Shown here: piece after piece, positions 1 to 64,000 of the stretch | Position numbering within the stretch: the stretch's first letter is position 1 | Layout of the letters: each line of letters begins with the position of its first letter | From: Chlorobiota bacterium | GTDB lineage: Bacteria; Bacteroidota; Chlorobiia; Chlorobiales; Chlorobiaceae | NCBI GenBank assembly: GCA_016866305.1 | Contig: VGMX01000002.1 | Span: 1-64,000 of the forward strand | Direction: 5' to 3' | Length of the DNA stretch: 64,000 nucleotides | The notes under the pieces: model-generated | The model's database searches: none | The model's input: only the letters and a program-made list of their open reading frames with translations | What the model was told of the DNA's origin: nothing | Position numbers and translations under genes: made by a program

Positions 1-1163
<1,163 letters not shown>

Positions 1164-1357
1164 GCTCTGCTTCTTCTTTCTCTGTTCTGGTGTATCCGCT
1201 GCTGCGGAAAGTGAAAACGCTTTCAAGGCGCAAAGATACAAAGACGGGCCATAAAAAAAGAATCGGCGGGTTCATGCAGTTCGCATGCAATACCGTATTT
1301 TTCAGCTTGGACAAACGGCAGCGGCTTTTTTATACATCATCCCATTCCGGAGGCATC

Positions 1358-2758
1358 TTGAGCGGATTTGAACAACTTCTCAATACCATCAGCGGTTATG
1401 TGTGGGGCGTGCCCCTCCTTGCCGTACTGTTCGGCACCCATCTCTTTCTCACCTTCAGGCTCGGTTTCATCCAGAAGCACACCTTCAGTGCGATCCGCAT
1501 GTCGCTGACCAGAACAAGGGAGGGCGAGGGCGAGATCACCCATTTCGGAGCTCTCGTCACTGCGCTTGCCGCCACGATCGGCACGGGAAACATAGTCGGT
1601 GTTGCCACGGCGATTGCGGCCGGCGGACCCGGAGCGGTGCTCTGGATGTGGCTTACCGGGGTCTTCGGCATGGCCACCAAATATTCCGAGGCGCTGCTTT
1701 CAGTGAAGTACCGGGTTGTGGGGGGGGACGGCTCGGTTTCTGGCGGTCCGATGTACGTGCTCGAGAAAGCCATGAACATGAAGTGGCTTGCCGTGCTCTT
1801 CGCCGCATTCACCGTTGTTGCATCGTTCGGCATCGGCAACATGGTGCAGGCCAACTCCATCGCAGCAATGGTCGAGACCAATTTCAGTATTGCGCCCTGG
1901 ATCACCGGCGCGGTGCTGACGGCGTTCACCGCCGTGGTGATCATCGGCGGCATCAAGTCGATCGCAAAAGTCTGCGAGTACCTGGTTCCCTTCATGGCGC
2001 TGATCTATGTTGCCGGCTGTATCGTGCTGCTGGTGCTGCGCAGCGACACGCTGCCCGACACCCTGCAGCTCATCATCTCGTCGGCCTTCAACGGCCAGGC
2101 CGCCCTCGGTGGTTTCGCCGGAGCGGGTGTGAAGGAGGCAATGCGCTTCGGTATTGCGCGAGGCCTTTTTTCCAACGAATCCGGTCTCGGCAGCGCTCCC
2201 ATCGTGGCGGCGGCGGCCCAGACCAGCCATCCAGTGCGCCAGGCACTGATTTCCGCTACCGGAACCTTCTGGGATACGGTAGTGCTGTGCGCGGTAACCG
2301 GTATCGTCGTGGTGAACTCCGGCATGTGGCAGACCGGGCTGAAAGGTGCCGAGCTCACCGACGCAGCTTTCAATGAGGTGCCCCATATCGGCAACGTGGT
2401 GCTTACCTTCGGGTTGCTCACTTTCGTATTCTCCACCATCCTCGGCTGGTCGTACTACGGGGAGAAAGCCATGGAGTACCTTTTCGGCAAGCAGCTTGTC
2501 GTGCCGTACCGCTGGGCGTGGGTTGTCGCGGTCATGGTGGGCTCGGTTGTGTCGCTGCAGGTTGTCTGGGCCTTCGCCGATATTGCCAATGCGCTCATGG
2601 CCATGCCGAACCTTGTGTCGCTGCTGGTGCTCTCGCCCGTGGTTGCTGCCGAGACGAAAGCCTATTTTTTATCCCAGATGAACTCTTCAATATTTAAAGA
2701 ACCTTTTTTCGATAATTCTGAATTACCGGAAGTATTTTTGCGAAAAAAGAAGGGGTAA
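1358..2758 (+). CDS. Sodium:alanine/glycine symporter (AGCS family)
   Basis: This is an inner-membrane carrier that imports alanine or glycine with Na+. It has about ten hydrophobic helices and the family hallmark GTGNIVGVATAI...GGPGAVLWMW near residues 73-95, a second block GIARGLFSNESGLGSAPI, and GWSYYGEKAMEYLFG near the C terminus. The open frame extends upstream to 1121. I prefer the TTG at 1358 (MSGFEQLLN) because GGAGG sits 4-5 bases ahead of it and the upstream residues do not look like a transporter N terminus; the ATG at 1274 is the alternative. Length from TTG is 466 residues, normal for the family. The exact amino acid carried cannot be told from sequence. Confidence 0.9.
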   Translation: MSGFEQLLNTISGYVWGVPLLAVLFGTHLFLTFRLGFIQKHTFSAIRMSLTRTREGEGEITHFGALVTALAATIGTGNIVGVATAIAAGGPGAVLWMWLTGVFGMATKYSEALLSVKYRVVGGDGSVSGGPMYVLEKAMNMKWLAVLFAAFTVVASFGIGNMVQANSIAAMVETNFSIAPWITGAVLTAFTAVVIIGGIKSIAKVCEYLVPFMALIYVAGCIVLLVLRSDTLPDTLQLIISSAFNGQAALGGFAGAGVKEAMRFGIARGLFSNESGLGSAPIVAAAAQTSHPVRQALISATGTFWDTVVLCAVTGIVVVNSGMWQTGLKGAELTDAAFNEVPHIGNVVLTFGLLTFVFSTILGWSYYGEKAMEYLFGKQLVVPYRWAWVVAVMVGSVVSLQVVWAFADIANALMAMPNLVSLLVLSPVVAAETKAYFLSQMNSSIFKEPFFDNSELPEVFLRKKKG

Positions 2759-2766
2759 GACTGTTT

Positions 2767-3024
2767 TTATTGCCTTGTGTTTTTTTCGATTGAAAAAAGA
2801 ACACCAATAATTTCTCCCATAGCAATAACACCCAATGAAATCAAGCATCCGAACAAGCCACCCATAAGTTCGAAAAAATCATTTTGTGAAAAAAAATGGC
2901 TTGGTAGTTTTGGTTCAATAAGACCTTCCCACAGAAAGAAGTAGATACTTGGAAGCAAAAGAATGCCTCCGACTATACGAAAAACTGAGGATATGATCGA
3001 AAGTAGCGGGAATTTGTCATTCAT
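2767..3024 (-). CDS. Small AT-rich membrane protein, unknown
   Basis: This is an 85-residue ORF with two predicted membrane segments: one around residues 10-32 (IVGGILLLPSIYFFLWEGL) and one around 53-76 (GGLFGCLISLGVIAMGEIIGV). It starts at ATG 3024 and ends only 8 bp from the symporter stop, in convergent orientation. Its base composition is much more AT-rich than neighbouring genes, which suggests recent acquisition or weak selection. I recognise no family. It could be a small accessory membrane protein or a chance ORF in an AT-rich patch. Confidence 0.5.
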   Translation of the reverse strand: MNDKFPLLSIISSVFRIVGGILLLPSIYFFLWEGLIEPKLPSHFFSQNDFFELMGGLFGCLISLGVIAMGEIIGVLFSIEKNTRQ

Positions 3025-3388
3025 TGTTCATGAACTTCCTGTTTTAATGTGATAGTAAAAACACTTATTCAGTACGCTTAATATACAGAAAGAGGGCGAA
3101 AAAACTCGGTTGTTGTTGCAGATTGTCAAGTGTAAAGCAAAATCGGGAGTTCTGGCGGCTTATTGCCTTCATGCCGGTGTGTGAAGTTTTTCAAAATAGT
3201 TCAGATGGACAAAATATCCACCATACACGCTGTTTGAAAGCATTTGTTCGATGAACCGTCAATCTGTCAGTCAGACAGGCTCCTTTCTGCCATGTGTTCG
3301 TTTTCTTCATGGAGGTTTGAAAAAAAATGGTATACTGCCACGGTTTTTTTCAGAGTAAAAACATGAACATCCTTACCATACAGCAGCT
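3025..3388. other. Gene-free stretch before ppa
   Basis: These 364 bp hold no convincing gene. The region is AT-rich, so it probably carries promoters for the leftward small ORF and the rightward pyrophosphatase gene. A short inverted repeat CTGTC-AGTCA-GACAG lies at 3264-3278. A nine-codon ORF begins at ATG 3363 and its stop overlaps the ppa start as ATGA (see findings). Confidence 0.6.
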
Positions 3389-3922
3389 ATGAATTTCAAT
3401 CCGTGGCACCACGTCGAGATAGGAGAGGGCCAGCCGAATGTGGTCAACGCCATTATCGAGATATCGAAAGGAAGCAAAACAAAATATGAGCTCGACAAGA
3501 AAACCGGCATGCTCAAGCTCGACCGGGTGCTCTTCTCGTCGGTTTATTACCCGGCCAACTACGGGTTCATTCCGAAAACGCTTGGTGACGACCATGACCC
3601 GCTGGATATCATTGTGATTTCCCAGTGCGATATCGTGCCGATGTGTATCGTTCGGGCAAGAGTGATCGGCGTCATGCGCATGATCGATCACGGTGAGGGT
3701 GACGACAAGATCATCGCGGTTGCCGAGGACGATATGAGTATGAGCAGTGTCCACAATATCGACCAGCTCAGACCGCATTTCAACTCCGAGCTGAAGCACT
3801 TCTTCGAGGAGTACAAGGCGCTCGAGCAGAAGACCGTACTGGTGGAGGATTTCCAGGATGCAGAAGTCGCCCGCCAGAGCGTGATACACGCTATCGACAA
3901 CTACAACAAGGTGTACGTGTAA
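3389..3922 (+). CDS. ppa: Inorganic pyrophosphatase, class I
   Basis: Cytoplasmic Mg2+-dependent enzyme hydrolysing pyrophosphate to two phosphates, which pulls biosynthetic reactions forward. The 177-residue length fits the bacterial class I family. Visible family blocks include [17 protein letters not shown] and the metal-binding DHDPLDI, a slight variant of the usual D-[SGDN]-D-P-L-D pattern with His at the second position. The start ATG 3389 has no clear Shine-Dalgarno; it overlaps the stop of a nine-codon leader ORF, so translational coupling is possible. A strong terminator follows at 3956. The next gene is a polyphosphate kinase, so phosphate metabolism is clustered here. Confidence 0.95.
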
Positions 3923-3955
3923 GGGAGAGGTCTCCTGTTGCGAACGTGCTTTTCA

Positions 3956-4000
3956 GGCGGTGCGGAAATCTTTTTTTCCGCACCGCCTTTTTGTTTTTTT
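3956..4000 (+). terminator. Rho-independent terminator after ppa
   Basis: A perfect 13-bp inverted repeat, GGCGGTGCGGAAA at 3956-3968 and its complement at 3975-3987, encloses a 6-base loop and is followed by a long T-rich run. It ends the ppa transcript and separates ppa from the downstream kinase gene. Confidence 0.93.
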
Positions 4001-4119
4001 TCGCCGTTATTTTTCTCCTCTCTCTGGCCTTCACGGCCAGGAATCGAACGAACAGAATCGTAACGCTGTTGTTGTAAACAGCTTGCACTTGCTACGCTCA
4101 ACTGTTGAACGGCAGGGTT

Positions 4120-5001
4120 ATGAACGGCGTCATCTCTCCTGAAGCCTATCGCGTGCATGAAGGCGATAAGCTTGATCTTTCGCGGCATCCGACAATCGGA
4201 AAACCTGTTTATTCATCGAAAAAAGAGTATCACGACATGCTGCAGCAGCATGTCGCAGACCTCAGTGAGATCCAGGAGGTGCATTACGCCGACAACCGGT
4301 ATGCGGTGCTTCTCGTTTTCCAGGCCATGGACGCCGCCGGCAAGGACAGCATGATCCGGCATGTCATGTCGGGTGTGAATCCCCAGGGGTGTCAGGTGTA
4401 CAGTTTCAAGCACCCCTCCCCGCAGGAGCTCGATCACGATTTTCTCTGGAGAACCACCTGCTGCCTGCCGGAGCGGGGACGGATCGGAATTTTCAACCGT
4501 TCCTACTACGAGGAGGTGCTCATCGTGCGGGTGCACCCCGAGATTCTCGAACGGCAGGGCATTCCCGAAGCGCATCTGAAAAACGGAGATGTCTGGAAAG
4601 AACGCTACCGTTCGATCAACGATCATGAGCGTCATCTTTACCGCAACGGGACTCGGATCCTGAAGTTTTTCCTGCACCTTTCCCGGGAGGAGCAGCGCCG
4701 ACGTTTTCTGGAGAGGATAGACAATCCTGAAAAGAACTGGAAGTTCAGCATGACCGACATCGCAGAGCGGGCGCACTGGGATGAGTACATGAAGGCTTAT
4801 GAGGCCTGCATTTCGGCAACCAGCACCGATCATGCGCCATGGTACGTCATTCCTGCCGACGACAAGAAAAATGCGCGTCTTCTGGTCTCACGCATCATTC
4901 TCGACATGTTTCAGGGACTCGGCCTGCGGTTTGCCGAAGCAGACGGGGAGCGCAAAAAGGAGCTGCAGGAGTGCCGCCGTATCCTCTGTGCCGAACCGTG
5001 A
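4120..5001 (+). CDS. ppk2: PPK2-family polyphosphate kinase
   Basis: PPK2 enzymes transfer phosphate between polyphosphate and nucleotides, usually in the NMP/NDP to NTP direction. The sequence has a Walker A-like loop QAMDAAGKD (K75), the substrate loop [10 protein letters not shown], and the Walker B/lid region [13 protein letters not shown] followed by RVHPE. These match single-domain class III-type PPK2 proteins of about 290 residues; this one has 293. I chose ATG 4120, preceded by GGCAGGG, over an in-frame TTG at 4105. It lies downstream of pyrophosphatase but after a terminator, so it is probably transcribed separately. Which nucleotide it prefers cannot be decided from sequence. Confidence 0.9.
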
Positions 5002-5074
5002 TCCCGTTTCTGTTCAGGCAGTGGCCGGAGCGGGCTGCGGCATCTGCTGTTAACCTTAAATCTTTCTCTGTTCA

Positions 5075-6481
5075 ATGAACCGAAGACGGGAACGGGACTC
5101 TCTTGGAGAGGTGGTCGTGCCTTCCGGAAAGTACTGGGGAGCGCAGACGCAGCGTTCGCTCATGAATTTCCGGATAGGTTCGCCTGCATCGATGCCGCGG
5201 GAGGTGATCAGGGCGCTCGGCACGGTAAAAAAAGCCGCGGCGATCGTCAACTGCGAACTGGGATTGCTCTCGCCCGAGAAGATGAATGCCATCGCCGTGG
5301 TGTGCGATGAAATCATCGCCGGGGAGCTGTTCGGCCATTTCCCGCTTGTGATCTGGCAGACCGGTTCGGGCACCCACACCAACATGAATGTCAATGAAGT
5401 GATCGCCAACCGGGCCAAGGTGCTTTCCGGAACCTCCCCTGGTGCTGAAGCTGCAGGGTTGCATCCCAATGACGACGTGAACATGTCGCAGTCGTCGAAT
5501 GATGTTTTTCCGGCAGCCATGCACATTGCCGCCTATGACGTCCTGTTTCGGAAAACCCTTCCCGGCATCCGCGAACTGCACGGCGCGCTTGCCGAAAAAT
5601 CCGGGGAGTTCGCTTCCATCGTCAAGACCGGTCGCACACATCTCATGGATGCCGCGCCGCTGACGCTCGGGCAGGAGTTTTCCGGGTATGCTGATCAGCT
5701 ACTGCAGGGCCTTGCCGCTCTGGGACGATCCATGCCCCAGCTTGCCATGCTCGCGGTCGGGGGCACCGCCGTGGGGACGGGGCTCAATGCGCCGGAGGGT
5801 TTCGCGTCGAAAACTGCTGCCACCATTGCCTCGCTGACAGGCTATCCGTTTGTGACGGCACCCAACAAATTTGCGGCGATAGCCTCGCATGAGGCTCTGG
5901 TCGGCGCGCACGGAACTCTGAAGCTCCTTGCCGTGAGTCTCATGAAAATCGCAAACGACATCCGGCTTCTTGCTTCCGGACCGCGGTGCGGCATCGGAGA
6001 ACTTGTGCTTCCGGCAAACGAGCCCGGTTCGTCCATCATGCCTGGAAAGGTCAATCCCACGCAGGCGGAAGCCCTCTGCATGGTTTGCGCACAGGTGATG
6101 GGTAACGATGTGACGATGTCGGTCGCTGGTGCGGGAGGTTCGCTGGAACTGAACGTGTTCAAACCGCTGCTTGTCAGCGCATTTCTGCAGTCAGCCGAAC
6201 TGCTTGGTGATGCATGCGCTTCTTTTTCCCGCAAGTGCCTCAGGGGGTTGCAACCCGACAGGGAGGTCATCGGCGGCTTCCTGGCCGATAATCTCATGCT
6301 TGTGACGGCGCTCAATCCGCACATCGGATACGACAAGGCGGCAGAGATCGCCCGCAAGGCCCAGGCCGAAAAGCTGCCGCTGCGAGAAGCCGCCTTGCGG
6401 AGCGGGTACGTGACGGCTCCGCAGTTCGATGCCTGGGTGAACCCGGTGGCCATGACGGAGAAAAAAGAACAAAAAGCATAA
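5075..6481 (+). CDS. fumC: Fumarate hydratase, class II
   Basis: Iron-independent fumarase that interconverts fumarate and malate in the (reductive) TCA cycle. The 468 residues carry the family pattern: [23 protein letters not shown] with His189, and the mobile signature loop [11 protein letters not shown] with the catalytic serine near residue 320. It starts at ATG 5075, 73 bp after the kinase gene, and is followed by a terminator at 6577. A second, unrelated iron-sulfur fumarase is encoded at 13834, so the organism carries both classes. The superfamily also holds aspartase and argininosuccinate lyase, but the motif set fits fumarase. Confidence 0.94.
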
Positions 6482-6576
6482 AACCCGCTGTTTTTTCGAA
6501 CAAAATGAATCTTGATTTTGTTTGCTGTAATGTTAGGATGTGTGGTTCGTGTTCTTTACCGGTTTTCTCCGTTAGG

Positions 6577-6618
6577 CCTGCCCTTTATTGAAGAGAAGGG
6601 CAGGTTTTTTGTTTTTTT
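6577..6618 (+). terminator. Rho-independent terminator after fumC
   Basis: Nine-base arms CCTGCCCTT (6577-6585) and AAGGGCAGG (6596-6604) enclose a 10-base loop and are followed by TTTTTTGTTTTTTT. This is a standard intrinsic terminator about 95 bp beyond the fumC stop. Confidence 0.9.
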
Positions 6619-6918
6619 GCGGCGCCGGTTCCCCTTTTTTGACGTAGTCAACGGTTTTTTTCTGCAGTCCGATTCCAGGTCGTACCTCCTGTTTCGTTGT
6701 TGTGATTGTGATGCGGCGGGTGTTGATAACCCGGCGCCCCCTGAATCTTTGGGCGTGAGGAGGATAATGCATTATTTCGTCAAAAACGTGTATTCGTTTC
6801 CTGTTTTTTTATAAGTCTTTTTTATAAAAAAAGATAATGTGTTTTACTGTGTGCAGTATATTGTGTGGTGGACGGGCGGTTATACCTGTCTGCACGGTTT
6901 CGTGATGTGTTGGCGGAA

Positions 6919-6938
6919 TGTGGATAACCTGTGGATAA
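6919..6938 (-). repeat. Two tandem DnaA boxes
   Basis: TGTGGATAA occurs at 6919-6927 and again at 6930-6938. Each is the exact complement of the consensus DnaA box TTATCCACA. They form an 11-bp direct repeat (TGTGGATAACC twice), putting both sites on the same helix face. A one-mismatch box is 190 bp upstream. Function is inferred; they could mark an origin, a DnaA-titrating site or DnaA control of the downstream genes. Confidence 0.7.
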
Positions 6939-6952
6939 CCTGCTGCAGCAGG
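6939..6952. repeat. 14-bp perfect palindrome next to DnaA boxes
   Basis: CCTGCTGCAGCAGG is perfectly self-complementary and begins at the base after the second DnaA box. Such a site could bind a dimeric regulator; the protein is unknown. Confidence 0.55.
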
Positions 6953-6984
6953 GTATGCTTTGCCGGTGTATCATTCCCGGTCGC

Positions 6985-7013
6985 TTTGAAAAAAGAGAAA
7001 AGTCCTATATTTG
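6985..7013 (+). promoter_or_regulatory. Candidate promoter for kdsC-neuB
   Basis: TTTG at 6985-6988 and TATATTTG at 7006-7013 are separated by 17 bases, 70 bp before the ATG at 7083. This resembles the Bacteroidota/Chlorobiota pattern TTTG...TAnnTTTG. The call is by resemblance only. Confidence 0.4.
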
Positions 7014-7082
7014 GCCTCGGGCTGTTCGGGAGGCAAGCCGGAGGCCCTGCATTGTAACCCATCATTTTTCATTGTTTCATTC

Positions 7083-7616
7083 ATGAGAGAACTCGGGGTC
7101 GGAGAGCTCAGGAGGCGGGCAGGAAACATCAGGCTGGTCATTTCGGACAACGACGGTGTGTTTACCGACAACGGCGTGTATTACAGCGAGAGCGGAGAGG
7201 TCATGAAGCGGTATTCCATCCGTGACGGCATGGGGGTAGAGCGGTTGCGGGAGCACGGCATCGATACCGCCATCATGACCGGCGAGATATCGCCGAGCAT
7301 CAGGATGCGCGCCGGGAAACTGCAGATGCGCCATCTCTATCTCGGCGTGAAGGACAAACTGTCGAAACTGCAGAATGTGCTTGATGATACCGGTCTGGGG
7401 ATGCATGAGCTTGCCTATATCGGCGACGACGTCAATGATCTCGCCATCATCAGGGCGATCGGCCATGAAGGGATAACAGCCTGTCCCGGCGATGCTACCT
7501 CCTTTGTCGAGCCTTTTGTCCACTATGTCTGCAAGGCGAAAGGGGGTTACGGAGCATTCAGGGATTTTGCCGAATGGCTTATCGTCCTGAGAGCTTCGGC
7601 ATCACCCCAGGGCTGA
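7083..7616 (+). CDS. kdsC: KdsC-like HAD-superfamily phosphatase
   Basis: Small cytoplasmic phosphatase of the KDO-8-phosphate phosphatase group. It removes phosphate from a nine- or eight-carbon sugar acid made by a NeuB/KdsA-type synthase. HAD motif I is SDNDGVFTDNG (Asp22 nucleophile, Asp24 acid), motif II is MTGE, and motif IV is IGDDVNDL. The 177-residue, cap-less form matches KdsC. It starts at ATG 7083. The next gene, 58 bp on, encodes a NeuB-family condensing enzyme rather than KdsA, so the real substrate may be an acylneuraminate-type phosphate and the symbol is tentative. The CMP-transferase expected for such a pathway is not in this window. Confidence 0.82.
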   Translation: MRELGVGELRRRAGNIRLVISDNDGVFTDNGVYYSESGEVMKRYSIRDGMGVERLREHGIDTAIMTGEISPSIRMRAGKLQMRHLYLGVKDKLSKLQNVLDDTGLGMHELAYIGDDVNDLAIIRAIGHEGITACPGDATSFVEPFVHYVCKAKGGYGAFRDFAEWLIVLRASASPQG

Positions 7617-7674
7617 GCAGGTTTCCGGTTTCCTCTGGCCGGTTCTTATTTTCATTCATTTTCCAGGATTGTCA

Positions 7675-8547
7675 ATGGCGGAAGTAAAAATCGCAAACAG
7701 ATATGTCGGAGACGGCCATCCGGTCTTCATCATTGCCGAAATTGGCATCAATCACAACGGGTCGCTTGATGTGGCCAAAAAGCTTGTCGAGGGAGCGGCT
7801 CTTGCCGGATGTGACGCCGTGAAGTTTCAGAAACGTACGCCAGACCTGTGTGTTCCGGCTGATCAACGCGACATCGAGCGAGACACACCCTGGGGCAGGA
7901 TGAGCTATATCGACTACCGTCACAAAGTCGAGTTCGGAAACCGGGAGTATGCCGAAATCGATGCCTGCTGCAAACAGAACGGCATTCTCTGGTTCGCGTC
8001 CTGCTGGGATGAGGAGGCGGTCGATTTCATGGAACAGTTCGATCCTCCCTGCTACAAGGCCGCATCGGCTTCGCTGACCGATCTCCTGCTTCTGAAAAAG
8101 ACAAGGGCTACCGGTCGCTCCCTCATCATCTCGACCGGAATGTCAACCATGGAGGAGATCGACCAGGCGATACTCGAACTCGGTCATGACAAGCTGCTTG
8201 TCGCCCATACCAATTCCACCTATCCCTGCCCGGTTGAAGAGCTGAACCTCCGCATGATTCAGACCCTGAAAATGTCCTATCCGGACGTTCCGGTCGGATA
8301 TTCCGGTCATGAAGTGGGGCTTTCGACCACCTGGGCGGCAGTTGCTCTCGGTGCTTCATTCATCGAACGGCATGTGACGCTCGACCGCGCCATGTGGGGT
8401 TCCGACCAGGCGGCATCGGTGGAACTGTCCGGGCTTGGCCGGCTGGTTTCCAATATCCGTGATATCGAAAGGGCGCTCGGAGACGGGGTCAAGCACCTTT
8501 ACGAAGGTGAAATCGCCGCACGGAAAAAACTTCGCCGGATCCCCTGA
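7675..8547 (+). CDS. NeuB-family sugar-acid synthase lacking the SAF domain
   Basis: The protein matches the TIM-barrel domain of N-acetylneuraminate synthases, which condense phosphoenolpyruvate with a hexosamine. Motifs seen: FIIAEIGINHNG at the start, DAVKFQKR, STGMSTMEEI, HTNSTYPCP and VGYSGHEVG, then ERHVTLDR. It is 290 residues from ATG 7675, which follows AGGA. Typical NeuB proteins are about 340-350 residues with a C-terminal SAF (antifreeze-like) domain that contributes a substrate-binding arginine from the partner subunit; that domain is absent here and the gene ends cleanly. With the preceding KdsC-like phosphatase it forms a two-gene unit. Product identity is unknown. Confidence 0.85.
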   Translation: MAEVKIANRYVGDGHPVFIIAEIGINHNGSLDVAKKLVEGAALAGCDAVKFQKRTPDLCVPADQRDIERDTPWGRMSYIDYRHKVEFGNREYAEIDACCKQNGILWFASCWDEEAVDFMEQFDPPCYKAASASLTDLLLLKKTRATGRSLIISTGMSTMEEIDQAILELGHDKLLVAHTNSTYPCPVEELNLRMIQTLKMSYPDVPVGYSGHEVGLSTTWAAVALGASFIERHVTLDRAMWGSDQAASVELSGLGRLVSNIRDIERALGDGVKHLYEGEIAARKKLRRIP

Positions 8548-8564
8548 GCGCTCCACAGGGTGTT

Positions 8565-8603
8565 GCGGGAAGCTGAAACCGGCACGTTTCAGCTGCTTCC
8601 CGC
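8565..8603 (+). terminator. Strong hairpin after neuB-like gene
   Basis: GCGGGAAGCTGAAAC (8565-8579) pairs with 8586-8603 around a 6-base loop, with a 3-base bulge. No T-run follows, so this may be a transcript-end stabiliser or a Rho-assisted stop rather than a classical terminator. Confidence 0.5.
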
Positions 8604-8625
8604 GGCTCCGGCAGAGAGTGTTTGT

Positions 8626-8631
8626 TATATT
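8626..8631 (+). promoter_or_regulatory. Candidate -10 element for htpG
   Basis: TATATT followed by TC lies 118 bp ahead of the htpG ATG. It resembles the -10 elements proposed at other genes in the window. No CIRCE-type heat-shock repeat was seen near it. Confidence 0.3.
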
Positions 8632-8748
8632 TCATTTCCTCCCTTAAATTTCCACCTCGATTACATGGAGCCGCCGGCATCCGTGTTTCCGGTTGCCTTT
8701 ATTCAGCCAACCGGACGATTTTTCACTTGACAACCCAACCTGCAATCC

Positions 8749-10629
8749 ATGATGAGCGGAAATAACGGTACATCTGTTCAGGAATTCGAATACAAGGCCG
8801 AAATGAAGCAGCTGCTGGATCTTATCGTCCATTCGCTGTATACCCATCCTGAAATTTTTCTCAGGGAGCTTATTTCAAACGCTTCCGATGCCCTCGCCAA
8901 GGTGCGCTTCAACGCCCTTACCGATCAGGAGCTGCTCGAAGGCGACGGGGATCTCGGTATAAAAATAACGGTTGATTCCAAGGAGCTTGACTTCATTATC
9001 GAGGATAACGGCATCGGCATGACCGAGGAGGAACTGATCGCCAACCTCGGTACCGTCGCCAGGTCCGGAACACTCGGTTTCATGCAGGCGCTCAAGGATC
9101 AGCAGAAAATGCTGGACGGCAATCTGATCGGTCAGTTCGGTGTGGGTTTCTACTCGGTGTTCATGGTGACCGACGAGGTGACGGTTGAAACCCGGAGCGC
9201 ACTGCCCGGCTCTCAGGGGTACCGCTGGCGTTCTTCCGGCCAGGGCACCTACAGCATCGAAAAGATTGAAAAAATCGGACGGGGCACCAGAATCTCCTTC
9301 AAACTCAAGGAGGAGTCGAAAGAGTTTGCCGAAGCGTACCGCGTAGAGCAGATCATAAAGAAGTACTCCAATTTCGTGGATTTTCCCATCATGCTCGATG
9401 GAAAGCAGATCAACAGCATGACGGCCCTTTGGCAGCGTTCGAAAAGCGAGCTGACGGACGAGGAGGTGAACGAGTTCTATAAATTCATCGCCAACGACTA
9501 TCAGGATCCACTCGATTACCTGCACGTTTCGGTGGAAGGTATGGTGAGCTTCAAGGCGCTGCTGTTCCTGCCCAGGGAGGCTCCGGTGGAACTGCTTTAC
9601 CGGCAGAGTGAACTCGAGAACCGCGGACCGCAGCTTTATGTCAAGAAAGTGATGATCCAGCACGAGTGCCGGGATCTGCTTCCCGAATACCTCCGCTTCA
9701 TCAGCGGCGTGGTCGATACCGAGGATCTTTCGCTGAACGTATCGAGGGAGATCGTGCAGTCAAGCCCCGTGATGGCCAAAATCCGCCAGATTCTCACCGG
9801 CAAGATCCTTGCATGGTTCGAATCGCTGGCCAGGGAGCAGCCGGAAAAGTTCCGCACGTTCTACAAGGCGTTCGGGCCGATCGTGAAGATCGGGCTGAAC
9901 ACCGATTTCACCAACCGCCAGAAACTGATCGAACTCCTGCGTTTCGAGAGCACGAAAACGGTCGAGGGGGAGCATGTTACCCTGAAAGAGTATGTCGGAC
10001 GCATGCCGGAAGATCAGAAAGAGATCTACTACCATTCCGGCAGCAATCGCAGCCAGCTGCTTGCGCATCCCAACCTCGAGTATTTTCAGGACAAGGGCAT
10101 CGAGGTGCTGCTGCTCAGCGATCCGGTCGATGTGTTCGTGATTCCCTCGATCCACGAGTATGAGAAAAAGCCGCTGAAATCCATCGAAAAAGCCGATATT
10201 GATTTTTCGAAAGAGAAAAAGGAGGGGAGCCAGCCTCTTCCGGAGAACCTCGTGCAGCCGGTGCTCGGCCTTTTCAGGGAAACGCTCGGAGAGCGGATAG
10301 AGGATGTCGTCGAGTCGCATCGGCTTGTCAGTTCGCCGGTTACGCTGGTGAGTGGAAAGGATGCTCTTGACAGCCAGATGGAGCGGATGATGAAGATGAT
10401 GCAGGCTGACGTGCCGGAAGGAAAAAAGATTCTTGAAGTCAATACTGCCCATCCCATTATCCGGAACCTTTCCGGCATGTATATGGCCAATGCCGCCAAT
10501 CCGCTCATCAGGACGGTTATCGAGCAGCTTTACGACGGTGCGCTCCTGCATGAGGGGGGGCTTGATTCGACCACTTCATTCCTTTCGAGAATGAACGACC
10601 TGATCGAGGCGGCGACGCAGCAGCGCTAA
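8749..10629 (+). CDS. htpG: Chaperone protein HtpG (Hsp90)
   Basis: Bacterial Hsp90, a dimeric cytoplasmic ATPase chaperone. The N-terminal GHKL ATPase domain shows [20 protein letters not shown] and [12 protein letters not shown]. The middle domain contains [10 protein letters not shown], and a C-terminal dimerisation domain follows. The 626-residue length is normal. The start could be ATG 8749 or the adjacent ATG 8752; there is no strong Shine-Dalgarno. The following iron-exporter gene begins 39 bp downstream and may be cotranscribed. Confidence 0.96.
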
Positions 10630-10668
10630 GCTTCCTGAATCTTTAACAACTCATTAACCGGAACATTT

Positions 10669-11544
10669 GTGAAACAGAGCGGGAATTTCGATGCAAGGGA
10701 TGCAGCTGTTTTCCAGAAAAACGAGATCACCGAGCACTACATCTATAAAAACCTTTCCGGCAAGGTGACCGGGGTCAGGAACCGGCGCATTCTCAGCCAG
10801 ATCGCCGATGACGAAATGCGCCACTACAACGTCTGGAAAACCTACACCCGTCGCGATATCGCCCCCAGCAGGATCAAGGTGTGGTTCTATACCTTCATCA
10901 GCATGGTTTTCGGGTTCACCTTCGGCATCAAGCTCATGGAGAAAGCCGAAAAAACCGCCCATGATGTCTACAACCGTATTCCGGGTTCCTTCAAGGAGAT
11001 CAACGGGATCATCCGTGACGAGGAGGAGCACGAGCAGGCACTCATGACCCTGCTTGACGAGGATCGGCTGAAATATACCGGATCGGTCGTACTCGGCCTG
11101 AACGATGCGCTTGTCGAATTGATGGGTGTGCTGGCAGGTCTCACCTTCGCCCTGCAGAACACCGCTCTCGTGGCCCTGACGGCATCGATCACCGGTTTCG
11201 CCGCGGCACTCTCGATGGCCGCTTCGGAGTACCTGTCCACCAAATCCGAACCGGGAGGGAAAAGTCCGTTCAAGGCTGCTGTCTATACCGGGTTTGCCTA
11301 TATCCTCACCGTGCTCGTGCTGGTGACTCCCTACCTTCTCTTTGCCGATCTCTATCTCTGCCTCGCTGTAGCGTTCGCCGCAGCAGTCTGCATTATCGGT
11401 TTCTTCAATTTCTACATTGCGGTTGCCAAGGACGTCCCGTTCAGAAGCCGGTTTCTCGAGATGGTCGGCCTGTGCTTCACCGTTGCCGCGCTGAGTTTCG
11501 CTGCCGGTTACGGTATCCGCTACGCATTCGGCATCGAGGTGTAG
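10669..11544 (+). CDS. Ferritin-like/VIT1 fusion, MbfA-type iron exporter
   Basis: The protein combines an N-terminal ferritin-like (erythrin) di-iron domain with a C-terminal VIT1/CCC1 membrane domain, as in MbfA proteins that export Fe2+ and guard against peroxide stress. Candidate metal ligands include Glu19, Glu22, Glu49-x2-His52 (DDEMRH) and Glu119/His121 (EEEH). The membrane part begins near residue 136 with [21 protein letters not shown], a typical VIT1 first helix, and has about five helices. The start is GTG 10669, preceded only by a weak ACCGGA. It is 291 residues, in line with the family. It follows htpG closely and converges with the kinase gene at 11550. Confidence 0.85.
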
Positions 11545-11549
11545 GGTTT

Positions 11550-13103
11550 TCAAAGGGTATCGACGATCGAGGCGTAATCCACGATGTCGTTGCCGGTATC
11601 GACTTCAACCGTATGCGGCAGTTCCTCTTTTGAAAGCGGGTCCTGTGTTGCGAGCTGCTGGAGCAGCACGTTTTCGTCAGCTTCGGATGGATCGCCCCCT
11701 TTCCGGAGCCGCATCCTGATCCGCTCGCGAAGCAGCTTCTCGGGGGCGTGAAAGTGCAGGATGGTGAAGGCACAGTTGTACCTCCGGGCAAGTTCACGGA
11801 ACCGGAGGCGTTCGGCACTCGCCAGAAATGTCGCATCGACAAGCACTGAAAATCCCTCTTCAAGACAGATTCCGACGATTTGCTCAAGCCGGCGGTAGGT
11901 TTTTTCGGTGAAACCTGGCGTATAGATGTCAAGGTTCCGGCTTTGGCTGTTTTCGCCGGCTTCGAGGCCGGCAAGCCGTTTGCGTTCGATGTCGGAACGG
12001 ATATGGATTGCCGGTATCAGCGGTGCGAGCCGACCGGCATGCATGCTTTTTCCGCTGCCCGAGACGCCGCTGGTGATGATGAGACGACCCCTTGAGCGCA
12101 CGGTGTAGCGGTGAGCCTGCCGGATATAGGAGAGGTGTTCCTCCCTGATCGCGTGTTTTGCCGTTGCCGGACACTCCTGTGTGTAGCGGATCGCAGTGAC
12201 TTTGGCCCTGACCATGGCGCGGTACAGGCTGTAGAAACGGAGGAGGCGGAGCGCTTCGTAATCGCCGGTTCCGGAGAGATAAGCGCCCAGAAAACGCCAG
12301 GCGAGTTCAGGACGGCCCCCGTGTTCGAGGTCCATGAAAAGGAATGCCGCGTCGCTGATCACGTCGATCATGAAGAGCGAAGGGTTGAATTCGATACAGT
12401 CAAAAATCAGCACCCGGTTGCAGTGCCAGACCATGTTGCCGGTGTGCATGTCGCCGTGACAGTGCCGGATGAACCCGTTGTTTTTGCGTTCAAGAAAAAG
12501 GGGCAGGAGTCTGTTGTGCTCGTCGAGTGTCCACTCTTTCAGCTTTTCAAGCAGATGCTCTTCGGGGCTGCCGGAAACAAGCCCGGCGGTGTGGCTGAAA
12601 TTGTCGAGCAGCGGCAGGATCACCTTTTCGGGTCTGCCGTACTCCGAGCTGCTCCCGGCAGCAGGAATGGCGCGATGAAATGCCGTTACGGTTCGGGTAA
12701 CGCTGTCGATATGCGTTTCGGTCAGACGGTTCGTGGCAAGCAGCCGGTCAAGCTCCTGTGAACGGTCGAATTGCACCATCTTGACCGCATGCTCGATAAC
12801 CGTTCCGCTGCCACCGATACGGATTGCGCTGCCTGAACGGGTGACCGGAACCACGTCGAGGTACAGCTCGGGGCAGAGCCTCCGGTTCAGTGTCAGCTCT
12901 TGCCCGCAGAAGAACGCTCTTTTTTCCGGGGTCGAAAAATCAAGGAACCCAAGGTTCACCGGTTTTTTGATCTTGTAGGCGTAGGTACCGGTAAGAAATA
13001 TCCATGAAATGTGGGTTTCGGCTATCTGAATGTCTTCAGTGCCGTGGGGGTAGGCTTCCGGTCGGCTGAGGGCCCGGACCAGCTCGTGCATCTCTTTTTC
13101 CAT
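11550..13103 (-). CDS. Phosphotransferase-like plus P-loop kinase fusion protein
   Basis: A 517-residue two-domain protein. Residues about 1-330 resemble the aminoglycoside-phosphotransferase fold: HGDMHTGN at 216-223 as the Brenner-type catalytic loop and IFDCIEFN as the metal-binding segment. Residues about 340-517 form a P-loop kinase of the AAA_33/zeta-like type with Walker A GVSGSGKS (346-353), and VLVDATFL as a likely Walker B region. Such fusions are widespread in bacteria but their substrate is not established; antibiotic resistance should not be inferred. It starts at ATG 13103; an internal Met at residue 5 is the alternative. It converges with the iron exporter, with only 5 bp between. 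Confidence 0.8.
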   Translation of the reverse strand: MEKEMHELVRALSRPEAYPHGTEDIQIAETHISWIFLTGTYAYKIKKPVNLGFLDFSTPEKRAFFCGQELTLNRRLCPELYLDVVPVTRSGSAIRIGGSGTVIEHAVKMVQFDRSQELDRLLATNRLTETHIDSVTRTVTAFHRAIPAAGSSSEYGRPEKVILPLLDNFSHTAGLVSGSPEEHLLEKLKEWTLDEHNRLLPLFLERKNNGFIRHCHGDMHTGNMVWHCNRVLIFDCIEFNPSLFMIDVISDAAFLFMDLEHGGRPELAWRFLGAYLSGTGDYEALRLLRFYSLYRAMVRAKVTAIRYTQECPATAKHAIREEHLSYIRQAHRYTVRSRGRLIITSGVSGSGKSMHAGRLAPLIPAIHIRSDIERKRLAGLEAGENSQSRNLDIYTPGFTEKTYRRLEQIVGICLEEGFSVLVDATFLASAERLRFRELARRYNCAFTILHFHAPEKLLRERIRMRLRKGGDPSEADENVLLQQLATQDPLSKEELPHTVEVDTGNDIVDYASIVDTL

Positions 13104-13322
13104 GGTGGAACGGTTTACCGGGAAAGTGGGCGCTACCTGGAAAATATAACACGGTGTGCAGGAAGATGCAGCCTGTTGTGCGAATTATTCGAGACAATGG
13201 AGCGATTGATCCTGCAGGACCAAGCACGCTTCCATGTAATGGTTTAAACAAAAAATATTGTAAATTCAAGGTTTGAAAAGCGGTATCCTCGTTTTTCTGT
13301 CATCGGTCATCAGTCCACGTTT

Positions 13323-13787
13323 ATGCTTCATCTCTCCAAGATTCTGTGTCCGACGGATTACTCCGGTACTTCCGACAAGGCGGTCAGGTACGCTATCGAG
13401 TTTGCCCGCAAGGTCGATGCGCATGTGCGGTTTCTGCATGTGCAGCAGCCGGAGAACCCCGTCCTGAAAACCGCTGAAGGGTATGGTTCGGGTATCGCGT
13501 CTGAGGAAGATGACGGAGGGATTCCGCTCTCTTTTTCCGGCGTGGTGATGTCTGAAAAAAGCAAAGGCCTCAGTGCCGATATCCATGTTCTCCGTGGAGA
13601 ACCTTCGAGGGTGATCACCGGACATGCCTCCGCATGGGGGGCTGATCTGATCATCATGGGCTCTCACGGAAGAAGCGGCCTCCTGCGGCTCATGATGGGC
13701 AGCGTGGCCGAGGCCGTTTTCAGGATCGCCGATATTCCTGTGCTGCTCGTCAAGGAGTCGGGCAGCGACAAGGCCTCGGCCGGCTGA
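13323..13787 (+). CDS. Universal stress protein UspA family
   Basis: A single 154-residue Usp domain. It begins KILCPTDYSGTSDKAV and ends with the ATP-binding pattern GSHGRSGLLRLMMGSVAE, i.e. G-2x-G-9x-G-S, so it is likely an ATP-binding Usp. This is a cytoplasmic stress-response protein of unknown partner. Start ATG 13323. It lies 46 bp before the class I fumarase gene and could share its transcript. The upstream 13188-13322 segment is AT-rich and probably carries the promoter. Confidence 0.88.
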   Translation: MLHLSKILCPTDYSGTSDKAVRYAIEFARKVDAHVRFLHVQQPENPVLKTAEGYGSGIASEEDDGGIPLSFSGVVMSEKSKGLSADIHVLRGEPSRVITGHASAWGADLIIMGSHGRSGLLRLMMGSVAEAVFRIADIPVLLVKESGSDKASAG

Positions 13788-13833
13788 CCCTGGCAACGAC
13801 AAGCTTGTTAACCGTTTTCATCCTTTCTGTGCT

Positions 13834-15354
<1,521 letters not shown>

Positions 15355-15424
15355 TTTTTGTTTACTGGTTCGATCTCTGTAAGTTACAGTACAAAATTTA
15401 AATGAATTCTAAACATTGAACGGT

Positions 15425-15700
15425 ATGATTTTCGATGGAGTGATTCTGATGGTGGTAGGCATGATTGTTGTCTATTTTTTTCTTGTGATCATGAATACTG
15501 TTATAAAAATGAGTTCCTCTGCCTTCCGGGACCATGCGTTACAGGAAGAAAAAATGCTGCTTGACGAGGCAGAGGAGAAACGCAGGAAGAAGCGTGAAAA
15601 GGAGCAGAAAAAAGCAGCAATGACAGCAGCTCCGATTGCCGATGCATCTCGCATGGTGGCTGTTATCACTGCTGCTGCTCATGCGCATGCGAATCGCTGA
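15425..15700 (+). CDS. oadG: Oxaloacetate decarboxylase gamma-type subunit
   Basis: The 91-residue protein has one N-terminal membrane helix (ILMVVGMIVVYFFLVIMNTVI) and then a charged, Lys/Glu-rich, probably helical tail. This is the layout of OadG/MmdC subunits, which anchor and assemble biotin-dependent sodium-pumping decarboxylases. Sequence conservation in this family is low, so the call depends on its position directly before oadA and oadB. I chose ATG 15425; an in-frame TTG at 15416 is the alternative. Confidence 0.75.
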   Translation: MIFDGVILMVVGMIVVYFFLVIMNTVIKMSSSAFRDHALQEEKMLLDEAEEKRRKKREKEQKKAAMTAAPIADASRMVAVITAAAHAHANR

Positions 15701-15760
15701 TTTTGCATTTCACCTGATGAATATTGTAGCTTACCAAGCTTATAAAACCAGACAAGGTTT

Positions 15761-17590
15761 ATGAAAAAAATACGGTTTATGGATGTTTCGTTCCGTGACG
15801 GGTTTCAGTCCTGTTACGGTGCAAGGGTAAAAACCGACGATTTTCTGCCGGTGCTTGAAGCAGCCGTGAGGGCTGGTACCGATAACTTCGAGATCGGCGG
15901 CGGCGCACGTTTCCAGAGTCTCTATTTCTACTGCCAGGAGGACGCTTTCGACATGATGGATGCCGCCCGCAGGATCGTTGGTCCCGACATCAACCTGCAG
16001 ACCCTGTCGAGGGGCGCAAATGTGGTTGGCCTGGTGTCGCAGTCGCGAGACATCATCGACCTGCATGCCCGCATGTTCAAGAAGCACGGCATCACCACTA
16101 TCCGGAATTTCGATGCGCTGATGGATGTACGCAACATAGCATTCTCCGGTCAGTGTATCCACAACGCCGGTCTGAAGCATCAGGTTGTGATCGCCCTGAT
16201 GGGTCTTCCTCCGGGTCTTAACGAAACCTATTGCCATACGCCGCAGTTCTATCTCGACAAGCTTCGTGAAATTCTCGATGCCGGTCTTCCCTTCGACAGC
16301 GTGGCCTTCAAGGATGCTTCCGGCTCCACAACTCCTGCTACCGTATACGAATCCATCAGGGGTGCACGACGCATGCTTCCGGAAGGCACGGTGATCGAGT
16401 TCCATACGCACGATACTGCCGGAATGGGTGTTGCCTGCAACTACGCGGCTATCGAGGGCGGTGCGGACATCATCGATCTTTCTATGGCGCCGGTAAGCGG
16501 CGGCACCGCCGAGGTTGACATCCTCACCATGTGGCACCGCCTTCGCGGTACCGATTATACGCTCGATATTGATCCCGAGAAGTACATCGAGGTAGAAGCC
16601 ATGTTTATCGATCACATGGATAAATATTACATGCCTCCGGAAGCCAAGGAGGTGAATCCGCTCATTCCATTCTCGCCCATGCCGGGCGGCGCGCTGACAG
16701 CCAATACCCAGATGATGCGCGATACCAATACGCTGCACCTCTTTCCCGAGGTGATCCGCAATATGCGCGAGGTGGTGGCCAAAGGCGGTTTCGGTTCTTC
16801 TGTTACCCCTGTTTCCCAGTTCTATTTTCAGCAGGCGTTTGCCAATACCGTACAGGGGCCCTGGAAAAAAATCACCGAAAGCTATGGCAAGATGGTGCTC
16901 GGCTATTTCGGTCGCACTCCTGCCGAACCCGATCCCGAAGTGGTACGGCTTGCTTCCGAGCAGCTCGGTCTGCAGCCCACCACCGAGGATGTGCACGACA
17001 TCAACGACCGCAACCCCGAACTCGGGATCGCCTGCAATCGTGCTCTGCTTGAAAAAGCAGGTCTGCCGACCACTGAAGAGAATATTTTCATCTCTGCAAC
17101 ATGCGGCGCCAAGGGCATCGCCTTCCTCAAGGACGACAAGCCGCTCGGTATCCGATACAAGGCAGATGTCGAGGCAGAAGCTGCCACCAAGTCTGCACCA
17201 AAGGAGAAATCAACCCAGAATACATCAACTGCCAAACCGGCTAAATCAGGTATGTCAAACTACATCATTACCGTGGACGGCAAGTCCTACAATGTCTCGG
17301 TTGTCGAAGGAACCGGCGCTGTTCAATCCGTTACACCGGCCGCTTCGGCAGCACCACAGGCTCAGTCATCCGGTGAAGGTACTCCAGTTGAGGCTGCGCT
17401 GCCCGGCACCGTCATGGCTATCGAAGTCGAGGTGGGCGATATGGTCAAGGAGGGAGACGACGTGATGATCGTCGAGGCCATGAAGATGGAGTCGCCGGTC
17501 AAGGCGCCGAAGAGCGGCAAGGTTGTTTCCATCGATGTTGCCGTCGGCGATACTATCGCGACAGGCGATATCCTGATGTCTATCGCATGA
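15761..17590 (+). CDS. oadA: Oxaloacetate decarboxylase alpha / carboxyltransferase with biotin carrier
   Basis: A cytoplasmic carboxyltransferase that moves CO2 from a 2-oxo acid (typically oxaloacetate) to its own biotin. The N-terminal HMGL-like TIM barrel shows [19 protein letters not shown] and [10 protein letters not shown]; a conserved PYC/OADA domain follows. An Ala/Pro/Ser linker at roughly 480-530 leads to a C-terminal biotinyl domain with EAMKMES (Lys575 is the biotinylated residue). It has 609 residues and starts at ATG 15761 with AAGG 4 bases ahead. Its stop overlaps the oadB start as ATGA, which indicates translational coupling. A role as pyruvate carboxylase B subunit is possible, but the oadB partner favours the membrane pump. 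Confidence 0.9.
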
Positions 17591-19185
17591 AAAGCCCAAT
17601 GAACCGTAAACGGACAAACAGCAACATGCGAAACATTCGTACCATTCTTTTCATCCTGCTTTCACTGTTCTCTTTCACGGCGGCAGGGTATGCCCAGAGT
17701 TTTTTCCAGACAGAGGAAGGAACGGTCACGCTTATCGTGCCTGAAGATCTCGAACTGGTAAAGGTTCCGGTCAGGGACAGTCGCAGCCTGAAAGTGGGCG
17801 ACGATATACGCCAGGGCGATTTCCTCGGTCTTTTCACCGACAGGCACCACAACAAGATCACCGTTACTGCAGGCGTATCAGGTCATGTGACATACATCAA
17901 CGAAAGCTTCTACGGCAAGTATACCAACGTTCCGGCTGGCGCGGTGCTCCTGAAGATCGAGAAGCAGGATCTGCTTTCGAGCGTCCAGGGATCGGATGTG
18001 ACAGCTGAACGCCTTTCCCTGAAGACCGTGTTCAGCAATCTTATCGAGAGTACCGGTATTTATGCGCTTGTGGTCGACAGCAGGCTGACATGGACCGAAG
18101 GTTTCGGCAGGGTGCTCATGATGAGCGTCGGTGCTCTGCTTATCTATCTTGCAATTGCCAAGGGGTTCGAACCGCTGCTGCTCATTCCTATCGGTATGGG
18201 CGCGGTGCTCTCGAACATCCCCCTTGCCTTCATCAATGACGAAGGCGGTATTCTGTACTATGTCTTCAACGTCGGTATCCAGAGCGGCGTTTTTCCTCTG
18301 CTCATCTTCATGGGTGTCGGAGCCATGACTGACTTCGGTCCAATGATCGCAAACCCGAAAACCAGCCTGCTCGGCGGGGCTGCGCAGCTCGGCATTTTCG
18401 GTACGCTGATCGGCGCACTGCTGCTCACCCAGTATGTGCCGGGTATCAACTTTTCGATGAAGGACGCCGCTTCGATCGGCATCATCGGTGGTGCCGACGG
18501 CCCGACCTCGATTTTTGTGGCTTCGCGCCTCAGCCCGGCCCTGCTCGGCAGCATCGCTGTTGCTGCCTACTCCTACATGGCGCTCGTGCCGATCATCCAG
18601 CCGCCGATCATGAAGCTGCTGACAACAGAGGAGGAGCGCAGGATCAAGATGACCCAGCTCCGCTATGTTTCAAAGCGTGAGAAGATCATCTTTCCTCTCG
18701 TGGTGATCGTGCTGTGCGCCCTGCTCCTGCCTTCGGCCGCTCCGCTCATCGGGTTTCTCATGTTCGGCAACCTCATGCGTGAGTGCGGTGTGGTTGAGCG
18801 GTTGAGTGATACTGCGCAGAACTCGCTCATCAACATCGTCACCATCTTCCTGGGTCTCGGCGTCGGCAGCAAGCTTTCGGCCGAGAAGTTTTTGAACATC
18901 GAAACGCTCGGCATCATCGTGCTCGGTCTCATCGCTTTCTCCCTCGGTACAGCCGGTGGTGTGCTGATGGCAAAGTTCATGAACCTGTTCCTGAAGCAGA
19001 AAATCAATCCGCTGATCGGGTCCGCCGGAGTTTCAGCCGTTCCGATGGCAGCCCGCGTGTCCAACAAGGTTGGACTCGAATCCGACCCGCACAACTTCCT
19101 GCTCATGCACGCCATGGGTCCGAACGTCTCCGGCGTTATCGGCTCTGCCGTGGCGGCAGGGGTTCTGCTCGCGGTATTCATGTGA
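17587..19185 (+). CDS. oadB: Sodium-pumping decarboxylase beta subunit with extra N-terminal domain
   Basis: The multi-pass beta subunit decarboxylates carboxybiotin and exports Na+. The core starts near residue 170 ([19 protein letters not shown]) and shows [12 protein letters not shown] and, near the end, [16 protein letters not shown] with [12 protein letters not shown], all family hallmarks. The protein is 532 residues, against about 380-430 for usual beta subunits. The extra ~150 residues hold a signal-like hydrophobic stretch (about 19-36, ending AGYAQS) and then a biotinyl/lipoyl-like barrel (about 40-130: [14 protein letters not shown]...VSGHV) that lacks the EAMKM lysine motif. Start ATG 17587 overlaps the oadA stop. 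A terminator follows at 19221. Confidence 0.9.
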
Positions 19186-19220
19186 CGGGGGATCGGGGGG
19201 TATCCTGACAGATAGCAATA

Positions 19221-19250
19221 AAAAGGCGGCTTTCGGGGCCGCCTTTTTTT
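19221..19250. terminator. Bidirectional terminator between oadB and LRR gene
   Basis: AAAAGGCGGC (19221-19230), a 7-base loop, then GCCGCC and a run of seven T. The A-run on the left arm lets it also serve the leftward LRR gene that ends at 19284. Confidence 0.92.
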
Positions 19251-19283
19251 GTTTTACCGGGAGCTTTTTTCAGGGAGCGAGGG

Positions 19284-20534
19284 TCAGCTTTTCAGGATGA
19301 CTTCACATCCGGGATGGAGTTCGATGAATCGTTCAAGCTCGATATCGGGAATCTGTCCCGTGGCGAGTTCAAGCTTTTCAAAGTTCAGCAGATGCATGAG
19401 CGGTTCTATGGAGCGGACCGGGGTATAGGAAATATCGAGTTCCTCGATTTCCTCGAGTTCCTCAAGAGGGTCGAGCGTGGCGACCTGGGTTCTTGAAATA
19501 TTCAGCTCCCTCAGGTTGACGAGGTTTTTCAGGGGTGCCAGGTCGGCTATAGCGGTTTTGCTGCAGCGGAGATACTCAAGATTGCCGAGGTTGCCAAGCG
19601 GAGCGAGATTGTCGACGGCGGTGTTGTTGATGCCCAGCTCAATGAGATTTTCAAGACCGGCAAGAGCGTCGAGCATGCCGATGTCCGTTTTGTAACAGCT
19701 GAGCTTTTCAAGGTTGACCAGCGACTGCAGCGGAGTAAGATCAGAAATCATGGTTTCCGAACAGTAAAGTTCCTCCAGGTTGATCAGTTCACTGAGCGGT
19801 TCGAGCGATGCCACGGGTGTACTCGATACCCAGAGCAGTTTCAGGTTCCTGAGTTTCCTGAGCGGTTCGAGCGATGCGATATCACAGTCGAACGCATAGA
19901 GCCGCTGCAGATTGAACAGGTTTGCAAGGGGTTCGAGGTTTTCTATCGGCGACTCGTCGCAGCGGAGCTGCTGGAGCTGATCGAGCATGCGGACCGGCAG
20001 CAGGTCGTGCACTCTCCGGTTGTCGCATCGCAGATGGGTGGTTGCAAAGAAATCGAGCAGTTCGCCCTCATTGGGTTCCCTGACCAGTTTCAGCGTACTT
20101 TTGACCACCTCTTTCCAGTCGGCGCTCAGGCTGTTCCACCATCTTCTGCGCTGGGAGACCTCTTCGACAAGGGAGGCTTTCGTGCAGTTTCCCAGAAATT
20201 CCAGTTCTTCCGGACTGCAATAATGATGCCTGTCTCCCGGGGTTTTCGCGCAGCACCCGCCCGGTTCTGCGGGGGCGTTGTCACTCACGCCGAGATTTTC
20301 CGTGATGCGCCGGGTATACCATTCGGCTTTTTTTTCTTCGATGTTCCGCCGGTGAATCTCCTGACTCTGCTCGTCAAGGGAGGTGATATCCTCAAGGATG
20401 TCGTTGCCGCATCGGGGGCAGACCGCGCTGTCGCTGGTAAGAGGGAAACCGCATACGGGGCAATTGTTGTAGGTATTCTGCTCCAAAGTTGCCAGGGCTG
20501 TTAAGGTTACTGAAGGGAACAACGGTGAGTTCAA
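19284..20534 (-). CDS. Zinc-ribbon plus leucine-rich-repeat protein
   Basis: A 416-residue cytoplasmic protein with no signal peptide. Residues about 25-44 hold a zinc ribbon, CPVCG-x8-CPRCG. A middle region of about 130 residues includes a Trp-rich stretch (RRRWWNSLSADWKEVV). From about residue 185 there are roughly nine tandem repeats of about 22 residues with the pattern L-x-x-L-x-C-x-x-T-x-I-x-x-L-x-P-L, as in internalin-type LRRs, and a short C-terminal cap ending HPGCEVILKS. LRR arrays bind proteins; the ribbon suggests nucleic-acid or protein docking. No partner is evident. No ATG is available: TTG 20534 is assumed, with a later TTG (LEQNTYNN) as alternative. Confidence 0.75.
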   Translation of the reverse strand: MNSPLFPSVTLTALATLEQNTYNNCPVCGFPLTSDSAVCPRCGNDILEDITSLDEQSQEIHRRNIEEKKAEWYTRRITENLGVSDNAPAEPGGCCAKTPGDRHHYCSPEELEFLGNCTKASLVEEVSQRRRWWNSLSADWKEVVKSTLKLVREPNEGELLDFFATTHLRCDNRRVHDLLPVRMLDQLQQLRCDESPIENLEPLANLFNLQRLYAFDCDIASLEPLRKLRNLKLLWVSSTPVASLEPLSELINLEELYCSETMISDLTPLQSLVNLEKLSCYKTDIGMLDALAGLENLIELGINNTAVDNLAPLGNLGNLEYLRCSKTAIADLAPLKNLVNLRELNISRTQVATLDPLEELEEIEELDISYTPVRSIEPLMHLLNFEKLELATGQIPDIELERFIELHPGCEVILKS

Positions 20535-20692
20535 GTTTTCAGTATAAGAAAAAAAGCGTTACGGTTGCATAGCCTCCGTTTTTGATTTTGTTTTGTTTTT
20601 TAAAAGAGCTTTGCGGATCAAACTAATTGCATTCCTGCTTTGTTCCCATTGAAACAAGGGCGAGCGTTCAACCAGGTTTTTTCCCCGACACC

Positions 20693-23056
20693 ATGATGCA
20701 GCAACCTTTTCACGCATTCTCTGCAGGTGCGCTTTCTTATGAAGGGCTGTTCGGCTATTCCGCAGAGGAGTGGCTGTTTCGCCGCAAGGGGTTCCGCAGG
20801 AACCCGAAAATCATACAGCGGAGCGAATCGCTTTTCACCATCGGCAACGGTTACCTCAACATCCGGGGCAGTCTCGAGGAACTGCCTTCCGGTCATGCCG
20901 GCGGGATGTATCTCAACGGCATCTACGACCGGTCTGAAGCCGATGTCGAGGAGCTTGTCAAGTGTCCCATGTGGACCGACGTCTCGGTCTGGAGCGAAGG
21001 TGAAAAATTCTGCCCGTCGACCTGCCGGGTGCTGTTCCATGAGCAGGTGCTCGACCTGAAAAAAGGCATCTTGCACCGCTCAACCACGATGCGCAATGGT
21101 TCCGGCCGGATTCTTACCATCGAGAGTCTCCGGCTGGTTTGCATGCACAATCCCCATCTCGGATACCTGCTGTTCCGGATCGTTCCGAGAAATTTTTCAG
21201 GTTTCGTGAGAGTGTTCAGCGGCCTCAACGGAGAGGTCACCAACCGCGGTTTCTTTCCGGAAGAGCAGCTGAAGCATCTGCAGCTTGAAAAGATCGAAAG
21301 AGGCCGCAATTTCATGTACCTGGAAACGAAGACCAGGCAGCGCGGCATAAGAATCGCTGAAGCTGCATCCTGGAAACTCGTTCTGCCCGAATCCTTTCCT
21401 GTACGGCCCGAACCCCGGATTTACGGCGAGAAGTTTACCAGCGAAATGACGCTCGAAGTCAGCAGTGGATGCGCATACACCTTCGAAAAGCTTGCCGTAG
21501 TGCTGACAAGTCGTGAAGTTCCTGAAGGGAACATGTTCCGGAAATCCATCTGCGAACTGAAGTCCTACGTCCGTACCGGAGCTGCGGCGCATATCGCCTC
21601 TCATATCGATGCATGGGAGGAGAGATGGCGTCAGGCGGATATCCGTATAGAGGGGGATCCGGAAGCGCAACAGGCCCTGCGCTACAACATCTACCATCTC
21701 CTGATCAACGCCCCCCCGACATCCGGCAGCATCGGCGCGAAATTTCTCAGTTCGGAGGGATATCTCGGTCATGTCTTCTGGGATACCGAGATTTTCATTC
21801 TGCCGTTCTATGTCTACAATTTCCCTGCTGTCGCACGCAACATGCTGATTTACCGGTACGACACCCTTTCCGGCGCCTTGAAGAATGCCGAAAAGCAGGG
21901 GTATCGCGGCGCCAAGTATGCGTGGGAGTCCGCCACGACCGGAGAGGATGTCACCCCGCGCTTCGCCTCGAAGCTCGAACGCACCATTCGCCTCATCTAC
22001 ACGGGCTCGGAGGAGGACCATATCGTTTCCGATGTCATCTACGCCCTGGAAAAATATTTCCGGGTGACCGGCGATGAGGAATTCCTTTTCTCGCGCGGGC
22101 TTGAAATGGTTTTTCAAACGGCCAGGTTCTGGGCGAGCAGGGTGGTCGCAGATCGGGGCATCTATGAGATCCGCACGGTTATCGGGCCCGACGAGTTTCA
22201 TGAGCATGTCGATAACAATGCCTATACGAACTACATGGTGAAATGGCATCTCCGGCTTGCCGTCATGCTGTTCAGGTATATGGCAAAACGTCACCCCGGG
22301 CGGCTTGAGCATATCTGCACCGGGATCGGCCTCGTTCCCGAAGAGGCGGACACCTGGCTTTCGGTCAGCAGGAAACTGAAGTTTTCCGTCGATCCGGAAA
22401 CCCTGCTTGTCGAGCAGTTCGACGGCTATTTCCGGCTCAGGGATTACGTGATCAAGGGGTTCGACCGCAAGGGCCATCCGGTACTGCCGAGAGGCGTTAC
22501 CTACAGGAACATCGCTTCGACCACCCTCGTCAAGCAGGCCGACGTGCTGATGATGATGCACCTGTTTCCCCATGCATTCAGCGACGAGGTGAAGCGGGTC
22601 AATTACGATTACTATGAAAAACGAACGGCGCACAAGTCCTCGCTCAGCCATTGCACGCATGCCATGATGGGCCTTGACGTCGGGAAACGTTCGAAGGCTT
22701 ACCACTACTTCATGAAAACCGCGCAGTTCGATCTTGAAAACCTGCACGGGAACACCCACATGGGTATTCATGCGGCAGCCGTCGGCGGCTCATGGCAGAC
22801 GGTGGTGTACGGTTTCGGCGGGTTTTCGATCAAGTCGGACAGGCTTGTTCTGAAACCGTGGCTGCCGAAAAAATGGAAGAGACTCTCCTTTTCCGTCCGG
22901 TGGCAGGACAGGAAGGTCGATCTTGCAATCCTTCACGACAGGATATCGATTTGTATCAATGCCCCCGAGGAGGAAGAGGTGCCGGTAAGTCTCTATCGCA
23001 AAACCTACAAGCTCAGGAGCAACAGGGAAGAGGTGCTGCGTTACTGCACCTCATGA
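20693..23056 (+). CDS. GH65-family glycoside phosphorylase
   Basis: A 787-residue (alpha/alpha)6-barrel enzyme of the family that phosphorolyses alpha-glucosides such as trehalose, maltose, kojibiose or nigerose. Visible family features are an N-terminal beta-sandwich (SLFTIGNGYLNIRGS), the substrate block GHVFWDTEIF, GAKYAWESATTGED, and the catalytic-acid loop GPDEFHEHVDNNAYTNYM, whose first Glu is the proton donor. KQADVLMMMHLF and a short C-terminal beta domain complete it. The open frame extends to TTG 20627, but ATG 20693 gives a family-like start. A GT4 glycosyltransferase gene follows 36 bp later, so the two probably act on the same sugar. Substrate cannot be assigned. Confidence 0.88.
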   Translation: MMQQPFHAFSAGALSYEGLFGYSAEEWLFRRKGFRRNPKIIQRSESLFTIGNGYLNIRGSLEELPSGHAGGMYLNGIYDRSEADVEELVKCPMWTDVSVWSEGEKFCPSTCRVLFHEQVLDLKKGILHRSTTMRNGSGRILTIESLRLVCMHNPHLGYLLFRIVPRNFSGFVRVFSGLNGEVTNRGFFPEEQLKHLQLEKIERGRNFMYLETKTRQRGIRIAEAASWKLVLPESFPVRPEPRIYGEKFTSEMTLEVSSGCAYTFEKLAVVLTSREVPEGNMFRKSICELKSYVRTGAAAHIASHIDAWEERWRQADIRIEGDPEAQQALRYNIYHLLINAPPTSGSIGAKFLSSEGYLGHVFWDTEIFILPFYVYNFPAVARNMLIYRYDTLSGALKNAEKQGYRGAKYAWESATTGEDVTPRFASKLERTIRLIYTGSEEDHIVSDVIYALEKYFRVTGDEEFLFSRGLEMVFQTARFWASRVVADRGIYEIRTVIGPDEFHEHVDNNAYTNYMVKWHLRLAVMLFRYMAKRHPGRLEHICTGIGLVPEEADTWLSVSRKLKFSVDPETLLVEQFDGYFRLRDYVIKGFDRKGHPVLPRGVTYRNIASTTLVKQADVLMMMHLFPHAFSDEVKRVNYDYYEKRTAHKSSLSHCTHAMMGLDVGKRSKAYHYFMKTAQFDLENLHGNTHMGIHAAAVGGSWQTVVYGFGGFSIKSDRLVLKPWLPKKWKRLSFSVRWQDRKVDLAILHDRISICINAPEEEEVPVSLYRKTYKLRSNREEVLRYCTS

Positions 23057-23092
23057 CTTGATGTCTGAGGCTGTCATTTCCGGAGGATCGTG

Positions 23093-24196
23093 ATGAAAAA
23101 GCTCAGGATAGCGCAGATCGCCCCGCTCATCGAACGGGTGCCCCCGAAAAAGTACGGAGGAACCGAGCGGGTCGTTTACTACCTGACCGAGGGGCTTGTC
23201 GCCAGAGGCCATGATGTCACGCTTTTTGCTTCCGGCGACTCCAGAACCAGCGCCCGGCTTGTCGCGCCGGTCAGCGAGAGCCTCCGGCTGGGCCGGAAAG
23301 CGCACTCCGCCATGTTTGTTTCGATGATGATGCTCGGCACGCTTTTCGAGAAAATGGTGCATGAATTCGATATCATCCATTCCCATATCGAGTATCTCAC
23401 CCTTCCGTATGCGAGCCGCTCTCCGGTTCCTGTGGTGCTGACCATGCACGGCAGGCTCGACTGCGGCGATTACCGGGAACTGCTCCGCCGGTATGGAGGG
23501 CTCTGTTACGTTTCCATCAGCGATGCCCAGCGCAGTCCCGTACCGGATATCAACTGGGTGAAAACCGTTTACCACGGTTATCCTGCCTCCTGTTTCGAGT
23601 ACAATGCACACCCGGAGGACTATTTTCTGTACCTTGGACGGTTCTCGGAAGAAAAAAAACCCGAACAGGCCATCATGCTGGCCAGGGCGTGTCATGTTCC
23701 CCTGAAGATCGCCGCGAAAATCGATCCTGCCGACAAAGGCTATTTCGACCGGAAGGTGCGGCCGCTGCTTGACGATCCGCTCATCGAATACGTGGGTGAG
23801 GTCGATGACGCCAGGAAGAGGGTTCTGCTGAAACATGCACGGGCCCTGCTCAATCCCATCGACTGGCCGGAACCTTTCGGCCTGGTCATGATCGAGTCGC
23901 TGGCTTCCGGTACTCCGGTCATCGTCAGGAACTGCGGTTCCGCTCCCGAGGTGGTGACACACGGGAAAACCGGATTCATCTGCCGGAGCAAACTGGATTT
24001 CGTGCAGGCGATCCGCGCGGCGGACACCATTTCAAGAAAGGCCTGCCGGGAGGAGTTCCTGCGCCGGTTTACCGTTGAAACCATGGTTGAAGGCTATGAG
24101 GAGGTGTATGAAAGCCTGCTGCGGCAGCATCGTGGCGCACCCCGTGCCGGTTACGGCCTTGGCGGTCCGGACGCCAGCGGAAAAAAAGCCTGCTGA
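23093..24196 (+). CDS. Glycosyltransferase family 4
   Basis: A retaining GT-B enzyme of 367 residues. The N-terminal Rossmann half begins RIAQIAPLIERVPPKKYGGTERVV with the acceptor-side glycine loop; the C-terminal half has YLGRFSEEKKPEQAI and the nucleotide-sugar site EPFGLVMIESLASGTPVI. I chose ATG 23093 because GGAGG lies 6 bases upstream; the GTG at 23090 is less likely. It sits 36 bp after the GH65 gene and likely shares its transcript. Together they could make and turn over a small glycoside such as a compatible solute or reserve sugar; that is inference. Confidence 0.88.
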   Translation: MKKLRIAQIAPLIERVPPKKYGGTERVVYYLTEGLVARGHDVTLFASGDSRTSARLVAPVSESLRLGRKAHSAMFVSMMMLGTLFEKMVHEFDIIHSHIEYLTLPYASRSPVPVVLTMHGRLDCGDYRELLRRYGGLCYVSISDAQRSPVPDINWVKTVYHGYPASCFEYNAHPEDYFLYLGRFSEEKKPEQAIMLARACHVPLKIAAKIDPADKGYFDRKVRPLLDDPLIEYVGEVDDARKRVLLKHARALLNPIDWPEPFGLVMIESLASGTPVIVRNCGSAPEVVTHGKTGFICRSKLDFVQAIRAADTISRKACREEFLRRFTVETMVEGYEEVYESLLRQHRGAPRAGYGLGGPDASGKKAC

Positions 24197-24298
24197 TTGG
24201 GTTTTTGGATGGTGAAAGAACGGAAAAAATCGTACTATTTCGGGCATAGCCGCATCCGGATCTCTTTTGGCTGAATACTTATCGCCCGTGATCGCCTT

Positions 24299-27200
24299 AT
24301 GGAATTTGTGCACCTCCACGTTCATACCCACTACTCCATGCAGAGCAGCCCGGTTTTTCCCGGAGAGCTCTTTGCCGCATGCAGCAGGCTCGGCATGCAA
24401 AGTGTTGCGGTGACCGATTACTGCTCGATGTTCAATATGCCGGAACTGTTCAGCGAGGCGAAAAAAGCCGGCGTGAAGCTCATCATCGGCACGGAACTCC
24501 ACCTGCTTGAATCGGGTGCTCACTCCCAGGGCAAACCGCCTGCATCACCTTCCCTTATTCTTCTGGTGCGCAATGAGGCCGGATACCGGAATCTCTGCAT
24601 CCTGCTCTCCCGTGCGGCAAAGGAGGGCTTTGTGAACGGCATGCCTCATCTCGAGTCGCGGCTGCTCGAAGAGCACAGCGAGGGACTTGTCTGCCTGTCG
24701 GCCTACAGCTCCGGAAGGATCGGCAGGGCGCTGCATGCCGGTGCGATGCATGAGGCCGAAGCGCTCGTCGCCCATTACAAGGAGATTTTCGGAGAGGACT
24801 TCTATCTCGAACTGCAACGGCATGACACGCTGTTCGACGACCGGCTGAATGAGGCAACCATTGCGCTTGCCCGGAAATTTTCCGTGGAACTGGTGGCCAC
24901 CAACAATGTTCATTACCTCGACAGGAAGGACTCCGGCTGCTACAGGGCCATGATCGCCAACCGCACCAAGGAGAAGCTATCGAGTCCGAACCTGCAGGCC
25001 CTTGCCGGCAGCGAATACTACCTGAAAACCGCCGACGAGATGTCGAGGCTCTTTTCCGACGAGCACCGGGAGCTTTCCAATACGGTAGCGATTGCCGGAA
25101 AATGCACCTACGCTTTCGCGAAGAAAGAACCAATCCTGCCGCACTACCGGCTTCCGGAGGGTTTCGACGACGAGGTGAAATACCTCCGGCACCTCACCTG
25201 GGAAGGCGCACACGAAAAGTACGCCGGATCGGAATCCGAAGGCATTTCCCGTGAGGATGTCCGACAGCGGATCGAGCTGGAGCTTGGCGTGATCGAAAAG
25301 ATGGGCTTCAGTTCCTACTTCCTTATTGTCAGCGACCTGATCGCGGCCTCCCGGCGCATGGGCTATTCGGTCGGCCCGGGCCGGGGTTCGGCGGCCGGCA
25401 GCATCGTTGCCTATCTCACCGGGATCACCCGGATCGATCCGCTGAAGTACAAACTGCTTTTCGAGCGGTTTCTCAATCCCGAAAGGCTTTCGATGCCGGA
25501 TATCGATATCGACTTTACACCGGTCGGCAAGCAGAAGGTTCTCGAATACACCGTGGAGAAGTACGGAGATGAAAGCGTGGCCAAGGTCGTTGCGATCGGC
25601 ACGCTCGGCGCCAAGGCCGCCATCCGTGACGCGGGCCGCTTGCTCGAAGTGCCGTTGACGCTTGTCGACCGGCTCGCCAAGCTCGTGCCGGGCAAGCCCG
25701 GCATCACCCTTGAAAAGGCGCTCGGTGAAGTCCGGGAGCTGAAGCAGGTTGCCGAAAGCACTCCCGAGACCATGCAACTGCTTGAATACGCCCGCGCGCT
25801 CGAAGGCAGGGCGCGCAATGTCTCCATGCACGCCGGTGCAGTGGTGATTACCGACGGGCCGCTCGAGGAGCAGGTGCCACTCTACGTGTCCAACAAGATC
25901 GAGACCGAGGTGCGCCGCTATGCGGACGAGATCGATCTGGAGGACGTCGTTCCTGCCGGAGGCAAAAGTGCGGAGGGCGCCGAGGAGAAGCAGGTGGTGA
26001 CGCAGTTCGACAAGAACTGGATCGAAACCGCCGGACTCCTGAAGATCGATTACCTCGGTCTGGAAACGCTCGCCGTGATCGACGAAACCCTCCATCTTAT
26101 CAGGAAACGGTATGATGTTGAGATCGATCTGGAAAAAGTGCCCATGAACGACCGCAAGACCTTCCGCATCTTCCAGGAGGGGAAAATGGCCGGCATTTTC
26201 CAGTTCGAGTCTTCGGGCATGCAGAGCTACATGACCCGGCTGCAGCCGACACAGATCGGGGATATCATCGCCATGAGCGCGCTCTACCGTCCCGGAGCGC
26301 TGAATGCGCGCATCGACGAGCACCGCAATGCCGTTGACCTGTTTGTGGACCGCAAGCATGGCCGTGAGGCCATCGACTACATGCATCCCATGCTCGAGGA
26401 GATTCTCAAGGAGACCTACGGAGTGATCGTCTACCAGGAGCAGGTCATGCAGATATCCCAGGTGATGGGCGGCTTCTCGATGGCCAAGGCGGACAATCTC
26501 CGCAAGGCCATGGGCAAGAAGATGCCGGAGATCATGGAACAGTTCAAGGCGGATTTTGTCAGCGGGGCTGTGACCCAGGGTGTGCACGACACGCTGGCCA
26601 CCAGGGTTTTCGAGCTCATGGCGGAATTCGCCGGATACGGTTTCAACAAGAGCCATTCTGCGGCCTACGGTGTGCTCGCCTACTGGACAGGCTATCTCAA
26701 GGCGCACTACACCGCGGAGTTCATGACCGCCATCCTGAACAGCGAGATCGGCGATACCGACCGCATGAAGCATCTGACCGACGAGGCCAAGAGCTTCGGT
26801 ATCATGACGCTGCCTCCTTCAGTCAATAAAAGCGATGCGCTTTTTGCCATCGAGGATGTCAAGGGAAAGCCGTTCATTCGGGTCGGACTGAGCGCCATCA
26901 AACAGGTCGGCGGAGCCGCCAGGGGGGTGGTCACCTCCCGGCTCCGGAAAAAAAGGGATTTTCTGAACCTGTTCGATTTTACCGCTTCGGTCGATCTCCG
27001 GGTGATGAACCGCAAGGCGCTCGAATGCCTGATCCTTGCCGGAGCACTTGACGAACTCGATCCGAACCGGGCGAAACTGCTCGCCAATGTCGACAAGGCC
27101 ATCAGGTTCGGACAGATGCAGAACCGCTCCGTAACGCTCGGACAGTGCGGCTTTTTTACCTCCGATAGCGGCGAGAGCACCGACGATGTCCATTACCCCG

Positions 27201-27868
27201 ATCTCGACCCCGCCGATCCGATGCCCGAGTCGGAAAAGCTGCTGCAGGAGAAGAAGCTGGTCGGTTTCTATCTCAGCCGCCATCCGCTTTCCCCTTACCG
27301 CAGGGACTGGGAGGCGTTCGCCACCCTGCCGCTCAATGCCAAGGAGATCACCCCCTCCCGGCAGTACAAGGTGATCGGCGTGGTTGTCTCGATAAAACCC
27401 TATCAGGACCGGAAGGGCAAGGCCATGCTGTTCGGCGCGCTGGAGGATTTTACCGGCAAGGCGGATTTCACGGTGTTCGCCAGTGTGTATGAACAGTTCG
27501 GTCACCTGATAAAACCCGAGGAGGTGCTCATGCTGGTGGCTGAAGCCGAGGTAAGCGGCGGGATGCTGAAACTGCTGGTGCGCGAGGTGATTCCTGTTAA
27601 AAAGGTGCGGAGCAGCATGATCCGCAAGATCATTCTCAAGGTTGATGCCGACGACCAGGGGCAGGCCGAAAAACTGGGTCAGCTCAAGAGCCTGTTCGAG
27701 AGCCACCGGGGAGTCACCCCGGTCGATTTCGAGGTGAAGGTCCAGGCCGGGGAAAACATCGAAACCCTGAGACTGTTCGCTCGCGGCACCCCGCTTGACG
27801 CCGCCGATGCAACAATAGCAAAACTCGAGGAGATACTGGGTCCCGACAACGTGAGAATTTCAGGGTAG
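24299..27868 (+). CDS. dnaE: DNA polymerase III alpha subunit
   Basis: The 1189-residue replicative C-family polymerase. Domains in order: PHP (about 1-280), palm with the catalytic triad PDIDIDF (Asp401, Asp403, Asp405), fingers (GYGFNKSHSAAYG), the helix-hairpin-helix and beta-binding region, and a C-terminal OB fold (about 1020-1110, KVIGVVVSIKPYQDRKGK). The PHP domain keeps the opening HLHVH but differs from metal-binding versions at several sites: YSMQSS where YSLLDG is usual, TDYC (Tyr41) where TDHG is usual, and TNNVH (Asn203) where TNDVH is usual. This suggests a PHP domain without proofreading activity, as in E. coli. A second dnaE elsewhere in the genome cannot be excluded. Confidence 0.94.
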   Translation: MEFVHLHVHTHYSMQSSPVFPGELFAACSRLGMQSVAVTDYCSMFNMPELFSEAKKAGVKLIIGTELHLLESGAHSQGKPPASPSLILLVRNEAGYRNLCILLSRAAKEGFVNGMPHLESRLLEEHSEGLVCLSAYSSGRIGRALHAGAMHEAEALVAHYKEIFGEDFYLELQRHDTLFDDRLNEATIALARKFSVELVATNNVHYLDRKDSGCYRAMIANRTKEKLSSPNLQALAGSEYYLKTADEMSRLFSDEHRELSNTVAIAGKCTYAFAKKEPILPHYRLPEGFDDEVKYLRHLTWEGAHEKYAGSESEGISREDVRQRIELELGVIEKMGFSSYFLIVSDLIAASRRMGYSVGPGRGSAAGSIVAYLTGITRIDPLKYKLLFERFLNPERLSMPDIDIDFTPVGKQKVLEYTVEKYGDESVAKVVAIGTLGAKAAIRDAGRLLEVPLTLVDRLAKLVPGKPGITLEKALGEVRELKQVAESTPETMQLLEYARALEGRARNVSMHAGAVVITDGPLEEQVPLYVSNKIETEVRRYADEIDLEDVVPAGGKSAEGAEEKQVVTQFDKNWIETAGLLKIDYLGLETLAVIDETLHLIRKRYDVEIDLEKVPMNDRKTFRIFQEGKMAGIFQFESSGMQSYMTRLQPTQIGDIIAMSALYRPGALNARIDEHRNAVDLFVDRKHGREAIDYMHPMLEEILKETYGVIVYQEQVMQISQVMGGFSMAKADNLRKAMGKKMPEIMEQFKADFVSGAVTQGVHDTLATRVFELMAEFAGYGFNKSHSAAYGVLAYWTGYLKAHYTAEFMTAILNSEIGDTDRMKHLTDEAKSFGIMTLPPSVNKSDALFAIEDVKGKPFIRVGLSAIKQVGGAARGVVTSRLRKKRDFLNLFDFTASVDLRVMNRKALECLILAGALDELDPNRAKLLANVDKAIRFGQMQNRSVTLGQCGFFTSDSGESTDDVHYPDLDPADPMPESEKLLQEKKLVGFYLSRHPLSPYRRDWEAFATLPLNAKEITPSRQYKVIGVVVSIKPYQDRKGKAMLFGALEDFTGKADFTVFASVYEQFGHLIKPEEVLMLVAEAEVSGGMLKLLVREVIPVKKVRSSMIRKIILKVDADDQGQAEKLGQLKSLFESHRGVTPVDFEVKVQAGENIETLRLFARGTPLDAADATIAKLEEILGPDNVRISG

Positions 27869-28009
27869 TGCAGGTGCGGAAGGCAGGGAAGCTTCCGGAC
27901 ACTTGCCGACTTTTGCCGGGCTGCCTTGTTTTTTCAGCTTACTTTTATAACTTGTTGCTTGTATTCCTATAGAGTTTTGATTTACCATCATTTTAAACCG
28001 AACAATACA

Positions 28010-28339
28010 ATGAGCGGAAAATATCTTGCAGCGACCGATCAGAACTTCAAGGCGGAAATTCTCGAATCCGACAAGGTCGCCCTTGTTGATTTCTGGGCTG
28101 CATGGTGCGGACCCTGCATGATGCTCGGCCCGGTTATCGAGGAGCTTGCCGGCGACTACGAAGGAAAAGCTGTTATCGCCAAACTCAATGTTGACGAGAA
28201 TCCCAATACCGCCGCCCAGTACGGCATCCGCAGCATCCCCACCATGCTGGTCTTCAAGAACGGCCAGGTTGTCGATCAGATGGTCGGAGCCCTGCCGAAG
28301 AACATGATCGCCAAGAAGATCGACGAGCATATCGGCTGA
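28010..28339 (+). CDS. trxA: Thioredoxin
   Basis: A 109-residue cytoplasmic dithiol carrier. The active site is [11 protein letters not shown] near residues 27-37, with the cis-proline loop SIPTMLVF. Start ATG 28010; the open frame extends upstream but the family begins here. The AT-rich 27935-28009 region probably holds its own promoter. A terminator lies between it and trxB, so the two redox partners are adjacent but partly separated in transcription. Confidence 0.96.
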
Positions 28340-28360
28340 TCCTGCATTTTTATTGACTAT

Positions 28361-28388
28361 CCCGGCAGACACCTGCCGGGATTTTTTT
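28361..28388 (+). terminator. Rho-independent terminator between trxA and trxB
   Basis: A perfect 8-bp stem, CCCGGCAG and CTGCCGGG, has a 4-base loop and is followed by A then seven T. It starts 21 bp after the trxA stop and 31 bp before the trxB start, so trxB is probably read by partial readthrough or from a promoter further upstream. Confidence 0.9.
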
Positions 28389-28418
28389 ATCACAACTTTC
28401 CTATCAACGATCGGAACT

Positions 28419-29354
28419 ATGGAAAAGGAAATCCGGGATGTCGTCATCATCGGAACCGGTCCCGCAGGCTACACTGCAGCCATTTATACCGGCCGCGCCA
28501 ACCTGAAACCGCTGGTTGTCGAGGGCATGCAGCCGGGCGGTCAGCTCATGATCACTACCGATATCGAGAATTTTCCGGGTTTTCCCGAGGGTATCAACGG
28601 ACCGGAACTCATGTCGAGAATGCGCCGGCAGGCAGAGCGGTTCAATGCGGAATTCGTTTACGGCAGCGTCGTGGAAGCCGATCTTTCCAGAAGCCCTTGT
28701 TCCCTCCTGCTCGACGACGGACGGGAGATCGTGGCGCGGGCCGTCGTCATCGCCACCGGGGCCAACGCCAAATGGCTCGGCATCGAATCCGAGGACCGCT
28801 ACAGGGGAAGGGGTGTCTCGGCCTGCGCCACCTGTGACGGCTTCTTTTTCAAGGAGTGCAGGGTGTTTGTGATCGGCGGCGGCGATACTGCCATGGAAGA
28901 GGCACTCTATCTCACCAAGTTCGCTTCCGAGGTGACGCTCGTGCACAGACGGGATGAATTCCGTGCATCGAAAATCATGAGCCTGCGTGCCGGCAAGAAT
29001 CCGAAAATAAAAACCCTCCTGAATGCAGTCGTTGACGAGATACTTGGTGACGGCCAGAAGGTTACCGGCATCAGGCTGAAGGATGTTCGCACCGGGGATC
29101 TCTCCGAGCATCCCTGCGATGGCGTGTTCGTGGCTATCGGCCATGAGCCGAACGCCCGGCTTTTCGAGGGTCAGCTCGCCATCGACGACTACGGCTACAT
29201 CGAAACGAAAAAATCGTCCACCGAAACCAGTGTGCCGGGGGTTTTCGCCTGCGGTGACGTGCAGGACTACACCTACCGCCAGGCAGTGACCGCGGTAGGC
29301 TCGGGATGCATGGCCGCAGTTGACGCCGAGCGTTTCCTTGAGTCGATCCGGTGA
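28419..29354 (+). CDS. trxB: Thioredoxin reductase
   Basis: An FAD-dependent flavoenzyme that reduces thioredoxin. The FAD motif is [14 protein letters not shown] near the N terminus, the redox pair is Cys136 and Cys139 in [11 protein letters not shown], and the second nucleotide site is [15 protein letters not shown]. The C terminus has [18 protein letters not shown]. The 311-residue length and layout match the low-molecular-weight class. Start ATG 28419. The electron donor (NADPH or ferredoxin) is not decided by what I can see. Confidence 0.95.
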
Positions 29355-29369
29355 TTCTGCAGTATTGTC

Positions 29370-29400
29370 GGCAGAGCCGGTTTTCCCGACCGGCCCTGCC
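29370..29400 (+). terminator. Hairpin after trxB
   Basis: GGCAG-A-GCCGGT pairs with ACCGGC-C-CTGCC around a 7-base loop: 11 pairs plus one mismatch. There is no T-run behind it, so it may mark the transcript end without being a classical terminator. Confidence 0.5.
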
Positions 29401-29620
29401 CTGCGTTTGCCCCCTGAACAGTTGCGGCAAGAAATTTTGTTTTTTCCCGGGTTCCGCCTATTGATTACCTTGCAGTAAATCCATTCCCGCCCCAACCTCT
29501 TCCTCGAGGTTCCGTGCGCGACCTGCAGTACCCTGTGGTTCGTCTTTCATCAGTTCCTGAAGAGTGCATCCCCGTTCTCCCGGACGGTTTTTTCCGAAAA
29601 CGCAGGAAGAAGGAGGCGTC

Positions 29621-32600
29621 ATGAAAGCATGTGAACACCGCGAGATCTCCGAAATGGACTGGAACGAGTTCGAGGATCGTTTACGCTCTGCCGCTGAACC
29701 CCTGCGTGCAGAAGCCGGGGCCGACAGGACACTGCTCGACTATTTCGGAAAAGAGGAGTACGGCTATCTGCAAAAGCTTGCCGGTCATGCCCGTTCGGTT
29801 CGCGCCAATGTGCAGGTTTCGGGTAACATTGTCCTGATTCCCGGCATCATGGGCTCGAACCTCGTGACGGTGAAACAGGGCGGGGAAAGAGGGCTTCTGT
29901 GGATCGACCTGTTGCGCCTGGCGACCGGCAGGATCAGCCGTATGCGGCTCTCTCCCGATGGAGCGCACGATACCGACGCCGAATATACCGTCACGCCTTC
30001 CGACATCAACAAGCGATCATACGCAAGGGCGGTTCTCTGGCTTCGTGCCTCATGGAATGTCGAGACGTTCGCCTATGACTGGCGCAAGGATATCGATGCA
30101 GCCGCCGATGCGCTTGCCGTGTTTCTGCAGCAGCGTTTTCCCCGTCAGCCGGTTCACCTTGTGGCCCATTCGATGGGCGGTCTTGTCTGCCGGAACTTCA
30201 TCGTCAGGCATGCCGAGCAGTGGAACAGCATGCAGGGAAAGGATGGAACAGCGGGCGGCCGGCTTGTCATGCTCGGCACCCCGAACTACGGTTCATTCCT
30301 GATTCCCCAGGTGCTGACCGGAGAGGATCTTACCGTCAGGCTGCTTGCCGCGGCAGATATCACCCACACCCTGCAGGACATTCTCGGCGTAATCTGCACC
30401 TTTCCCGGCTGCTACCAGATGCTTCCCGCGCAAGGCAAGCTCTCTGCAGCACTGCAGACGCTCTACCGTCCCGACAGCTGGGGCTCCGGGCAGGTTTCGG
30501 ACCTGCACCTCGGCCGCGCCCTGAAGTTTCATGCGGCAATGGAGCGTCCCGAGAGCATCGACCCGGAACGAATGATCTGTATCGCGGGGTGCAACAGGGA
30601 GACCCCCTGCGACATGACCATCAACGCGCCGGGTGATTTCGACTACCTGGTGACATACGAGGGGGACGGCTGTGTGCCGCATGCCCTTGGACTGCTTCCG
30701 AACGTTCCCGTTTACTACATCGACGAATCGCATGGTGACCTTCTGCGGAACGAAAAAGTGCTCAATGCGGTCAGCGACCTGCTTGTCTGCGGCCGTACCT
30801 CGGTGCTTTCCGACAAACCCATTCTGTCGAGGGTGGCAGGGCATGCCCTCTATCAGCGCCGAAGCCCGGGACGTGACCAGGCCATCACCGCCGGGATCAG
30901 GGCGATAGCGGAACGCGCCGGTGCAGGAACATGTGCTCCCGGAGAGATCGCCTTTGCCGAAGAAACCATCATGCGTTCGGTCATGGGACGTTACCGCACC
31001 GGGACACCGCCACGGAACGAAGCGGCAAGGCACGAACCCCTGTCCCCGGCGAAGATCGAACTTGCCATCCAGCTTGTCCATGACGATGTGACCCGCGTCA
31101 AGAGTCCTGCGGTGGTTATCGGTCATTACCGGGGCGTTGACCCCGTCAATGCCGAGGGAGCAGTGGATGCAGCCATGAACCGCATGATCACCTTAGCCAA
31201 TGAACAGGGAATTATCGGCGGCGGGCTCGGGGAGCTGTTTTTCATTCCCGTCACCGGAAAGCAGATTGCAGCGTCGAGCGTTATTCTGGCCGGCATGGGC
31301 GAAGAAGGGCATTTTACAAAGGATGACCTGCGCTACCTCATGACCAACGTCACGCTTTCGGTTTCGGCCCTCGGTATGGATTCCTTCGCCATGGTCGTGA
31401 TCGGCTCGGGACAGGGAAGCATCTCCAAGGAGCGCGCACTGGCAAGCATTATCGAGGGCGTATCGGACGGACTGAGACGTTTTTCCGCTGAGAACCGCAG
31501 TGTCAGGAAGCTGGTGTTCGTCGAGCGCGACGGGCAGCAGTACGACATCATCAGGGAGATCATCGAGAAGAAGTTCCTTGAAAAGCAGGATATTCTTTTT
31601 CCCTGCCTTGCATTGAAGGCAAGCTTCCCCGGCCCTCGCCGCAAGGATCGGCCCGCAGGGCGGCAAAAGGGGGCAATGCGTCCGGAACCGGAGAGCCGCA
31701 AGCTCCGCGGCACAAGAATCACCATCGAACGCAGCAGCACCGAGGATCATGAAACCTTCCGGTTTTCGGCGCTGAGCAACAGTGCGGTCATTCCGGTGCG
31801 GGAGGTGGAGGTGCAGCGATTTTTCCTGAAAGGGGCATCGGAGCGTCTGATGACATCCGCGACACTCGAGGAGCAGTCCGGGTACGGCCACCTGCTGGCC
31901 TCCTATCTTTTTCCGCAGGATTTCCGGGCGCTTGTCGACCAGGAGGAGTCGCTCACCCTCATTCTCGATCGCAGCACCGCATCCTACCCGTGGGAGATGG
32001 CGTGCTTCAGGAGAGCCCGCCAGCAGACGTTCCTCGGTACCGGACGGAAGCTTACCCGGCAGTTCAGGACCATCCTCTCCTCTCCGGGCCTGATGCCCCC
32101 CCTTAACCGCTCGCTGAAAGCGCTCGTGATCGCCGATCCCGCCCCCGAACGGGAGTTCCAGCTCGACGGTGCCAGAAGGGAGGGACGCGCGGTTGCCGAG
32201 GTGCTCAGGAGCTTCAGTTCGGAACTGGAGATAACCGTGCATGAGCGGATCGGGGCTGCGGCATGCGATCCGGTGGAAATCCTCTCCCTGCTGTTCAGCG
32301 AGGAATATGACCTTGTGCACTACGCCGGGCATGGCGTTTTTGACGAAAAGAGCCCGGTTCGCAGCGGATGGTTTTTCAGCAGGGAATGCATCCTTTCGCC
32401 ACGTGAAATATTCCAGTTGCGCAGGGTTCCCCGCCTGGTGTTCGCAAATGCCTGTTTTTCCGCTGTGGTCAAGGAGCGTCCGGCAATGGGCCTGGATGAA
32501 GGAAATCGCGGTCTTGCCGGGCTTGCCGAGGCATTTTTCGAACGCGGTGTCCAGAACTACATCGGAGCGGGATGGCCGGTCGATGATGAGCCGGCGGCGG

Positions 32601-32758
32601 CTTTTGCCCGCGAGTTCTACCGGCACGCCCTTTCGGGGAAGCCATTGGGAGAGGCGCTTGCCGCAGCAAGGGAGTGCATCCAGGACAAAGGCCCCACCTG
32701 GGGCGCTTACCAGCATTACGGCCAGGCCGATGCCTCTCTGGTGCGGCCAGCATCGTAA
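29621..32758 (+). CDS. Lipase-like / M17-N-like / CHAT protease fusion protein
   Basis: A 1045-residue protein of three recognisable parts. Residues about 60-400 are an alpha/beta hydrolase resembling LCAT/lipase enzymes: oxyanion segment LIPGIMGSNL, nucleophile elbow VAHSMGGLV (Ser184), then GDGCVP (Asp349) and ESHGD (His371) as a likely triad. Residues about 477-650 resemble the macro-like N domain of M17 leucyl aminopeptidases (VVIGHYRGVDPVNAEGAVD, VILAGMGEEGHFTKDDLR); the M17 catalytic domain is missing. Residues about 735-1045 form a CHAT domain, the caspase-like peptidase, with dyad His904 (YAGHGVF) and Cys945 (ANACFSA). Start ATG 29621 has AGGAGG 4 bases ahead. No signal peptide was seen. 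A small ORF follows 107 bp on. Substrate and role are unknown; a defence or regulated-death effector is one inference. Confidence 0.85.
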   Translation: MKACEHREISEMDWNEFEDRLRSAAEPLRAEAGADRTLLDYFGKEEYGYLQKLAGHARSVRANVQVSGNIVLIPGIMGSNLVTVKQGGERGLLWIDLLRLATGRISRMRLSPDGAHDTDAEYTVTPSDINKRSYARAVLWLRASWNVETFAYDWRKDIDAAADALAVFLQQRFPRQPVHLVAHSMGGLVCRNFIVRHAEQWNSMQGKDGTAGGRLVMLGTPNYGSFLIPQVLTGEDLTVRLLAAADITHTLQDILGVICTFPGCYQMLPAQGKLSAALQTLYRPDSWGSGQVSDLHLGRALKFHAAMERPESIDPERMICIAGCNRETPCDMTINAPGDFDYLVTYEGDGCVPHALGLLPNVPVYYIDESHGDLLRNEKVLNAVSDLLVCGRTSVLSDKPILSRVAGHALYQRRSPGRDQAITAGIRAIAERAGAGTCAPGEIAFAEETIMRSVMGRYRTGTPPRNEAARHEPLSPAKIELAIQLVHDDVTRVKSPAVVIGHYRGVDPVNAEGAVDAAMNRMITLANEQGIIGGGLGELFFIPVTGKQIAASSVILAGMGEEGHFTKDDLRYLMTNVTLSVSALGMDSFAMVVIGSGQGSISKERALASIIEGVSDGLRRFSAENRSVRKLVFVERDGQQYDIIREIIEKKFLEKQDILFPCLALKASFPGPRRKDRPAGRQKGAMRPEPESRKLRGTRITIERSSTEDHETFRFSALSNSAVIPVREVEVQRFFLKGASERLMTSATLEEQSGYGHLLASYLFPQDFRALVDQEESLTLILDRSTASYPWEMACFRRARQQTFLGTGRKLTRQFRTILSSPGLMPPLNRSLKALVIADPAPEREFQLDGARREGRAVAEVLRSFSSELEITVHERIGAAACDPVEILSLLFSEEYDLVHYAGHGVFDEKSPVRSGWFFSRECILSPREIFQLRRVPRLVFANACFSAVVKERPAMGLDEGNRGLAGLAEAFFERGVQNYIGAGWPVDDEPAAAFAREFYRHALSGKPLGEALAAARECIQDKGPTWGAYQHYGQADASLVRPAS

Positions 32759-32865
32759 TACAGCGGGAATCGGGAAGTTTTGCAAAACCGTAACACGCTT
32801 CTTCGAAGGCATTGCGTAACATCGAAGGAGAACGTCCGGTTTTTGTATCTGTCAGGGGAAACGTC

Positions 32866-33231
32866 ATGCAGCACATCAAGCCGTTCAGGATCGAGATCGA
32901 GTGGACCGATCAGGAGAACTTCCTTTTTTCCTGCCACTATCACGAAGCCTCCCCATCCCGGCATCGGCAGCTTTCCTGTGTGCCGGAGCGCCGGTATTTT
33001 CCCGTTATGACCAGAGCCATGGGCAACGTGCTGCGCAAGCTGCGCCGGGAGCATATCTCCTTTCCGCTTTTTCTGGTAACGCTTGCATTCGAACATCGCC
33101 ATCTTCTCGCCGAAATCGACCAGTTGCTGCAGGCGTTGCACGCACACCTCCGGACACAGAAAAGGGCGGGAAGCTGGAGCTGCTATATTTGCGGGGAAAC
33201 GGGACGTCCCTCCTCGTCGAGCGGGGGGTAG
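32866..33231 (+). CDS. Small uncharacterised protein downstream of the CHAT gene
   Basis: A 121-residue ORF with coding-like codon use (strong G/C bias at third positions). ATG 32866 is preceded by AGGGGA. The sequence is His/Arg-rich, has a central hydrophobic helix (FPLFLVTLAFEHRHLLAEI) and a CxxC pair near the C terminus (CYICGE). I recognise no family. Its 3' end overlaps the convergent trmH gene by 49 bp. Position and orientation suggest it may be expressed with the lipase-CHAT gene, as a partner, regulator or substrate. That is inference. Confidence 0.5.
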   Translation: MQHIKPFRIEIEWTDQENFLFSCHYHEASPSRHRQLSCVPERRYFPVMTRAMGNVLRKLRREHISFPLFLVTLAFEHRHLLAEIDQLLQALHAHLRTQKRAGSWSCYICGETGRPSSSSGG

Positions 33232-33842
33232 CCGATTCCTTTTGAGCGGAGATGTTCGCCGAGGCGCGGGTAGGTGTACTCGAAGAGCAGGCGCTCTATC
33301 TCTGTTTCGGGCAGCGAGGGCCGGTCATACATTCCCGCAAGCAGACGCTGGCGCTGCGCCTCGAACACGATGAGCGCTCCGGCGACCGACACATTGAGCG
33401 ATTCCACCATGCCGAACATCGGCACGACGATGCACCGGTCGGCTCCCTGCACGGCTTCCGCTGAAATTCCGTCCCACTCCGCCCCGAGCACCACTGCTGT
33501 CGGCACGGTGTAGTCGATCTCCCTGAAATCCGCGCTTGCTGCGGTTGAGGCCGCAGCAAGAATCTGCATGCCCTCCTGCCGGAGCCGGCTGTAAACGCTT
33601 CCGATATCCCGGTACAGATTGATCGAGACCCACTTGCTCGACCCGGCAGCGGCGTTATGGCGCGTGAAAATATGCTTGCGGTACGATACCGCGTGCACTT
33701 CATGAATGCCTGCGGCGTCGCAGCTCCTGATGATGGCCGAGAGGTTGTGGGATTTGTTGACATTGTCCATGACAACGGTCAGCCCGGTCTGTCGCCGCCG
33801 GAGCATCCGGAGGATTTTCCTGAATCGTTCGGAAGATGCCAA
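33183..33842 (-). CDS. trmH: tRNA (guanosine-18) 2'-O-methyltransferase
   Basis: A SPOUT-family enzyme that methylates the ribose of G18 in the tRNA D-loop. Family blocks are NKSHNLSAIIRSCDAAG (motif 1), LGAEWDGIS (motif 2) and VPMFGMVESLNVSVAGAL (motif 3, the trefoil-knot SAM site). The 219 residues and the N-terminal YARICEML-like segment match TrmH rather than RlmB. The start is TTG 33842, chosen because the N terminus aligns with the family there; ATG 33806 is the alternative. Its 3' end overlaps the convergent small ORF. Confidence 0.92.
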   Translation of the reverse strand: MASSERFRKILRMLRRRQTGLTVVMDNVNKSHNLSAIIRSCDAAGIHEVHAVSYRKHIFTRHNAAAGSSKWVSINLYRDIGSVYSRLRQEGMQILAAASTAASADFREIDYTVPTAVVLGAEWDGISAEAVQGADRCIVVPMFGMVESLNVSVAGALIVFEAQRQRLLAGMYDRPSLPETEIERLLFEYTYPRLGEHLRSKGIGYPPLDEEGRPVSPQI

Positions 33843-33936
33843 AGGTGGTTGCGCAAAAGGGTTGACTGATGTATAAAGCTATCAATAAAGCGCTATTTTT
33901 CTCATTATTAATGCAAAAAGATGTCGCGCTCATCTA

Positions 33937-33964
33937 TGGACAAAACTTCCTGACGGGCTATATT
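33937..33964 (+). promoter_or_regulatory. Candidate promoter for the phosphoesterase gene
   Basis: TGGACA (33937-33942), a 16-base spacer, and TATATT (33959-33964). This is the most complete -35/-10 pair seen in the window. Confidence 0.45.
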
Positions 33965-33986
33965 GAGAAGCCGGTTCATGATTTCC

Positions 33987-34006
33987 GCCCGGTCTTGAGG
34001 CCGGGC
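33987..34006 (+). repeat. Inverted repeat in the phosphoesterase leader
   Basis: GCCCGG and CCGGGC enclose an 8-base loop about 25 bp after the candidate -10 element, so it would lie in the 5' untranslated region. Role unknown. Confidence 0.4.
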
Positions 34007-34150
34007 ATGGCGCCCTTCGGGAATCAAGCGGGCAGAATTTGAGGAACGAAAAAACCATTTATACCGGAAAGCGAACCCTGTGCGTCCTGGATAGTGAGTG
34101 CGATGCTCATTTCCCCCAGGGAAGGCCGGGCAAATCGCTGGACAGACACC

Positions 34151-35224
34151 ATGTCGTTACATCATAAAAAACATCCCCATCTCGAACGTCTGCTGAACCA
34201 GGCACCTGCGCTCTCCCTTGATGCATCATCGAAGGTGCTGATTCTCAGCGACCTGCACATGGGCAACGGAGGAAGGCGGGACGAGTTTCGCAGGAATGCC
34301 GATCTTGTCAGGGCCATGCTGGCCGACTATTACCATCCCGAACGGTACAGCCTGATCCTGAACGGCGATATCGAAGAACTTTTCAAGTTCTCTCTCGACA
34401 GCATAACCGGACAGTGGAGCGACTTCTACGATCTCTTTACGCGTTTCGGGGAGAACGGATTCGTGTTCAAGACCTACGGCAACCATGACGCAGCGCTCCT
34501 CGACGAAAGGGACTACCGGCTGCAACCCTATATGCTTGAATCGATAAAATTCCTCTACGGCAAGGAGACCATGCTGCTTTTTCACGGGCATCAGGCATCG
34601 GTACTGCTCTGGGAGACCTACCCTCAGGTCAGCCGTTCAGTGGTGTTTTTCCTGCGTTATATCGCCAAGCCCGTCGGGATCAGGAATTTTTCCATCGCCT
34701 ACAACAGCCGCCGGCGATTTGCAATTGAGAAATCGATATATGATTTTTCCAACAATGCAAAGATCGTTTCAGTGATCGGCCATACCCACCGGCCGCTGTT
34801 CGAGTCCCTTTCGAAGGTTGACTACCTGAACTACCGTATCGAAGAGCTTTGCCGGGCCTATCCTGCCGCAGACAGCCCGGATCGGATCGTCATAGAAGGG
34901 AAAATAACGGCACTGAAGGAAGAACTCGACTCCTGTTACCGGCAGGGCAAGAAGATCGGATTGCGCAGCGGGCTGTATAACACGCTGACCATTCCCAGCG
35001 TGTTCAACTCGGGTTGTGCCATCGGGAAACGGGGTATCACCGCCCTGGAGATTGAGGGGAGCATCATCCGGCTGGTCTACTGGTTCAACGGCAAGCAGAG
35101 CAGAAAATTCATCAGCGACCGCGACAACCGGCCAAGGGAGCTTGGCAACACCGGATTCTACCGCATCGTGCTGAACGAGGATCATCTTGATTACGTGTTT
35201 TCCCGTCTTCACCTGCTTGCGTGA
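34151..35224 (+). CDS. Calcineurin-like metallophosphoesterase
   Basis: A 357-residue dinuclear-metal phosphoesterase. The five family motifs are in order: SDLHMGN, LNGDIEE, YGNHDA, FHGHQ and VIGHTHRP. About 60 residues separate the FHGH and GHTH blocks, longer than in simple members, and contain a hydrophobic VVFFLRYIAKPVGI segment that could sit on a membrane. UDP-2,3-diacylglucosamine pyrophosphatase (LpxH-type) is a relative but is shorter, so no substrate is assigned. The start is uncertain: ATG 34151 is used, ATG 34103 is open in frame. It lacks a clear Shine-Dalgarno. Confidence 0.8.
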   Translation: MSLHHKKHPHLERLLNQAPALSLDASSKVLILSDLHMGNGGRRDEFRRNADLVRAMLADYYHPERYSLILNGDIEELFKFSLDSITGQWSDFYDLFTRFGENGFVFKTYGNHDAALLDERDYRLQPYMLESIKFLYGKETMLLFHGHQASVLLWETYPQVSRSVVFFLRYIAKPVGIRNFSIAYNSRRRFAIEKSIYDFSNNAKIVSVIGHTHRPLFESLSKVDYLNYRIEELCRAYPAADSPDRIVIEGKITALKEELDSCYRQGKKIGLRSGLYNTLTIPSVFNSGCAIGKRGITALEIEGSIIRLVYWFNGKQSRKFISDRDNRPRELGNTGFYRIVLNEDHLDYVFSRLHLLA

Positions 35225-35522
35225 AACAGTTTCTCGCCTCCTGTTTCAATCGGCCTGTCCATGACGAACATCTGCTCTTAAGGCAATTGCCGTTCGGCAC
35301 CGGCGAGCGTCAGGTTGTTTTGTTCTCCCGGTGCAGAGAAAGCCAGGCTTGAGTGGATCACCGGTTTTCAGGCGCGACCCTTCAACCCGAGGGAACCGCG
35401 CAAGGTGCGGATTCATCTGCGGGGCGGCGACGATACGGCGCTTGTCGAGGGCCCGAAAGCAGGCATGGCGTGAACGTCAGGGATATCGGCACTGATGGCG
35501 CCCGCCGTTTTGAAGACAGGAG
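35225..35522. other. Gene-poor stretch with a possible decayed ORF
   Basis: No intact gene. A GTG at 35221 overlaps the phosphoesterase stop and opens a 43-codon frame ending at 35352; removing one T near 35333 would continue it as coding-like sequence (ARLEWITGFQARPFNPRE...) to a TGA at 35473. This may be a frameshifted small gene or chance. Confidence 0.3.
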
Positions 35523-36200
35523 TCAGGAATCCCGGCTTCCGTTTTCTGATTCAATGAAGGTTATAATTTCGGACGGGGTGTTCACCAGTGTTTTCGCTCC
35601 GTGTTCGAGCAGCTCTCCGGCCGGCCTGAATCCCCACAGCACGCCGAGCGGATGCATGCCGGCCCGGGAAGCGGTCAGCATGTCGATGCCGCTGTCTCCC
35701 ACGTAGAGGATCTCATCCGGAGCACTTCCGAGCATCCCGGCAACGAGCAGCGCACCGGCCGGATCAGGCTTGTGGGGAATGCCGCCGTGATGGCCCATTA
35801 CCACATCGAAGCTCCACTTCCCGAGCAGTTCACTGGCGCAGAGCCGGGTGAACCGGTCGGCCTTGTTGGAGAGGATGGCTTTTTTGATGCCTCTGCTCTC
35901 AAGTTCGTCAAGCATTCCGCCGATGCCGGAGTAAGGTTTCGAATGCCGGTTCCAGTTGGTGCTGTAGTGTTCCATGAGATCCACAAGCAGCAGGTCTATC
36001 AGCGCTTCCGTGGCGGTGTTTTCCGGGAGTGCCTGCCGCACCAGCTCCCGCATGCCGTGTCCGACGAGATAGCGTCCCCTTTCGAGCGAGTGGGTAGGGT
36101 AGTTGTGGGCTTCAAGCACGGAGTTGAGGGTATCGATGACGTCTTCGAGCGTATCGAGCAGAGTTCCGTCAAGGTCGAACATAACAGCGTTGAAAGGCAT
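35523..36200 (-). CDS. gph: HAD-family phosphatase, phosphoglycolate-phosphatase-like
   Basis: A 225-residue HAD hydrolase with a C1-type helical cap. Motif I is VMFDLDGTLLDT (Asp9 and Asp11), motif II ILSNK, motif III the Lys in IPHKPDP, motif IV LYVGDSGIDM. This pattern matches Gph and related enzymes (also PpaX-like pyrophosphatases). Start ATG 36200. In an autotroph it may clear 2-phosphoglycolate or another small phosphate ester; the substrate is inferred only from family. It is followed on the same strand by a broken methyltransferase upstream at 36233. Confidence 0.82.
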   Translation of the reverse strand: MPFNAVMFDLDGTLLDTLEDVIDTLNSVLEAHNYPTHSLERGRYLVGHGMRELVRQALPENTATEALIDLLLVDLMEHYSTNWNRHSKPYSGIGGMLDELESRGIKKAILSNKADRFTRLCASELLGKWSFDVVMGHHGGIPHKPDPAGALLVAGMLGSAPDEILYVGDSGIDMLTASRAGMHPLGVLWGFRPAGELLEHGAKTLVNTPSEIITFIESENGSRDS

Positions 36201-36232
36201 GGCGTACAGGAAAAGATGAATGAAGCTGAAGA

Positions 36233-36870
36233 TTAGGGTTTTTTAGCGGTGACCAGGAAAACCGGATAGGTTTTCCTGTCGCCGGCACGGTTGGTTTTTT
36301 GTATTTCGCAGGCCGTACCGAACGAAACCGATTTGAAGCCGGCCATTTCCGAGTATCCGCTGCAGGGCGGAACGTTCGAAGCCGTGATGCACCTCCTCGC
36401 CGGGATCGTCGTGAAAGAATCCGTCTTCAAGGTCCAGATCGGCCAGGGCAATCATGCCCCCCGGACGCAGGAGCGCGTTGAGCTTTTCGAGTATCGCACC
36501 CGTGTCGGCGATATGGTGAAGGGTCATGCTGCTGAAGATGAGGTCAGGGTTTTCAGGCAGGGGTTTGGAAGGCGATGTTCCAAAGATATCCGTACATACC
36601 GGATGCTGAGGTCGGTTGTTTTTTTCGAAGCACGCCGAGCATCTCCTCCGAAGTGTCGATCGCCGTGAGATTGCCGAGGTGCGGAGCGAGGGCAAGTGTC
36701 ACCAGACCGGTGCCGCAGCCGAACTCCAGCGCCTGCATTGCCGGATGCAGTCCGACGGCTTTGATGATGGCTTCCGCCACACTTCGGGCAAGCGCCGTGC
36801 GGCGGGGATTTTCATCCCATTCGGCCGCTGCCCGGTCGAACCGGTCTGCATTGTTCCATGAGGTTGCCAT
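36233..36870 (-). pseudogene. SAM-dependent methyltransferase with two frameshifts
   Basis: Three overlapping frames together spell one class I methyltransferase. The first, from ATG 36870, gives MATSWNNADRFDRAAAEWD and the SAM site LEFGCGTGLVTLALAP to LGVLRKK. After a seven-A run near 36630 the sequence continues one frame over with NPDLIFSSMTLHHIADTG and LLRPGGMIALADLD. A second shift near 36345 moves to a third frame with EMAGFKSVSFGTACEIQK and ends at 36233. Each break is explained by one extra base, the first in a homopolymer. It is a pseudogene, a phase-variable gene, or contains sequencing errors. The small-molecule substrate is unknown. Confidence 0.8.
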
Positions 36871-36894
36871 AAAAAAATCCTGAAACCTTTCCTG

Positions 36895-37284
36895 TTATTT
36901 CCTTTCGTCGCATATCGGCTTTTTGCGGCCTTTTTCGTCGAGGCAGACGAACGTGATGTGCGTACTGAAGACAATCACCCGTTCGCCGGTTTCGATGCTG
37001 TCCTTGTAGACGTTCACCGTGTACTCGATCGAGGTTTCGCCGATCCGGCTCTTTTCGGTCACGAAGCAGAGGATGGTTCCGCCGCGGATGCTCTTGCGGA
37101 ATTCCACCTTGTCCATGCCGACTGTTACGAAGTTGCAGCCGGGGTAATCGAGCGTGACGGCAATATAGCTCACCTCATCGATCCATTTCAACAGGTTTCC
37201 GCCGAAAAGAAATCCGTAGTGGTTCAGGTGTTCGGGAAGCACAAGCTTGTAGTTTTCCATGCTGGTAAGAATAAATGGTGACAT
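36895..37284 (-). CDS. Acyl-CoA thioesterase, hot-dog fold
   Basis: A 129-residue single hot-dog domain of the YciA/acyl-CoA thioester hydrolase type, which releases free acids from acyl-CoA. The central helix [24 protein letters not shown] carries the conserved Asn, Gly-Gly and Asp residues, with [17 protein letters not shown] as the following strands. Start could be ATG 37284 or ATG 37260 ([13 protein letters not shown]); the second resembles family N termini more, and neither has a strong Shine-Dalgarno. It lies just upstream of the broken methyltransferase. Confidence 0.85.
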
Positions 37285-37328
37285 GCTTCGGGGTGTCCAC
37301 GATTCCGTCGGTTTCCCCGAAAAGCCGC

Positions 37329-38936
37329 TCAGGGCTCATCCCTTGCCGGCTGCACGAGGATCACTTCCTCTCGCTCGACCTTGACCTGACCGGGCGGAAG
37401 GTGTCTGGATCGTCGCACATACTTTTTCAATGTATACATCACCGGCACCAGTTCCGAATGTTTTGCTGCAGAGTATCGTGCGGCAATTTCCGCAGCCTTG
37501 CGGATCTCATCCCGGTGCTGCATGCTCACGCCGCGCAGTACGCAGTGTGAGCCCGCGCTGCCCCTGGCGTGCAGCCAGATATCGTTTGGTTTGGCGAACG
37601 TGAACGTGAGCTGGTCGTTGTTTTTCGCATTTTTACCGATATATAGCGTGGCCGAGGCCGAGAGTCTGACGCTCCTGAAGGGAGCGGACGTTCGTGAAGC
37701 GGCGTTTCGCGCCGGTCTGCCGCTTTCGCGCAGCTCCTCCCGGTACTCATCGACAAACGCTCTGACGGCTTTTGGCGAACAGAGTGTCCCGAGTTCCCCG
37801 AGCAGTGATTCAAGCCGGCTTTTCCGTTTTTCGAGTCCGCTCCTGCGCTGCATCATGGTGGCGCATTTCCCCCTGGTTTTCGCGGCTTTTCTGAAATACT
37901 CCGCAGCGTTTTCGGCAAGCGAGCATTCAGGTTTCAGGGCGATGGTGATGTCCGCAGATCCCGGGTTGAAAATGTCCGGCACCGTGATGCTGCCGGGTTC
38001 GTTTCGTTCGAGACGGAGCGCCCCCATGAGCAGGTGACCCAGGGTTTCATCTTCACCGGCTTTCAGGACAAGCGCCTCCGGATCGAACTCCTGCAGCTCC
38101 CTTTCGGTTTTGCGCAACTGCCTGAGGAGCCTGTTTTCAAGTTCTCCCCGTGCCTGTTTGGTGCGCAGCCAGTCCCGCATGGACCAACTGTACCGGTTCA
38201 GCCCTTCAAGCACCGAACTGCAGGGTGTTGTGTCCGGAAGCGGGTTGTGCAGGATACTGAATAAGGGTTTGCCTTCCGTTGTCCGGCCTGTCTGCGTCAG
38301 GGGATCAAGCAACTCGTAGAACAGATCCCGGAAAGCCCGAAAGAGCGCTTCCGGATCTCCGGTTTCCCCGGCACGTTCGGCAAGGCAGCGCAGCATGGTG
38401 CGGTCGAAGCCGGGCAGCGGAAGGGGGTGATGTTCGATGAACCGCGCCTTGTCTTCCGCGAGCAGTTCAAGCTGCCGGAGGATACCCGGTTCCGATTGCC
38501 CGCATGATTCGTCGTAAGGCTGCCCCGGGAGGATGTTCCGGCTCCGGCAGGTGTCGGCAACAGTACCGCCGCCGGCCAGAAAGATGTTTGCCTCCGGGCT
38601 GTAGAGTCGCAAGACAATCGTGTCGCCGCCCGCAAGCCGGACAAGAATCTCCCGATCGAAGGGTGACATCTCCACGCCTGCAACTTCCCGTTCCTGGACG
38701 CCCGGCAGAAGGGTGGCGCTCCCGCGTTTTTTCCGGCTGAGCCCCTCTCTGGTGAACATGGAGAGTTCCGGTATGCGCGAGACGATCACCACCTGCAGAT
38801 GCTCTCCTGTGGCGGTGACGAAGCTTATGGTCAGTTCGTTTTTTTCCGCCGAATGGATTTCGAACACGAACCCTCCGGCAAGCCGTTCGTGCAGTTCCCC
38901 CGCAGCATGGTAGAGCGTGAAGTAGTTCCGGTGCAT
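37329..38936 (-). CDS. rqcH: NFACT-family ribosome quality control protein RqcH
   Basis: A 535-residue member of the Rqc2/RqcH (fibronectin-binding-protein-A-like) family, which binds obstructed 50S subunits and adds alanine tails to stalled chains. Domains in order: NFACT-N (about 1-200; [28 protein letters not shown] type strands), helix-hairpin-helix, a central coiled coil (about 250-400, [16 protein letters not shown]...), and NFACT-R at the C terminus ([22 protein letters not shown]). The last block is a variant of the usual DLWFHVKDIPGSH. Start ATG 38936. The N-terminal region looks diverged from textbook RqcH, so activity should be tested. Confidence 0.8.
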
Positions 38937-39010
38937 CGGCAGTTGCTCAAGCGGTTGTCTTTTGCCTATCTTACAGGAAATGTTCTGGTAATGTATTAAA
39001 AAGTATATCC

Positions 39011-39535
39011 ATGTCGGAAAAACAGGGTTCGACCGGATGCTGCGGCACGGGAGGCAGCGACCGCCACGGGGGAGAGGAAAAAAGGCTCGGCTGGCACGAG
39101 TACTTCATGAGCGTGGCGCACCTCATCTCCCGCCGCGCGACCTGTACGCGAGGCCATATCGGCGCGGTGATCGTCAGGGACCACAACATCCTTTCCACCG
39201 GATACAACGGCGCACCCTCCGGACTGCCGCACTGCAACGAAACCAACTGCAACATCTACCGGAGCACCCACCCGGACGGCACGGTTGAGGAGAACTGCGT
39301 CAACACCATCCATGCAGAGATCAACGCGATCGCACAGGCGGCCAAGCACGGGGTTTCGATCAAGGATGCCGACATCTACATCACGGCGAGTCCCTGCATT
39401 CACTGCCTGAAGGTGCTCATCAACGTGGGGATCAGGACCATCTACTACGACAAGCCATACAAGATCGAGCATATCGACGAACTGCTGCGGCTTTCCGGCG
39501 TCCGGCTGGTGCAGGTGCATGTCGAGGAACGGTAA
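39011..39535 (+). CDS. comEB: Deoxycytidylate deaminase
   Basis: Zinc-dependent dCMP deaminase that makes dUMP for thymidylate synthesis. The 174 residues contain HAEINAI (His101 ligand, Glu103 proton shuttle) and SPCIHC (Cys129, Cys132 ligands), and the insert [21 protein letters not shown] typical of dCMP deaminases. The short Gly/Ser/Cys-rich N-terminal tail is not conserved. Start ATG 39011. Its stop overlaps the ribD start by one base (TAATG), so the two are translationally coupled. Confidence 0.93.
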
Positions 39536-40644
39536 TGGGGGTTGCGTTGCCTGATCGGATTCACGAACCTTTTATGAGGCGCTGCCTCGAACTTGCCCTG
39601 AAAGGCTCCGGTGCGACGAGCCCGAACCCCATGGTGGGGTCGGTAATCGTCGTGGAAGGACGGATCGTGGGAGAGGGGTACCATATGCGCTACGGAGGGC
39701 CCCATGCCGAGGTGAACGCCGTGGCGTCGGTTGCCGACGAGCGGCTGCTGCGTCAATCGACACTCTACGTGAATCTCGAACCCTGTTCGCACTTCGGAAA
39801 AACCCCGCCCTGCAGCGATCTCATCATTGCCAGGCAGATCCCCCGCGTGGTCGTCGGCTGCCGCGACCCGCACGTGAAGGTGGCGGGAAAAGGCATTGAA
39901 AAACTGCGCGCCGCAGGCGTCGAGGTGGTGGAAGGGGTGCTTGAAGCCGAGTCGGAAAAGCTGAACGAAGCGTTCATCACGAGCCACCGGAAGGGGCGTC
40001 CCTTCGTGGCGCTGAAGCTCGCCCAGACGCTCGACGGCAAGATCGCCACGGCGTCGGGAGCGTCGAAATGGATTACCGGACAGGAGGCGAGAACCGAAGT
40101 GCACCGCCTGCGGTGCCGCTACGATGCGGTGCTGACCGGTGCGGCCACGGTCATCGCGGACGATTCGCAGCTCACGGTGCGCCACTGCGCGGGGCGCAAC
40201 CCGCTGCGTGTTGTGCTCGACCCGAAGCTCGCCGTACCGCTGACGGCCGGTATTTTCGACGGGAGCGCCGAAACCCTTCTTTTTACCGAGGCATCCAGGC
40301 AGGACTCCGAAAAAGCCCGCATGCTTGCCTCCATGGGTGTTGCGGTTGCGGGTGCCGAGTCGCGTGAGTGCGGACTCGACCTCGGTGCAGTGCTTGCCAT
40401 GCTTCACGAACGAAGGGTTCTTTCCGTGCTGGTCGAGGCCGGGAGCCGGCTTGCGTCCTCCTTTGTCAGGGAGGGGCTTTGCGACAAGCTGTACCTCTTC
40501 GTCGCTCCCCTCCTGTTCGGCGGCGACGGACTCAGCTCGTTCGATTCTTTCGGCATAAAGCTTCCCGAAGAGGCCCCGAGAGTGCGATTTGAGCAGCCGG
40601 TCTTTTTCGGTGGTGATCTTCTCCTGACAGCATATGTTTCCTGA
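39535..40644 (+). CDS. ribD: Bifunctional riboflavin deaminase/reductase
   Basis: RibD carries out two early steps of riboflavin synthesis. The N-terminal deaminase (about 1-150) has HAEVNAV (His57, Glu59) and [13 protein letters not shown] (Cys84, Cys93). The C-terminal reductase (about 155-369) begins [26 protein letters not shown] and ends with the NADPH-binding region [12 protein letters not shown]. 369 residues is full length. It overlaps comEB by one base. Riboflavin synthase is encoded separately at 49940, so the rib genes are scattered here. No FMN riboswitch was seen. Confidence 0.95.
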
Positions 40645-40699
40645 TCAGCAGTAAACAACAGGCGCCATGAAACGAAAATTTTCAAAAAGGGGGAACGGC

Positions 40700-41116
40700 A
40701 TGTTCGATCGAATGTTCAACAATCCCGATGCAGGAAAACTGCTCCTGAGGCTTTCCGTAGGGGGGCTGATGCTTTTTCACGGCATCCACAAGCTGCAGCA
40801 CGGCTACGGGTTCGAGGAAAAGATGCTGCTGAAGTCCGATCTTCCGGGCTACCTGTCGCACGGTATTCTCGTGGGTGAGATTCTTGCTCCGCTGATGATC
40901 GTGCTGGGCTTCAATACCAGGGCTGCAGCACTCGTCGAGGCTTTTGTCATGGTCATGGCGGTTTACCTGGTGCACATGGGCGACCTTTGGTCCTTCACCG
41001 GGCAGGGAGCCTATGCGCTTGAGCTTCAGGCGCTCTACCTTTTCGGTTCCCTGGCGATCTTTTTCCTCGGGGCGGGCCGCTACTCCCTCGGCGGATCCGG
41101 TGGACGCTGGAACTGA
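40700..41116 (+). CDS. DoxX family membrane protein
   Basis: A 138-residue, four-helix inner-membrane protein of the DoxX/DUF417-like family. The opening [25 protein letters not shown] and the second block [17 protein letters not shown] are family features. I chose ATG 40700, which has AAGGGGGAAC 6-8 bases ahead, over ATG 40667. Function in the family is mixed (thiosulfate oxidation subunits, redox stress), so none is assigned, though thiosulfate use would fit a sulfur bacterium. It is followed 12 bp later by the ABC ATPase frame. Confidence 0.82.
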
Positions 41117-41128
41117 GCCGGGGCCTGG

Positions 41129-41951
41129 GTGGGTACGCTTCTCGATATCCATGCCGTCACGGCGTTTCGCGGCAGCACGAAGGTGTTCGACCGGCTTTCA
41201 CTGCAGATCGACGAAGAGTGCAGCACGGCCGTGCGCGGCCCGAACGGGGCGGGGAAGTCCACGCTCCTGAAGCTTGTTTCCGGTGAATTGCATCCGGTCT
41301 TCTTTCCCGGCAGCCACATCAGGGTGTTCGGCCGGGATCGGTGGAATGTGCGGGAGCTTCGTTCGCGACTCGGCATTGTGTCTCACGACCTGCAGCACGA
41401 CTATCTTTCGTCTGCCAGGGGGCTGAATGTCGTGCTTTCGGGGTTCTATTCGAGCATCGATACCTGGCGGAACCAGTCTTTCAACGATACCGAGTACGGC
41501 AAGGCGGCCGCGGTGATGGAGAGGCTCGGCATACTTGGCCTGAAGGATCGGGAGTTCGGCTCCCTGTCGGCCGGCGAGCAGCGCCGGTTATTGCTTGCGA
41601 GGGCACTCGTCAGCGATCCTGACACCCTGCTCTTCGACGAGCCTACCACGGGGGCTCGATCTCAGGGCCTCGTTTTTTTACCTCGACCAGATCAGCGCTC
41701 TCATGCGGCAGGGCAAGACCGTTCTGCTCGTCACGCACCATGTGCACGAAATACCTCCGGAAATCCGGAAAGTGGTGATGCTCCGCCAGGGCCGGGTGTT
41801 TTCCGAAAGCACACCCGGAGAGACTCTCACCTCCCGGCGGCTCTCCGCCCTGTTTGACTATCCCGTGCATGCGGTATCTCGCGACGGACGGTTTCAGGTG
41901 TTTCCGGCAGCCGTACCACCGGGAGTCGGCCAGTCCGGCATGCAACGGTAG
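41129..41951 (+). pseudogene. ABC transporter ATPase interrupted by a frameshift
   Basis: The frame from GTG 41129 encodes an ABC ATPase: Walker A RGPNGAGKSTLLKL, Q-loop area VSHDLQHDY, signature SLSAGEQRRLLLARAL and Walker B TLLFDEPTTG. Right after DEPTTG, in a run of five G near 41649-41654, the frame is lost. Dropping one G continues it as LDLRASFFYLDQISALMRQGKTVLLVTHHVHE (in pieces: D-loop LDLRA, H-loop THHVHE) to the stop at 41951. The protein resembles ModF/PhnC-like or heme/manganese-type single ATPases, with no permease gene beside it. A one-base indel, either natural or a sequencing error, explains the break. Confidence 0.82.
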
Positions 41952-42203
41952 GGAATGGCCGGGAGGCCGGTCGATCGCTCCGCCTATAGAGGATTTTTTT
42001 TGTCCTTATCCGATATTGTTTTAAATTAAAAAACCAGGGCATTTTTTTACGTTTTGCCTGAAGATTCGATGTCGAAATCCCGATTTGCTGTCTCCAAACA
42101 TTCCGCACCAGCTGGTTTCGTTTTCTTCTTGTTCGTCGGCCTCAGCCGTAAGAGGCTGCCGGAAACGGTTCTTCTCCCAAAAGTGTTTGTTTGAAAAACA
42201 GTC

Positions 42204-42989
42204 ATGAACAGGACATCGGTTTCATTTTTACCGCTATCGCGCGGCATGGTTTTCTGCGCTTTCATGCTGCTGAGCATTGCCCTCTCATCCCAGGCTCGTG
42301 CTGAAAAATCCCCGCAGCTCGCAACCACGGAGTCTCCTGCAGGCGTTGCATCCGATACTTCACGCATTTCGCCGCCGCAGGGTTCCCCGGCAACACCGCC
42401 GGTCAGTCAGTCCTCCGCCGCTGCGAACCGGGTTCCGGAAGGTTTCGTTTCGCGCAAGCTTGAAATGGGCCAGTCGCTCTCGAAGCTGTGTGCCGAGGAC
42501 TCCCTTTGCCAGGTGCTTTTCATGAAGGTGAACCGCATCGACCGGCGTCACATCCCCGCCGGCAAGACCGTGCTGCTGCCGGTCAATACCGAACTGGCAT
42601 CGCAATACGTGCCGGTGCCCGAACAGCTCACCGACAGCAGGGGAGAGCGCGAGATTCGCGTGTTTCTTTCCCGGCAGTATTTCGGTGCGTATCAATGGGG
42701 CAAGCTGGTGTTCTGGGGGCCGATATCAAGCGGCCGCAAATCGTACTCCACTCCTCCCGGCAAGTTCTTCGTGAACTACAAGCAGCGGCACAAGCGTTCC
42801 ATCAAGTACGACAACGCCCCTATGCCTTATTCCATCAACTACTACGGGGGCTACTTCATGCACCAGCAGTCCCTGCCCGGATATCCGGCCTCGCACGGCT
42901 GTGTGAGACTGCTGATGACCGACGCCGAAAAGCTCTTCAACTGGGTACGGGTGCGCGATGCCGTCACGGTGGTGCACAACGGGGTGTGA
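42204..42989 (+). CDS. L,D-transpeptidase (YkuD family), secreted
   Basis: A periplasmic enzyme that makes 3-3 crosslinks in peptidoglycan or attaches proteins to it. It has a signal peptide (MVFCAFMLLSIALSSQARA), a Ser/Pro-rich linker (about 35-75), a LysM-like segment (QSLSKLCAEDSL...HIPAGKTVLLP) and the YkuD domain with GGYFMHQQSLPGYPASHGCVRL; catalytic Cys233 and His231. It is 261 residues from ATG 42204. A terminator follows at 43021, and a partial copy of its C-terminal 54 codons lies at 43433-43594. Confidence 0.9.
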   Translation: MNRTSVSFLPLSRGMVFCAFMLLSIALSSQARAEKSPQLATTESPAGVASDTSRISPPQGSPATPPVSQSSAAANRVPEGFVSRKLEMGQSLSKLCAEDSLCQVLFMKVNRIDRRHIPAGKTVLLPVNTELASQYVPVPEQLTDSRGEREIRVFLSRQYFGAYQWGKLVFWGPISSGRKSYSTPPGKFFVNYKQRHKRSIKYDNAPMPYSINYYGGYFMHQQSLPGYPASHGCVRLLMTDAEKLFNWVRVRDAVTVVHNGV

Positions 42990-43020
42990 AGCCTTCCGTT
43001 CCCCCCGATCTCCGATTCCG

Positions 43021-43054
43021 AATCCGGCAGCCGCAAGTCTGCCGGATTTTTTTT
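43021..43054 (+). terminator. Rho-independent terminator after L,D-transpeptidase
   Basis: AATCCGGCAG (43021-43030) pairs perfectly with CTGCCGGATT (43039-43048) around an 8-base loop, followed by more T. Confidence 0.92.
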
Positions 43055-43084
43055 GAGTTCCCTGGCAACGTTCCGGAAATCTTG

Positions 43085-43180
43085 TATCATCATCATGGCA
43101 AGGAGTTCTGCAGAATGCTTGACCGTATGATGCCCGATTGGCGGAAGAGAAAGGAGCGCCTGGAAAAAGTTATGGCGTGA
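43085..43180 (+). pseudogene. C-terminal remnant of a YgjP/SprT-like metallohydrolase
   Basis: The frame ending at TGA 43180 reads YHHHGKEFCRMLDRMMPD followed by WRKRKERLEK. This matches the end of YgjP-type (DUF45) zinc metallohydrolases, where H-G-x-x-F and P-D-W/Y-R-x-R-K close the domain. The upstream part with HExxH is missing and is replaced by the transpeptidase terminator 30 bp earlier. It is a leftover of a deletion or rearrangement. Confidence 0.55.
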
Positions 43181-43314
43181 TATCCTTGTGGCTCATATCA
43201 GCAGCAAAAGAGCAGAAAAAGCTGAAGCCGCCCAGAGGACGGCTTCGTTACTCTTTCTACACATGGTAGATGCGCTATTGGTCATAGAAAGATTTGAACA
43301 CCAAAAGACAATCT

Positions 43315-43437
43315 TCAATTCCCCCTCACCTCGATAATCTCCCCCCACTCCGTCGTGTAATGCGGAGAGAGATTCGACTGGTTCGGTTTCCATGCCGCTG
43401 CATTCTCGGCTCCGGTGTGGATCGTGCTGTTTTCCAT
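43315..43437 (-). CDS. Possible 40-codon ORF, unknown
   Basis: ATG 43437 opens a frame that ends at TGA 43315; its later half reads NLSPHYTTEWGEIIEVRGN, which looks protein-like. I cannot name a family. Its first codons lie antisense to the start of the transpeptidase remnant, so it may itself be the truncated end of another gene fused at a rearrangement joint. Confidence 0.22.
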   Translation of the reverse strand: MENSTIHTGAENAAAWKPNQSNLSPHYTTEWGEIIEVRGN

Positions 43438-43594
43438 CAACTTCTACGGCGGCTATTTCATGCACCAGCAGCCGCTGCCCGGCTATCCTGCCTCGCACGG
43501 CTGCGTGAGGTTGCTGATGACCGATGCCGAAAAGTTGTTCAAGTGGGTGCGCGTGCGCGATGCCGTCACGGTTGTTCGCGACAGCGGCGTTTAG
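43433..43594 (+). pseudogene. Partial duplicate of the L,D-transpeptidase C terminus
   Basis: This segment encodes SINFYGGYFMHQQPLPGY, then PASHGCVRLLMTDAEKLFKW and VRVRDAVTVVRDSGV before a TAG at 43594. It matches the last 50 or so codons of the gene at 42204 with conservative changes, including the SHGCVR active site, but has no start, signal peptide or N-terminal domain. The TAG overlaps the 3' end of the convergent serine hydrolase gene. It is a non-functional paralog fragment. Confidence 0.85.
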
Positions 43595-44760
43595 CCCTTT
43601 TTTCCGGTTGCTCCGTTGATCTGGAGCGACCGGAAGACCTTTACCCATTCTTCGGCGCCGAGCCCTCCCGGGCCGGTGCCGAGCCGCACGATGATGAATC
43701 CGGAGCCGGGGTTCACGTAGAGAAACTGGCCGAGGTGTCCCCTTGCCATGAACTCCGGACTGTCGCGCCGGACCAGCCACCACATATAGTGGTACTTCCA
43801 CGAACTCCCGTCACTTGAGTCGATACGGGCGGATTCGTTCACCCAGCTTTCGGCCATGATGCGCCTGCCGTTCCACGCTCCCCTGTGCAGGTAGAGACGT
43901 CCGAGTTTGGCAAAATCCCTCGCCGTGGCCGCCAGGCAGCAGCTCGCCTTCTCCAGCCCGTCCGGGGCGTGGTCGATGCTCCAGACTCCCTCGTGTTCCA
44001 TGCCGAGAGGCTGCCACAGCCGTTCCTGCATGTAGCGTGTTATGCTTTTTCCCCGGAGAGCGCGTTGCAGCACCAGAGCGAGGAGCAGGGCATCACCCGA
44101 TTTGTAGGTGAACCGGGTTCCCGGTCGTTCCCGCAGCCTGAGGCCGAGGATTTCCCGCTCGAGCCGGTCGGTATAGTAGAACCGGGGATGGATGCCCCAG
44201 GGGAGGTCGTTTTCGGCATAGTCCATGCCGGAAGTCATCTGCAGCAGGTGGCGGAGCTTCACGGCGGCAAAACCCGCAGCCTTCAGTTCCGGCACATAGT
44301 CGGTTACCGGCTGCTCGACCGATTGCAGGTAGCCGTCCTCGATTGCGCAGCCGACAAGCATCGACAGGAAGGATTTCGTCATCGAGAAGCACATCGAGGG
44401 CGAGGAGCGGCTGTGGCCGCCGAAGTACCGTTCATACAGGAGGGTGTCGCGCCGTATGACGAGGAATGCCGTGGTCTCTGATTCCTGCAGCAGCCGTGAA
44501 AGCGGAACCCCGTTTTGCGAACCGAAGCTTACCACGGGGTCGAACGGCTCGGCATTCCGATTTTCCCTGAAGCGGAACGGAATCGGAGGCGCGTGCATGC
44601 GCCGCTGGGGGAAGATGCGGTAGTCGTCGATGCCGGAAGCGTTGCAGGCAAGCAAGCGGTTGACGGTCACCGGCCCGGCGTTCCAGACCCACCACAGCGC
44701 AGCGCCTCCCAGAAGAAGCAGGATTGCCGCGAAGTATCGCACAAAACGCGCTGTTTTCAT
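43591..44760 (-). CDS. Serine hydrolase, class C beta-lactamase-like, membrane-anchored
   Basis: A 389-residue protein with one N-terminal membrane helix (about 6-26) and a periplasmic serine beta-lactamase-fold domain. The SxxK motif is SMTK (Ser126, Lys129), the second-motif region is FTYKSGDALLLA, and GHLGQFLYVNP is the third. These match EstB/6-aminohexanoate-hydrolase-like enzymes, which mostly act as esterases or peptidases; beta-lactam resistance should not be assumed. It starts at ATG 44760, 31 bp after the reductase gene on the same strand, probably in one operon. Confidence 0.85.
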   Translation of the reverse strand: MKTARFVRYFAAILLLLGGAALWWVWNAGPVTVNRLLACNASGIDDYRIFPQRRMHAPPIPFRFRENRNAEPFDPVVSFGSQNGVPLSRLLQESETTAFLVIRRDTLLYERYFGGHSRSSPSMCFSMTKSFLSMLVGCAIEDGYLQSVEQPVTDYVPELKAAGFAAVKLRHLLQMTSGMDYAENDLPWGIHPRFYYTDRLEREILGLRLRERPGTRFTYKSGDALLLALVLQRALRGKSITRYMQERLWQPLGMEHEGVWSIDHAPDGLEKASCCLAATARDFAKLGRLYLHRGAWNGRRIMAESWVNESARIDSSDGSSWKYHYMWWLVRRDSPEFMARGHLGQFLYVNPGSGFIIVRLGTGPGGLGAEEWVKVFRSLQINGATGKKG

Positions 44761-44791
44761 GCTGCATCCACTCCGGTTTCAGGTTGGAATT

Positions 44792-45784
44792 TCAGCCCGT
44801 ATTCACGACCGTCCGGCCCGTGAGCTTTCCCTGCAGGATGCGCCCGATTGACGCCGGAAGTTCGTCGAGCGTGATCTGGGTGCAGAGACGATCGAGCCCT
44901 TCCGGTTTCCACTGGCCGGCGAGTTTCTGCCACATCTCTTCGCGGAGCGGGCGCGGGCAGTTCTGCGAGTCGATGCCGACGAGCGAGATGCCGCGCAGGA
45001 TGAAGGGGTAGACCGTAAGGGAGAGGTTCGGCGAAGCGGCGTTGCCGCACGCAGTCATCACGCCAAGGGGCTGCATCGATTTCAGGAGGTTGGCAAGCAC
45101 GTGGCCGCCGAGGGTGTCCACGGCTCCGGCGAACTCCGCCTCCAGCAGCGCGTTCGGAGTTTCGGCTTCGTACTCCTTGCGTTCGAGCACTTCGCTCGCT
45201 CCGAGTCCCAGCAGCTTGTCGCGTTCGTGCTCCTTGCCGGTTATGGCGGCAACATGGTATCCCAGCTTTGCCAGTATTGCCACGGCAAGCGAGCCTACGC
45301 CTCCCGACGCCCCCGAAACCGCGATCCGGCCATCTTCGGGCCTGACCTTTTCGGCGAGCCGCAGCACGCACAAGCCTGCCGTCAGGCCGGCCGTGCCGTA
45401 CGCCATGGCTTCACGCATCGTCATTCCCCCAGGCAGCGTGACCGCCCATTCCGGCGGCACCCGGACGAACTGTGCGAATCCTCCCGGGGTGTTCATGCCG
45501 AGGCCGTAACCCGTGACGATGACGGCATCGTTCTCCCGGAATGCTGCGGAGTCCGAAGCGATAACCGTACCCGCGGCATCGATACCCGGGGTGTGGGGGT
45601 AGCGCCGCGTCACGCCGCGGTTGCCGGTTGCCGAGAGCGCGTCCTTGTAGTTCAGCGACGAGTAGCGCACCCGAACGAGCAGGCCGTGCCGGGGCAGGTC
45701 CGCGATCCGTCTGTTCGCCACGCTTCCCGTGAATGCGCTCTCCCGCTCCTCCACGACGAACGCCCTGAACGTGCGTTCTTCCAT
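44792..45784 (-). CDS. YhdH/AcuI-type quinone oxidoreductase
   Basis: A zinc-free medium-chain dehydrogenase of the YhdH/acrylyl-CoA reductase group, using NADPH. It opens RAFVVEERE and shows NYKDALSATGNRG, TPGIDAAGTV, the Rossmann block VSGASGGVGSLAVAILAKLGY and RGISLVGIDSQNCP, all typical of the family. The predicted length is 330 residues from ATG 45784, preceded by GGAAAG; in-frame ATGs at 45799 and 45826 are possible. Family members reduce acryloyl-CoA or quinones; the native substrate is not known. It is followed by the serine hydrolase gene. Confidence 0.88.
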   Translation of the reverse strand: MEERTFRAFVVEERESAFTGSVANRRIADLPRHGLLVRVRYSSLNYKDALSATGNRGVTRRYPHTPGIDAAGTVIASDSAAFRENDAVIVTGYGLGMNTPGGFAQFVRVPPEWAVTLPGGMTMREAMAYGTAGLTAGLCVLRLAEKVRPEDGRIAVSGASGGVGSLAVAILAKLGYHVAAITGKEHERDKLLGLGASEVLERKEYEAETPNALLEAEFAGAVDTLGGHVLANLLKSMQPLGVMTACGNAASPNLSLTVYPFILRGISLVGIDSQNCPRPLREEMWQKLAGQWKPEGLDRLCTQITLDELPASIGRILQGKLTGRTVVNTG

Positions 45785-45962
45785 GTTGCTGCTTTCCATA
45801 CCGTTACCCGTTGTATGCTTCGTCATCGCCCTGATTCCATCGTAAAAGGTACGGTTTTTTGCCGTGCCAAGGGAACGTTTCCGAGTGCGTCCACGATTGG
45901 GTGAATGACGAAGGGCCGGGATGCGTCGTTGACCGGTCCCGCAACGGAACATCAGGGATACC

Positions 45963-46868
45963 ATGATCGGTGGAAGCGGAAATCGTGAGCAGCTCAGCAG
46001 TATGACAAGGTGGTGCATCCTTCTCATGCTGTTTGTCATGGCCTGTTTCAGCAGTACGGCGTACGGGCACGACAAGGCAGCCTATGCCATCTACAATGGA
46101 TCAGGCAAGGCATCGAGCTACCGCAAGCTGCTTGAGCGAGCCAGGAAAAGCGATGTCGTGCTGTTCGGAGAATTGCACGACAACCCCATTGCCCACTGGC
46201 TGCAACTGGAGCTGGCGAAGGACCTCAGCAAAACAAACCGGCTGATTCTGGGAGCTGAAATGTTCGAGGCAGACAGCCAGCAGGCGCTTGACGATTACCT
46301 CTCGGGCCGGATTGATCATGCCGGACTGGATTCCCTGGCCCGCCTGTGGCCCAACTATACAACCGATTACGCTCCTCTGGTTGATTTCGCCAGAGCTCAC
46401 CGGATACGGGTTGTTGCAACGAATATCCCGAAACGGTTTGCCCGCATGGTGCATACAAGCGGAAGCTTTGCCGTTCTCGATTCGCTCGGCGCCGAAGAAA
46501 AAAGCCGGATCGCTCCATTGCCGGTGCCGTTCGACCCTGAATTGCCGCAGTACCGGAAAATGCGCACGATGGCGGGTGAACACGGCACTCCCGGGATGGT
46601 CATGGCCCAAGCCATCAGGGATGCCACGATGGCGCATTTTATTGTCCTGAACCATCAACCGGGGGCGGTCTTCCTTCATGTCAACGGGGCGTACCATTCG
46701 GACTTTCATGAAGGCATTGTTTTCTATTTGCGTCAGACGAATGCCTCCCTGCGCTGCCTGACGATCAGTACGGTGGAGCAGCAGCGTGTCCGGCCGCTGG
46801 AAAAGAGGCACCGGGGGCGTGCCGATTTTATCATCTGTGTGGATAGCGATATGACGAAAACGCATTGA
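45963..46868 (+). CDS. ChaN-like (heme-binding uptake/Tiki superfamily) protein
   Basis: A 301-residue exported protein. The N terminus has a signal peptide (WCILLMLFVMACFSSTAYG) in which VMAC could be a lipobox. The mature domain begins with VVLFGELHDNPIAHWLQLEL, the ChaN signature (GE-H-DN), continues with LGAEMFEADSQ and has later HVNGAYHSDFHEG. ChaN family proteins bind heme or act as metal-dependent peptidases in the Tiki superfamily. Start ATG 45963 has AGGGA 5 bases ahead. It is divergent from the reductase gene. Iron or heme acquisition is a plausible role, inferred from family. Confidence 0.85.
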   Translation: MIGGSGNREQLSSMTRWCILLMLFVMACFSSTAYGHDKAAYAIYNGSGKASSYRKLLERARKSDVVLFGELHDNPIAHWLQLELAKDLSKTNRLILGAEMFEADSQQALDDYLSGRIDHAGLDSLARLWPNYTTDYAPLVDFARAHRIRVVATNIPKRFARMVHTSGSFAVLDSLGAEEKSRIAPLPVPFDPELPQYRKMRTMAGEHGTPGMVMAQAIRDATMAHFIVLNHQPGAVFLHVNGAYHSDFHEGIVFYLRQTNASLRCLTISTVEQQRVRPLEKRHRGRADFIICVDSDMTKTH

Positions 46869-47032
46869 CCGGGAACCGGGGATTGCGGGCGGTGGGTCGT
46901 GGGTTGTGGGCCGGAATCCCGGAAGGCGGGAGGCGGCTGAAACTTTCTGCATGCGGCGGCGGTTGTGCCTTTACTTCCGCATTTCAAGCGCATTACCGCA
47001 TACGACAACAAAAACCAAAAAACAACCGCTCT

Positions 47033-47533
47033 ATGGCTACCGTCACACTCAAAGGCAACGCAATCGAAACCTGCGGCGAACTTCCGGCAATCGGCTCCGA
47101 GATGCCGTTTTTCTGTCTCGTGAAAACCGATCTTTCCGAGGCCGGCCCCGCCGATTTCAAGGACAATCGGCTGGTGCTGAACATTTTTCCCAGCCTCGAT
47201 ACCGCCGTGTGCGCCGCCTCGGTGCGTCGCTTCAACCAGGAGGCCGCTTCGATGGACAACACCGTGGTGCTCTGCATTTCCGCCGATCTTCCTTTCGCGC
47301 ACAAGCGGTTCTGCGAGGTCGAGGGGCTGAGCGATGTGATTCCGCTTTCGGTGTTCCGTTCACCCGATTTCGGCAGGGACTACGGTGTGCAGCTCGCCAC
47401 CGGTCCGCTCAAGGGCCTTCTGGCACGCGCCGTGGTGATCGTCGACAACGAGCACCGGGTAGTGTACAGCGAACTGGTGCCGGAGATCGTTCAGGAGCCG
47501 GATTATGCGGCAGCATTGAAAGCTCTGGCGTAA
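47033..47533 (+). CDS. tpx: Thiol peroxidase Tpx
   Basis: An atypical two-cysteine peroxiredoxin that reduces lipid and hydrogen peroxides with thioredoxin. The peroxidatic Cys60 is in PSLDTAVCAASVRRFN and the resolving Cys94 in LPFAHKRFCEVEG, the same spacing as E. coli Tpx. The 166-residue length fits. Start ATG 47033; there is no clear Shine-Dalgarno. It would be served by TrxA/TrxB encoded at 28-29 kb. A terminator lies at 47663, after a 130-bp trailer. Confidence 0.95.
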   Translation: MATVTLKGNAIETCGELPAIGSEMPFFCLVKTDLSEAGPADFKDNRLVLNIFPSLDTAVCAASVRRFNQEAASMDNTVVLCISADLPFAHKRFCEVEGLSDVIPLSVFRSPDFGRDYGVQLATGPLKGLLARAVVIVDNEHRVVYSELVPEIVQEPDYAAALKALA

Positions 47534-47662
47534 GTCAACCCGGGTCTGAAGCTGAAATCGCTCACCGATACGGGTCTGCATTGGCCGATTCCGTTGGTTT
47601 TGCCATAACACTTCAATGCAGGACGCTGGCCGTATCGTGCCATAAATCCCGTGTTCAACACG

Positions 47663-47692
47663 AAAAAAGCCTGCATCATGCGGGCTTTTTCG
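47663..47692 (+). terminator. Rho-independent terminator after tpx
   Basis: AAAAAGCCTGC and GCGGGCTTTTT enclose ATCAT; one G:T wobble pair. The symmetric A/T runs allow function in both directions. Confidence 0.85.
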
Positions 47693-47804
47693 TTTGTTGC
47701 AGCTTTGTTGCCTTGCGTGAACTGAGCGGTTTTATGCGTATACTTCCGGCATGCGATTTCCGTTCCGGCCATGCTGGCCGATAACCCCACACCGAAGATG
47801 CGTC

Positions 47805-49736
47805 ATGCCGAACAATCCAGTTGAACGCAGCCTCAGCGAAATCGATTTCGCCGGGCTTGTCGAGGGAAAACCGTTCCACCCATCCCCGGCGGCATGGGAG
47901 GACGAGGTACTCTATTTTCTGTTTCTCGACCGTTTTTCCGACGGGCGCGAGTACGGAGGGTTCGCCGATAACGCGGGTCGCAGCGTCACGGGACCGGACG
48001 GCGGGAGGAGCACTCCGCTCTTTTCGCCCGGAACCGACACCGGTAACGCCGATCGGCAGCAATGGTTCGAATCGGGCAGGAGCTGGTGCGGCGGCACGAT
48101 TGCCGGCATGCGGGAGAAGCTGGGCTACCTGAAGCGGCTCGGTGTCACTGCGGTGTGGATCAGCCCGGTGTTCCGTCAGGTGACCGGGAGCAATGACTAC
48201 CACGGATACGGTATCCAGAATTTTCTCGATGTCGATCCGCATTTCGGCACGCGTGAAGAGCTCCGGGAATTTGTCGCGGCGGCGCACGATCTCGGCATCA
48301 GGGTGATCCTCGATATCATCATCAACCATGCCGGTGACGTTTTCGCTTATGAGGGCAACCATGAGTATTTTTACCACGAAGGGCGCCAATGGCCCGTGCA
48401 GGGGTACCGCCGCTGTAGCGGCGATCCCGGAAGCCTGCCATTCGGAGTGGACGGCGGCGGGGATACCGGCGGTTCGGTCTGGCCGGTTGAACTGCAGCGG
48501 CAGGAGACCTGGACCCGTCGCGGACAGATCAGGAGCTGGGACGGATACCCCGAATTTCTCGAAGGCGACTTCTGCTCGCTCAAGGACGTGCATCTCGGCG
48601 ACACGCTGCAGGATCCTGCGGCGGCATGGGATCTGCAGCGGCGCATTCGCGAGTTTCGTCCGTCCGATGCGCTGAAGCATCTTTCTCGCATCTACCAGTT
48701 CTGGATCGCCTACGCCGATATCGACGGGTACCGTCTCGATACCGTCAAGCACATGGAGCCGGGCGCGGTGCGCTATTTCGCCACTTCGGTGCATGAGTTC
48801 GCCGCGTTGCTCGGCAAGGAGCGCTTCACCATCATCGGCGAGATTACCGGAGGGAGGGCCTATGCAGCCTCCATCCTCGATTGTACGGGGCTTGATGCCG
48901 CACTCGGCATCAACGACATTCCCGACAAGATGGAGTTTCTCGTCAAGGGATGGCGCAGTCCCGGCAACCCCGACACCGAAGATCAGGAGGGGTACTTCGA
49001 CCTTTTCCGCAACAGCCTGCAGGACGGCAGATCCACGCGCCAGTGGTACGGCAGCCATATCGTGACCATGTTCGACGACCACGACCAGGTGGGCGTGAAG
49101 CACAAGTTCAGGTTTGCCGGGGACGAACCCCGGAGTGAGCGGCTGCTTCAGGCAATGCTCGGCCTGAACCTCACCACGGCGGGGATTCCGTGCATTTATT
49201 ACGGCACCGAGCAGGCCTTCAACGGTGCCGACCTCCGTGAGGAGGACGATTCGTTCAGCGACGTTTTCCTTCGCGAGTGCATGTTCGGCGGGCCGTTCGG
49301 CTCCCGCCAGAGCGCCGGCCGCCACTTTTTCGACGAAGCGCACCCGGTCTACCGGTTCATCAGCGACCTCACGGCGCTCCGCCGGGAGCGCATCGAGCTG
49401 CGGCGCGGGCGGCAGTACCTCCGGCAGGTTTCGGTTTCAGGCTGCGACGGGGATTTCTGGTACCCGCAGCCCCAGGGCGGCGAACTGCACTGGGTGATTG
49501 CCTGGTCGCGCATTTTCGCGAACAGGGAGTGCCTGGCTGCCATCAACACCGATACGGATCGCGCCCTTTCGGTCTGGGTGGTGGTGGACAGCACGATCCA
49601 TCCGCCGGGCGGTTCGATGCGGTGTCTTTTCAGCACGGTGGAAGGGGAGCGGGGACGCGAGGTGAGGGTCGAGGAGCGGCAGGGTGCTGCGGTGTGCATC
49701 AGTGTGCCGGCAGGAGGGTTTGTGGTGTACGGATGA
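47805..49736 (+). CDS. Alpha-amylase family glycoside hydrolase (GH13)
   Basis: A 643-residue GH13 protein with the four conserved regions: DIIINHAGD (I), GYRLDTVKHM with the nucleophile Asp (II), IIGEITGG with the acid Glu (III) and FDDHDQVG (IV, usually NHD). No signal peptide is seen, so it is probably cytoplasmic and acts on glycogen or maltodextrins. The C-terminal part (about 540-643) is a beta domain. I chose ATG 47805; the open frame reaches 47751. Region IV with FDDHD is less common but is seen in some trehalose- or sucrose-related GH13 proteins. The exact specificity is open. Confidence 0.88.
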   Translation: MPNNPVERSLSEIDFAGLVEGKPFHPSPAAWEDEVLYFLFLDRFSDGREYGGFADNAGRSVTGPDGGRSTPLFSPGTDTGNADRQQWFESGRSWCGGTIAGMREKLGYLKRLGVTAVWISPVFRQVTGSNDYHGYGIQNFLDVDPHFGTREELREFVAAAHDLGIRVILDIIINHAGDVFAYEGNHEYFYHEGRQWPVQGYRRCSGDPGSLPFGVDGGGDTGGSVWPVELQRQETWTRRGQIRSWDGYPEFLEGDFCSLKDVHLGDTLQDPAAAWDLQRRIREFRPSDALKHLSRIYQFWIAYADIDGYRLDTVKHMEPGAVRYFATSVHEFAALLGKERFTIIGEITGGRAYAASILDCTGLDAALGINDIPDKMEFLVKGWRSPGNPDTEDQEGYFDLFRNSLQDGRSTRQWYGSHIVTMFDDHDQVGVKHKFRFAGDEPRSERLLQAMLGLNLTTAGIPCIYYGTEQAFNGADLREEDDSFSDVFLRECMFGGPFGSRQSAGRHFFDEAHPVYRFISDLTALRRERIELRRGRQYLRQVSVSGCDGDFWYPQPQGGELHWVIAWSRIFANRECLAAINTDTDRALSVWVVVDSTIHPPGGSMRCLFSTVEGERGREVRVEERQGAAVCISVPAGGFVVYG

Positions 49737-49882
49737 GCACCACACCTGCTTTGTTGCGCGATGCGACAGATCTTCGCTGGCGGTGCTCGAAAGCTTGAGC
49801 CCCGCGTCCCGGATGCGTCGGGGGCCTGAAAGAGAGATGCTGTTTCGGCGGCGGCGGTTTACGGCAATTATCGCCGGTTACG

Positions 49883-49888
49883 TATATT
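49883..49888 (+). promoter_or_regulatory. Candidate -10 element for ribE-rarA
   Basis: TATATT followed by G, 52 bp before the ribE ATG; no clear -35 partner. The 5' leader lacks the conserved blocks of an FMN riboswitch. Confidence 0.3.
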
Positions 49889-49939
49889 GCAGGGAGTATC
49901 GCGGTAAGGGGTTTTTCAGACTAACAAGCGGGGAGTCGG

Positions 49940-50596
49940 ATGTTTACGGGAATTGTGAAGGAAGTCGGCACCGTTGGTGCGGTGCACCGGGAGGCCGGAG
50001 GATTGCGTTTGCGGGTGCAGCATGCGGGATCGGAGGCGTTCAGCGGTCTGTCGGTCGATGAGAGCGTGAGCGTCTGTGGTGCTTGCCAGACCGTGGTTGC
50101 CGCAGGAGCCGGATGGTTCGAGGTCGATACCGTGGAGGAGACGCTCCTGAAGACCACGCTCGGCTCGCTGCGGAGCGGTTCTCCGGTGAACCTCGAACGT
50201 GCGCTCCGTCCCATGGACCGGCTGGGGGGCCATTTCGTGCTTGGCCATGTAGATTGCGTCGGATCGGTAAGCGCCTTGCGGGATCTCGGTTCGAGCAGGG
50301 AGATATGGATCTCCTATCCCCGGGAGTTCGCTGCATACCTGGTTTCTGCTGGTTCCGTGGCTATCGACGGCATCAGCCTGACCGTGGCCAGGCTCGGGGA
50401 GGCATCGTTCGCCGTGGCGGTCATTCCATTCACGTTTTCGCATACCACCATCAATTCGCTTGCCTCCGGAAGCCGGGTGAACCTCGAATTCGACATTCTC
50501 GGCAAGTACGTGGCGCGCAGGCATCTGCTCCGGGATGCCGGGTCTGCCGAAGTTTCCCGGATCGACGAAGCGTGGCTGCGGGAAAACGGTTTTTAG
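49940..50596 (+). CDS. ribE: Riboflavin synthase alpha chain
   Basis: A homotrimeric enzyme that dismutates two lumazines into riboflavin and a pyrimidine. The 218 residues form two lumazine-binding barrels: [15 protein letters not shown] with SVCGACQTV in the first, and [24 protein letters not shown] and [10 protein letters not shown] in the second part. ATG 49940 follows GGGGAG. It lies 3 bp ahead of rarA, so they share a transcript. The first barrel has VCGACQTV where NGVCLTV is common, a modest variation. Confidence 0.95.
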
Positions 50597-50599
50597 ACG

Positions 50600-51946
50600 A
50601 TGGATACCGGTTTTTTACAGCCAGACCTGTTCGGTGTTCCGGAAAGCTCCGGAAGCGGTTCCGCGCAACGGTTCCAGCCGCTTGCCGAGCGGGTTCGCCC
50701 CCGGACGCTCGATGACCTTTCCGGGCAGGAGCATCTTGCGGGCAGGGAGGGCCCCCTGCGGCGCTTTCTCGGGAGCGGCAACCTGCCTTCCATGATTCTC
50801 TGGGGACCTCCCGGATCCGGCAAGACCACGCTTGCGGAGATCTTCGCGCGTTCGCTGCACTACCGGTTCGAGCAGCTTTCGGCTATCGATGCCGGGGTGA
50901 AGGATGTGCGCAAGGCGCTCGACGGGGCGCGACAGGCACAGCGGGCAGGGCAGCGCACGCTCCTCTTCATCGACGAGATACACCGTTTCAACAAGGCCCA
51001 GCAGGATACGCTGCTGCACGCCATCGAACAGGGACTGGTGATTCTTGTCGGTGCGACCACCGAAAACCCGTCGTTCGAGGTGAACGCCGCGCTGCTCAGC
51101 CGCATGCAGGTCTACATTCTCGGGCCGCTTTCCGACAGCGACATCGAGACGGTCATCCGCCGTGCGCTTGAACAGGATGCCATTCTGAAACAGCGGCATG
51201 TCGTGCTCGATGACCTGGATTTTCTCCTGCGTTTCGCCGGAGGCGACGCACGCAAGGCGCTCAATGCCCTGGAGGCCGCCGTTGCGCTCGCGCCGGAGGA
51301 CGGGCACGAGGTGACGATCACGCGGCAGCTTCTCGAACGGGCCCTGCAGCACAAGGCTCCGATCTACGACAAGGGAGCCGAAGCGCACTACAACACCATA
51401 TCGGCTTTCATCAAGTCCATGCGCGGCTCGGATCCCGATGCATCGCTTTTCTGGCTTGCGAGAATGCTCGAGGGAGGGGAGGATCCGCTTTTCATTGCCC
51501 GCCGGATGGTGATTTTCGCAAGCGAGGATATCGGCAATGCCGATCCTTTTGCGCTCCCGCTGGCAGTTTCGGTGTTTCACAGCGTGCAGATGATCGGGCT
51601 TCCGGAGGCGCGCATCAACCTTGCCCAGGGGGTGACCTATCTTGCGGGTGCGCCGAAATCAAATGCAAGTTACGAGGCCATCGGCGAGGCCCTGCTGGCC
51701 GCGAAAACCTTCCAGGATGCTCCGGTGCCGCTGCATCTGTGCAATGCGCCGACCTCGTTCATGAAAGCAGCCGGTTACGGCGAGGGGTACCGTTACCCGC
51801 ACTACTATCCGGGACATTTCGTCGAGCAGCACTATTTTCCCGAAGGGGTGGCGCCACAGCTTTTTTACCGTCCCACGGAGGAGGGGCGGGAAAAGCATCT
51901 TGCCGAACGGCTGAAACTGCTCTGGAATGATCGGTACCGGTCATGA
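50600..51946 (+). CDS. rarA: Replication-associated recombination protein A
   Basis: A AAA+ ATPase (also MgsA) that acts at stalled replication forks and in recombination. The 448 residues have an N-terminal segment ending [14 protein letters not shown], Walker A GPPGSGKT (69-76), Walker [11 protein letters not shown], sensor [12 protein letters not shown], and the C-terminal tetramer domain with [19 protein letters not shown] and [16 protein letters not shown]. All are family features. It starts at ATG 50600, 3 bp after ribE. Confidence 0.95.
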
Positions 51947-51971
51947 ATTTTCGCGATGGTCACGCACTTCG

Positions 51972-51977
51972 TATATT
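51972..51977 (+). promoter_or_regulatory. Candidate -10 element for tolC-like gene
   Basis: TATATT followed by GATG, 42 bp before the ATG at 52019. The preceding sequence lies just after the rarA stop, so this gene probably has its own promoter. Confidence 0.3.
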
Positions 51978-52018
51978 GATGCCGTCCTGTGCGGCAGGGG
52001 TGTTTCGGTATTTTTAAC

Positions 52019-53419
52019 ATGATCGCTATGAACAGGTTCATACTTCCGGTTATCGTCTTCTGCCTTCTGCTTTTTCCCTCCATTGCCCAAAGCGCGCCTG
52101 CAGGCAGTGTTCCGGATACCTTGCGTTATACGCTCACGCTTGACGAGGCCGTGCGTCTGGGTATCGAGAAAAGCCGCACGCTTGAAATCGCCCGTCTCGA
52201 CCGTGCGATGGCTTCCGAAAAAATCAGGGAAACCTGGGCGGAAGTGCTGCCGCAGCTCTCTACCGGCTTTACCTATACCCGGGCGCTGAAGCCTTCGGTC
52301 ATGTTTTTTCCGGAGAGTGTTTTCGGCGGCAGTTCGACCTCTTTCAGGGAGATCGAGATCAGTGCCGACAATACCGCTTCTGCAACGCTCGACCTCAGGC
52401 AGAAGATTTTTGACGGATCGGCCATAGCCGGTATCCGGGCTGCTTCGATTATGCGCAAGATCAGTAACGAGTCCTACCGCAACACCGAATCGTCGGTGGT
52501 TGCGGCCGTCAAGCAGGCGTATTTCGATGCGCTGATTTCGAGGGACCGGCTGAAACTTGTCCGGCAGAGCATCGAGCGGTGGGAACTGGCGCAAAAGGAT
52601 ACCCGGGCGATGTTCCGCCAGGGTGTTGCTGCCGATATCGATACCCTGCAGGCATTCCTGTCGGTCGAGAACCTTCGTCCCGATCTCATCCAGGCGGAAA
52701 ACATGGTAGGGATCACCATGACCAGGCTGAAGAACACCATGGGAATATCTGCCGGGAGCGAGGTGATTCTTACCGGCAAGCTCGAGGTGTCGCCTGCGGC
52801 CTATCCCCAGGATATCGCTTCTGCGTACCGTGAGGCGCTTGATTCGAGGCCGGATCTCCGCCAGCTCGAACTGCAGGTCAAGGCCGAGGACGAGAAGGTT
52901 TTCGCAGCACGTGCGGAGCGTTTTCCCGTGCTGTCGGCTTTCGGACAGCTCGAGGCGCAGACCGCTTTCAATGACGATGTCAGTCTTGCCGACTCGAACT
53001 GGCCGGTTTCATCCTCGGTCGGCCTGCAGGTCAGTCTGCCGATATTCACCGGGTTCCGGATCAGCGCCAAGGTTGAGCAGACCAAGATATCGCGTCTGCA
53101 GGCCATGAGCCGTTACGAGGATCTCAAGGCAAACATCAGGGCGGAGGTGGAGATGCGCATGTCGGAGTTCCTTGCCGCCCGCAAACGCATCGAGGTGCAG
53201 TCGAAAACCATCAGCGTTGCAGAGCGCGGCTACCGCATCTCGCAGTTGCGGTTTCGCGAAGGCATCGGTTCACGCCTCGAACTCAACGATGCGGAACTGC
53301 AGCTCAACAAGGCGAAAACCAATTACCTGCAGGCGATTTACGATTATCTCGTGACCAGTGTTCAGCTCGACCGGGCGCTTGGGCGTTCGGGGTTACCGGT
53401 TTCCGCCGGAAGGGGATAG
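52019..53419 (+). CDS. TolC-family outer membrane efflux protein
   Basis: A 466-residue outer-membrane channel protein. It has a signal peptide (RFILPVIVFCLLLFPSIAQSA) and two TolC repeats: the first starts LTLDEAVRLGIEKSRTLEIA, the second around residue 270 (ASAYREALDSRPDLRQLE), each with long helical hairpins; LPIFTGFRISAKVEQ marks a periplasmic beta-strand/helix turn. ATG 52019 or 52028 is the start. No membrane-fusion protein or inner-membrane pump lies next to it, so it is an orphan partner. It ends 3 bp from a convergent methyltransferase gene. Confidence 0.9.
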   Translation: MIAMNRFILPVIVFCLLLFPSIAQSAPAGSVPDTLRYTLTLDEAVRLGIEKSRTLEIARLDRAMASEKIRETWAEVLPQLSTGFTYTRALKPSVMFFPESVFGGSSTSFREIEISADNTASATLDLRQKIFDGSAIAGIRAASIMRKISNESYRNTESSVVAAVKQAYFDALISRDRLKLVRQSIERWELAQKDTRAMFRQGVAADIDTLQAFLSVENLRPDLIQAENMVGITMTRLKNTMGISAGSEVILTGKLEVSPAAYPQDIASAYREALDSRPDLRQLELQVKAEDEKVFAARAERFPVLSAFGQLEAQTAFNDDVSLADSNWPVSSSVGLQVSLPIFTGFRISAKVEQTKISRLQAMSRYEDLKANIRAEVEMRMSEFLAARKRIEVQSKTISVAERGYRISQLRFREGIGSRLELNDAELQLNKAKTNYLQAIYDYLVTSVQLDRALGRSGLPVSAGRG

Positions 53420-53422
53420 CGA

Positions 53423-54358
53423 TCAGGAGGTTTTCCTGATATAGTAGATCACACCTGAAGCTTTCCCGGGCCTGATGAGGGCGGCGGCCATGCAGCGAGC
53501 CGTCTGGAGCACCACCCTGGTTATGGCGGCAAACCCGAACCGGCGCTTCCGCGCGGATGCGGAAAGCCTTTCGCTGTGCCAGCAGGCATAGAGTGTATCG
53601 GGAAGGTACGGGATGGTGCTGAAGATTTCGAGTCCGTGCTGTTGAAGCAGTGCCGAGGGGGTTGCAGGAGTGAAGTGCCAGAGATGGCGCGGCGCATCCC
53701 AGGCAACCCAGTATTCGCGGTAGTGCCGTGCATCGAGGCTTTCCGGATTTGGCAGGGCCATCACCATGACGCCGTTCTGCCGGAGTCTTGCCGATGATTC
53801 CTCCAGGGTTCCGTGCAGGTCGTGCAGGTGCTCGAAGACATGCCAGAAGACAATCCTGTCGAAACACGCCTCTTTTCCAAGCTCTCCGGGACCGGTGCGG
53901 TATATCCGGACTCCGGTTACCCTTTCCGCTACGGTTGCTGCCCCGGTGTCGCTTTCGATTCCTGCGAGATGTTCAGGAGAAATGCCTTTGTTCCGGTGCA
54001 GGCAGCGGAGAAGATCTCCCGTGGAACAGCCGATTTCAAGAATGCTGCACGCCCCGGACGGCCTGCTTTCACCCTGAAGCACCAGGGAGGCTTTTTTTCT
54101 CTGCAGGAGCTTTCGCGCCATGAGGTACACCCGGTCCTGCAGGGATGCGGCACGATTTTCATGCAGGTGCGGATCGTAGCTGCCCGCAGGGTAATGTCGC
54201 GGCATTTCGCCTGCAGCAGGCCGGGGATTGAGCATGAGCAAGCCGGACTGGCGCGAACGGACAAGCCTCCAGCTCGACGAGGGATCGAACCGGTCGGGAA
54301 GGACGAAGAGAGGCTCGAAATCCGCCGTTCCGGTTATCGGGCAAACTGTGGTTTCCAT
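53423..54358 (-). CDS. SAM-dependent methyltransferase, class I
   Basis: A 311-residue protein. It opens METTVCPITGTADFEPLF, a segment seen in methyltransferases whose N terminus carries a CPxTG-like element, and has the SAM-binding motif ILEIGCSTGDLL (about residue 115), then FDRIVFWHVFEHLHD and a Methyltransf_23-type C half (MALPNPESLDARHYREYWVAWDAPRHLWHF). The last block is common in enzymes that act on cell-surface or lipid-linked sugars, but the substrate is unknown. ATG 54358 is the start. It is 29 bp after the HIT gene, likely an operon. Confidence 0.82.
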   Translation of the reverse strand: METTVCPITGTADFEPLFVLPDRFDPSSSWRLVRSRQSGLLMLNPRPAAGEMPRHYPAGSYDPHLHENRAASLQDRVYLMARKLLQRKKASLVLQGESRPSGACSILEIGCSTGDLLRCLHRNKGISPEHLAGIESDTGAATVAERVTGVRIYRTGPGELGKEACFDRIVFWHVFEHLHDLHGTLEESSARLRQNGVMVMALPNPESLDARHYREYWVAWDAPRHLWHFTPATPSALLQQHGLEIFSTIPYLPDTLYACWHSERLSASARKRRFGFAAITRVVLQTARCMAAALIRPGKASGVIYYIRKTS

Positions 54359-54387
54359 GTCAGCGAGGTCCGGGTTCCGGGGCGAGG

Positions 54388-54906
54388 TCAGTGCTTCCTC
54401 TCCTTCAGAAGCGTATCGATGGCTTTCTTCAGGTTTCTGTAGGTGGTTTTCATGTCGTTGCTGAGCACTTTGGCGTCGGCAAGCACCGGCATGAAGTTCG
54501 TGTCGCCCTCCCATCTCGGCACGACATGAAAGTGGATGTGGTTGTCGATGCTTCCTCCGGCAACCCGTCCGAGGTTCGCGCCGAAATTGAAGCCGTGCGG
54601 CTTCAGCGTTTCCTTGAGCGCCTTGATGCTGAGGTCGATAAGGTCAATGACCTCCAGTTTCGTGGCGCTGTCGAGTTCGGAGAACTCCGGGGTCTGGAGG
54701 TAGGGGATTACCATAAGATGCCCGCAGTTGTAAGGGTAGAGGTTCATGATGATGAAGCAGGTCTTGCCCCGGTGGAGCACGAACCGTTCTTCATCCTGCT
54801 CTGGAGGAATGTCGGAAAAAACCGATTTGTCATCTTTCAGGACATTTTTTTCGTCCTTGAAAGACTGCATGTAAACTTCACGCCACGGTGAATACATTCG
54901 CTCCAT
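54388..54906 (-). CDS. HIT-family nucleotide hydrolase/transferase
   Basis: A 172-residue HIT protein of the Ap4A-phosphorylase-like branch: N-terminal MERMYSPWREVYM matches the usual APWR...Y opening, and the active site is HIHFHVVPRW (His123, His125, His127). Family members cleave dinucleoside polyphosphates or nucleotide phosphoramidates. It begins 26 bp after the tRNA-Leu gene on the same strand, with no obvious promoter between them, and is followed by the methyltransferase gene. Confidence 0.9.
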   Translation of the reverse strand: MERMYSPWREVYMQSFKDEKNVLKDDKSVFSDIPPEQDEERFVLHRGKTCFIIMNLYPYNCGHLMVIPYLQTPEFSELDSATKLEVIDLIDLSIKALKETLKPHGFNFGANLGRVAGGSIDNHIHFHVVPRWEGDTNFMPVLADAKVLSNDMKTTYRNLKKAIDTLLKERKH

Positions 54907-54932
54907 GATAGGGTGGTGTCTGTTATCGGCTA

Positions 54933-55019
54933 TGGTACCAAAGGTGGGACTCGAACCCACACGAGTTTGCACTCACTGGATTTTGAGTCCAGCGCGTCTA
55001 CCAGTTCCGCCACTTTGGC
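54933..55019 (-). tRNA. tRNA-Leu (anticodon CAA)
   Basis: A class II tRNA of 87 nt on the minus strand. The acceptor stem GCCAAAG pairs with CTTTGGT (G1:U72 wobble), the anticodon stem CTGGA/TCCAG has loop CTCAAAA with anticodon CAA, there is a short variable arm and a GGGTTCGAGTCCC T arm. The 3' CCA is encoded in the DNA. Confidence 0.93.
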
Positions 55020-55029
55020 ATGTTTCGGG

Positions 55030-55111
55030 TGCGAGAGAAGGGACTCGAACCCTTACGCCTTTCGGCACTAGTTCCTAAGACTAGCGTGTATACCAATTTC
55101 ACCACTCTCGC
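55030..55111 (-). tRNA. tRNA-Leu (anticodon UAG)
   Basis: A class II tRNA, 82 nt to the discriminator base. The acceptor stem GCGAGAG pairs with CTCTCGC, discriminator A, anticodon loop CTTAGGA giving UAG, long variable arm (TGCCGAAAGGCG), T arm GGGTTCGAGTCCC. The next bases are CCC, so CCA is not encoded, unlike the neighbouring tRNA-Leu 10 bp downstream. Confidence 0.93.
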
Positions 55112-55124
55112 GGCACGGACAAAG

Positions 55125-55130
55125 AATATA
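55125..55130 (-). promoter_or_regulatory. Candidate -10 element for the tRNA-Leu pair
   Basis: On the minus strand, TATATT lies 13 bases before the first nucleotide of tRNA-Leu(UAG). The upstream minus-strand sequence is A/T-rich. It would drive the two tRNAs and possibly the HIT and methyltransferase genes. Confidence 0.4.
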
Positions 55131-55149
55131 CGCGGTTTTTTGTTTTATA

Positions 55150-55173
55150 AAAACTATCTTTCTGAATAGTTTT
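55150..55173. repeat. Inverted repeat in the tRNA/PAP2 divergent region
   Basis: AAAACTAT and ATAGTTTT enclose an 8-base spacer. It sits between the tRNA promoter and the PAP2-like gene and could be an operator or a weak terminator. Confidence 0.4.
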
Positions 55174-55219
55174 CCGTGATATTACGCATAATTTTCTATA
55201 GTTTCGACCGGTTGTGCCC

Positions 55220-55813
55220 ATGCGTCCTGATGTTCATCGTCTTGCGGATTTTCTTTCGTGGGCAATAAGTCCTGTTGTTGTAGCTCCTGTCGTATACGGT
55301 TTCATCGTGCTTCTCGGCTATGCGGACGATCCCCGCAGGATCGCCTATCTGACGGTTCTGTTTTCAGCCAGCACGATTGCTCCGATGCTGCTTATTTTCG
55401 GCCTGAAGAAGATCGGCAAGGTGTCGGATTACAACATCACCTTCAGGGAGCAGCGCTTTCTGCCGCTGCTGGTGCTGACCGGCGTGAACGTTCTGGGTTA
55501 CGAGTTCATGCAGCAGCTCCATGCACCGAGGCTTCTTTCGGGCATCCTGCTTTTCAATGCGGTCAATACGGTGCTCATTCTTCTTATCACGCTGCAGTGG
55601 AAGATCAGCATCCACCTGTTCACGCTGACCGCCTGTATCGCCCTGCTTTTCCTGAAATTCGGCGCAGGGGTGTTGTGGCTGCTTCTGCTGGTGCCGGTTC
55701 TGATGTGGTCGAGAATGTATCTCAAGGCGCATAATTTCATGCAGACGCTTGTAGGCGGGATCATCGGGTTTGCGATAATGTTTGCTGAGTTGACATGGTG
55801 GATAGGGCTGTAA
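55220..55813 (+). CDS. PAP2-like membrane protein
   Basis: A 197-residue protein with about six membrane helices and short loops. The final third has WSRMYLKAHNFMQTLVGGIIG, which resembles the PAP2 phosphatase motif S-R-x5-H-x3-D, but with Gln where the last Asp is expected; the K-x6-R-P motif is also not intact near DYNITFREQR. It may be a degenerate phosphatase or a related membrane protein. ATG 55220 is used (GTG 55214 possible). It overlaps the next gene by 19 bp and begins a tight four-gene unit. Confidence 0.65.
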   Translation: MRPDVHRLADFLSWAISPVVVAPVVYGFIVLLGYADDPRRIAYLTVLFSASTIAPMLLIFGLKKIGKVSDYNITFREQRFLPLLVLTGVNVLGYEFMQQLHAPRLLSGILLFNAVNTVLILLITLQWKISIHLFTLTACIALLFLKFGAGVLWLLLLVPVLMWSRMYLKAHNFMQTLVGGIIGFAIMFAELTWWIGL

Positions 55814-56877
55814 AGAAAAAAAGATATGTTGTTCTGATCGTTACGTATGGGGAGGTCGAGAAGCTCACGCTCCGGAATCTCTGGCCGAGTTCGAGAAGAA
55901 TCCTCAAGGTGATCACCAGCCAGATCGTCAAGGTGCCGAAGCTGCTGGTTTACTTTATCGCCGACTACCGTTCGACGAAGCACTTCATCAACTGGCGGCT
56001 GAACGGCTACCGTTCCTCGCTGCTTTCGATCAATCGGGCCCAGACGAAAGCCGTCGCGCGCTGTCTCGGTGAAAGCCGTGACCCTTTGTTCGAATTGGTG
56101 GACGTGGAAGTGCTCGACGCTTATTATTTTGTGCCGCCCTATCTGGAGGAGGTGCTTGACCGTCTGCAGGCCCGGTGTGACGGCATTGTCGTGGTGCCCA
56201 TGATTCCCGTTGAATCGGCTTTTTCCTGTGGCGTGGCCTGCAGGATGATAGCGGACGGTTTTACGGAGAACCGCTATACCGGCACCCGCCTGCTCAACAA
56301 GCTCTGGCGGGACCCGGAACTGCACCGTATCTCTATCGATCACCTTTTCAGCCGGCTCGATGCCGTCCTGAAAGAGAAAGCGCCGGCAAAGACCGGACTT
56401 GTGCTGGTGATTCACGGTACGCTGGTGCGCGACCGGGCGGGCAACCCGCCGAAAGTGTTTACCGGCCTTGACGAGACCGGTCTGTTTTTCGAGATGATGA
56501 AGGAGAGGATCATGGCCGATCCCCGGAACATCTTCACCGATATCCGGCAGGGGTGCATGAACCATTCGGCAGGAGGGGAGTGGACCTCCGAAACCGTCCA
56601 GAAAGCCCTTGCGGCTTTTCGGGAGGAAGGTATTGATCACGTGGTGATGTTCCCGTACGGTTTTTTCGCCGACAACAGCGAAACCGAGTACGAAGCCCGC
56701 AAGGAGCTTACCCGTTCAGGCTTTGCACGGGTACAATATGTTCCCTGCATCAACGAATCCGAAATTTTCGCCTGCTGGCTCGCCGGGCGCATCACCGGTG
56801 AACTGGCGACCCTGTTCGGAATACAGCAGGCCCTGGGGGAAGCGCTTCCCGGAAAAGTCGCCGTTAACCAGAAATGA
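55795..56877 (+). CDS. hemH: Ferrochelatase-family protein
   Basis: Ferrochelatase inserts Fe2+ into protoporphyrin IX for heme. The 360-residue sequence shows a two-lobed chelatase fold: LIVTYGEVEKL at the N terminus, VLVIHGTLVRDRAGNPP where classical enzymes have FSFHGLP, and FPYGFFADNSETEYEARKEL near the C terminus, matching the F-x-P-G-F-x-x-D-x-x-ET-x-E block. The His of IHG is the expected metal ligand. The variant HGT motif leaves room for a different metal or tetrapyrrole. ATG 55795 overlaps the PAP2-like gene, and the stop overlaps the TPR start. Confidence 0.75.
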   Translation: MVDRAVKKKRYVVLIVTYGEVEKLTLRNLWPSSRRILKVITSQIVKVPKLLVYFIADYRSTKHFINWRLNGYRSSLLSINRAQTKAVARCLGESRDPLFELVDVEVLDAYYFVPPYLEEVLDRLQARCDGIVVVPMIPVESAFSCGVACRMIADGFTENRYTGTRLLNKLWRDPELHRISIDHLFSRLDAVLKEKAPAKTGLVLVIHGTLVRDRAGNPPKVFTGLDETGLFFEMMKERIMADPRNIFTDIRQGCMNHSAGGEWTSETVQKALAAFREEGIDHVVMFPYGFFADNSETEYEARKELTRSGFARVQYVPCINESEIFACWLAGRITGELATLFGIQQALGEALPGKVAVNQK

Positions 56878-57485
56878 ACCGAATCGTGAACGAGATCGAC
56901 AAACTCGAGGCCGGACTTCGTGAACGTCCCGAAGACCGACAGAAGCAGTACGAGCTTGCGCTCTGCTATCTGCAGCATCAGCGGAACAGCCAGGCGCTTG
57001 AACTGCTCGACCGGATGCTCAGCGACCGGAACCGCGACGCAAGGGCTTTTTACGCCAGGGCCGTCGCCTATCTTTCCATGAACGACTACCGCAAAGCCGG
57101 ATGCGATTTTCTCAGGACTATCGCTCTCGACCCGGATTTTCTCGAAGCCTACCGTCATCTCGGTTTCATCCAGTTTACCCTCGGCAAGGAAGAGGCTGCG
57201 CTGAAAACCGTGAGAACCGCTCTGGAAAAGGAGCCCGACGATGCAGCACTGTACTGTGTACTCGGCGATATTCTTCTCGATACCGGAGAACCCGAAAAGG
57301 CCAGGGAGGCTTTCGAGAGGGCGCTCGAACTCGATCCCCTGGGCGCCGAACCGCACTGCAAGCTCGCCATGTACTATGTTTCCAGGGGAGACATGAAGGG
57401 GCTGAAGCGTGAGTATGACATTCTCAAAGATCTCGACGCCGACATGGCCTCGCAGATCGAAACCCTGTTTTTCCAGCCGTTATGA
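56874..57485 (+). CDS. TPR repeat protein
   Basis: A 203-residue soluble helical protein made of about five tetratricopeptide repeats; clear units are DRNRDARAFYARAVAYLSMNDYRKAGCDF, then FLEAYRHLGFIQFTLGKEEAA, and ALYCVLGDILLDTGEPEKAREAFERALELDP (in consecutive pieces). No signal peptide. TPRs bind other proteins. Start ATG 56874 overlaps the ferrochelatase-like stop, and its own stop overlaps the next start as ATGA, so it is translationally coupled on both sides; it may help assemble or localise the neighbouring enzyme. Confidence 0.85.
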   Translation: MNRIVNEIDKLEAGLRERPEDRQKQYELALCYLQHQRNSQALELLDRMLSDRNRDARAFYARAVAYLSMNDYRKAGCDFLRTIALDPDFLEAYRHLGFIQFTLGKEEAALKTVRTALEKEPDDAALYCVLGDILLDTGEPEKAREAFERALELDPLGAEPHCKLAMYYVSRGDMKGLKREYDILKDLDADMASQIETLFFQPL

Positions 57486-57724
57486 AACTGTTCGGTGATC
57501 TTGAAACCCGGAAGCGTGTCATGAAAAAGAGCCTTCCGGTTGTCCTTGCCATAGCGTGGGCACCGATTCTCTGGCTGCTGTTTATGGCCGTTCTCGTGCA
57601 ACCCCTCCTTCAAACCACCGGATCGATGCTGCTTGCGCAGGCGATCGTTCTGCCGCTGACAGCAGGTTCGGTTCTTGCTTTTTTAAGGGTTTTTCGTTCT
57701 TTAAGCGAAAAAATTTACAGATAG
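57482..57724 (+). CDS. Small membrane protein of unknown function
   Basis: An 80-residue protein with two likely membrane helices: about 17-40 (LPVVLAIAWAPILWLLFMAVL) and 48-70 (MLLAQAIVLPLTAGSVLAFL), with positive charges at both ends. I recognise no family. Start ATG 57482 overlaps the TPR stop as ATGA. It ends the four-gene unit; a weak hairpin TCCCG...CGGGA followed by T-rich sequence lies at about 57803-57837. Confidence 0.65.
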   Translation: MKLFGDLETRKRVMKKSLPVVLAIAWAPILWLLFMAVLVQPLLQTTGSMLLAQAIVLPLTAGSVLAFLRVFRSLSEKIYR

Positions 57725-57861
57725 GCCGATTTTTCATTTAACGGATTTATGAAATCCGGCAATTATTGTTAGATTCTCCCGCGTACTTCCGTCCGCAACC
57801 CATCCCGGTTTTTTCGGGGAGCGCGGCGGGTTTTTTTCTGTTCCGGAATGGAATTTTTTTT

Positions 57862-57869
57862 TATATTTG
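57862..57869 (+). promoter_or_regulatory. Candidate promoter -10 for the nuo operon
   Basis: TATATTTG directly after a long T-run, 86 bp before the nuoA ATG. It matches the element at 7006 base for base. A clear -35 is not seen. Confidence 0.4.
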
Positions 57870-57954
57870 GCGCACTTTCAGACAGGGATAGTTAGGGATT
57901 GTTAAAAGTGTAACAGATTTCCTCCCTCCCTGGGATAACCTTAACAGACAGCTC

Positions 57955-58386
57955 ATGGATCAGACGCTGAGTGGTTTCGGAAACGTTTTTGTCTTTCTTG
58001 CGCTCGGTATCGTTTTTGTCGCCGGCGGGTATCTGACAGCCCGCATGCTTCGTCCCAGCAGGCCGAATCCAGCAAAGAACTCCACCTACGAGTGCGGTGA
58101 AGAGGCGGTCGGCAGTGCGTGGGTGAAGTTCAATATCCGGTTTTACGTCGTAGCCCTCATCTTCATCATCTTCGACGTCGAGGTTGTCTTTCTCTACCCC
58201 TGGGCGACCATTTTCAAGCATCTTGGTGAATTCGCGCTTCTGGAGGCGCTCGTGTTTGCCGGGATCCTGATTCTCGGTCTGGTATACGCCTGGGTCAAGG
58301 GTGATCTTGACTGGGTGCGCCCAACTCCCAATATTCCGAAAATGCCTGAACCGCCTTCCGCGAAAACGGGCAGTGAGCGAAGCTGA
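57955..58386 (+). CDS. nuoA: NADH dehydrogenase-like complex I subunit A
   Basis: A membrane subunit of the NDH-1 proton pump, 143 residues, three helices. Family features are [18 protein letters not shown], with the loop Cys that changes exposure during turnover, and [22 protein letters not shown] with conserved acidic residues. Start ATG 57955. It begins the operon nuoABCDHIJKL. The next gene follows after 26 bp. Confidence 0.95.
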
Positions 58387-58412
58387 ATTTCCAATACCTG
58401 AATTTACCTGTT

Positions 58413-58982
58413 ATGGGCTTACTTGATGCCGGTATATCGAAGCATAATGTGCTGGTGACCTCCGTGGACAATGTCCTGAACTGGGCGCGGCTCTCTTCGC
58501 TCTGGCCGATGGGTTTCGGACTGGCGTGTTGCGCCATTGAGATGATGGCCACCAACGCCTCCAACTACGATCTGGAGCGTTTCGGCATTTTTCCTCGTTC
58601 GTCGCCCCGCCAGTCCGATCTCATGATCGTGGCGGGAACCGTGACCATGAAGATGGCCGAACGGGTCGTCAGGCTTTACGAGCAGATGCCCGAGCCCCGT
58701 TACGTGCTTTCCATGGGGAGCTGTTCAAACTGCGGAGGTCCTTACTGGGAGCATGGCTATCATGTGCTCAAGGGTGTTGACCGTGTTATTCCGGTGGATG
58801 TGTACGTTCCGGGATGTCCTCCCAGGCCCGAATCGCTCATCGGCGGGCTCATGAAAATCCAGGAGCTTATCCGCATGGAGCAGATCGGTCTTTCACGGGC
58901 TGACGCCCTGAAAAAGCTTGCTGAACAGAGCATTGACCCACAGGCGGCTATCGAAAGGGATCGTCAGGTCGTCAGGGTGTAA
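58413..58982 (+). CDS. nuoB: Complex I subunit B (N2 iron-sulfur)
   Basis: A 189-residue peripheral subunit that holds the N2 [4Fe-4S] cluster beside the quinone site. Ligand cysteines are visible: the tandem Cys39-Cys40 in [10 protein letters not shown], one in [11 protein letters not shown] and one in [14 protein letters not shown] 58413. The C-terminal tail (about 160-189) is charged. The complex is likely fed by ferredoxin, because the NADH-module genes are missing from this operon. Confidence 0.95.
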
Positions 58983-59006
58983 CAATTAAGTAAAGAGCAG
59001 AGGATC

Positions 59007-59534
59007 ATGTCAGAAATGCAGGAAGGCAGGACCTTGCCGCAGTCGGTACAGGAGAGTGCGGCGGCATACGGGATTATACGCGAGGCGTTCGGCAGCGCGG
59101 TTTCGGATTTCGACGCCAATGAAACCATGCCGTTTTTCGAGGTACTCGAAACGGAGCGGTGGCAGGAGATCGCGCTGTTCATGCGAGATCATCCGAAACT
59201 GAGGTTCAACTATATGGCCTGTCTTTCCGGCGTCGATTATCCGGCTGAGGAGAAGCTCGGCATTGTCTGCAATCTTGAATCGCTCGGAGAGTTCGGCCAC
59301 AGGATAGCGGTCAAGGTGAAGTGTGCAAGGGATGGGGGTTCCATTCCGACGGCGGCATATGTGTGGCATACGGCGAACTGGCATGAGCGCGAAGCGTACG
59401 ACATGTTCGGCATGCAGTTTGCAGGTCATCCGGATCTGCGCAGGATTCTGTGCCCGGAAGACTGGGAAGGGTATCCGCTCCGCAAGGACTACGCGGTGCA
59501 GGAGAGCTATCACGGGATCAAGGTGCCGTATTAA
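59007..59534 (+). CDS. nuoC: Complex I subunit C
   Basis: A 175-residue peripheral-arm subunit (30-kDa family). The conserved C-terminal part is WHTANWHEREAYDMFGMQFAGHPDLRRILCPEDWEGYPLRKDY. It is separate from nuoD, not fused. ATG 59007 follows AGAGGATC, a fair Shine-Dalgarno. The N-terminal 30 residues are variable. Confidence 0.93.
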   Translation: MSEMQEGRTLPQSVQESAAAYGIIREAFGSAVSDFDANETMPFFEVLETERWQEIALFMRDHPKLRFNYMACLSGVDYPAEEKLGIVCNLESLGEFGHRIAVKVKCARDGGSIPTAAYVWHTANWHEREAYDMFGMQFAGHPDLRRILCPEDWEGYPLRKDYAVQESYHGIKVPY

Positions 59535-59566
59535 CGAGGTTTCAACAGCAATAAAGCAGCGCAAGT

Positions 59567-60769
59567 ATGCAGGAATTAGAAGTAGCCGGACAGGGCTCGG
59601 TAAGAGTATCCCGCAAAGACAATGACGTTGTGGTCATCGAAAAGGACCTCACGACCGAGGAGATGCTTCTGAGCATGGGTCCGCAGCATCCATCGACCCA
59701 CGGTGTGCTCAAGCTCGAATGCATGACCGACGGCGAGGTGGTTACCTCGGCGGAACCGTATCTTGGTTATCTGCACCGCTGTTTCGAGAAGCACTGTGAA
59801 ATGGTGGATTATCCCGGCATCGTGCCGTACACCGACCGCATGGACTATCTTGCCGGCATGAACAACGAATGGGCCTACTGCATCGCCGTCGAAAAGCTGC
59901 TCGATATCGAGATTCCCCGCAGAGTGGAGTTCATCAGGGTGATCGTTTCGGAACTGAACCGCATCGCCTCGCATCTGGTTGCCATCGGCACCTATGCCAT
60001 CGATCTCGGTGCATTCACTCCGTTTCTTTTCTGCTTCCGAGACCGCGAGCACATTCTCAGCCTGCTGGAATGGGCTTCGGGATCACGCATGCTCTATAAC
60101 TATATCTGGATCGGGGGCCTCTCTTTCGATGTTCCGGCCGATTTTCCCAAGCGGCTCAAGGAGTTCGTCGATTACTTCCGACCGAAAGCCGTCGAGCTTT
60201 ACAGGCTGCTGACCGAAAACGAGATTTTCGTCAAACGCACCAAGGGAATCGGCATTATGCCCGCTGATGTGGCCATCAACTACGGCTGGTCGGGTCCCAT
60301 GCTGCGCGGTTCCGGCGTCCAGTGGGATCTTCGCCGCAACGATCCCTACTCGGTCTATCCCGAACTTGATTTCAAGGTGCCGGTGCCCGACGGCAAGTTT
60401 TCCGTTGTGGGAGACTGTCTGTCGCGCCATCTGGTGCGTGCGCTCGAGATGGAGGAGAGTCTCAATATCATCGAGCAGTGCATTTCGAAAATGCCCGGAA
60501 GCGAAGGGTTCGATGCGAGAGCCGCCGTACCGAAGAGGGTTCGTCCGAAAGCCGGCGAAGTGTACGGAAGGGCCGAGAACCCCCGCGGCGAACTCGGTTT
60601 CTACATCCAGAGCGACGGAAAATCCACCAAGCCGTTGCGCTGCAAGGCCCGTTCTTCCTGTTTTGTCAATCTTTCCGCCATGAAGGATCTGTCGAAAGGT
60701 CAGCTCATTCCCGATCTTGTAGCCATTATCGGCAGCATCGATATCGTTCTCGGGGAGGTTGACCGATGA
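59567..60769 (+). CDS. nuoD: Complex I subunit D
   Basis: A 400-residue subunit (49-kDa family) that forms the quinone-binding cavity with NuoB. Features are [15 protein letters not shown] with the quinone-binding His, [28 protein letters not shown], and the C-terminal [15 protein letters not shown] 59567. Its end overlaps the nuoH start by 4 bp (ATGA), so in this operon nuoD passes straight to nuoH with no nuoE, nuoF or nuoG. Confidence 0.95.
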
Positions 60770-61884
60770 GTGTTTCCGCCATACCGCAAATCAGTCTGCC
60801 GTTTCTTATGGGTAACAGTCTCAACGCCTGGTCGGATGCGCTCGCCGGGCTTACCATATCGTGGTTTCCGCTCGGTCTGGTCATTATCGCCGCAATACCG
60901 CTTGTGTTCATAGCCCTGTACGCCCTGACCTACGGTGTGTACGGCGAGCGCAAGATATCGGCCTTCATGCAGGACCGGCTTGGTCCCATGGAGGTTGGCA
61001 AATGGGGTATCCTGCAGACACTCGCCGACATTCTCAAGCTGCTGCAGAAAGAGGATATCGTGCCGGCTTCCGCCGACAAGTTCCTGTTCGTGGTCGGTCC
61101 CGGCATCCTGTTCGTGGGCTCGTTCCTCGCCTTCGCCGTGCTGCCTTTTAGTCCGGCATTCATCGGCGCAAGTCTCAACGTCGGTCTTTTCTACGCGATC
61201 GGCATCGTGGCCATCGAGGTCGTGGGTATTCTTGCCGCAGGCTGGGGTTCGAACAACAAGTGGTCGCTCTACGGCGCAGTGCGCAGCGTGGCCCAGATCG
61301 TGAGCTACGAGATTCCGGCATCCATCGCCCTGCTCTGCGGAGCCATGATGGCCGGTACGCTCGACATGCAGCAGATCAACCTGCACCAGTCCGGTCCTTA
61401 CGGGTTCGCGCATTTCTACCTCTTTCAGTCGCCGATCGCCTGGCTTCCTTTCCTGATCTATTTCATCGCCTCGCTTGCCGAAACCAACCGCGCACCTTTC
61501 GACATTCCCGAAGCCGAGTCCGAGCTGGTAGCAGGCTACTTCACCGAGTATACCGGCATGAAGTTCGCCGTGATCTTCCTTGCGGAGTACGGCAGCATGT
61601 TCATGGTATCGGCCATTCTTGCGATTGTTTTTCTCGGAGGGTGGAACTCTCCGCTTCCGAATCTCGGAGCCCTTGCCCTGTATGACTGGACGAGCGGTCC
61701 GGTCTGGGGTGCGTTCTGGATCATCAGCAAAGGGTTCTTCTTCATTTTCGTGCAGATGTGGCTGCGCTGGACGCTGCCGAGACTGAGGGTAGACCAGCTC
61801 ATGTACCTCTGCTGGAAGGTTCTCACCCCGTTCGCCTTCATCGCCTTCGTGCTGACGGCGATCTGGGAAATTTATGTACCGTAA
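60766..61884 (+). CDS. nuoH: Complex I subunit H
   Basis: A 372-residue membrane subunit of about eight helices that links the quinone site to the proton channels. Motifs: [20 protein letters not shown] near residues 60-80, the acidic loop [20 protein letters not shown], and the C-terminal [20 protein letters not shown]. The N terminus is a little longer than usual. It overlaps nuoD by 4 bp. Confidence 0.95.
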
Positions 61885-61927
61885 CTGTAGCTGTCCTTTA
61901 CAGGCAAGTAATGACTGAACGAAGACT

Positions 61928-62560
61928 ATGAGTGAGTATTTCAACAATATCAAGACCGGCGCGGTAACGATTGCTACCGGCATGGGCATCACCCTGAAGC
62001 ATTTCTTCAATGCCGTCAAGCGCAAGGGCGATGCCGGTATTGATGATGCCGACTACTTCAGGCAGGTTGACGGACTCTGCACCCTGCAGTATCCGCGCGA
62101 GGCCATACCGACCCCGGTCAACGGACGGTACCGCCTGCACAACAATATCGAGGATTGCATCGGGTGCGGCCAGTGTGTGCGGGCATGTCCCATCAGTTGC
62201 ATCAGCATGGAAACCATCAAGGTGACTCCCGACGATCTGGCCGTGTGCGGCAAGACTTCGGACGGACAGCAGAAAAAATTCTGGGTTCCGGTGTTCGATA
62301 TCGACGTGGCGAAGTGCATGACCTGCGGCATCTGTGTTTCGGTTTGTCCTACGGAGTGTCTCGTGCACACCCCGGTCAGCGATTTTTCCGAGTTCGACCG
62401 CTCGAACATGATCTACCATTTCGGGAATCTTACCCGGCTGGAAGCCGAGGCCAAACAGCGCAAGCTTGCCGAGGTGCAGGCCCAGGCGGCAAAGGAAAAA
62501 CAGGCGGCAGCCGCCAAAGCTGCAACCGATAAAGCCCAGGCGGAGAACAGCGGCCAGTAA
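61928..62560 (+). CDS. nuoI: Complex I subunit I (two 4Fe-4S clusters)
   Basis: A 210-residue ferredoxin-like subunit. The two cluster motifs are CIGCGQCVRACP (Cys77, 80, 83, 87) and CMTCGICVSVCP (Cys130, 133, 136, 140). The last 40 residues are an Ala/Gln/Lys-rich helix (AEAKQRKLAEVQAQAAKEKQ) beyond the usual domain, so this NuoI is longer than most; the tail may help dock a ferredoxin donor. ATG 61928. Confidence 0.94.
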   Translation: MSEYFNNIKTGAVTIATGMGITLKHFFNAVKRKGDAGIDDADYFRQVDGLCTLQYPREAIPTPVNGRYRLHNNIEDCIGCGQCVRACPISCISMETIKVTPDDLAVCGKTSDGQQKKFWVPVFDIDVAKCMTCGICVSVCPTECLVHTPVSDFSEFDRSNMIYHFGNLTRLEAEAKQRKLAEVQAQAAKEKQAAAAKAATDKAQAENSGQ

Positions 62561-62590
62561 GTGATTATGAAACAAAAAGCGCTATAACCC

Positions 62591-63112
62591 ATGAGTAACG
62601 CGACCTACATCAGCATCTTCTATATTTTCGCCGCCATCACGGTGTTTTCCGCGGCATTCGTGGTGTTTTCGAAAAACGTGATCTATTCGGCTTTCGCCCT
62701 GCTCTTCACCTTTTTCGGCACAGCTGCACTCTATGTGTTTCTCAGTGCCGATTTCATAGCAGTGACCCAGGTCGTGGTCTATGTGGGCGGTATTCTCGTG
62801 CTGCTGCTTTTCGGTGTGATGTTCACCAACAGCATCATGCAGACCGAACTGAAAACCGATGTGCTGCACGTGGTGCCCGGCACCCTGCTGCTTGTCGCGA
62901 CGGTCGGCGGCATGCTTTTCACCTTTTACACCACCGCCTCATGGAAACCCTCCGATGAACAGCTTCAGGGGAGCGTGGTTGAGCGCATCGGGTTCGAAAC
63001 CATGTCACGCTATGTCCTGCCGTTCGAAATGGCGTCGATCCTGTTGCTTGCAGTCCTGCTCGGAGCGGCGTTTCTTGCCCGGTTTGACAAAGTCAGCAAT
63101 AACGAACAATAA
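62591..63112 (+). CDS. nuoJ: Complex I subunit J
   Basis: A 173-residue membrane subunit of five helices. The family block ALLFTFFGTAALYVFLSADFIAVTQVVVYVGGILVLLLFGVM contains the conserved Tyr-Val-Gly-Gly of the pi-bulge helix. ATG 62591; it ends 12 bp before nuoK. Confidence 0.94.
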   Translation: MSNATYISIFYIFAAITVFSAAFVVFSKNVIYSAFALLFTFFGTAALYVFLSADFIAVTQVVVYVGGILVLLLFGVMFTNSIMQTELKTDVLHVVPGTLLLVATVGGMLFTFYTTASWKPSDEQLQGSVVERIGFETMSRYVLPFEMASILLLAVLLGAAFLARFDKVSNNEQ

Positions 63113-63124
63113 GCCATCTGTTTC

Positions 63125-63442
63125 ATGGAACTGCTTACGAACATAGGTCTGAATCACTATCTGACGATATCGGCACTCCTTTTCGGTTTCGGGCTTTTTG
63201 CGGTCATGACCCGCAGGAACGCTATCGTGATTCTCATGGGTGTCGAACTCATTCTCAATGCCGCCAACATCAACTTCCTTGCGTTCTCGAAATACAGCGG
63301 AGGCATGGAGGGCGTGATGTTCAGTCTGTTCATCATTGTGCTTGCCGCTGCCGAGGCGGCCATCGCCCTCGCCATCGTCATCAACATCTATAAAATCTTC
63401 AGGAGTGTCGATGTCTCAAGCATCGATACCATGAAGGAGTGA
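63125..63442 (+). CDS. nuoK: Complex I subunit K
   Basis: A 105-residue, three-helix proton-channel subunit. It has MGVELILNAANINFLAF with the essential Glu and VLAAAEAAIALAIVINIYK with the second conserved Glu. ATG 63125. It precedes nuoL by 49 bp. Confidence 0.95.
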   Translation: MELLTNIGLNHYLTISALLFGFGLFAVMTRRNAIVILMGVELILNAANINFLAFSKYSGGMEGVMFSLFIIVLAAAEAAIALAIVINIYKIFRSVDVSSIDTMKE

Positions 63443-63491
63443 CCGGGACCGAGAGAGATCAGTTTCATTATTTCCTGAAAACCGAAAGAAC

Positions 63492-64000
63492 ATGCACAGT
63501 TTAATCCAGTTATCAATAGCCGTTCTGCTTCTGCCGCTGCTCTCGTTTGTTATTCTCATTTTTTTCAACAAACGGCTGCCGAGAAGGGGTGATTTTGTCG
63601 GTGTCGGCATTCTCGGCACGACATTCGCGCTATCGTTCTACATTTTCTGGAGTGTTGTGGTTCAGGCTTACGATCCGGCTTTCAGGGTAGCCTGGGATTT
63701 CACATGGATCGATTTCGGCAACGTGCCGGGTGTCGGGCCCCTGGAGATCAGGATGGGTATCGTGATCGACAACCTTACGGCGATCATGCTGGCCATGGTA
63801 ACCCTGATCAGCTTTCTGGTGCATCTGTACTCGACAGGCTACATGTCCGGCGACCCGCGTTACGGAAGATTTTTCGCCTTTCTCGGCATCTTCACCTTCT
63901 CGATGCTCGGCATTGTGCTTGCCGACAACCTGTTCGCTATCTATATTTTCTGGGAACTTGTAGGCCTCTCTTCCTATCTGCTCATCGGTTTCTACTTTGA
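63492..64000 (+). CDS. nuoL: Complex I subunit L, 3'-truncated by window edge
   Basis: The first 169 codons of the antiporter-like NuoL. Features: several hydrophobic helices from residue 5, DNLTAIMLAMVTLISFLVHLYSTGYMSGDPRYGRFF, and FAIYIFWELVGLSSYLLIGF with the conserved Glu of the proton path. The rest (about 450 residues) lies outside the window. nuoM and nuoN are expected to follow. Confidence 0.95.
   Translation, partial: MHSLIQLSIAVLLLPLLSFVILIFFNKRLPRRGDFVGVGILGTTFALSFYIFWSVVVQAYDPAFRVAWDFTWIDFGNVPGVGPLEIRMGIVIDNLTAIMLAMVTLISFLVHLYSTGYMSGDPRYGRFFAFLGIFTFSMLGIVLADNLFAIYIFWELVGLSSYLLIGFYF

Follow-up and report, generated by a model that had tools for sequence, protein, structure and literature searches.

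The window analyzed here, a stretch of 64,000 nucleotides of Chlorobiota DNA, holds at 29621..32758 (forward strand) a gene for a 1045-residue protein in which the open frame, Pfam and an AlphaFold2 model place an LCAT/lipase-like hydrolase, an M17 peptidase N-domain (M17-N) of macro fold and a CHAT protease one after the other. An earlier note, made from the sequence alone, had described one intact gene with three domains and five catalytic residues, and these observations are confirmed: all three domains score above their curated Pfam cut-offs, M17 is matched by its N-domain model only, in line with the peptidase half being absent, and the full putative lipase triad (Ser184, Asp349, His371) and the CHAT dyad (His904, Cys945) are in place. 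The ATG at 29621 is favored as the start because of an AAGGAGG just upstream, read as its likely Shine-Dalgarno sequence (29610..29616, forward strand), with a GTG at 29564 as a possible alternative; no signal peptide was seen by reading. The AlphaFold2 model (mean pLDDT 84.1, pTM 0.51) predicts three folded domains of the kinds named, with the catalytic residues intact; residues 29-31, 404-413, 460-475, 674-694 and 818-824 have a pLDDT < 50, and because of these stretches the model does not fix the arrangement of the domains. The copy in a same-genus relative carries an in-frame stop, and over the 881 codons downstream of that stop most differences between the two genes fall on the third codon position (dN 0.27, dS 2.2, the latter saturated). 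Since the same domain order recurs in 52 other ORFs, columns are conserved, and the changes relative to the same-genus copy are mostly at third positions, the architecture is not a product of chance.

Domains and linkers

The lipase domain (residues 66-394; 29816..30802, forward strand) is delimited by fold matches, by Pfam LCAT (residues 146-244, E 1.1e-5, 25.2 bits against a cut-off of 21) and by a profile match to 4x90 (E 1e-6). Its modeled fold aligns with lysosomal phospholipase A2 (4x97; VIA Z 30.3, rmsd 2.7, 306 aligned), as well as with the type VI effector Tle4 (4r1d; Z 23.2, rmsd 2.7). The putative nucleophile Ser184 (30170..30172, forward strand) is a serine in 46 of the 51 aligned rows that have a letter there, while the other putative triad residues, Asp349 (30665..30667) and His371 (30731..30733), both on the forward strand, are conserved in 52/52 and 50/52 rows, respectively. 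By Pfam match, fold and triad residues the domain belongs with LCAT and lysosomal phospholipase A2, whose fold (Z 25-30) and Ser-Asp-His residues it shares, although it is built into a multidomain protein and has no signal peptide by reading.

The M17-N domain (residues 477-672; 31049..31636, forward strand), assigned from its own model and fold matches, is detected by Pfam Peptidase_M17_N at residues 499-622 (E 7.3e-8, 32.8 bits against a cut-off of 23.4), and when modeled alone it reaches a pLDDT of 95.7. Neither the C-terminal M17 metallopeptidase domain nor the Macro family PF01661 (at E up to 1) was found in the Pfam scan of the window protein, and a profile match to 2dx6, which we take to be a macro-fold protein, was not significant (E 0.17). 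In the model the fold is equally close to an aminopeptidase N domain (8pzm, VIA Z 20.0) and to ADP-ribose-binding macro domains (macroH2A1.1, 1yd9; VIA Z 19.1, rmsd 2.7, 170 aligned), and its glycine-rich loops are conserved. We know of no sensor role for aminopeptidase N domains; judged by its modeled macro fold, this one may be a putative small-molecule sensor. In Pfam, M17-N is placed in the Macro clan (PMC6500376, available in part).

The third domain, a CHAT caspase/separase-like protease (residues 736-1041; 31826..32743, forward strand), rests on Pfam CHAT (PF12770; residues 759-1034, E 7.5e-31, 108.1 bits against a cut-off of 24) and on modeled fold matches to separase (VIA Z 22.9), Csx29 (21.2) and SAVED-CHAT (8tl0; VIA Z 19.2, rmsd 13.3). 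The dyad cysteine, Cys945 (32453..32455, forward strand), is present in 61/61 rows and the histidine, His904 (32330..32332, forward strand), in 60/61, the remaining row having an unread X. With a domain above its cut-off and a His/Cys dyad, the region is classed among the CHAT peptidases, and proteolysis is predicted from its sequence. The dyad is also kept in the 5/51 rows in which the lipase serine is lost, and these frequencies identify the protease as the constant part of the family.

Two linkers join the domains. Linker 1 (residues 399-478; 30815..31054, forward strand), taken from model and alignment, comprises two helices and disordered stretches (404-413 and 460-475, pLDDT < 50) and is 75-121 residues long across 34 rows; linker 2 (residues 669-697; 31625..31711, forward strand) is disordered (674-694, pLDDT < 50) and Lys/Arg-rich in composition. 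Both vary in length and sequence across the 34 rows, and no common cleavage site was seen in either when these rows were compared by eye.

Family distribution and mobility

The lipase/M17-N/CHAT order is found in many phyla and on plasmids (one of the 52 other ORFs is a piece of a broken gene), and its spread is patchy: 9/394 genomes sampled in the phylum carry it, as do 4/29 in one Nitrospira genus, two of the four distant. Nearly every member examined has the M17-N plus CHAT core, in a sample that was found with a three-domain query and to which this association applies, and some members are without the lipase. At the window locus, the gene is preceded by a thioredoxin reductase gene (trxB, by reading; 28353..29354, forward strand) and followed, from about 32875, by resident sequence with a minus-strand gene read as RNA-methyltransferase-like (the flank spans 32875..33842), neither of which is part of the system. 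The right flank has 73-77% DNA identity to empty sites in L080 and L081, and in these two, as in L099, L100 and L105, trxB adjoins the methyltransferase-like gene without the lipase-CHAT gene. Among 30 loci surveyed around the right-flank gene, taken from 30 of the 53 genomes with a match to it, the lipase-CHAT gene adjoins in two, one being the window's own. Given five empty sites and adjacency in only 2/30 loci, a housekeeping role read from the trxB neighbor was rejected; the relatives have no constant housekeeping neighborhood, and their distribution is patchy and mobile. A viral origin was likewise rejected, one scan of viral contigs having returned no relative.

A recurrent caspase partner and other neighbors

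A separate caspase gene (Peptidase_C14) lies upstream on the same strand in 20/45 relatives, counted over loci whose upstream sequence extends for 900 nt or more; this partner is new here and is not visible in the window alone. His and Cys are kept in 21/21 of the C14 proteins, and from how densely C14 genes occur in 17 genomes (15 of which carry the lipase-CHAT gene), the chance of such a linkage is about 0.0008 per locus. On a 54-row tree, from which L041, L023, L043, L049, L054, L055, L068 and a short L003 piece had been removed beforehand and in which 18/51 inner branches are weakly supported, the C14-neighbor label changes 6 times, at least 4 of them forced by well-supported branches, and it falls on rows from Nitrospirota, Acidobacteriota, Bacteroidota, Thermomicrobiota and Actinomycetota. 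The recurrence of a separate caspase gene indicates a protease acting in trans, and its occurrence across many phyla suggests an uncharacterized cell-suicide or defense switch. The window copy has no C14 neighbor, as is the case for 25/45 relatives' loci, and in the window genome C14 is matched just once, by a broken remnant on a different contig. Two C14 matches occur in the sister's genome, neither of them beside the lipase-CHAT gene, and a close relative with an empty site (G052) has a C14 match without the gene.

In place of the caspase, close relatives in Nitrospira can have genes of SIR2, patatin or TIR-like type, e.g., a SIR2 gene (L011), a TIR-like gene whose 23.4 bits fall short of a cut-off of 28 (L015), a TPR-S-patatin gene (L006) and a patatin end (L012). 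A Rhizobium plasmid copy has SIR2 and a non-specific nuclease alongside, an M17N-CHAT-TPR-S gene is accompanied by two TIR-nSTAND1-WD40 genes, subtilase or PLD is fused in L045 and L050, and Amidase_2-caspase occurs in L022 and L076. The defense neighborhood that the earlier note proposed to look for is seen in some relatives, which have SIR2, nSTAND, TIR or patatin genes beside them; many neighbors are ordinary metabolic genes. Neighbor genes were called with a codon-score heuristic, not a standard gene finder, which missed the caspases of L018, L047 and L051, later recovered with the C14 profile. The neighbor set consisted of 129 proteins of 130 aa or more encoded no further than 2.6 kb away, with each cluster represented once and with family members and the C14 cluster removed; a PADLOC scan of 120 of them, made to look for defense-island enrichment, gave scattered matches, the commonest model with 3/120, among the 25 of 93 matched models listed and as counts that carry no background rate. 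An ECF sigma gene lies downstream in Hymenobacteraceae, where the surrounding region is syntenic, and for this reason it is not counted as evidence.

Proposed mechanism and alternative explanations

Our best reading, held tentatively and at slightly less than an even chance, is that the family encodes a CHAT hub gated by a signal and combined with interchangeable killers, on the pattern of the SAVED-CHAT/caspase cascades. It builds on the domains, the catalytic residues, the caspase linkage, the swaps and the patchy spread, all of which are seen, and from these we infer the function, namely a role in defense, along with the ligand, the substrates and the sequence in which activation proceeds. 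M17-N would recognize a danger signal in the form of a small molecule that may resemble ADP-ribose and, on binding it, would switch on the CHAT protease, which would fire the killing modules. In cis, the killer would be the LCAT/LPLA2-like phospholipase, attacking the cell's own membrane; next door, it would mostly be the C14 caspase, cleaved and activated by CHAT in a protease cascade, or alternatively a SIR2, TIR-like or patatin protein. A stressed or infected cell would then stop growing or die. The window protein stands alone and would have to make do with its cis phospholipase and with substrates that CHAT cuts directly. A more specific version, in which an exapted aminopeptidase N domain senses an ADP-ribose-like signal and CHAT both unleashes the phospholipase and activates the operon caspase, giving lysis together with an initiator-executioner cascade, is rather unlikely to be right in all its parts.

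A model that the earlier note had offered as an example needs no partner: CHAT cuts its own linker and thereby releases a membrane-attacking lipase. Lipase and protease do share a chain in 52 other ORFs, both linkers contain disorder, the second being Lys/Arg-rich as well, and a plasmid-borne lipase-trypsin fusion without M17-N or CHAT matches implies that lipase-protease fusions arose more than once. The family does not support this, however: no common site was seen in either linker over 34 rows, CHAT persists where the lipase serine is gone, and lipase-less members that are not cut by contig ends exist (L026, L044 (two), L051, L052 and L112). We consider self-release of the lipase unlikely.

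Three further readings compete with the signal-gated hub. Given that the sole C14 match is a broken remnant and that the relative has an in-frame stop, decay of the system may be under way here. On the relic reading, the gene is left over from a system that once had two genes and is being lost from this Chlorobium-like lineage, with which the missing C14 neighbor and the empty sites in other close genomes would also agree; yet the frame in the window is unbroken, every catalytic residue is present, and most differences from the relative fall on third positions. We regard a relic as distinctly unlikely. The same purifying selection, along with the LPLA2-like fold (Z 30), the complete set of putative triad residues, the scattered PADLOC matches among 120 neighbors and the frequency of ordinary metabolic genes, would suit a housekeeping lipid or stress enzyme whose phospholipase is only regulated by M17-N and CHAT, with no role in conflict or death. 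Such an enzyme would hardly be expected to be so patchy (9/394; 4/29) and plasmid-borne, to have a recurrent caspase neighbor and in some cases SIR2, TIR-like or patatin neighbors, or to have an expendable lipase, which makes this reading decidedly improbable. The resemblance to Tle4, finally, would fit an antibacterial effector exported against competitors, but LPLA2 and LCAT are closer than Tle4, no signal peptide is seen by reading, and no secretion family appears among the top 25 of 192 neighbor families; of all the readings we give this one the least credence, as very improbable indeed.

Relation to known systems and significance

The SAVED-CHAT protease of type III-B CRISPR triggers a caspase cascade. 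Like the window protein it joins CHAT to a signal-binding domain or a candidate for one (8tl0), and relatives of the window gene likewise have an adjacent C14 gene; in contrast, the Pfam scan found no SAVED domain in the window protein, where the macro-fold M17-N is the sensor candidate and a phospholipase stands in front, and the adjacent caspase gene, present in 20/45 relatives, is absent at the window locus. SAVED-CHAT is counted among the type III CRISPR proteases (PMC11417357, in the part available). TPR-CHAT/Csx29 (Craspase, type III-E) has the CHAT fold in common (Z 21.2 to Csx29), whereas no TPR family was found in the Pfam scan of the window protein. The Borvo protein BovA is also a CHAT protease (PMC10952713, as excerpted), and the window CHAT region matches the BovA model (8.9e-11), but only over positions 511-667 of 711 (157 positions).

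In conflict systems such as the VMAP and MoxR-vWA ternary systems, caspase domains have been described as paired with adjacent genes for an alpha/beta-hydrolase (Kaur et al. 2020, PMC7159879). These systems resemble the window family in their parts, except that in the window protein M17-N and CHAT share a chain with the hydrolase; that paper's main text mentions neither CHAT nor M17, and MoxR/vWA is absent among the 25 listed of 192 neighbor families. In type II and IV Thoeris, TIR-made signals fire macro-domain and caspase-like effectors (PMC12847820, available in extract), and TIR or TIR-like genes lie beside a few relatives of the window gene. Throughout the literature searched, mostly open-access journals without bioRxiv, a CHAT domain never appeared with M17, lipase and caspase, nor with lecithin and aminopeptidase; a query for Peptidase_M17_N with 'chat' returned, in the available parts of the texts, only a fragment of an author name (PMC6500376) and a nematode aminopeptidase (PMC7296678).

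If the signal-gated hub is real, CHAT-to-caspase cascades would come in another kind that does not belong to CRISPR, one whose phospholipase executioner is part of the CHAT chain itself and whose sensor domain was taken over from a metabolic enzyme. NAD-derived signaling (TIR, SIR2, macro fold) would also be linked to bacterial caspase-like proteolysis, in a compact two-gene system that is tractable in E. coli.

Domain architecture and catalytic residues

The gene at 29621-32758 on the forward strand is an uninterrupted frame of 1045 amino acids, with an ATG that is preceded, at a gap of four bases, by AAGGAGG. Pfam places LCAT, Peptidase_M17_N and CHAT domains in its product in that order, every one over its curated cut-off, and the catalytic residues that the earlier note had named, a putative lipase triad (Ser184, Asp349, His371) and a CHAT dyad (His904, Cys945), are correct. 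Elsewhere in the window, a pair of adjoining tRNA-Leu genes lies at 54933-55111 on the reverse strand.

An AlphaFold2 model of the whole protein, built from a 34-row alignment, reached a mean pLDDT of 84 and a pTM of 0.51, with pLDDT below 50 at residues 29-31, 404-413, 460-475, 674-694 and 818-824, and predicts folded domains whose relative arrangement is uncertain. When this model was compared with known structures (VIA-align), residues 66-394 matched lysosomal phospholipase A2 (Z 30.3) and LCAT (Z up to 27.0), and the C-terminal part matched separase (Z 22.9), Csx29/TPR-CHAT (Z about 19-21) and SAVED-CHAT (Z 19.2), the last at an rmsd of 13.3 and therefore with an overall arrangement unlike that of the window protein. 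Modelled by itself (pLDDT 95.7), the M17-N domain matched both M17 aminopeptidase N domains (Z up to 20.0) and macro domains, including ADP-ribose complexes (Z about 17-19).

Conservation was counted in a 64-row alignment, over the rows with a letter at each column. Cys945 was kept in 61/61 rows and His904 in 60/61 (the remaining row has an X), and the triad in 52/52 for Asp349, 50/52 for His371 and 46/51 for Ser184. The serine is replaced by Gly in three Hymenobacter rows and one Thermoleophilia row, and by Ala in an Anaerolineales row that has also lost the triad His and whose protein carries a subtilase fused at its C-terminus.

Distribution of relatives

Phyla represented in the alignment are Nitrospirota, Acidobacteriota, Bacteroidota, Verrucomicrobiota, Planctomycetota, Chloroflexota, Thermomicrobiota, Gemmatimonadota, Actinomycetota, Myxococcota and Pseudomonadota. 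A single scan over genome contigs gave 54 loci of relatives. Profile searches over loci found 52 lipase-M17N-CHAT ORFs (including one piece of the broken gene at L003), 11 M17N-CHAT ORFs (two truncated by contig ends, L023 and L054; one broken, L041; one with a lipase piece just upstream, L049), five ORFs with lipase alone (three of which are fragments of disrupted or truncated genes), three with CHAT alone (two cut or partial), one lipase-CHAT ORF and one M17N fragment.

Matches occurred in 9 of 394 sampled genomes of the window's phylum (at 1e-10, several partial only), in 4/29 members of one Nitrospira genus, two of them at 30-35% identity, and in 12 of 72,556 plasmid records, five of which covered at least 80% of the query. 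Among 30 loci collected around the RNA-methyltransferase-like right-flank gene, the family gene adjoins it only in the window and in one same-genus relative, and in five others trxB lies close to that flank gene and the family gene is absent. Because of the scattered genomes, the plasmids and these loci lacking the gene between its flanks, the window copy is best interpreted as an accessory gene that spreads horizontally. The same-genus copy is 62% identical to the window protein and has an in-frame TGA (L003 around 10417-10457, L057), either an assembly error or a true break, with the remainder conserved.

A caspase gene and other neighbours

Clustering of neighbours found one widely recurring gene, identified as Peptidase_C14 from two cluster members and then by profile search for others. 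Of the 45 loci whose upstream sequence extends for 900 nt or more, 20 have this gene upstream and on the same strand (8/10 for Nitrospira-type loci), against an expected rate of about 0.0008 per locus, taken from C14 match density in 17 genomes (15 carriers, 2 non-carriers). The gap is 16-222 bp in most of the 20, and larger in L006, L033 and L047; the L008 caspase is split across two frames, and that of L018 overlaps the gene, given the start chosen. His and Cys are kept in 21/21 caspases, the 21st (L051) not being upstream of its M17N-CHAT gene. On the tree, the C14-neighbour label requires six changes, at least four of them forced, and is present in both large clades, so the linkage is not that of one family of near-copies.

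Counting against a partnership, C14 is not upstream in 25/45 loci, and it occurs somewhere in 12/17 genomes, including one with an empty site (G052). A branch uniting the window protein with the same-genus copy and L004 (support 99) lacks the neighbour. The window's genome has a single CHAT match, the window gene itself, and one C14 match, a remnant on another contig; this remnant (C15:43902-44195, L069) is broken and frame-shifted.

Swaps with other genes or domains, fused or as neighbours, occur at a number of loci. An Amidase_2 (peptidoglycan amidase-like) domain is fused before the caspase (L022:6947-9841, L076:11656-14499) upstream of a lipase-M17N-CHAT gene, once in Hymenobacter and once in a second Bacteroidota genome. 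In L006 a TPR-S-patatin gene separates C14 from the family gene, and L012 has the terminal part of a patatin gene at its contig edge. SIR2 is found upstream (L011), adjoining L032 and, together with a non-specific nuclease, next to a copy on a Rhizobium plasmid; on another Rhizobium plasmid an M17N-CHAT-TPR-S gene sits between two TIR-nSTAND1-WD40 genes (L112:3080-16970). Further neighbours are an M23 peptidase (L033), an nSTAND1-WD40 gene (near L056) and a weak TIR match (L015, 23.4 bits vs a cut-off of 28). C-terminal fusions carry a PLD-like domain (L050) or a subtilase (L045), and DUF7379, which in Pfam also weakly matches the window protein across the region of its lipase nucleophile, precedes the lipase in L071 and L109 and replaces it in L075. 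L071-L074 and the plasmid loci L109-L111 encode relatives of about 1800 aa, with DUF7379 seen in the two scanned, L071 and L109. Two tandem M17N-CHAT genes flank a subtilase gene at L044:4613-11227. A Qingshengfaniella plasmid encodes an LCAT-like lipase fused to a trypsin-like protease (L113:7926-10445), in which profile searches found no M17-N and no CHAT.

Discussion

By the tests run, the window protein belongs to the CHAT and LCAT-like families; the features tested exclude it as an M17 peptidase, Craspase, Borvo or SAVED-CHAT. Bacterial conflict systems are known to contain several of the swapped domains, in part from PMC7159879. That paper also gives the nearest written precedent found, pairs of a caspase with an alpha-beta-hydrolase; CHAT and M17 are both absent from its main text. 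Against reading the neighbourhoods as conflict systems stand the small counts among the 120 neighbours (nSTAND1 3, patatin 3, SIR2 2), the scatter of known-defence matches and the many ordinary metabolic genes.

The best-supported mechanism is a CHAT hub, in which the macro-fold domain would gate the protease, the phospholipase would act in cis within the chain, and a caspase or other effectors would act in trans. SAVED-CHAT works through a caspase cascade, and with its caspase it may be the closest system in mode of working. The putative cascade step draws on this precedent (PMC11417357 names SAVED-CHAT) and on gene linkage, and the predicted lipase step on the LPLA2 fold and the triad. Gating is the weakest link, based on fold similarity and conserved Gly-rich loops, and in aminopeptidases this fold is not known to be a sensor. 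The chain could possibly cleave itself, as the earlier note had proposed, and inspection of the linkers gave no positive evidence of this. Across the family, residue conservation shows the protease as the constant element and the lipase as dispensable in places.
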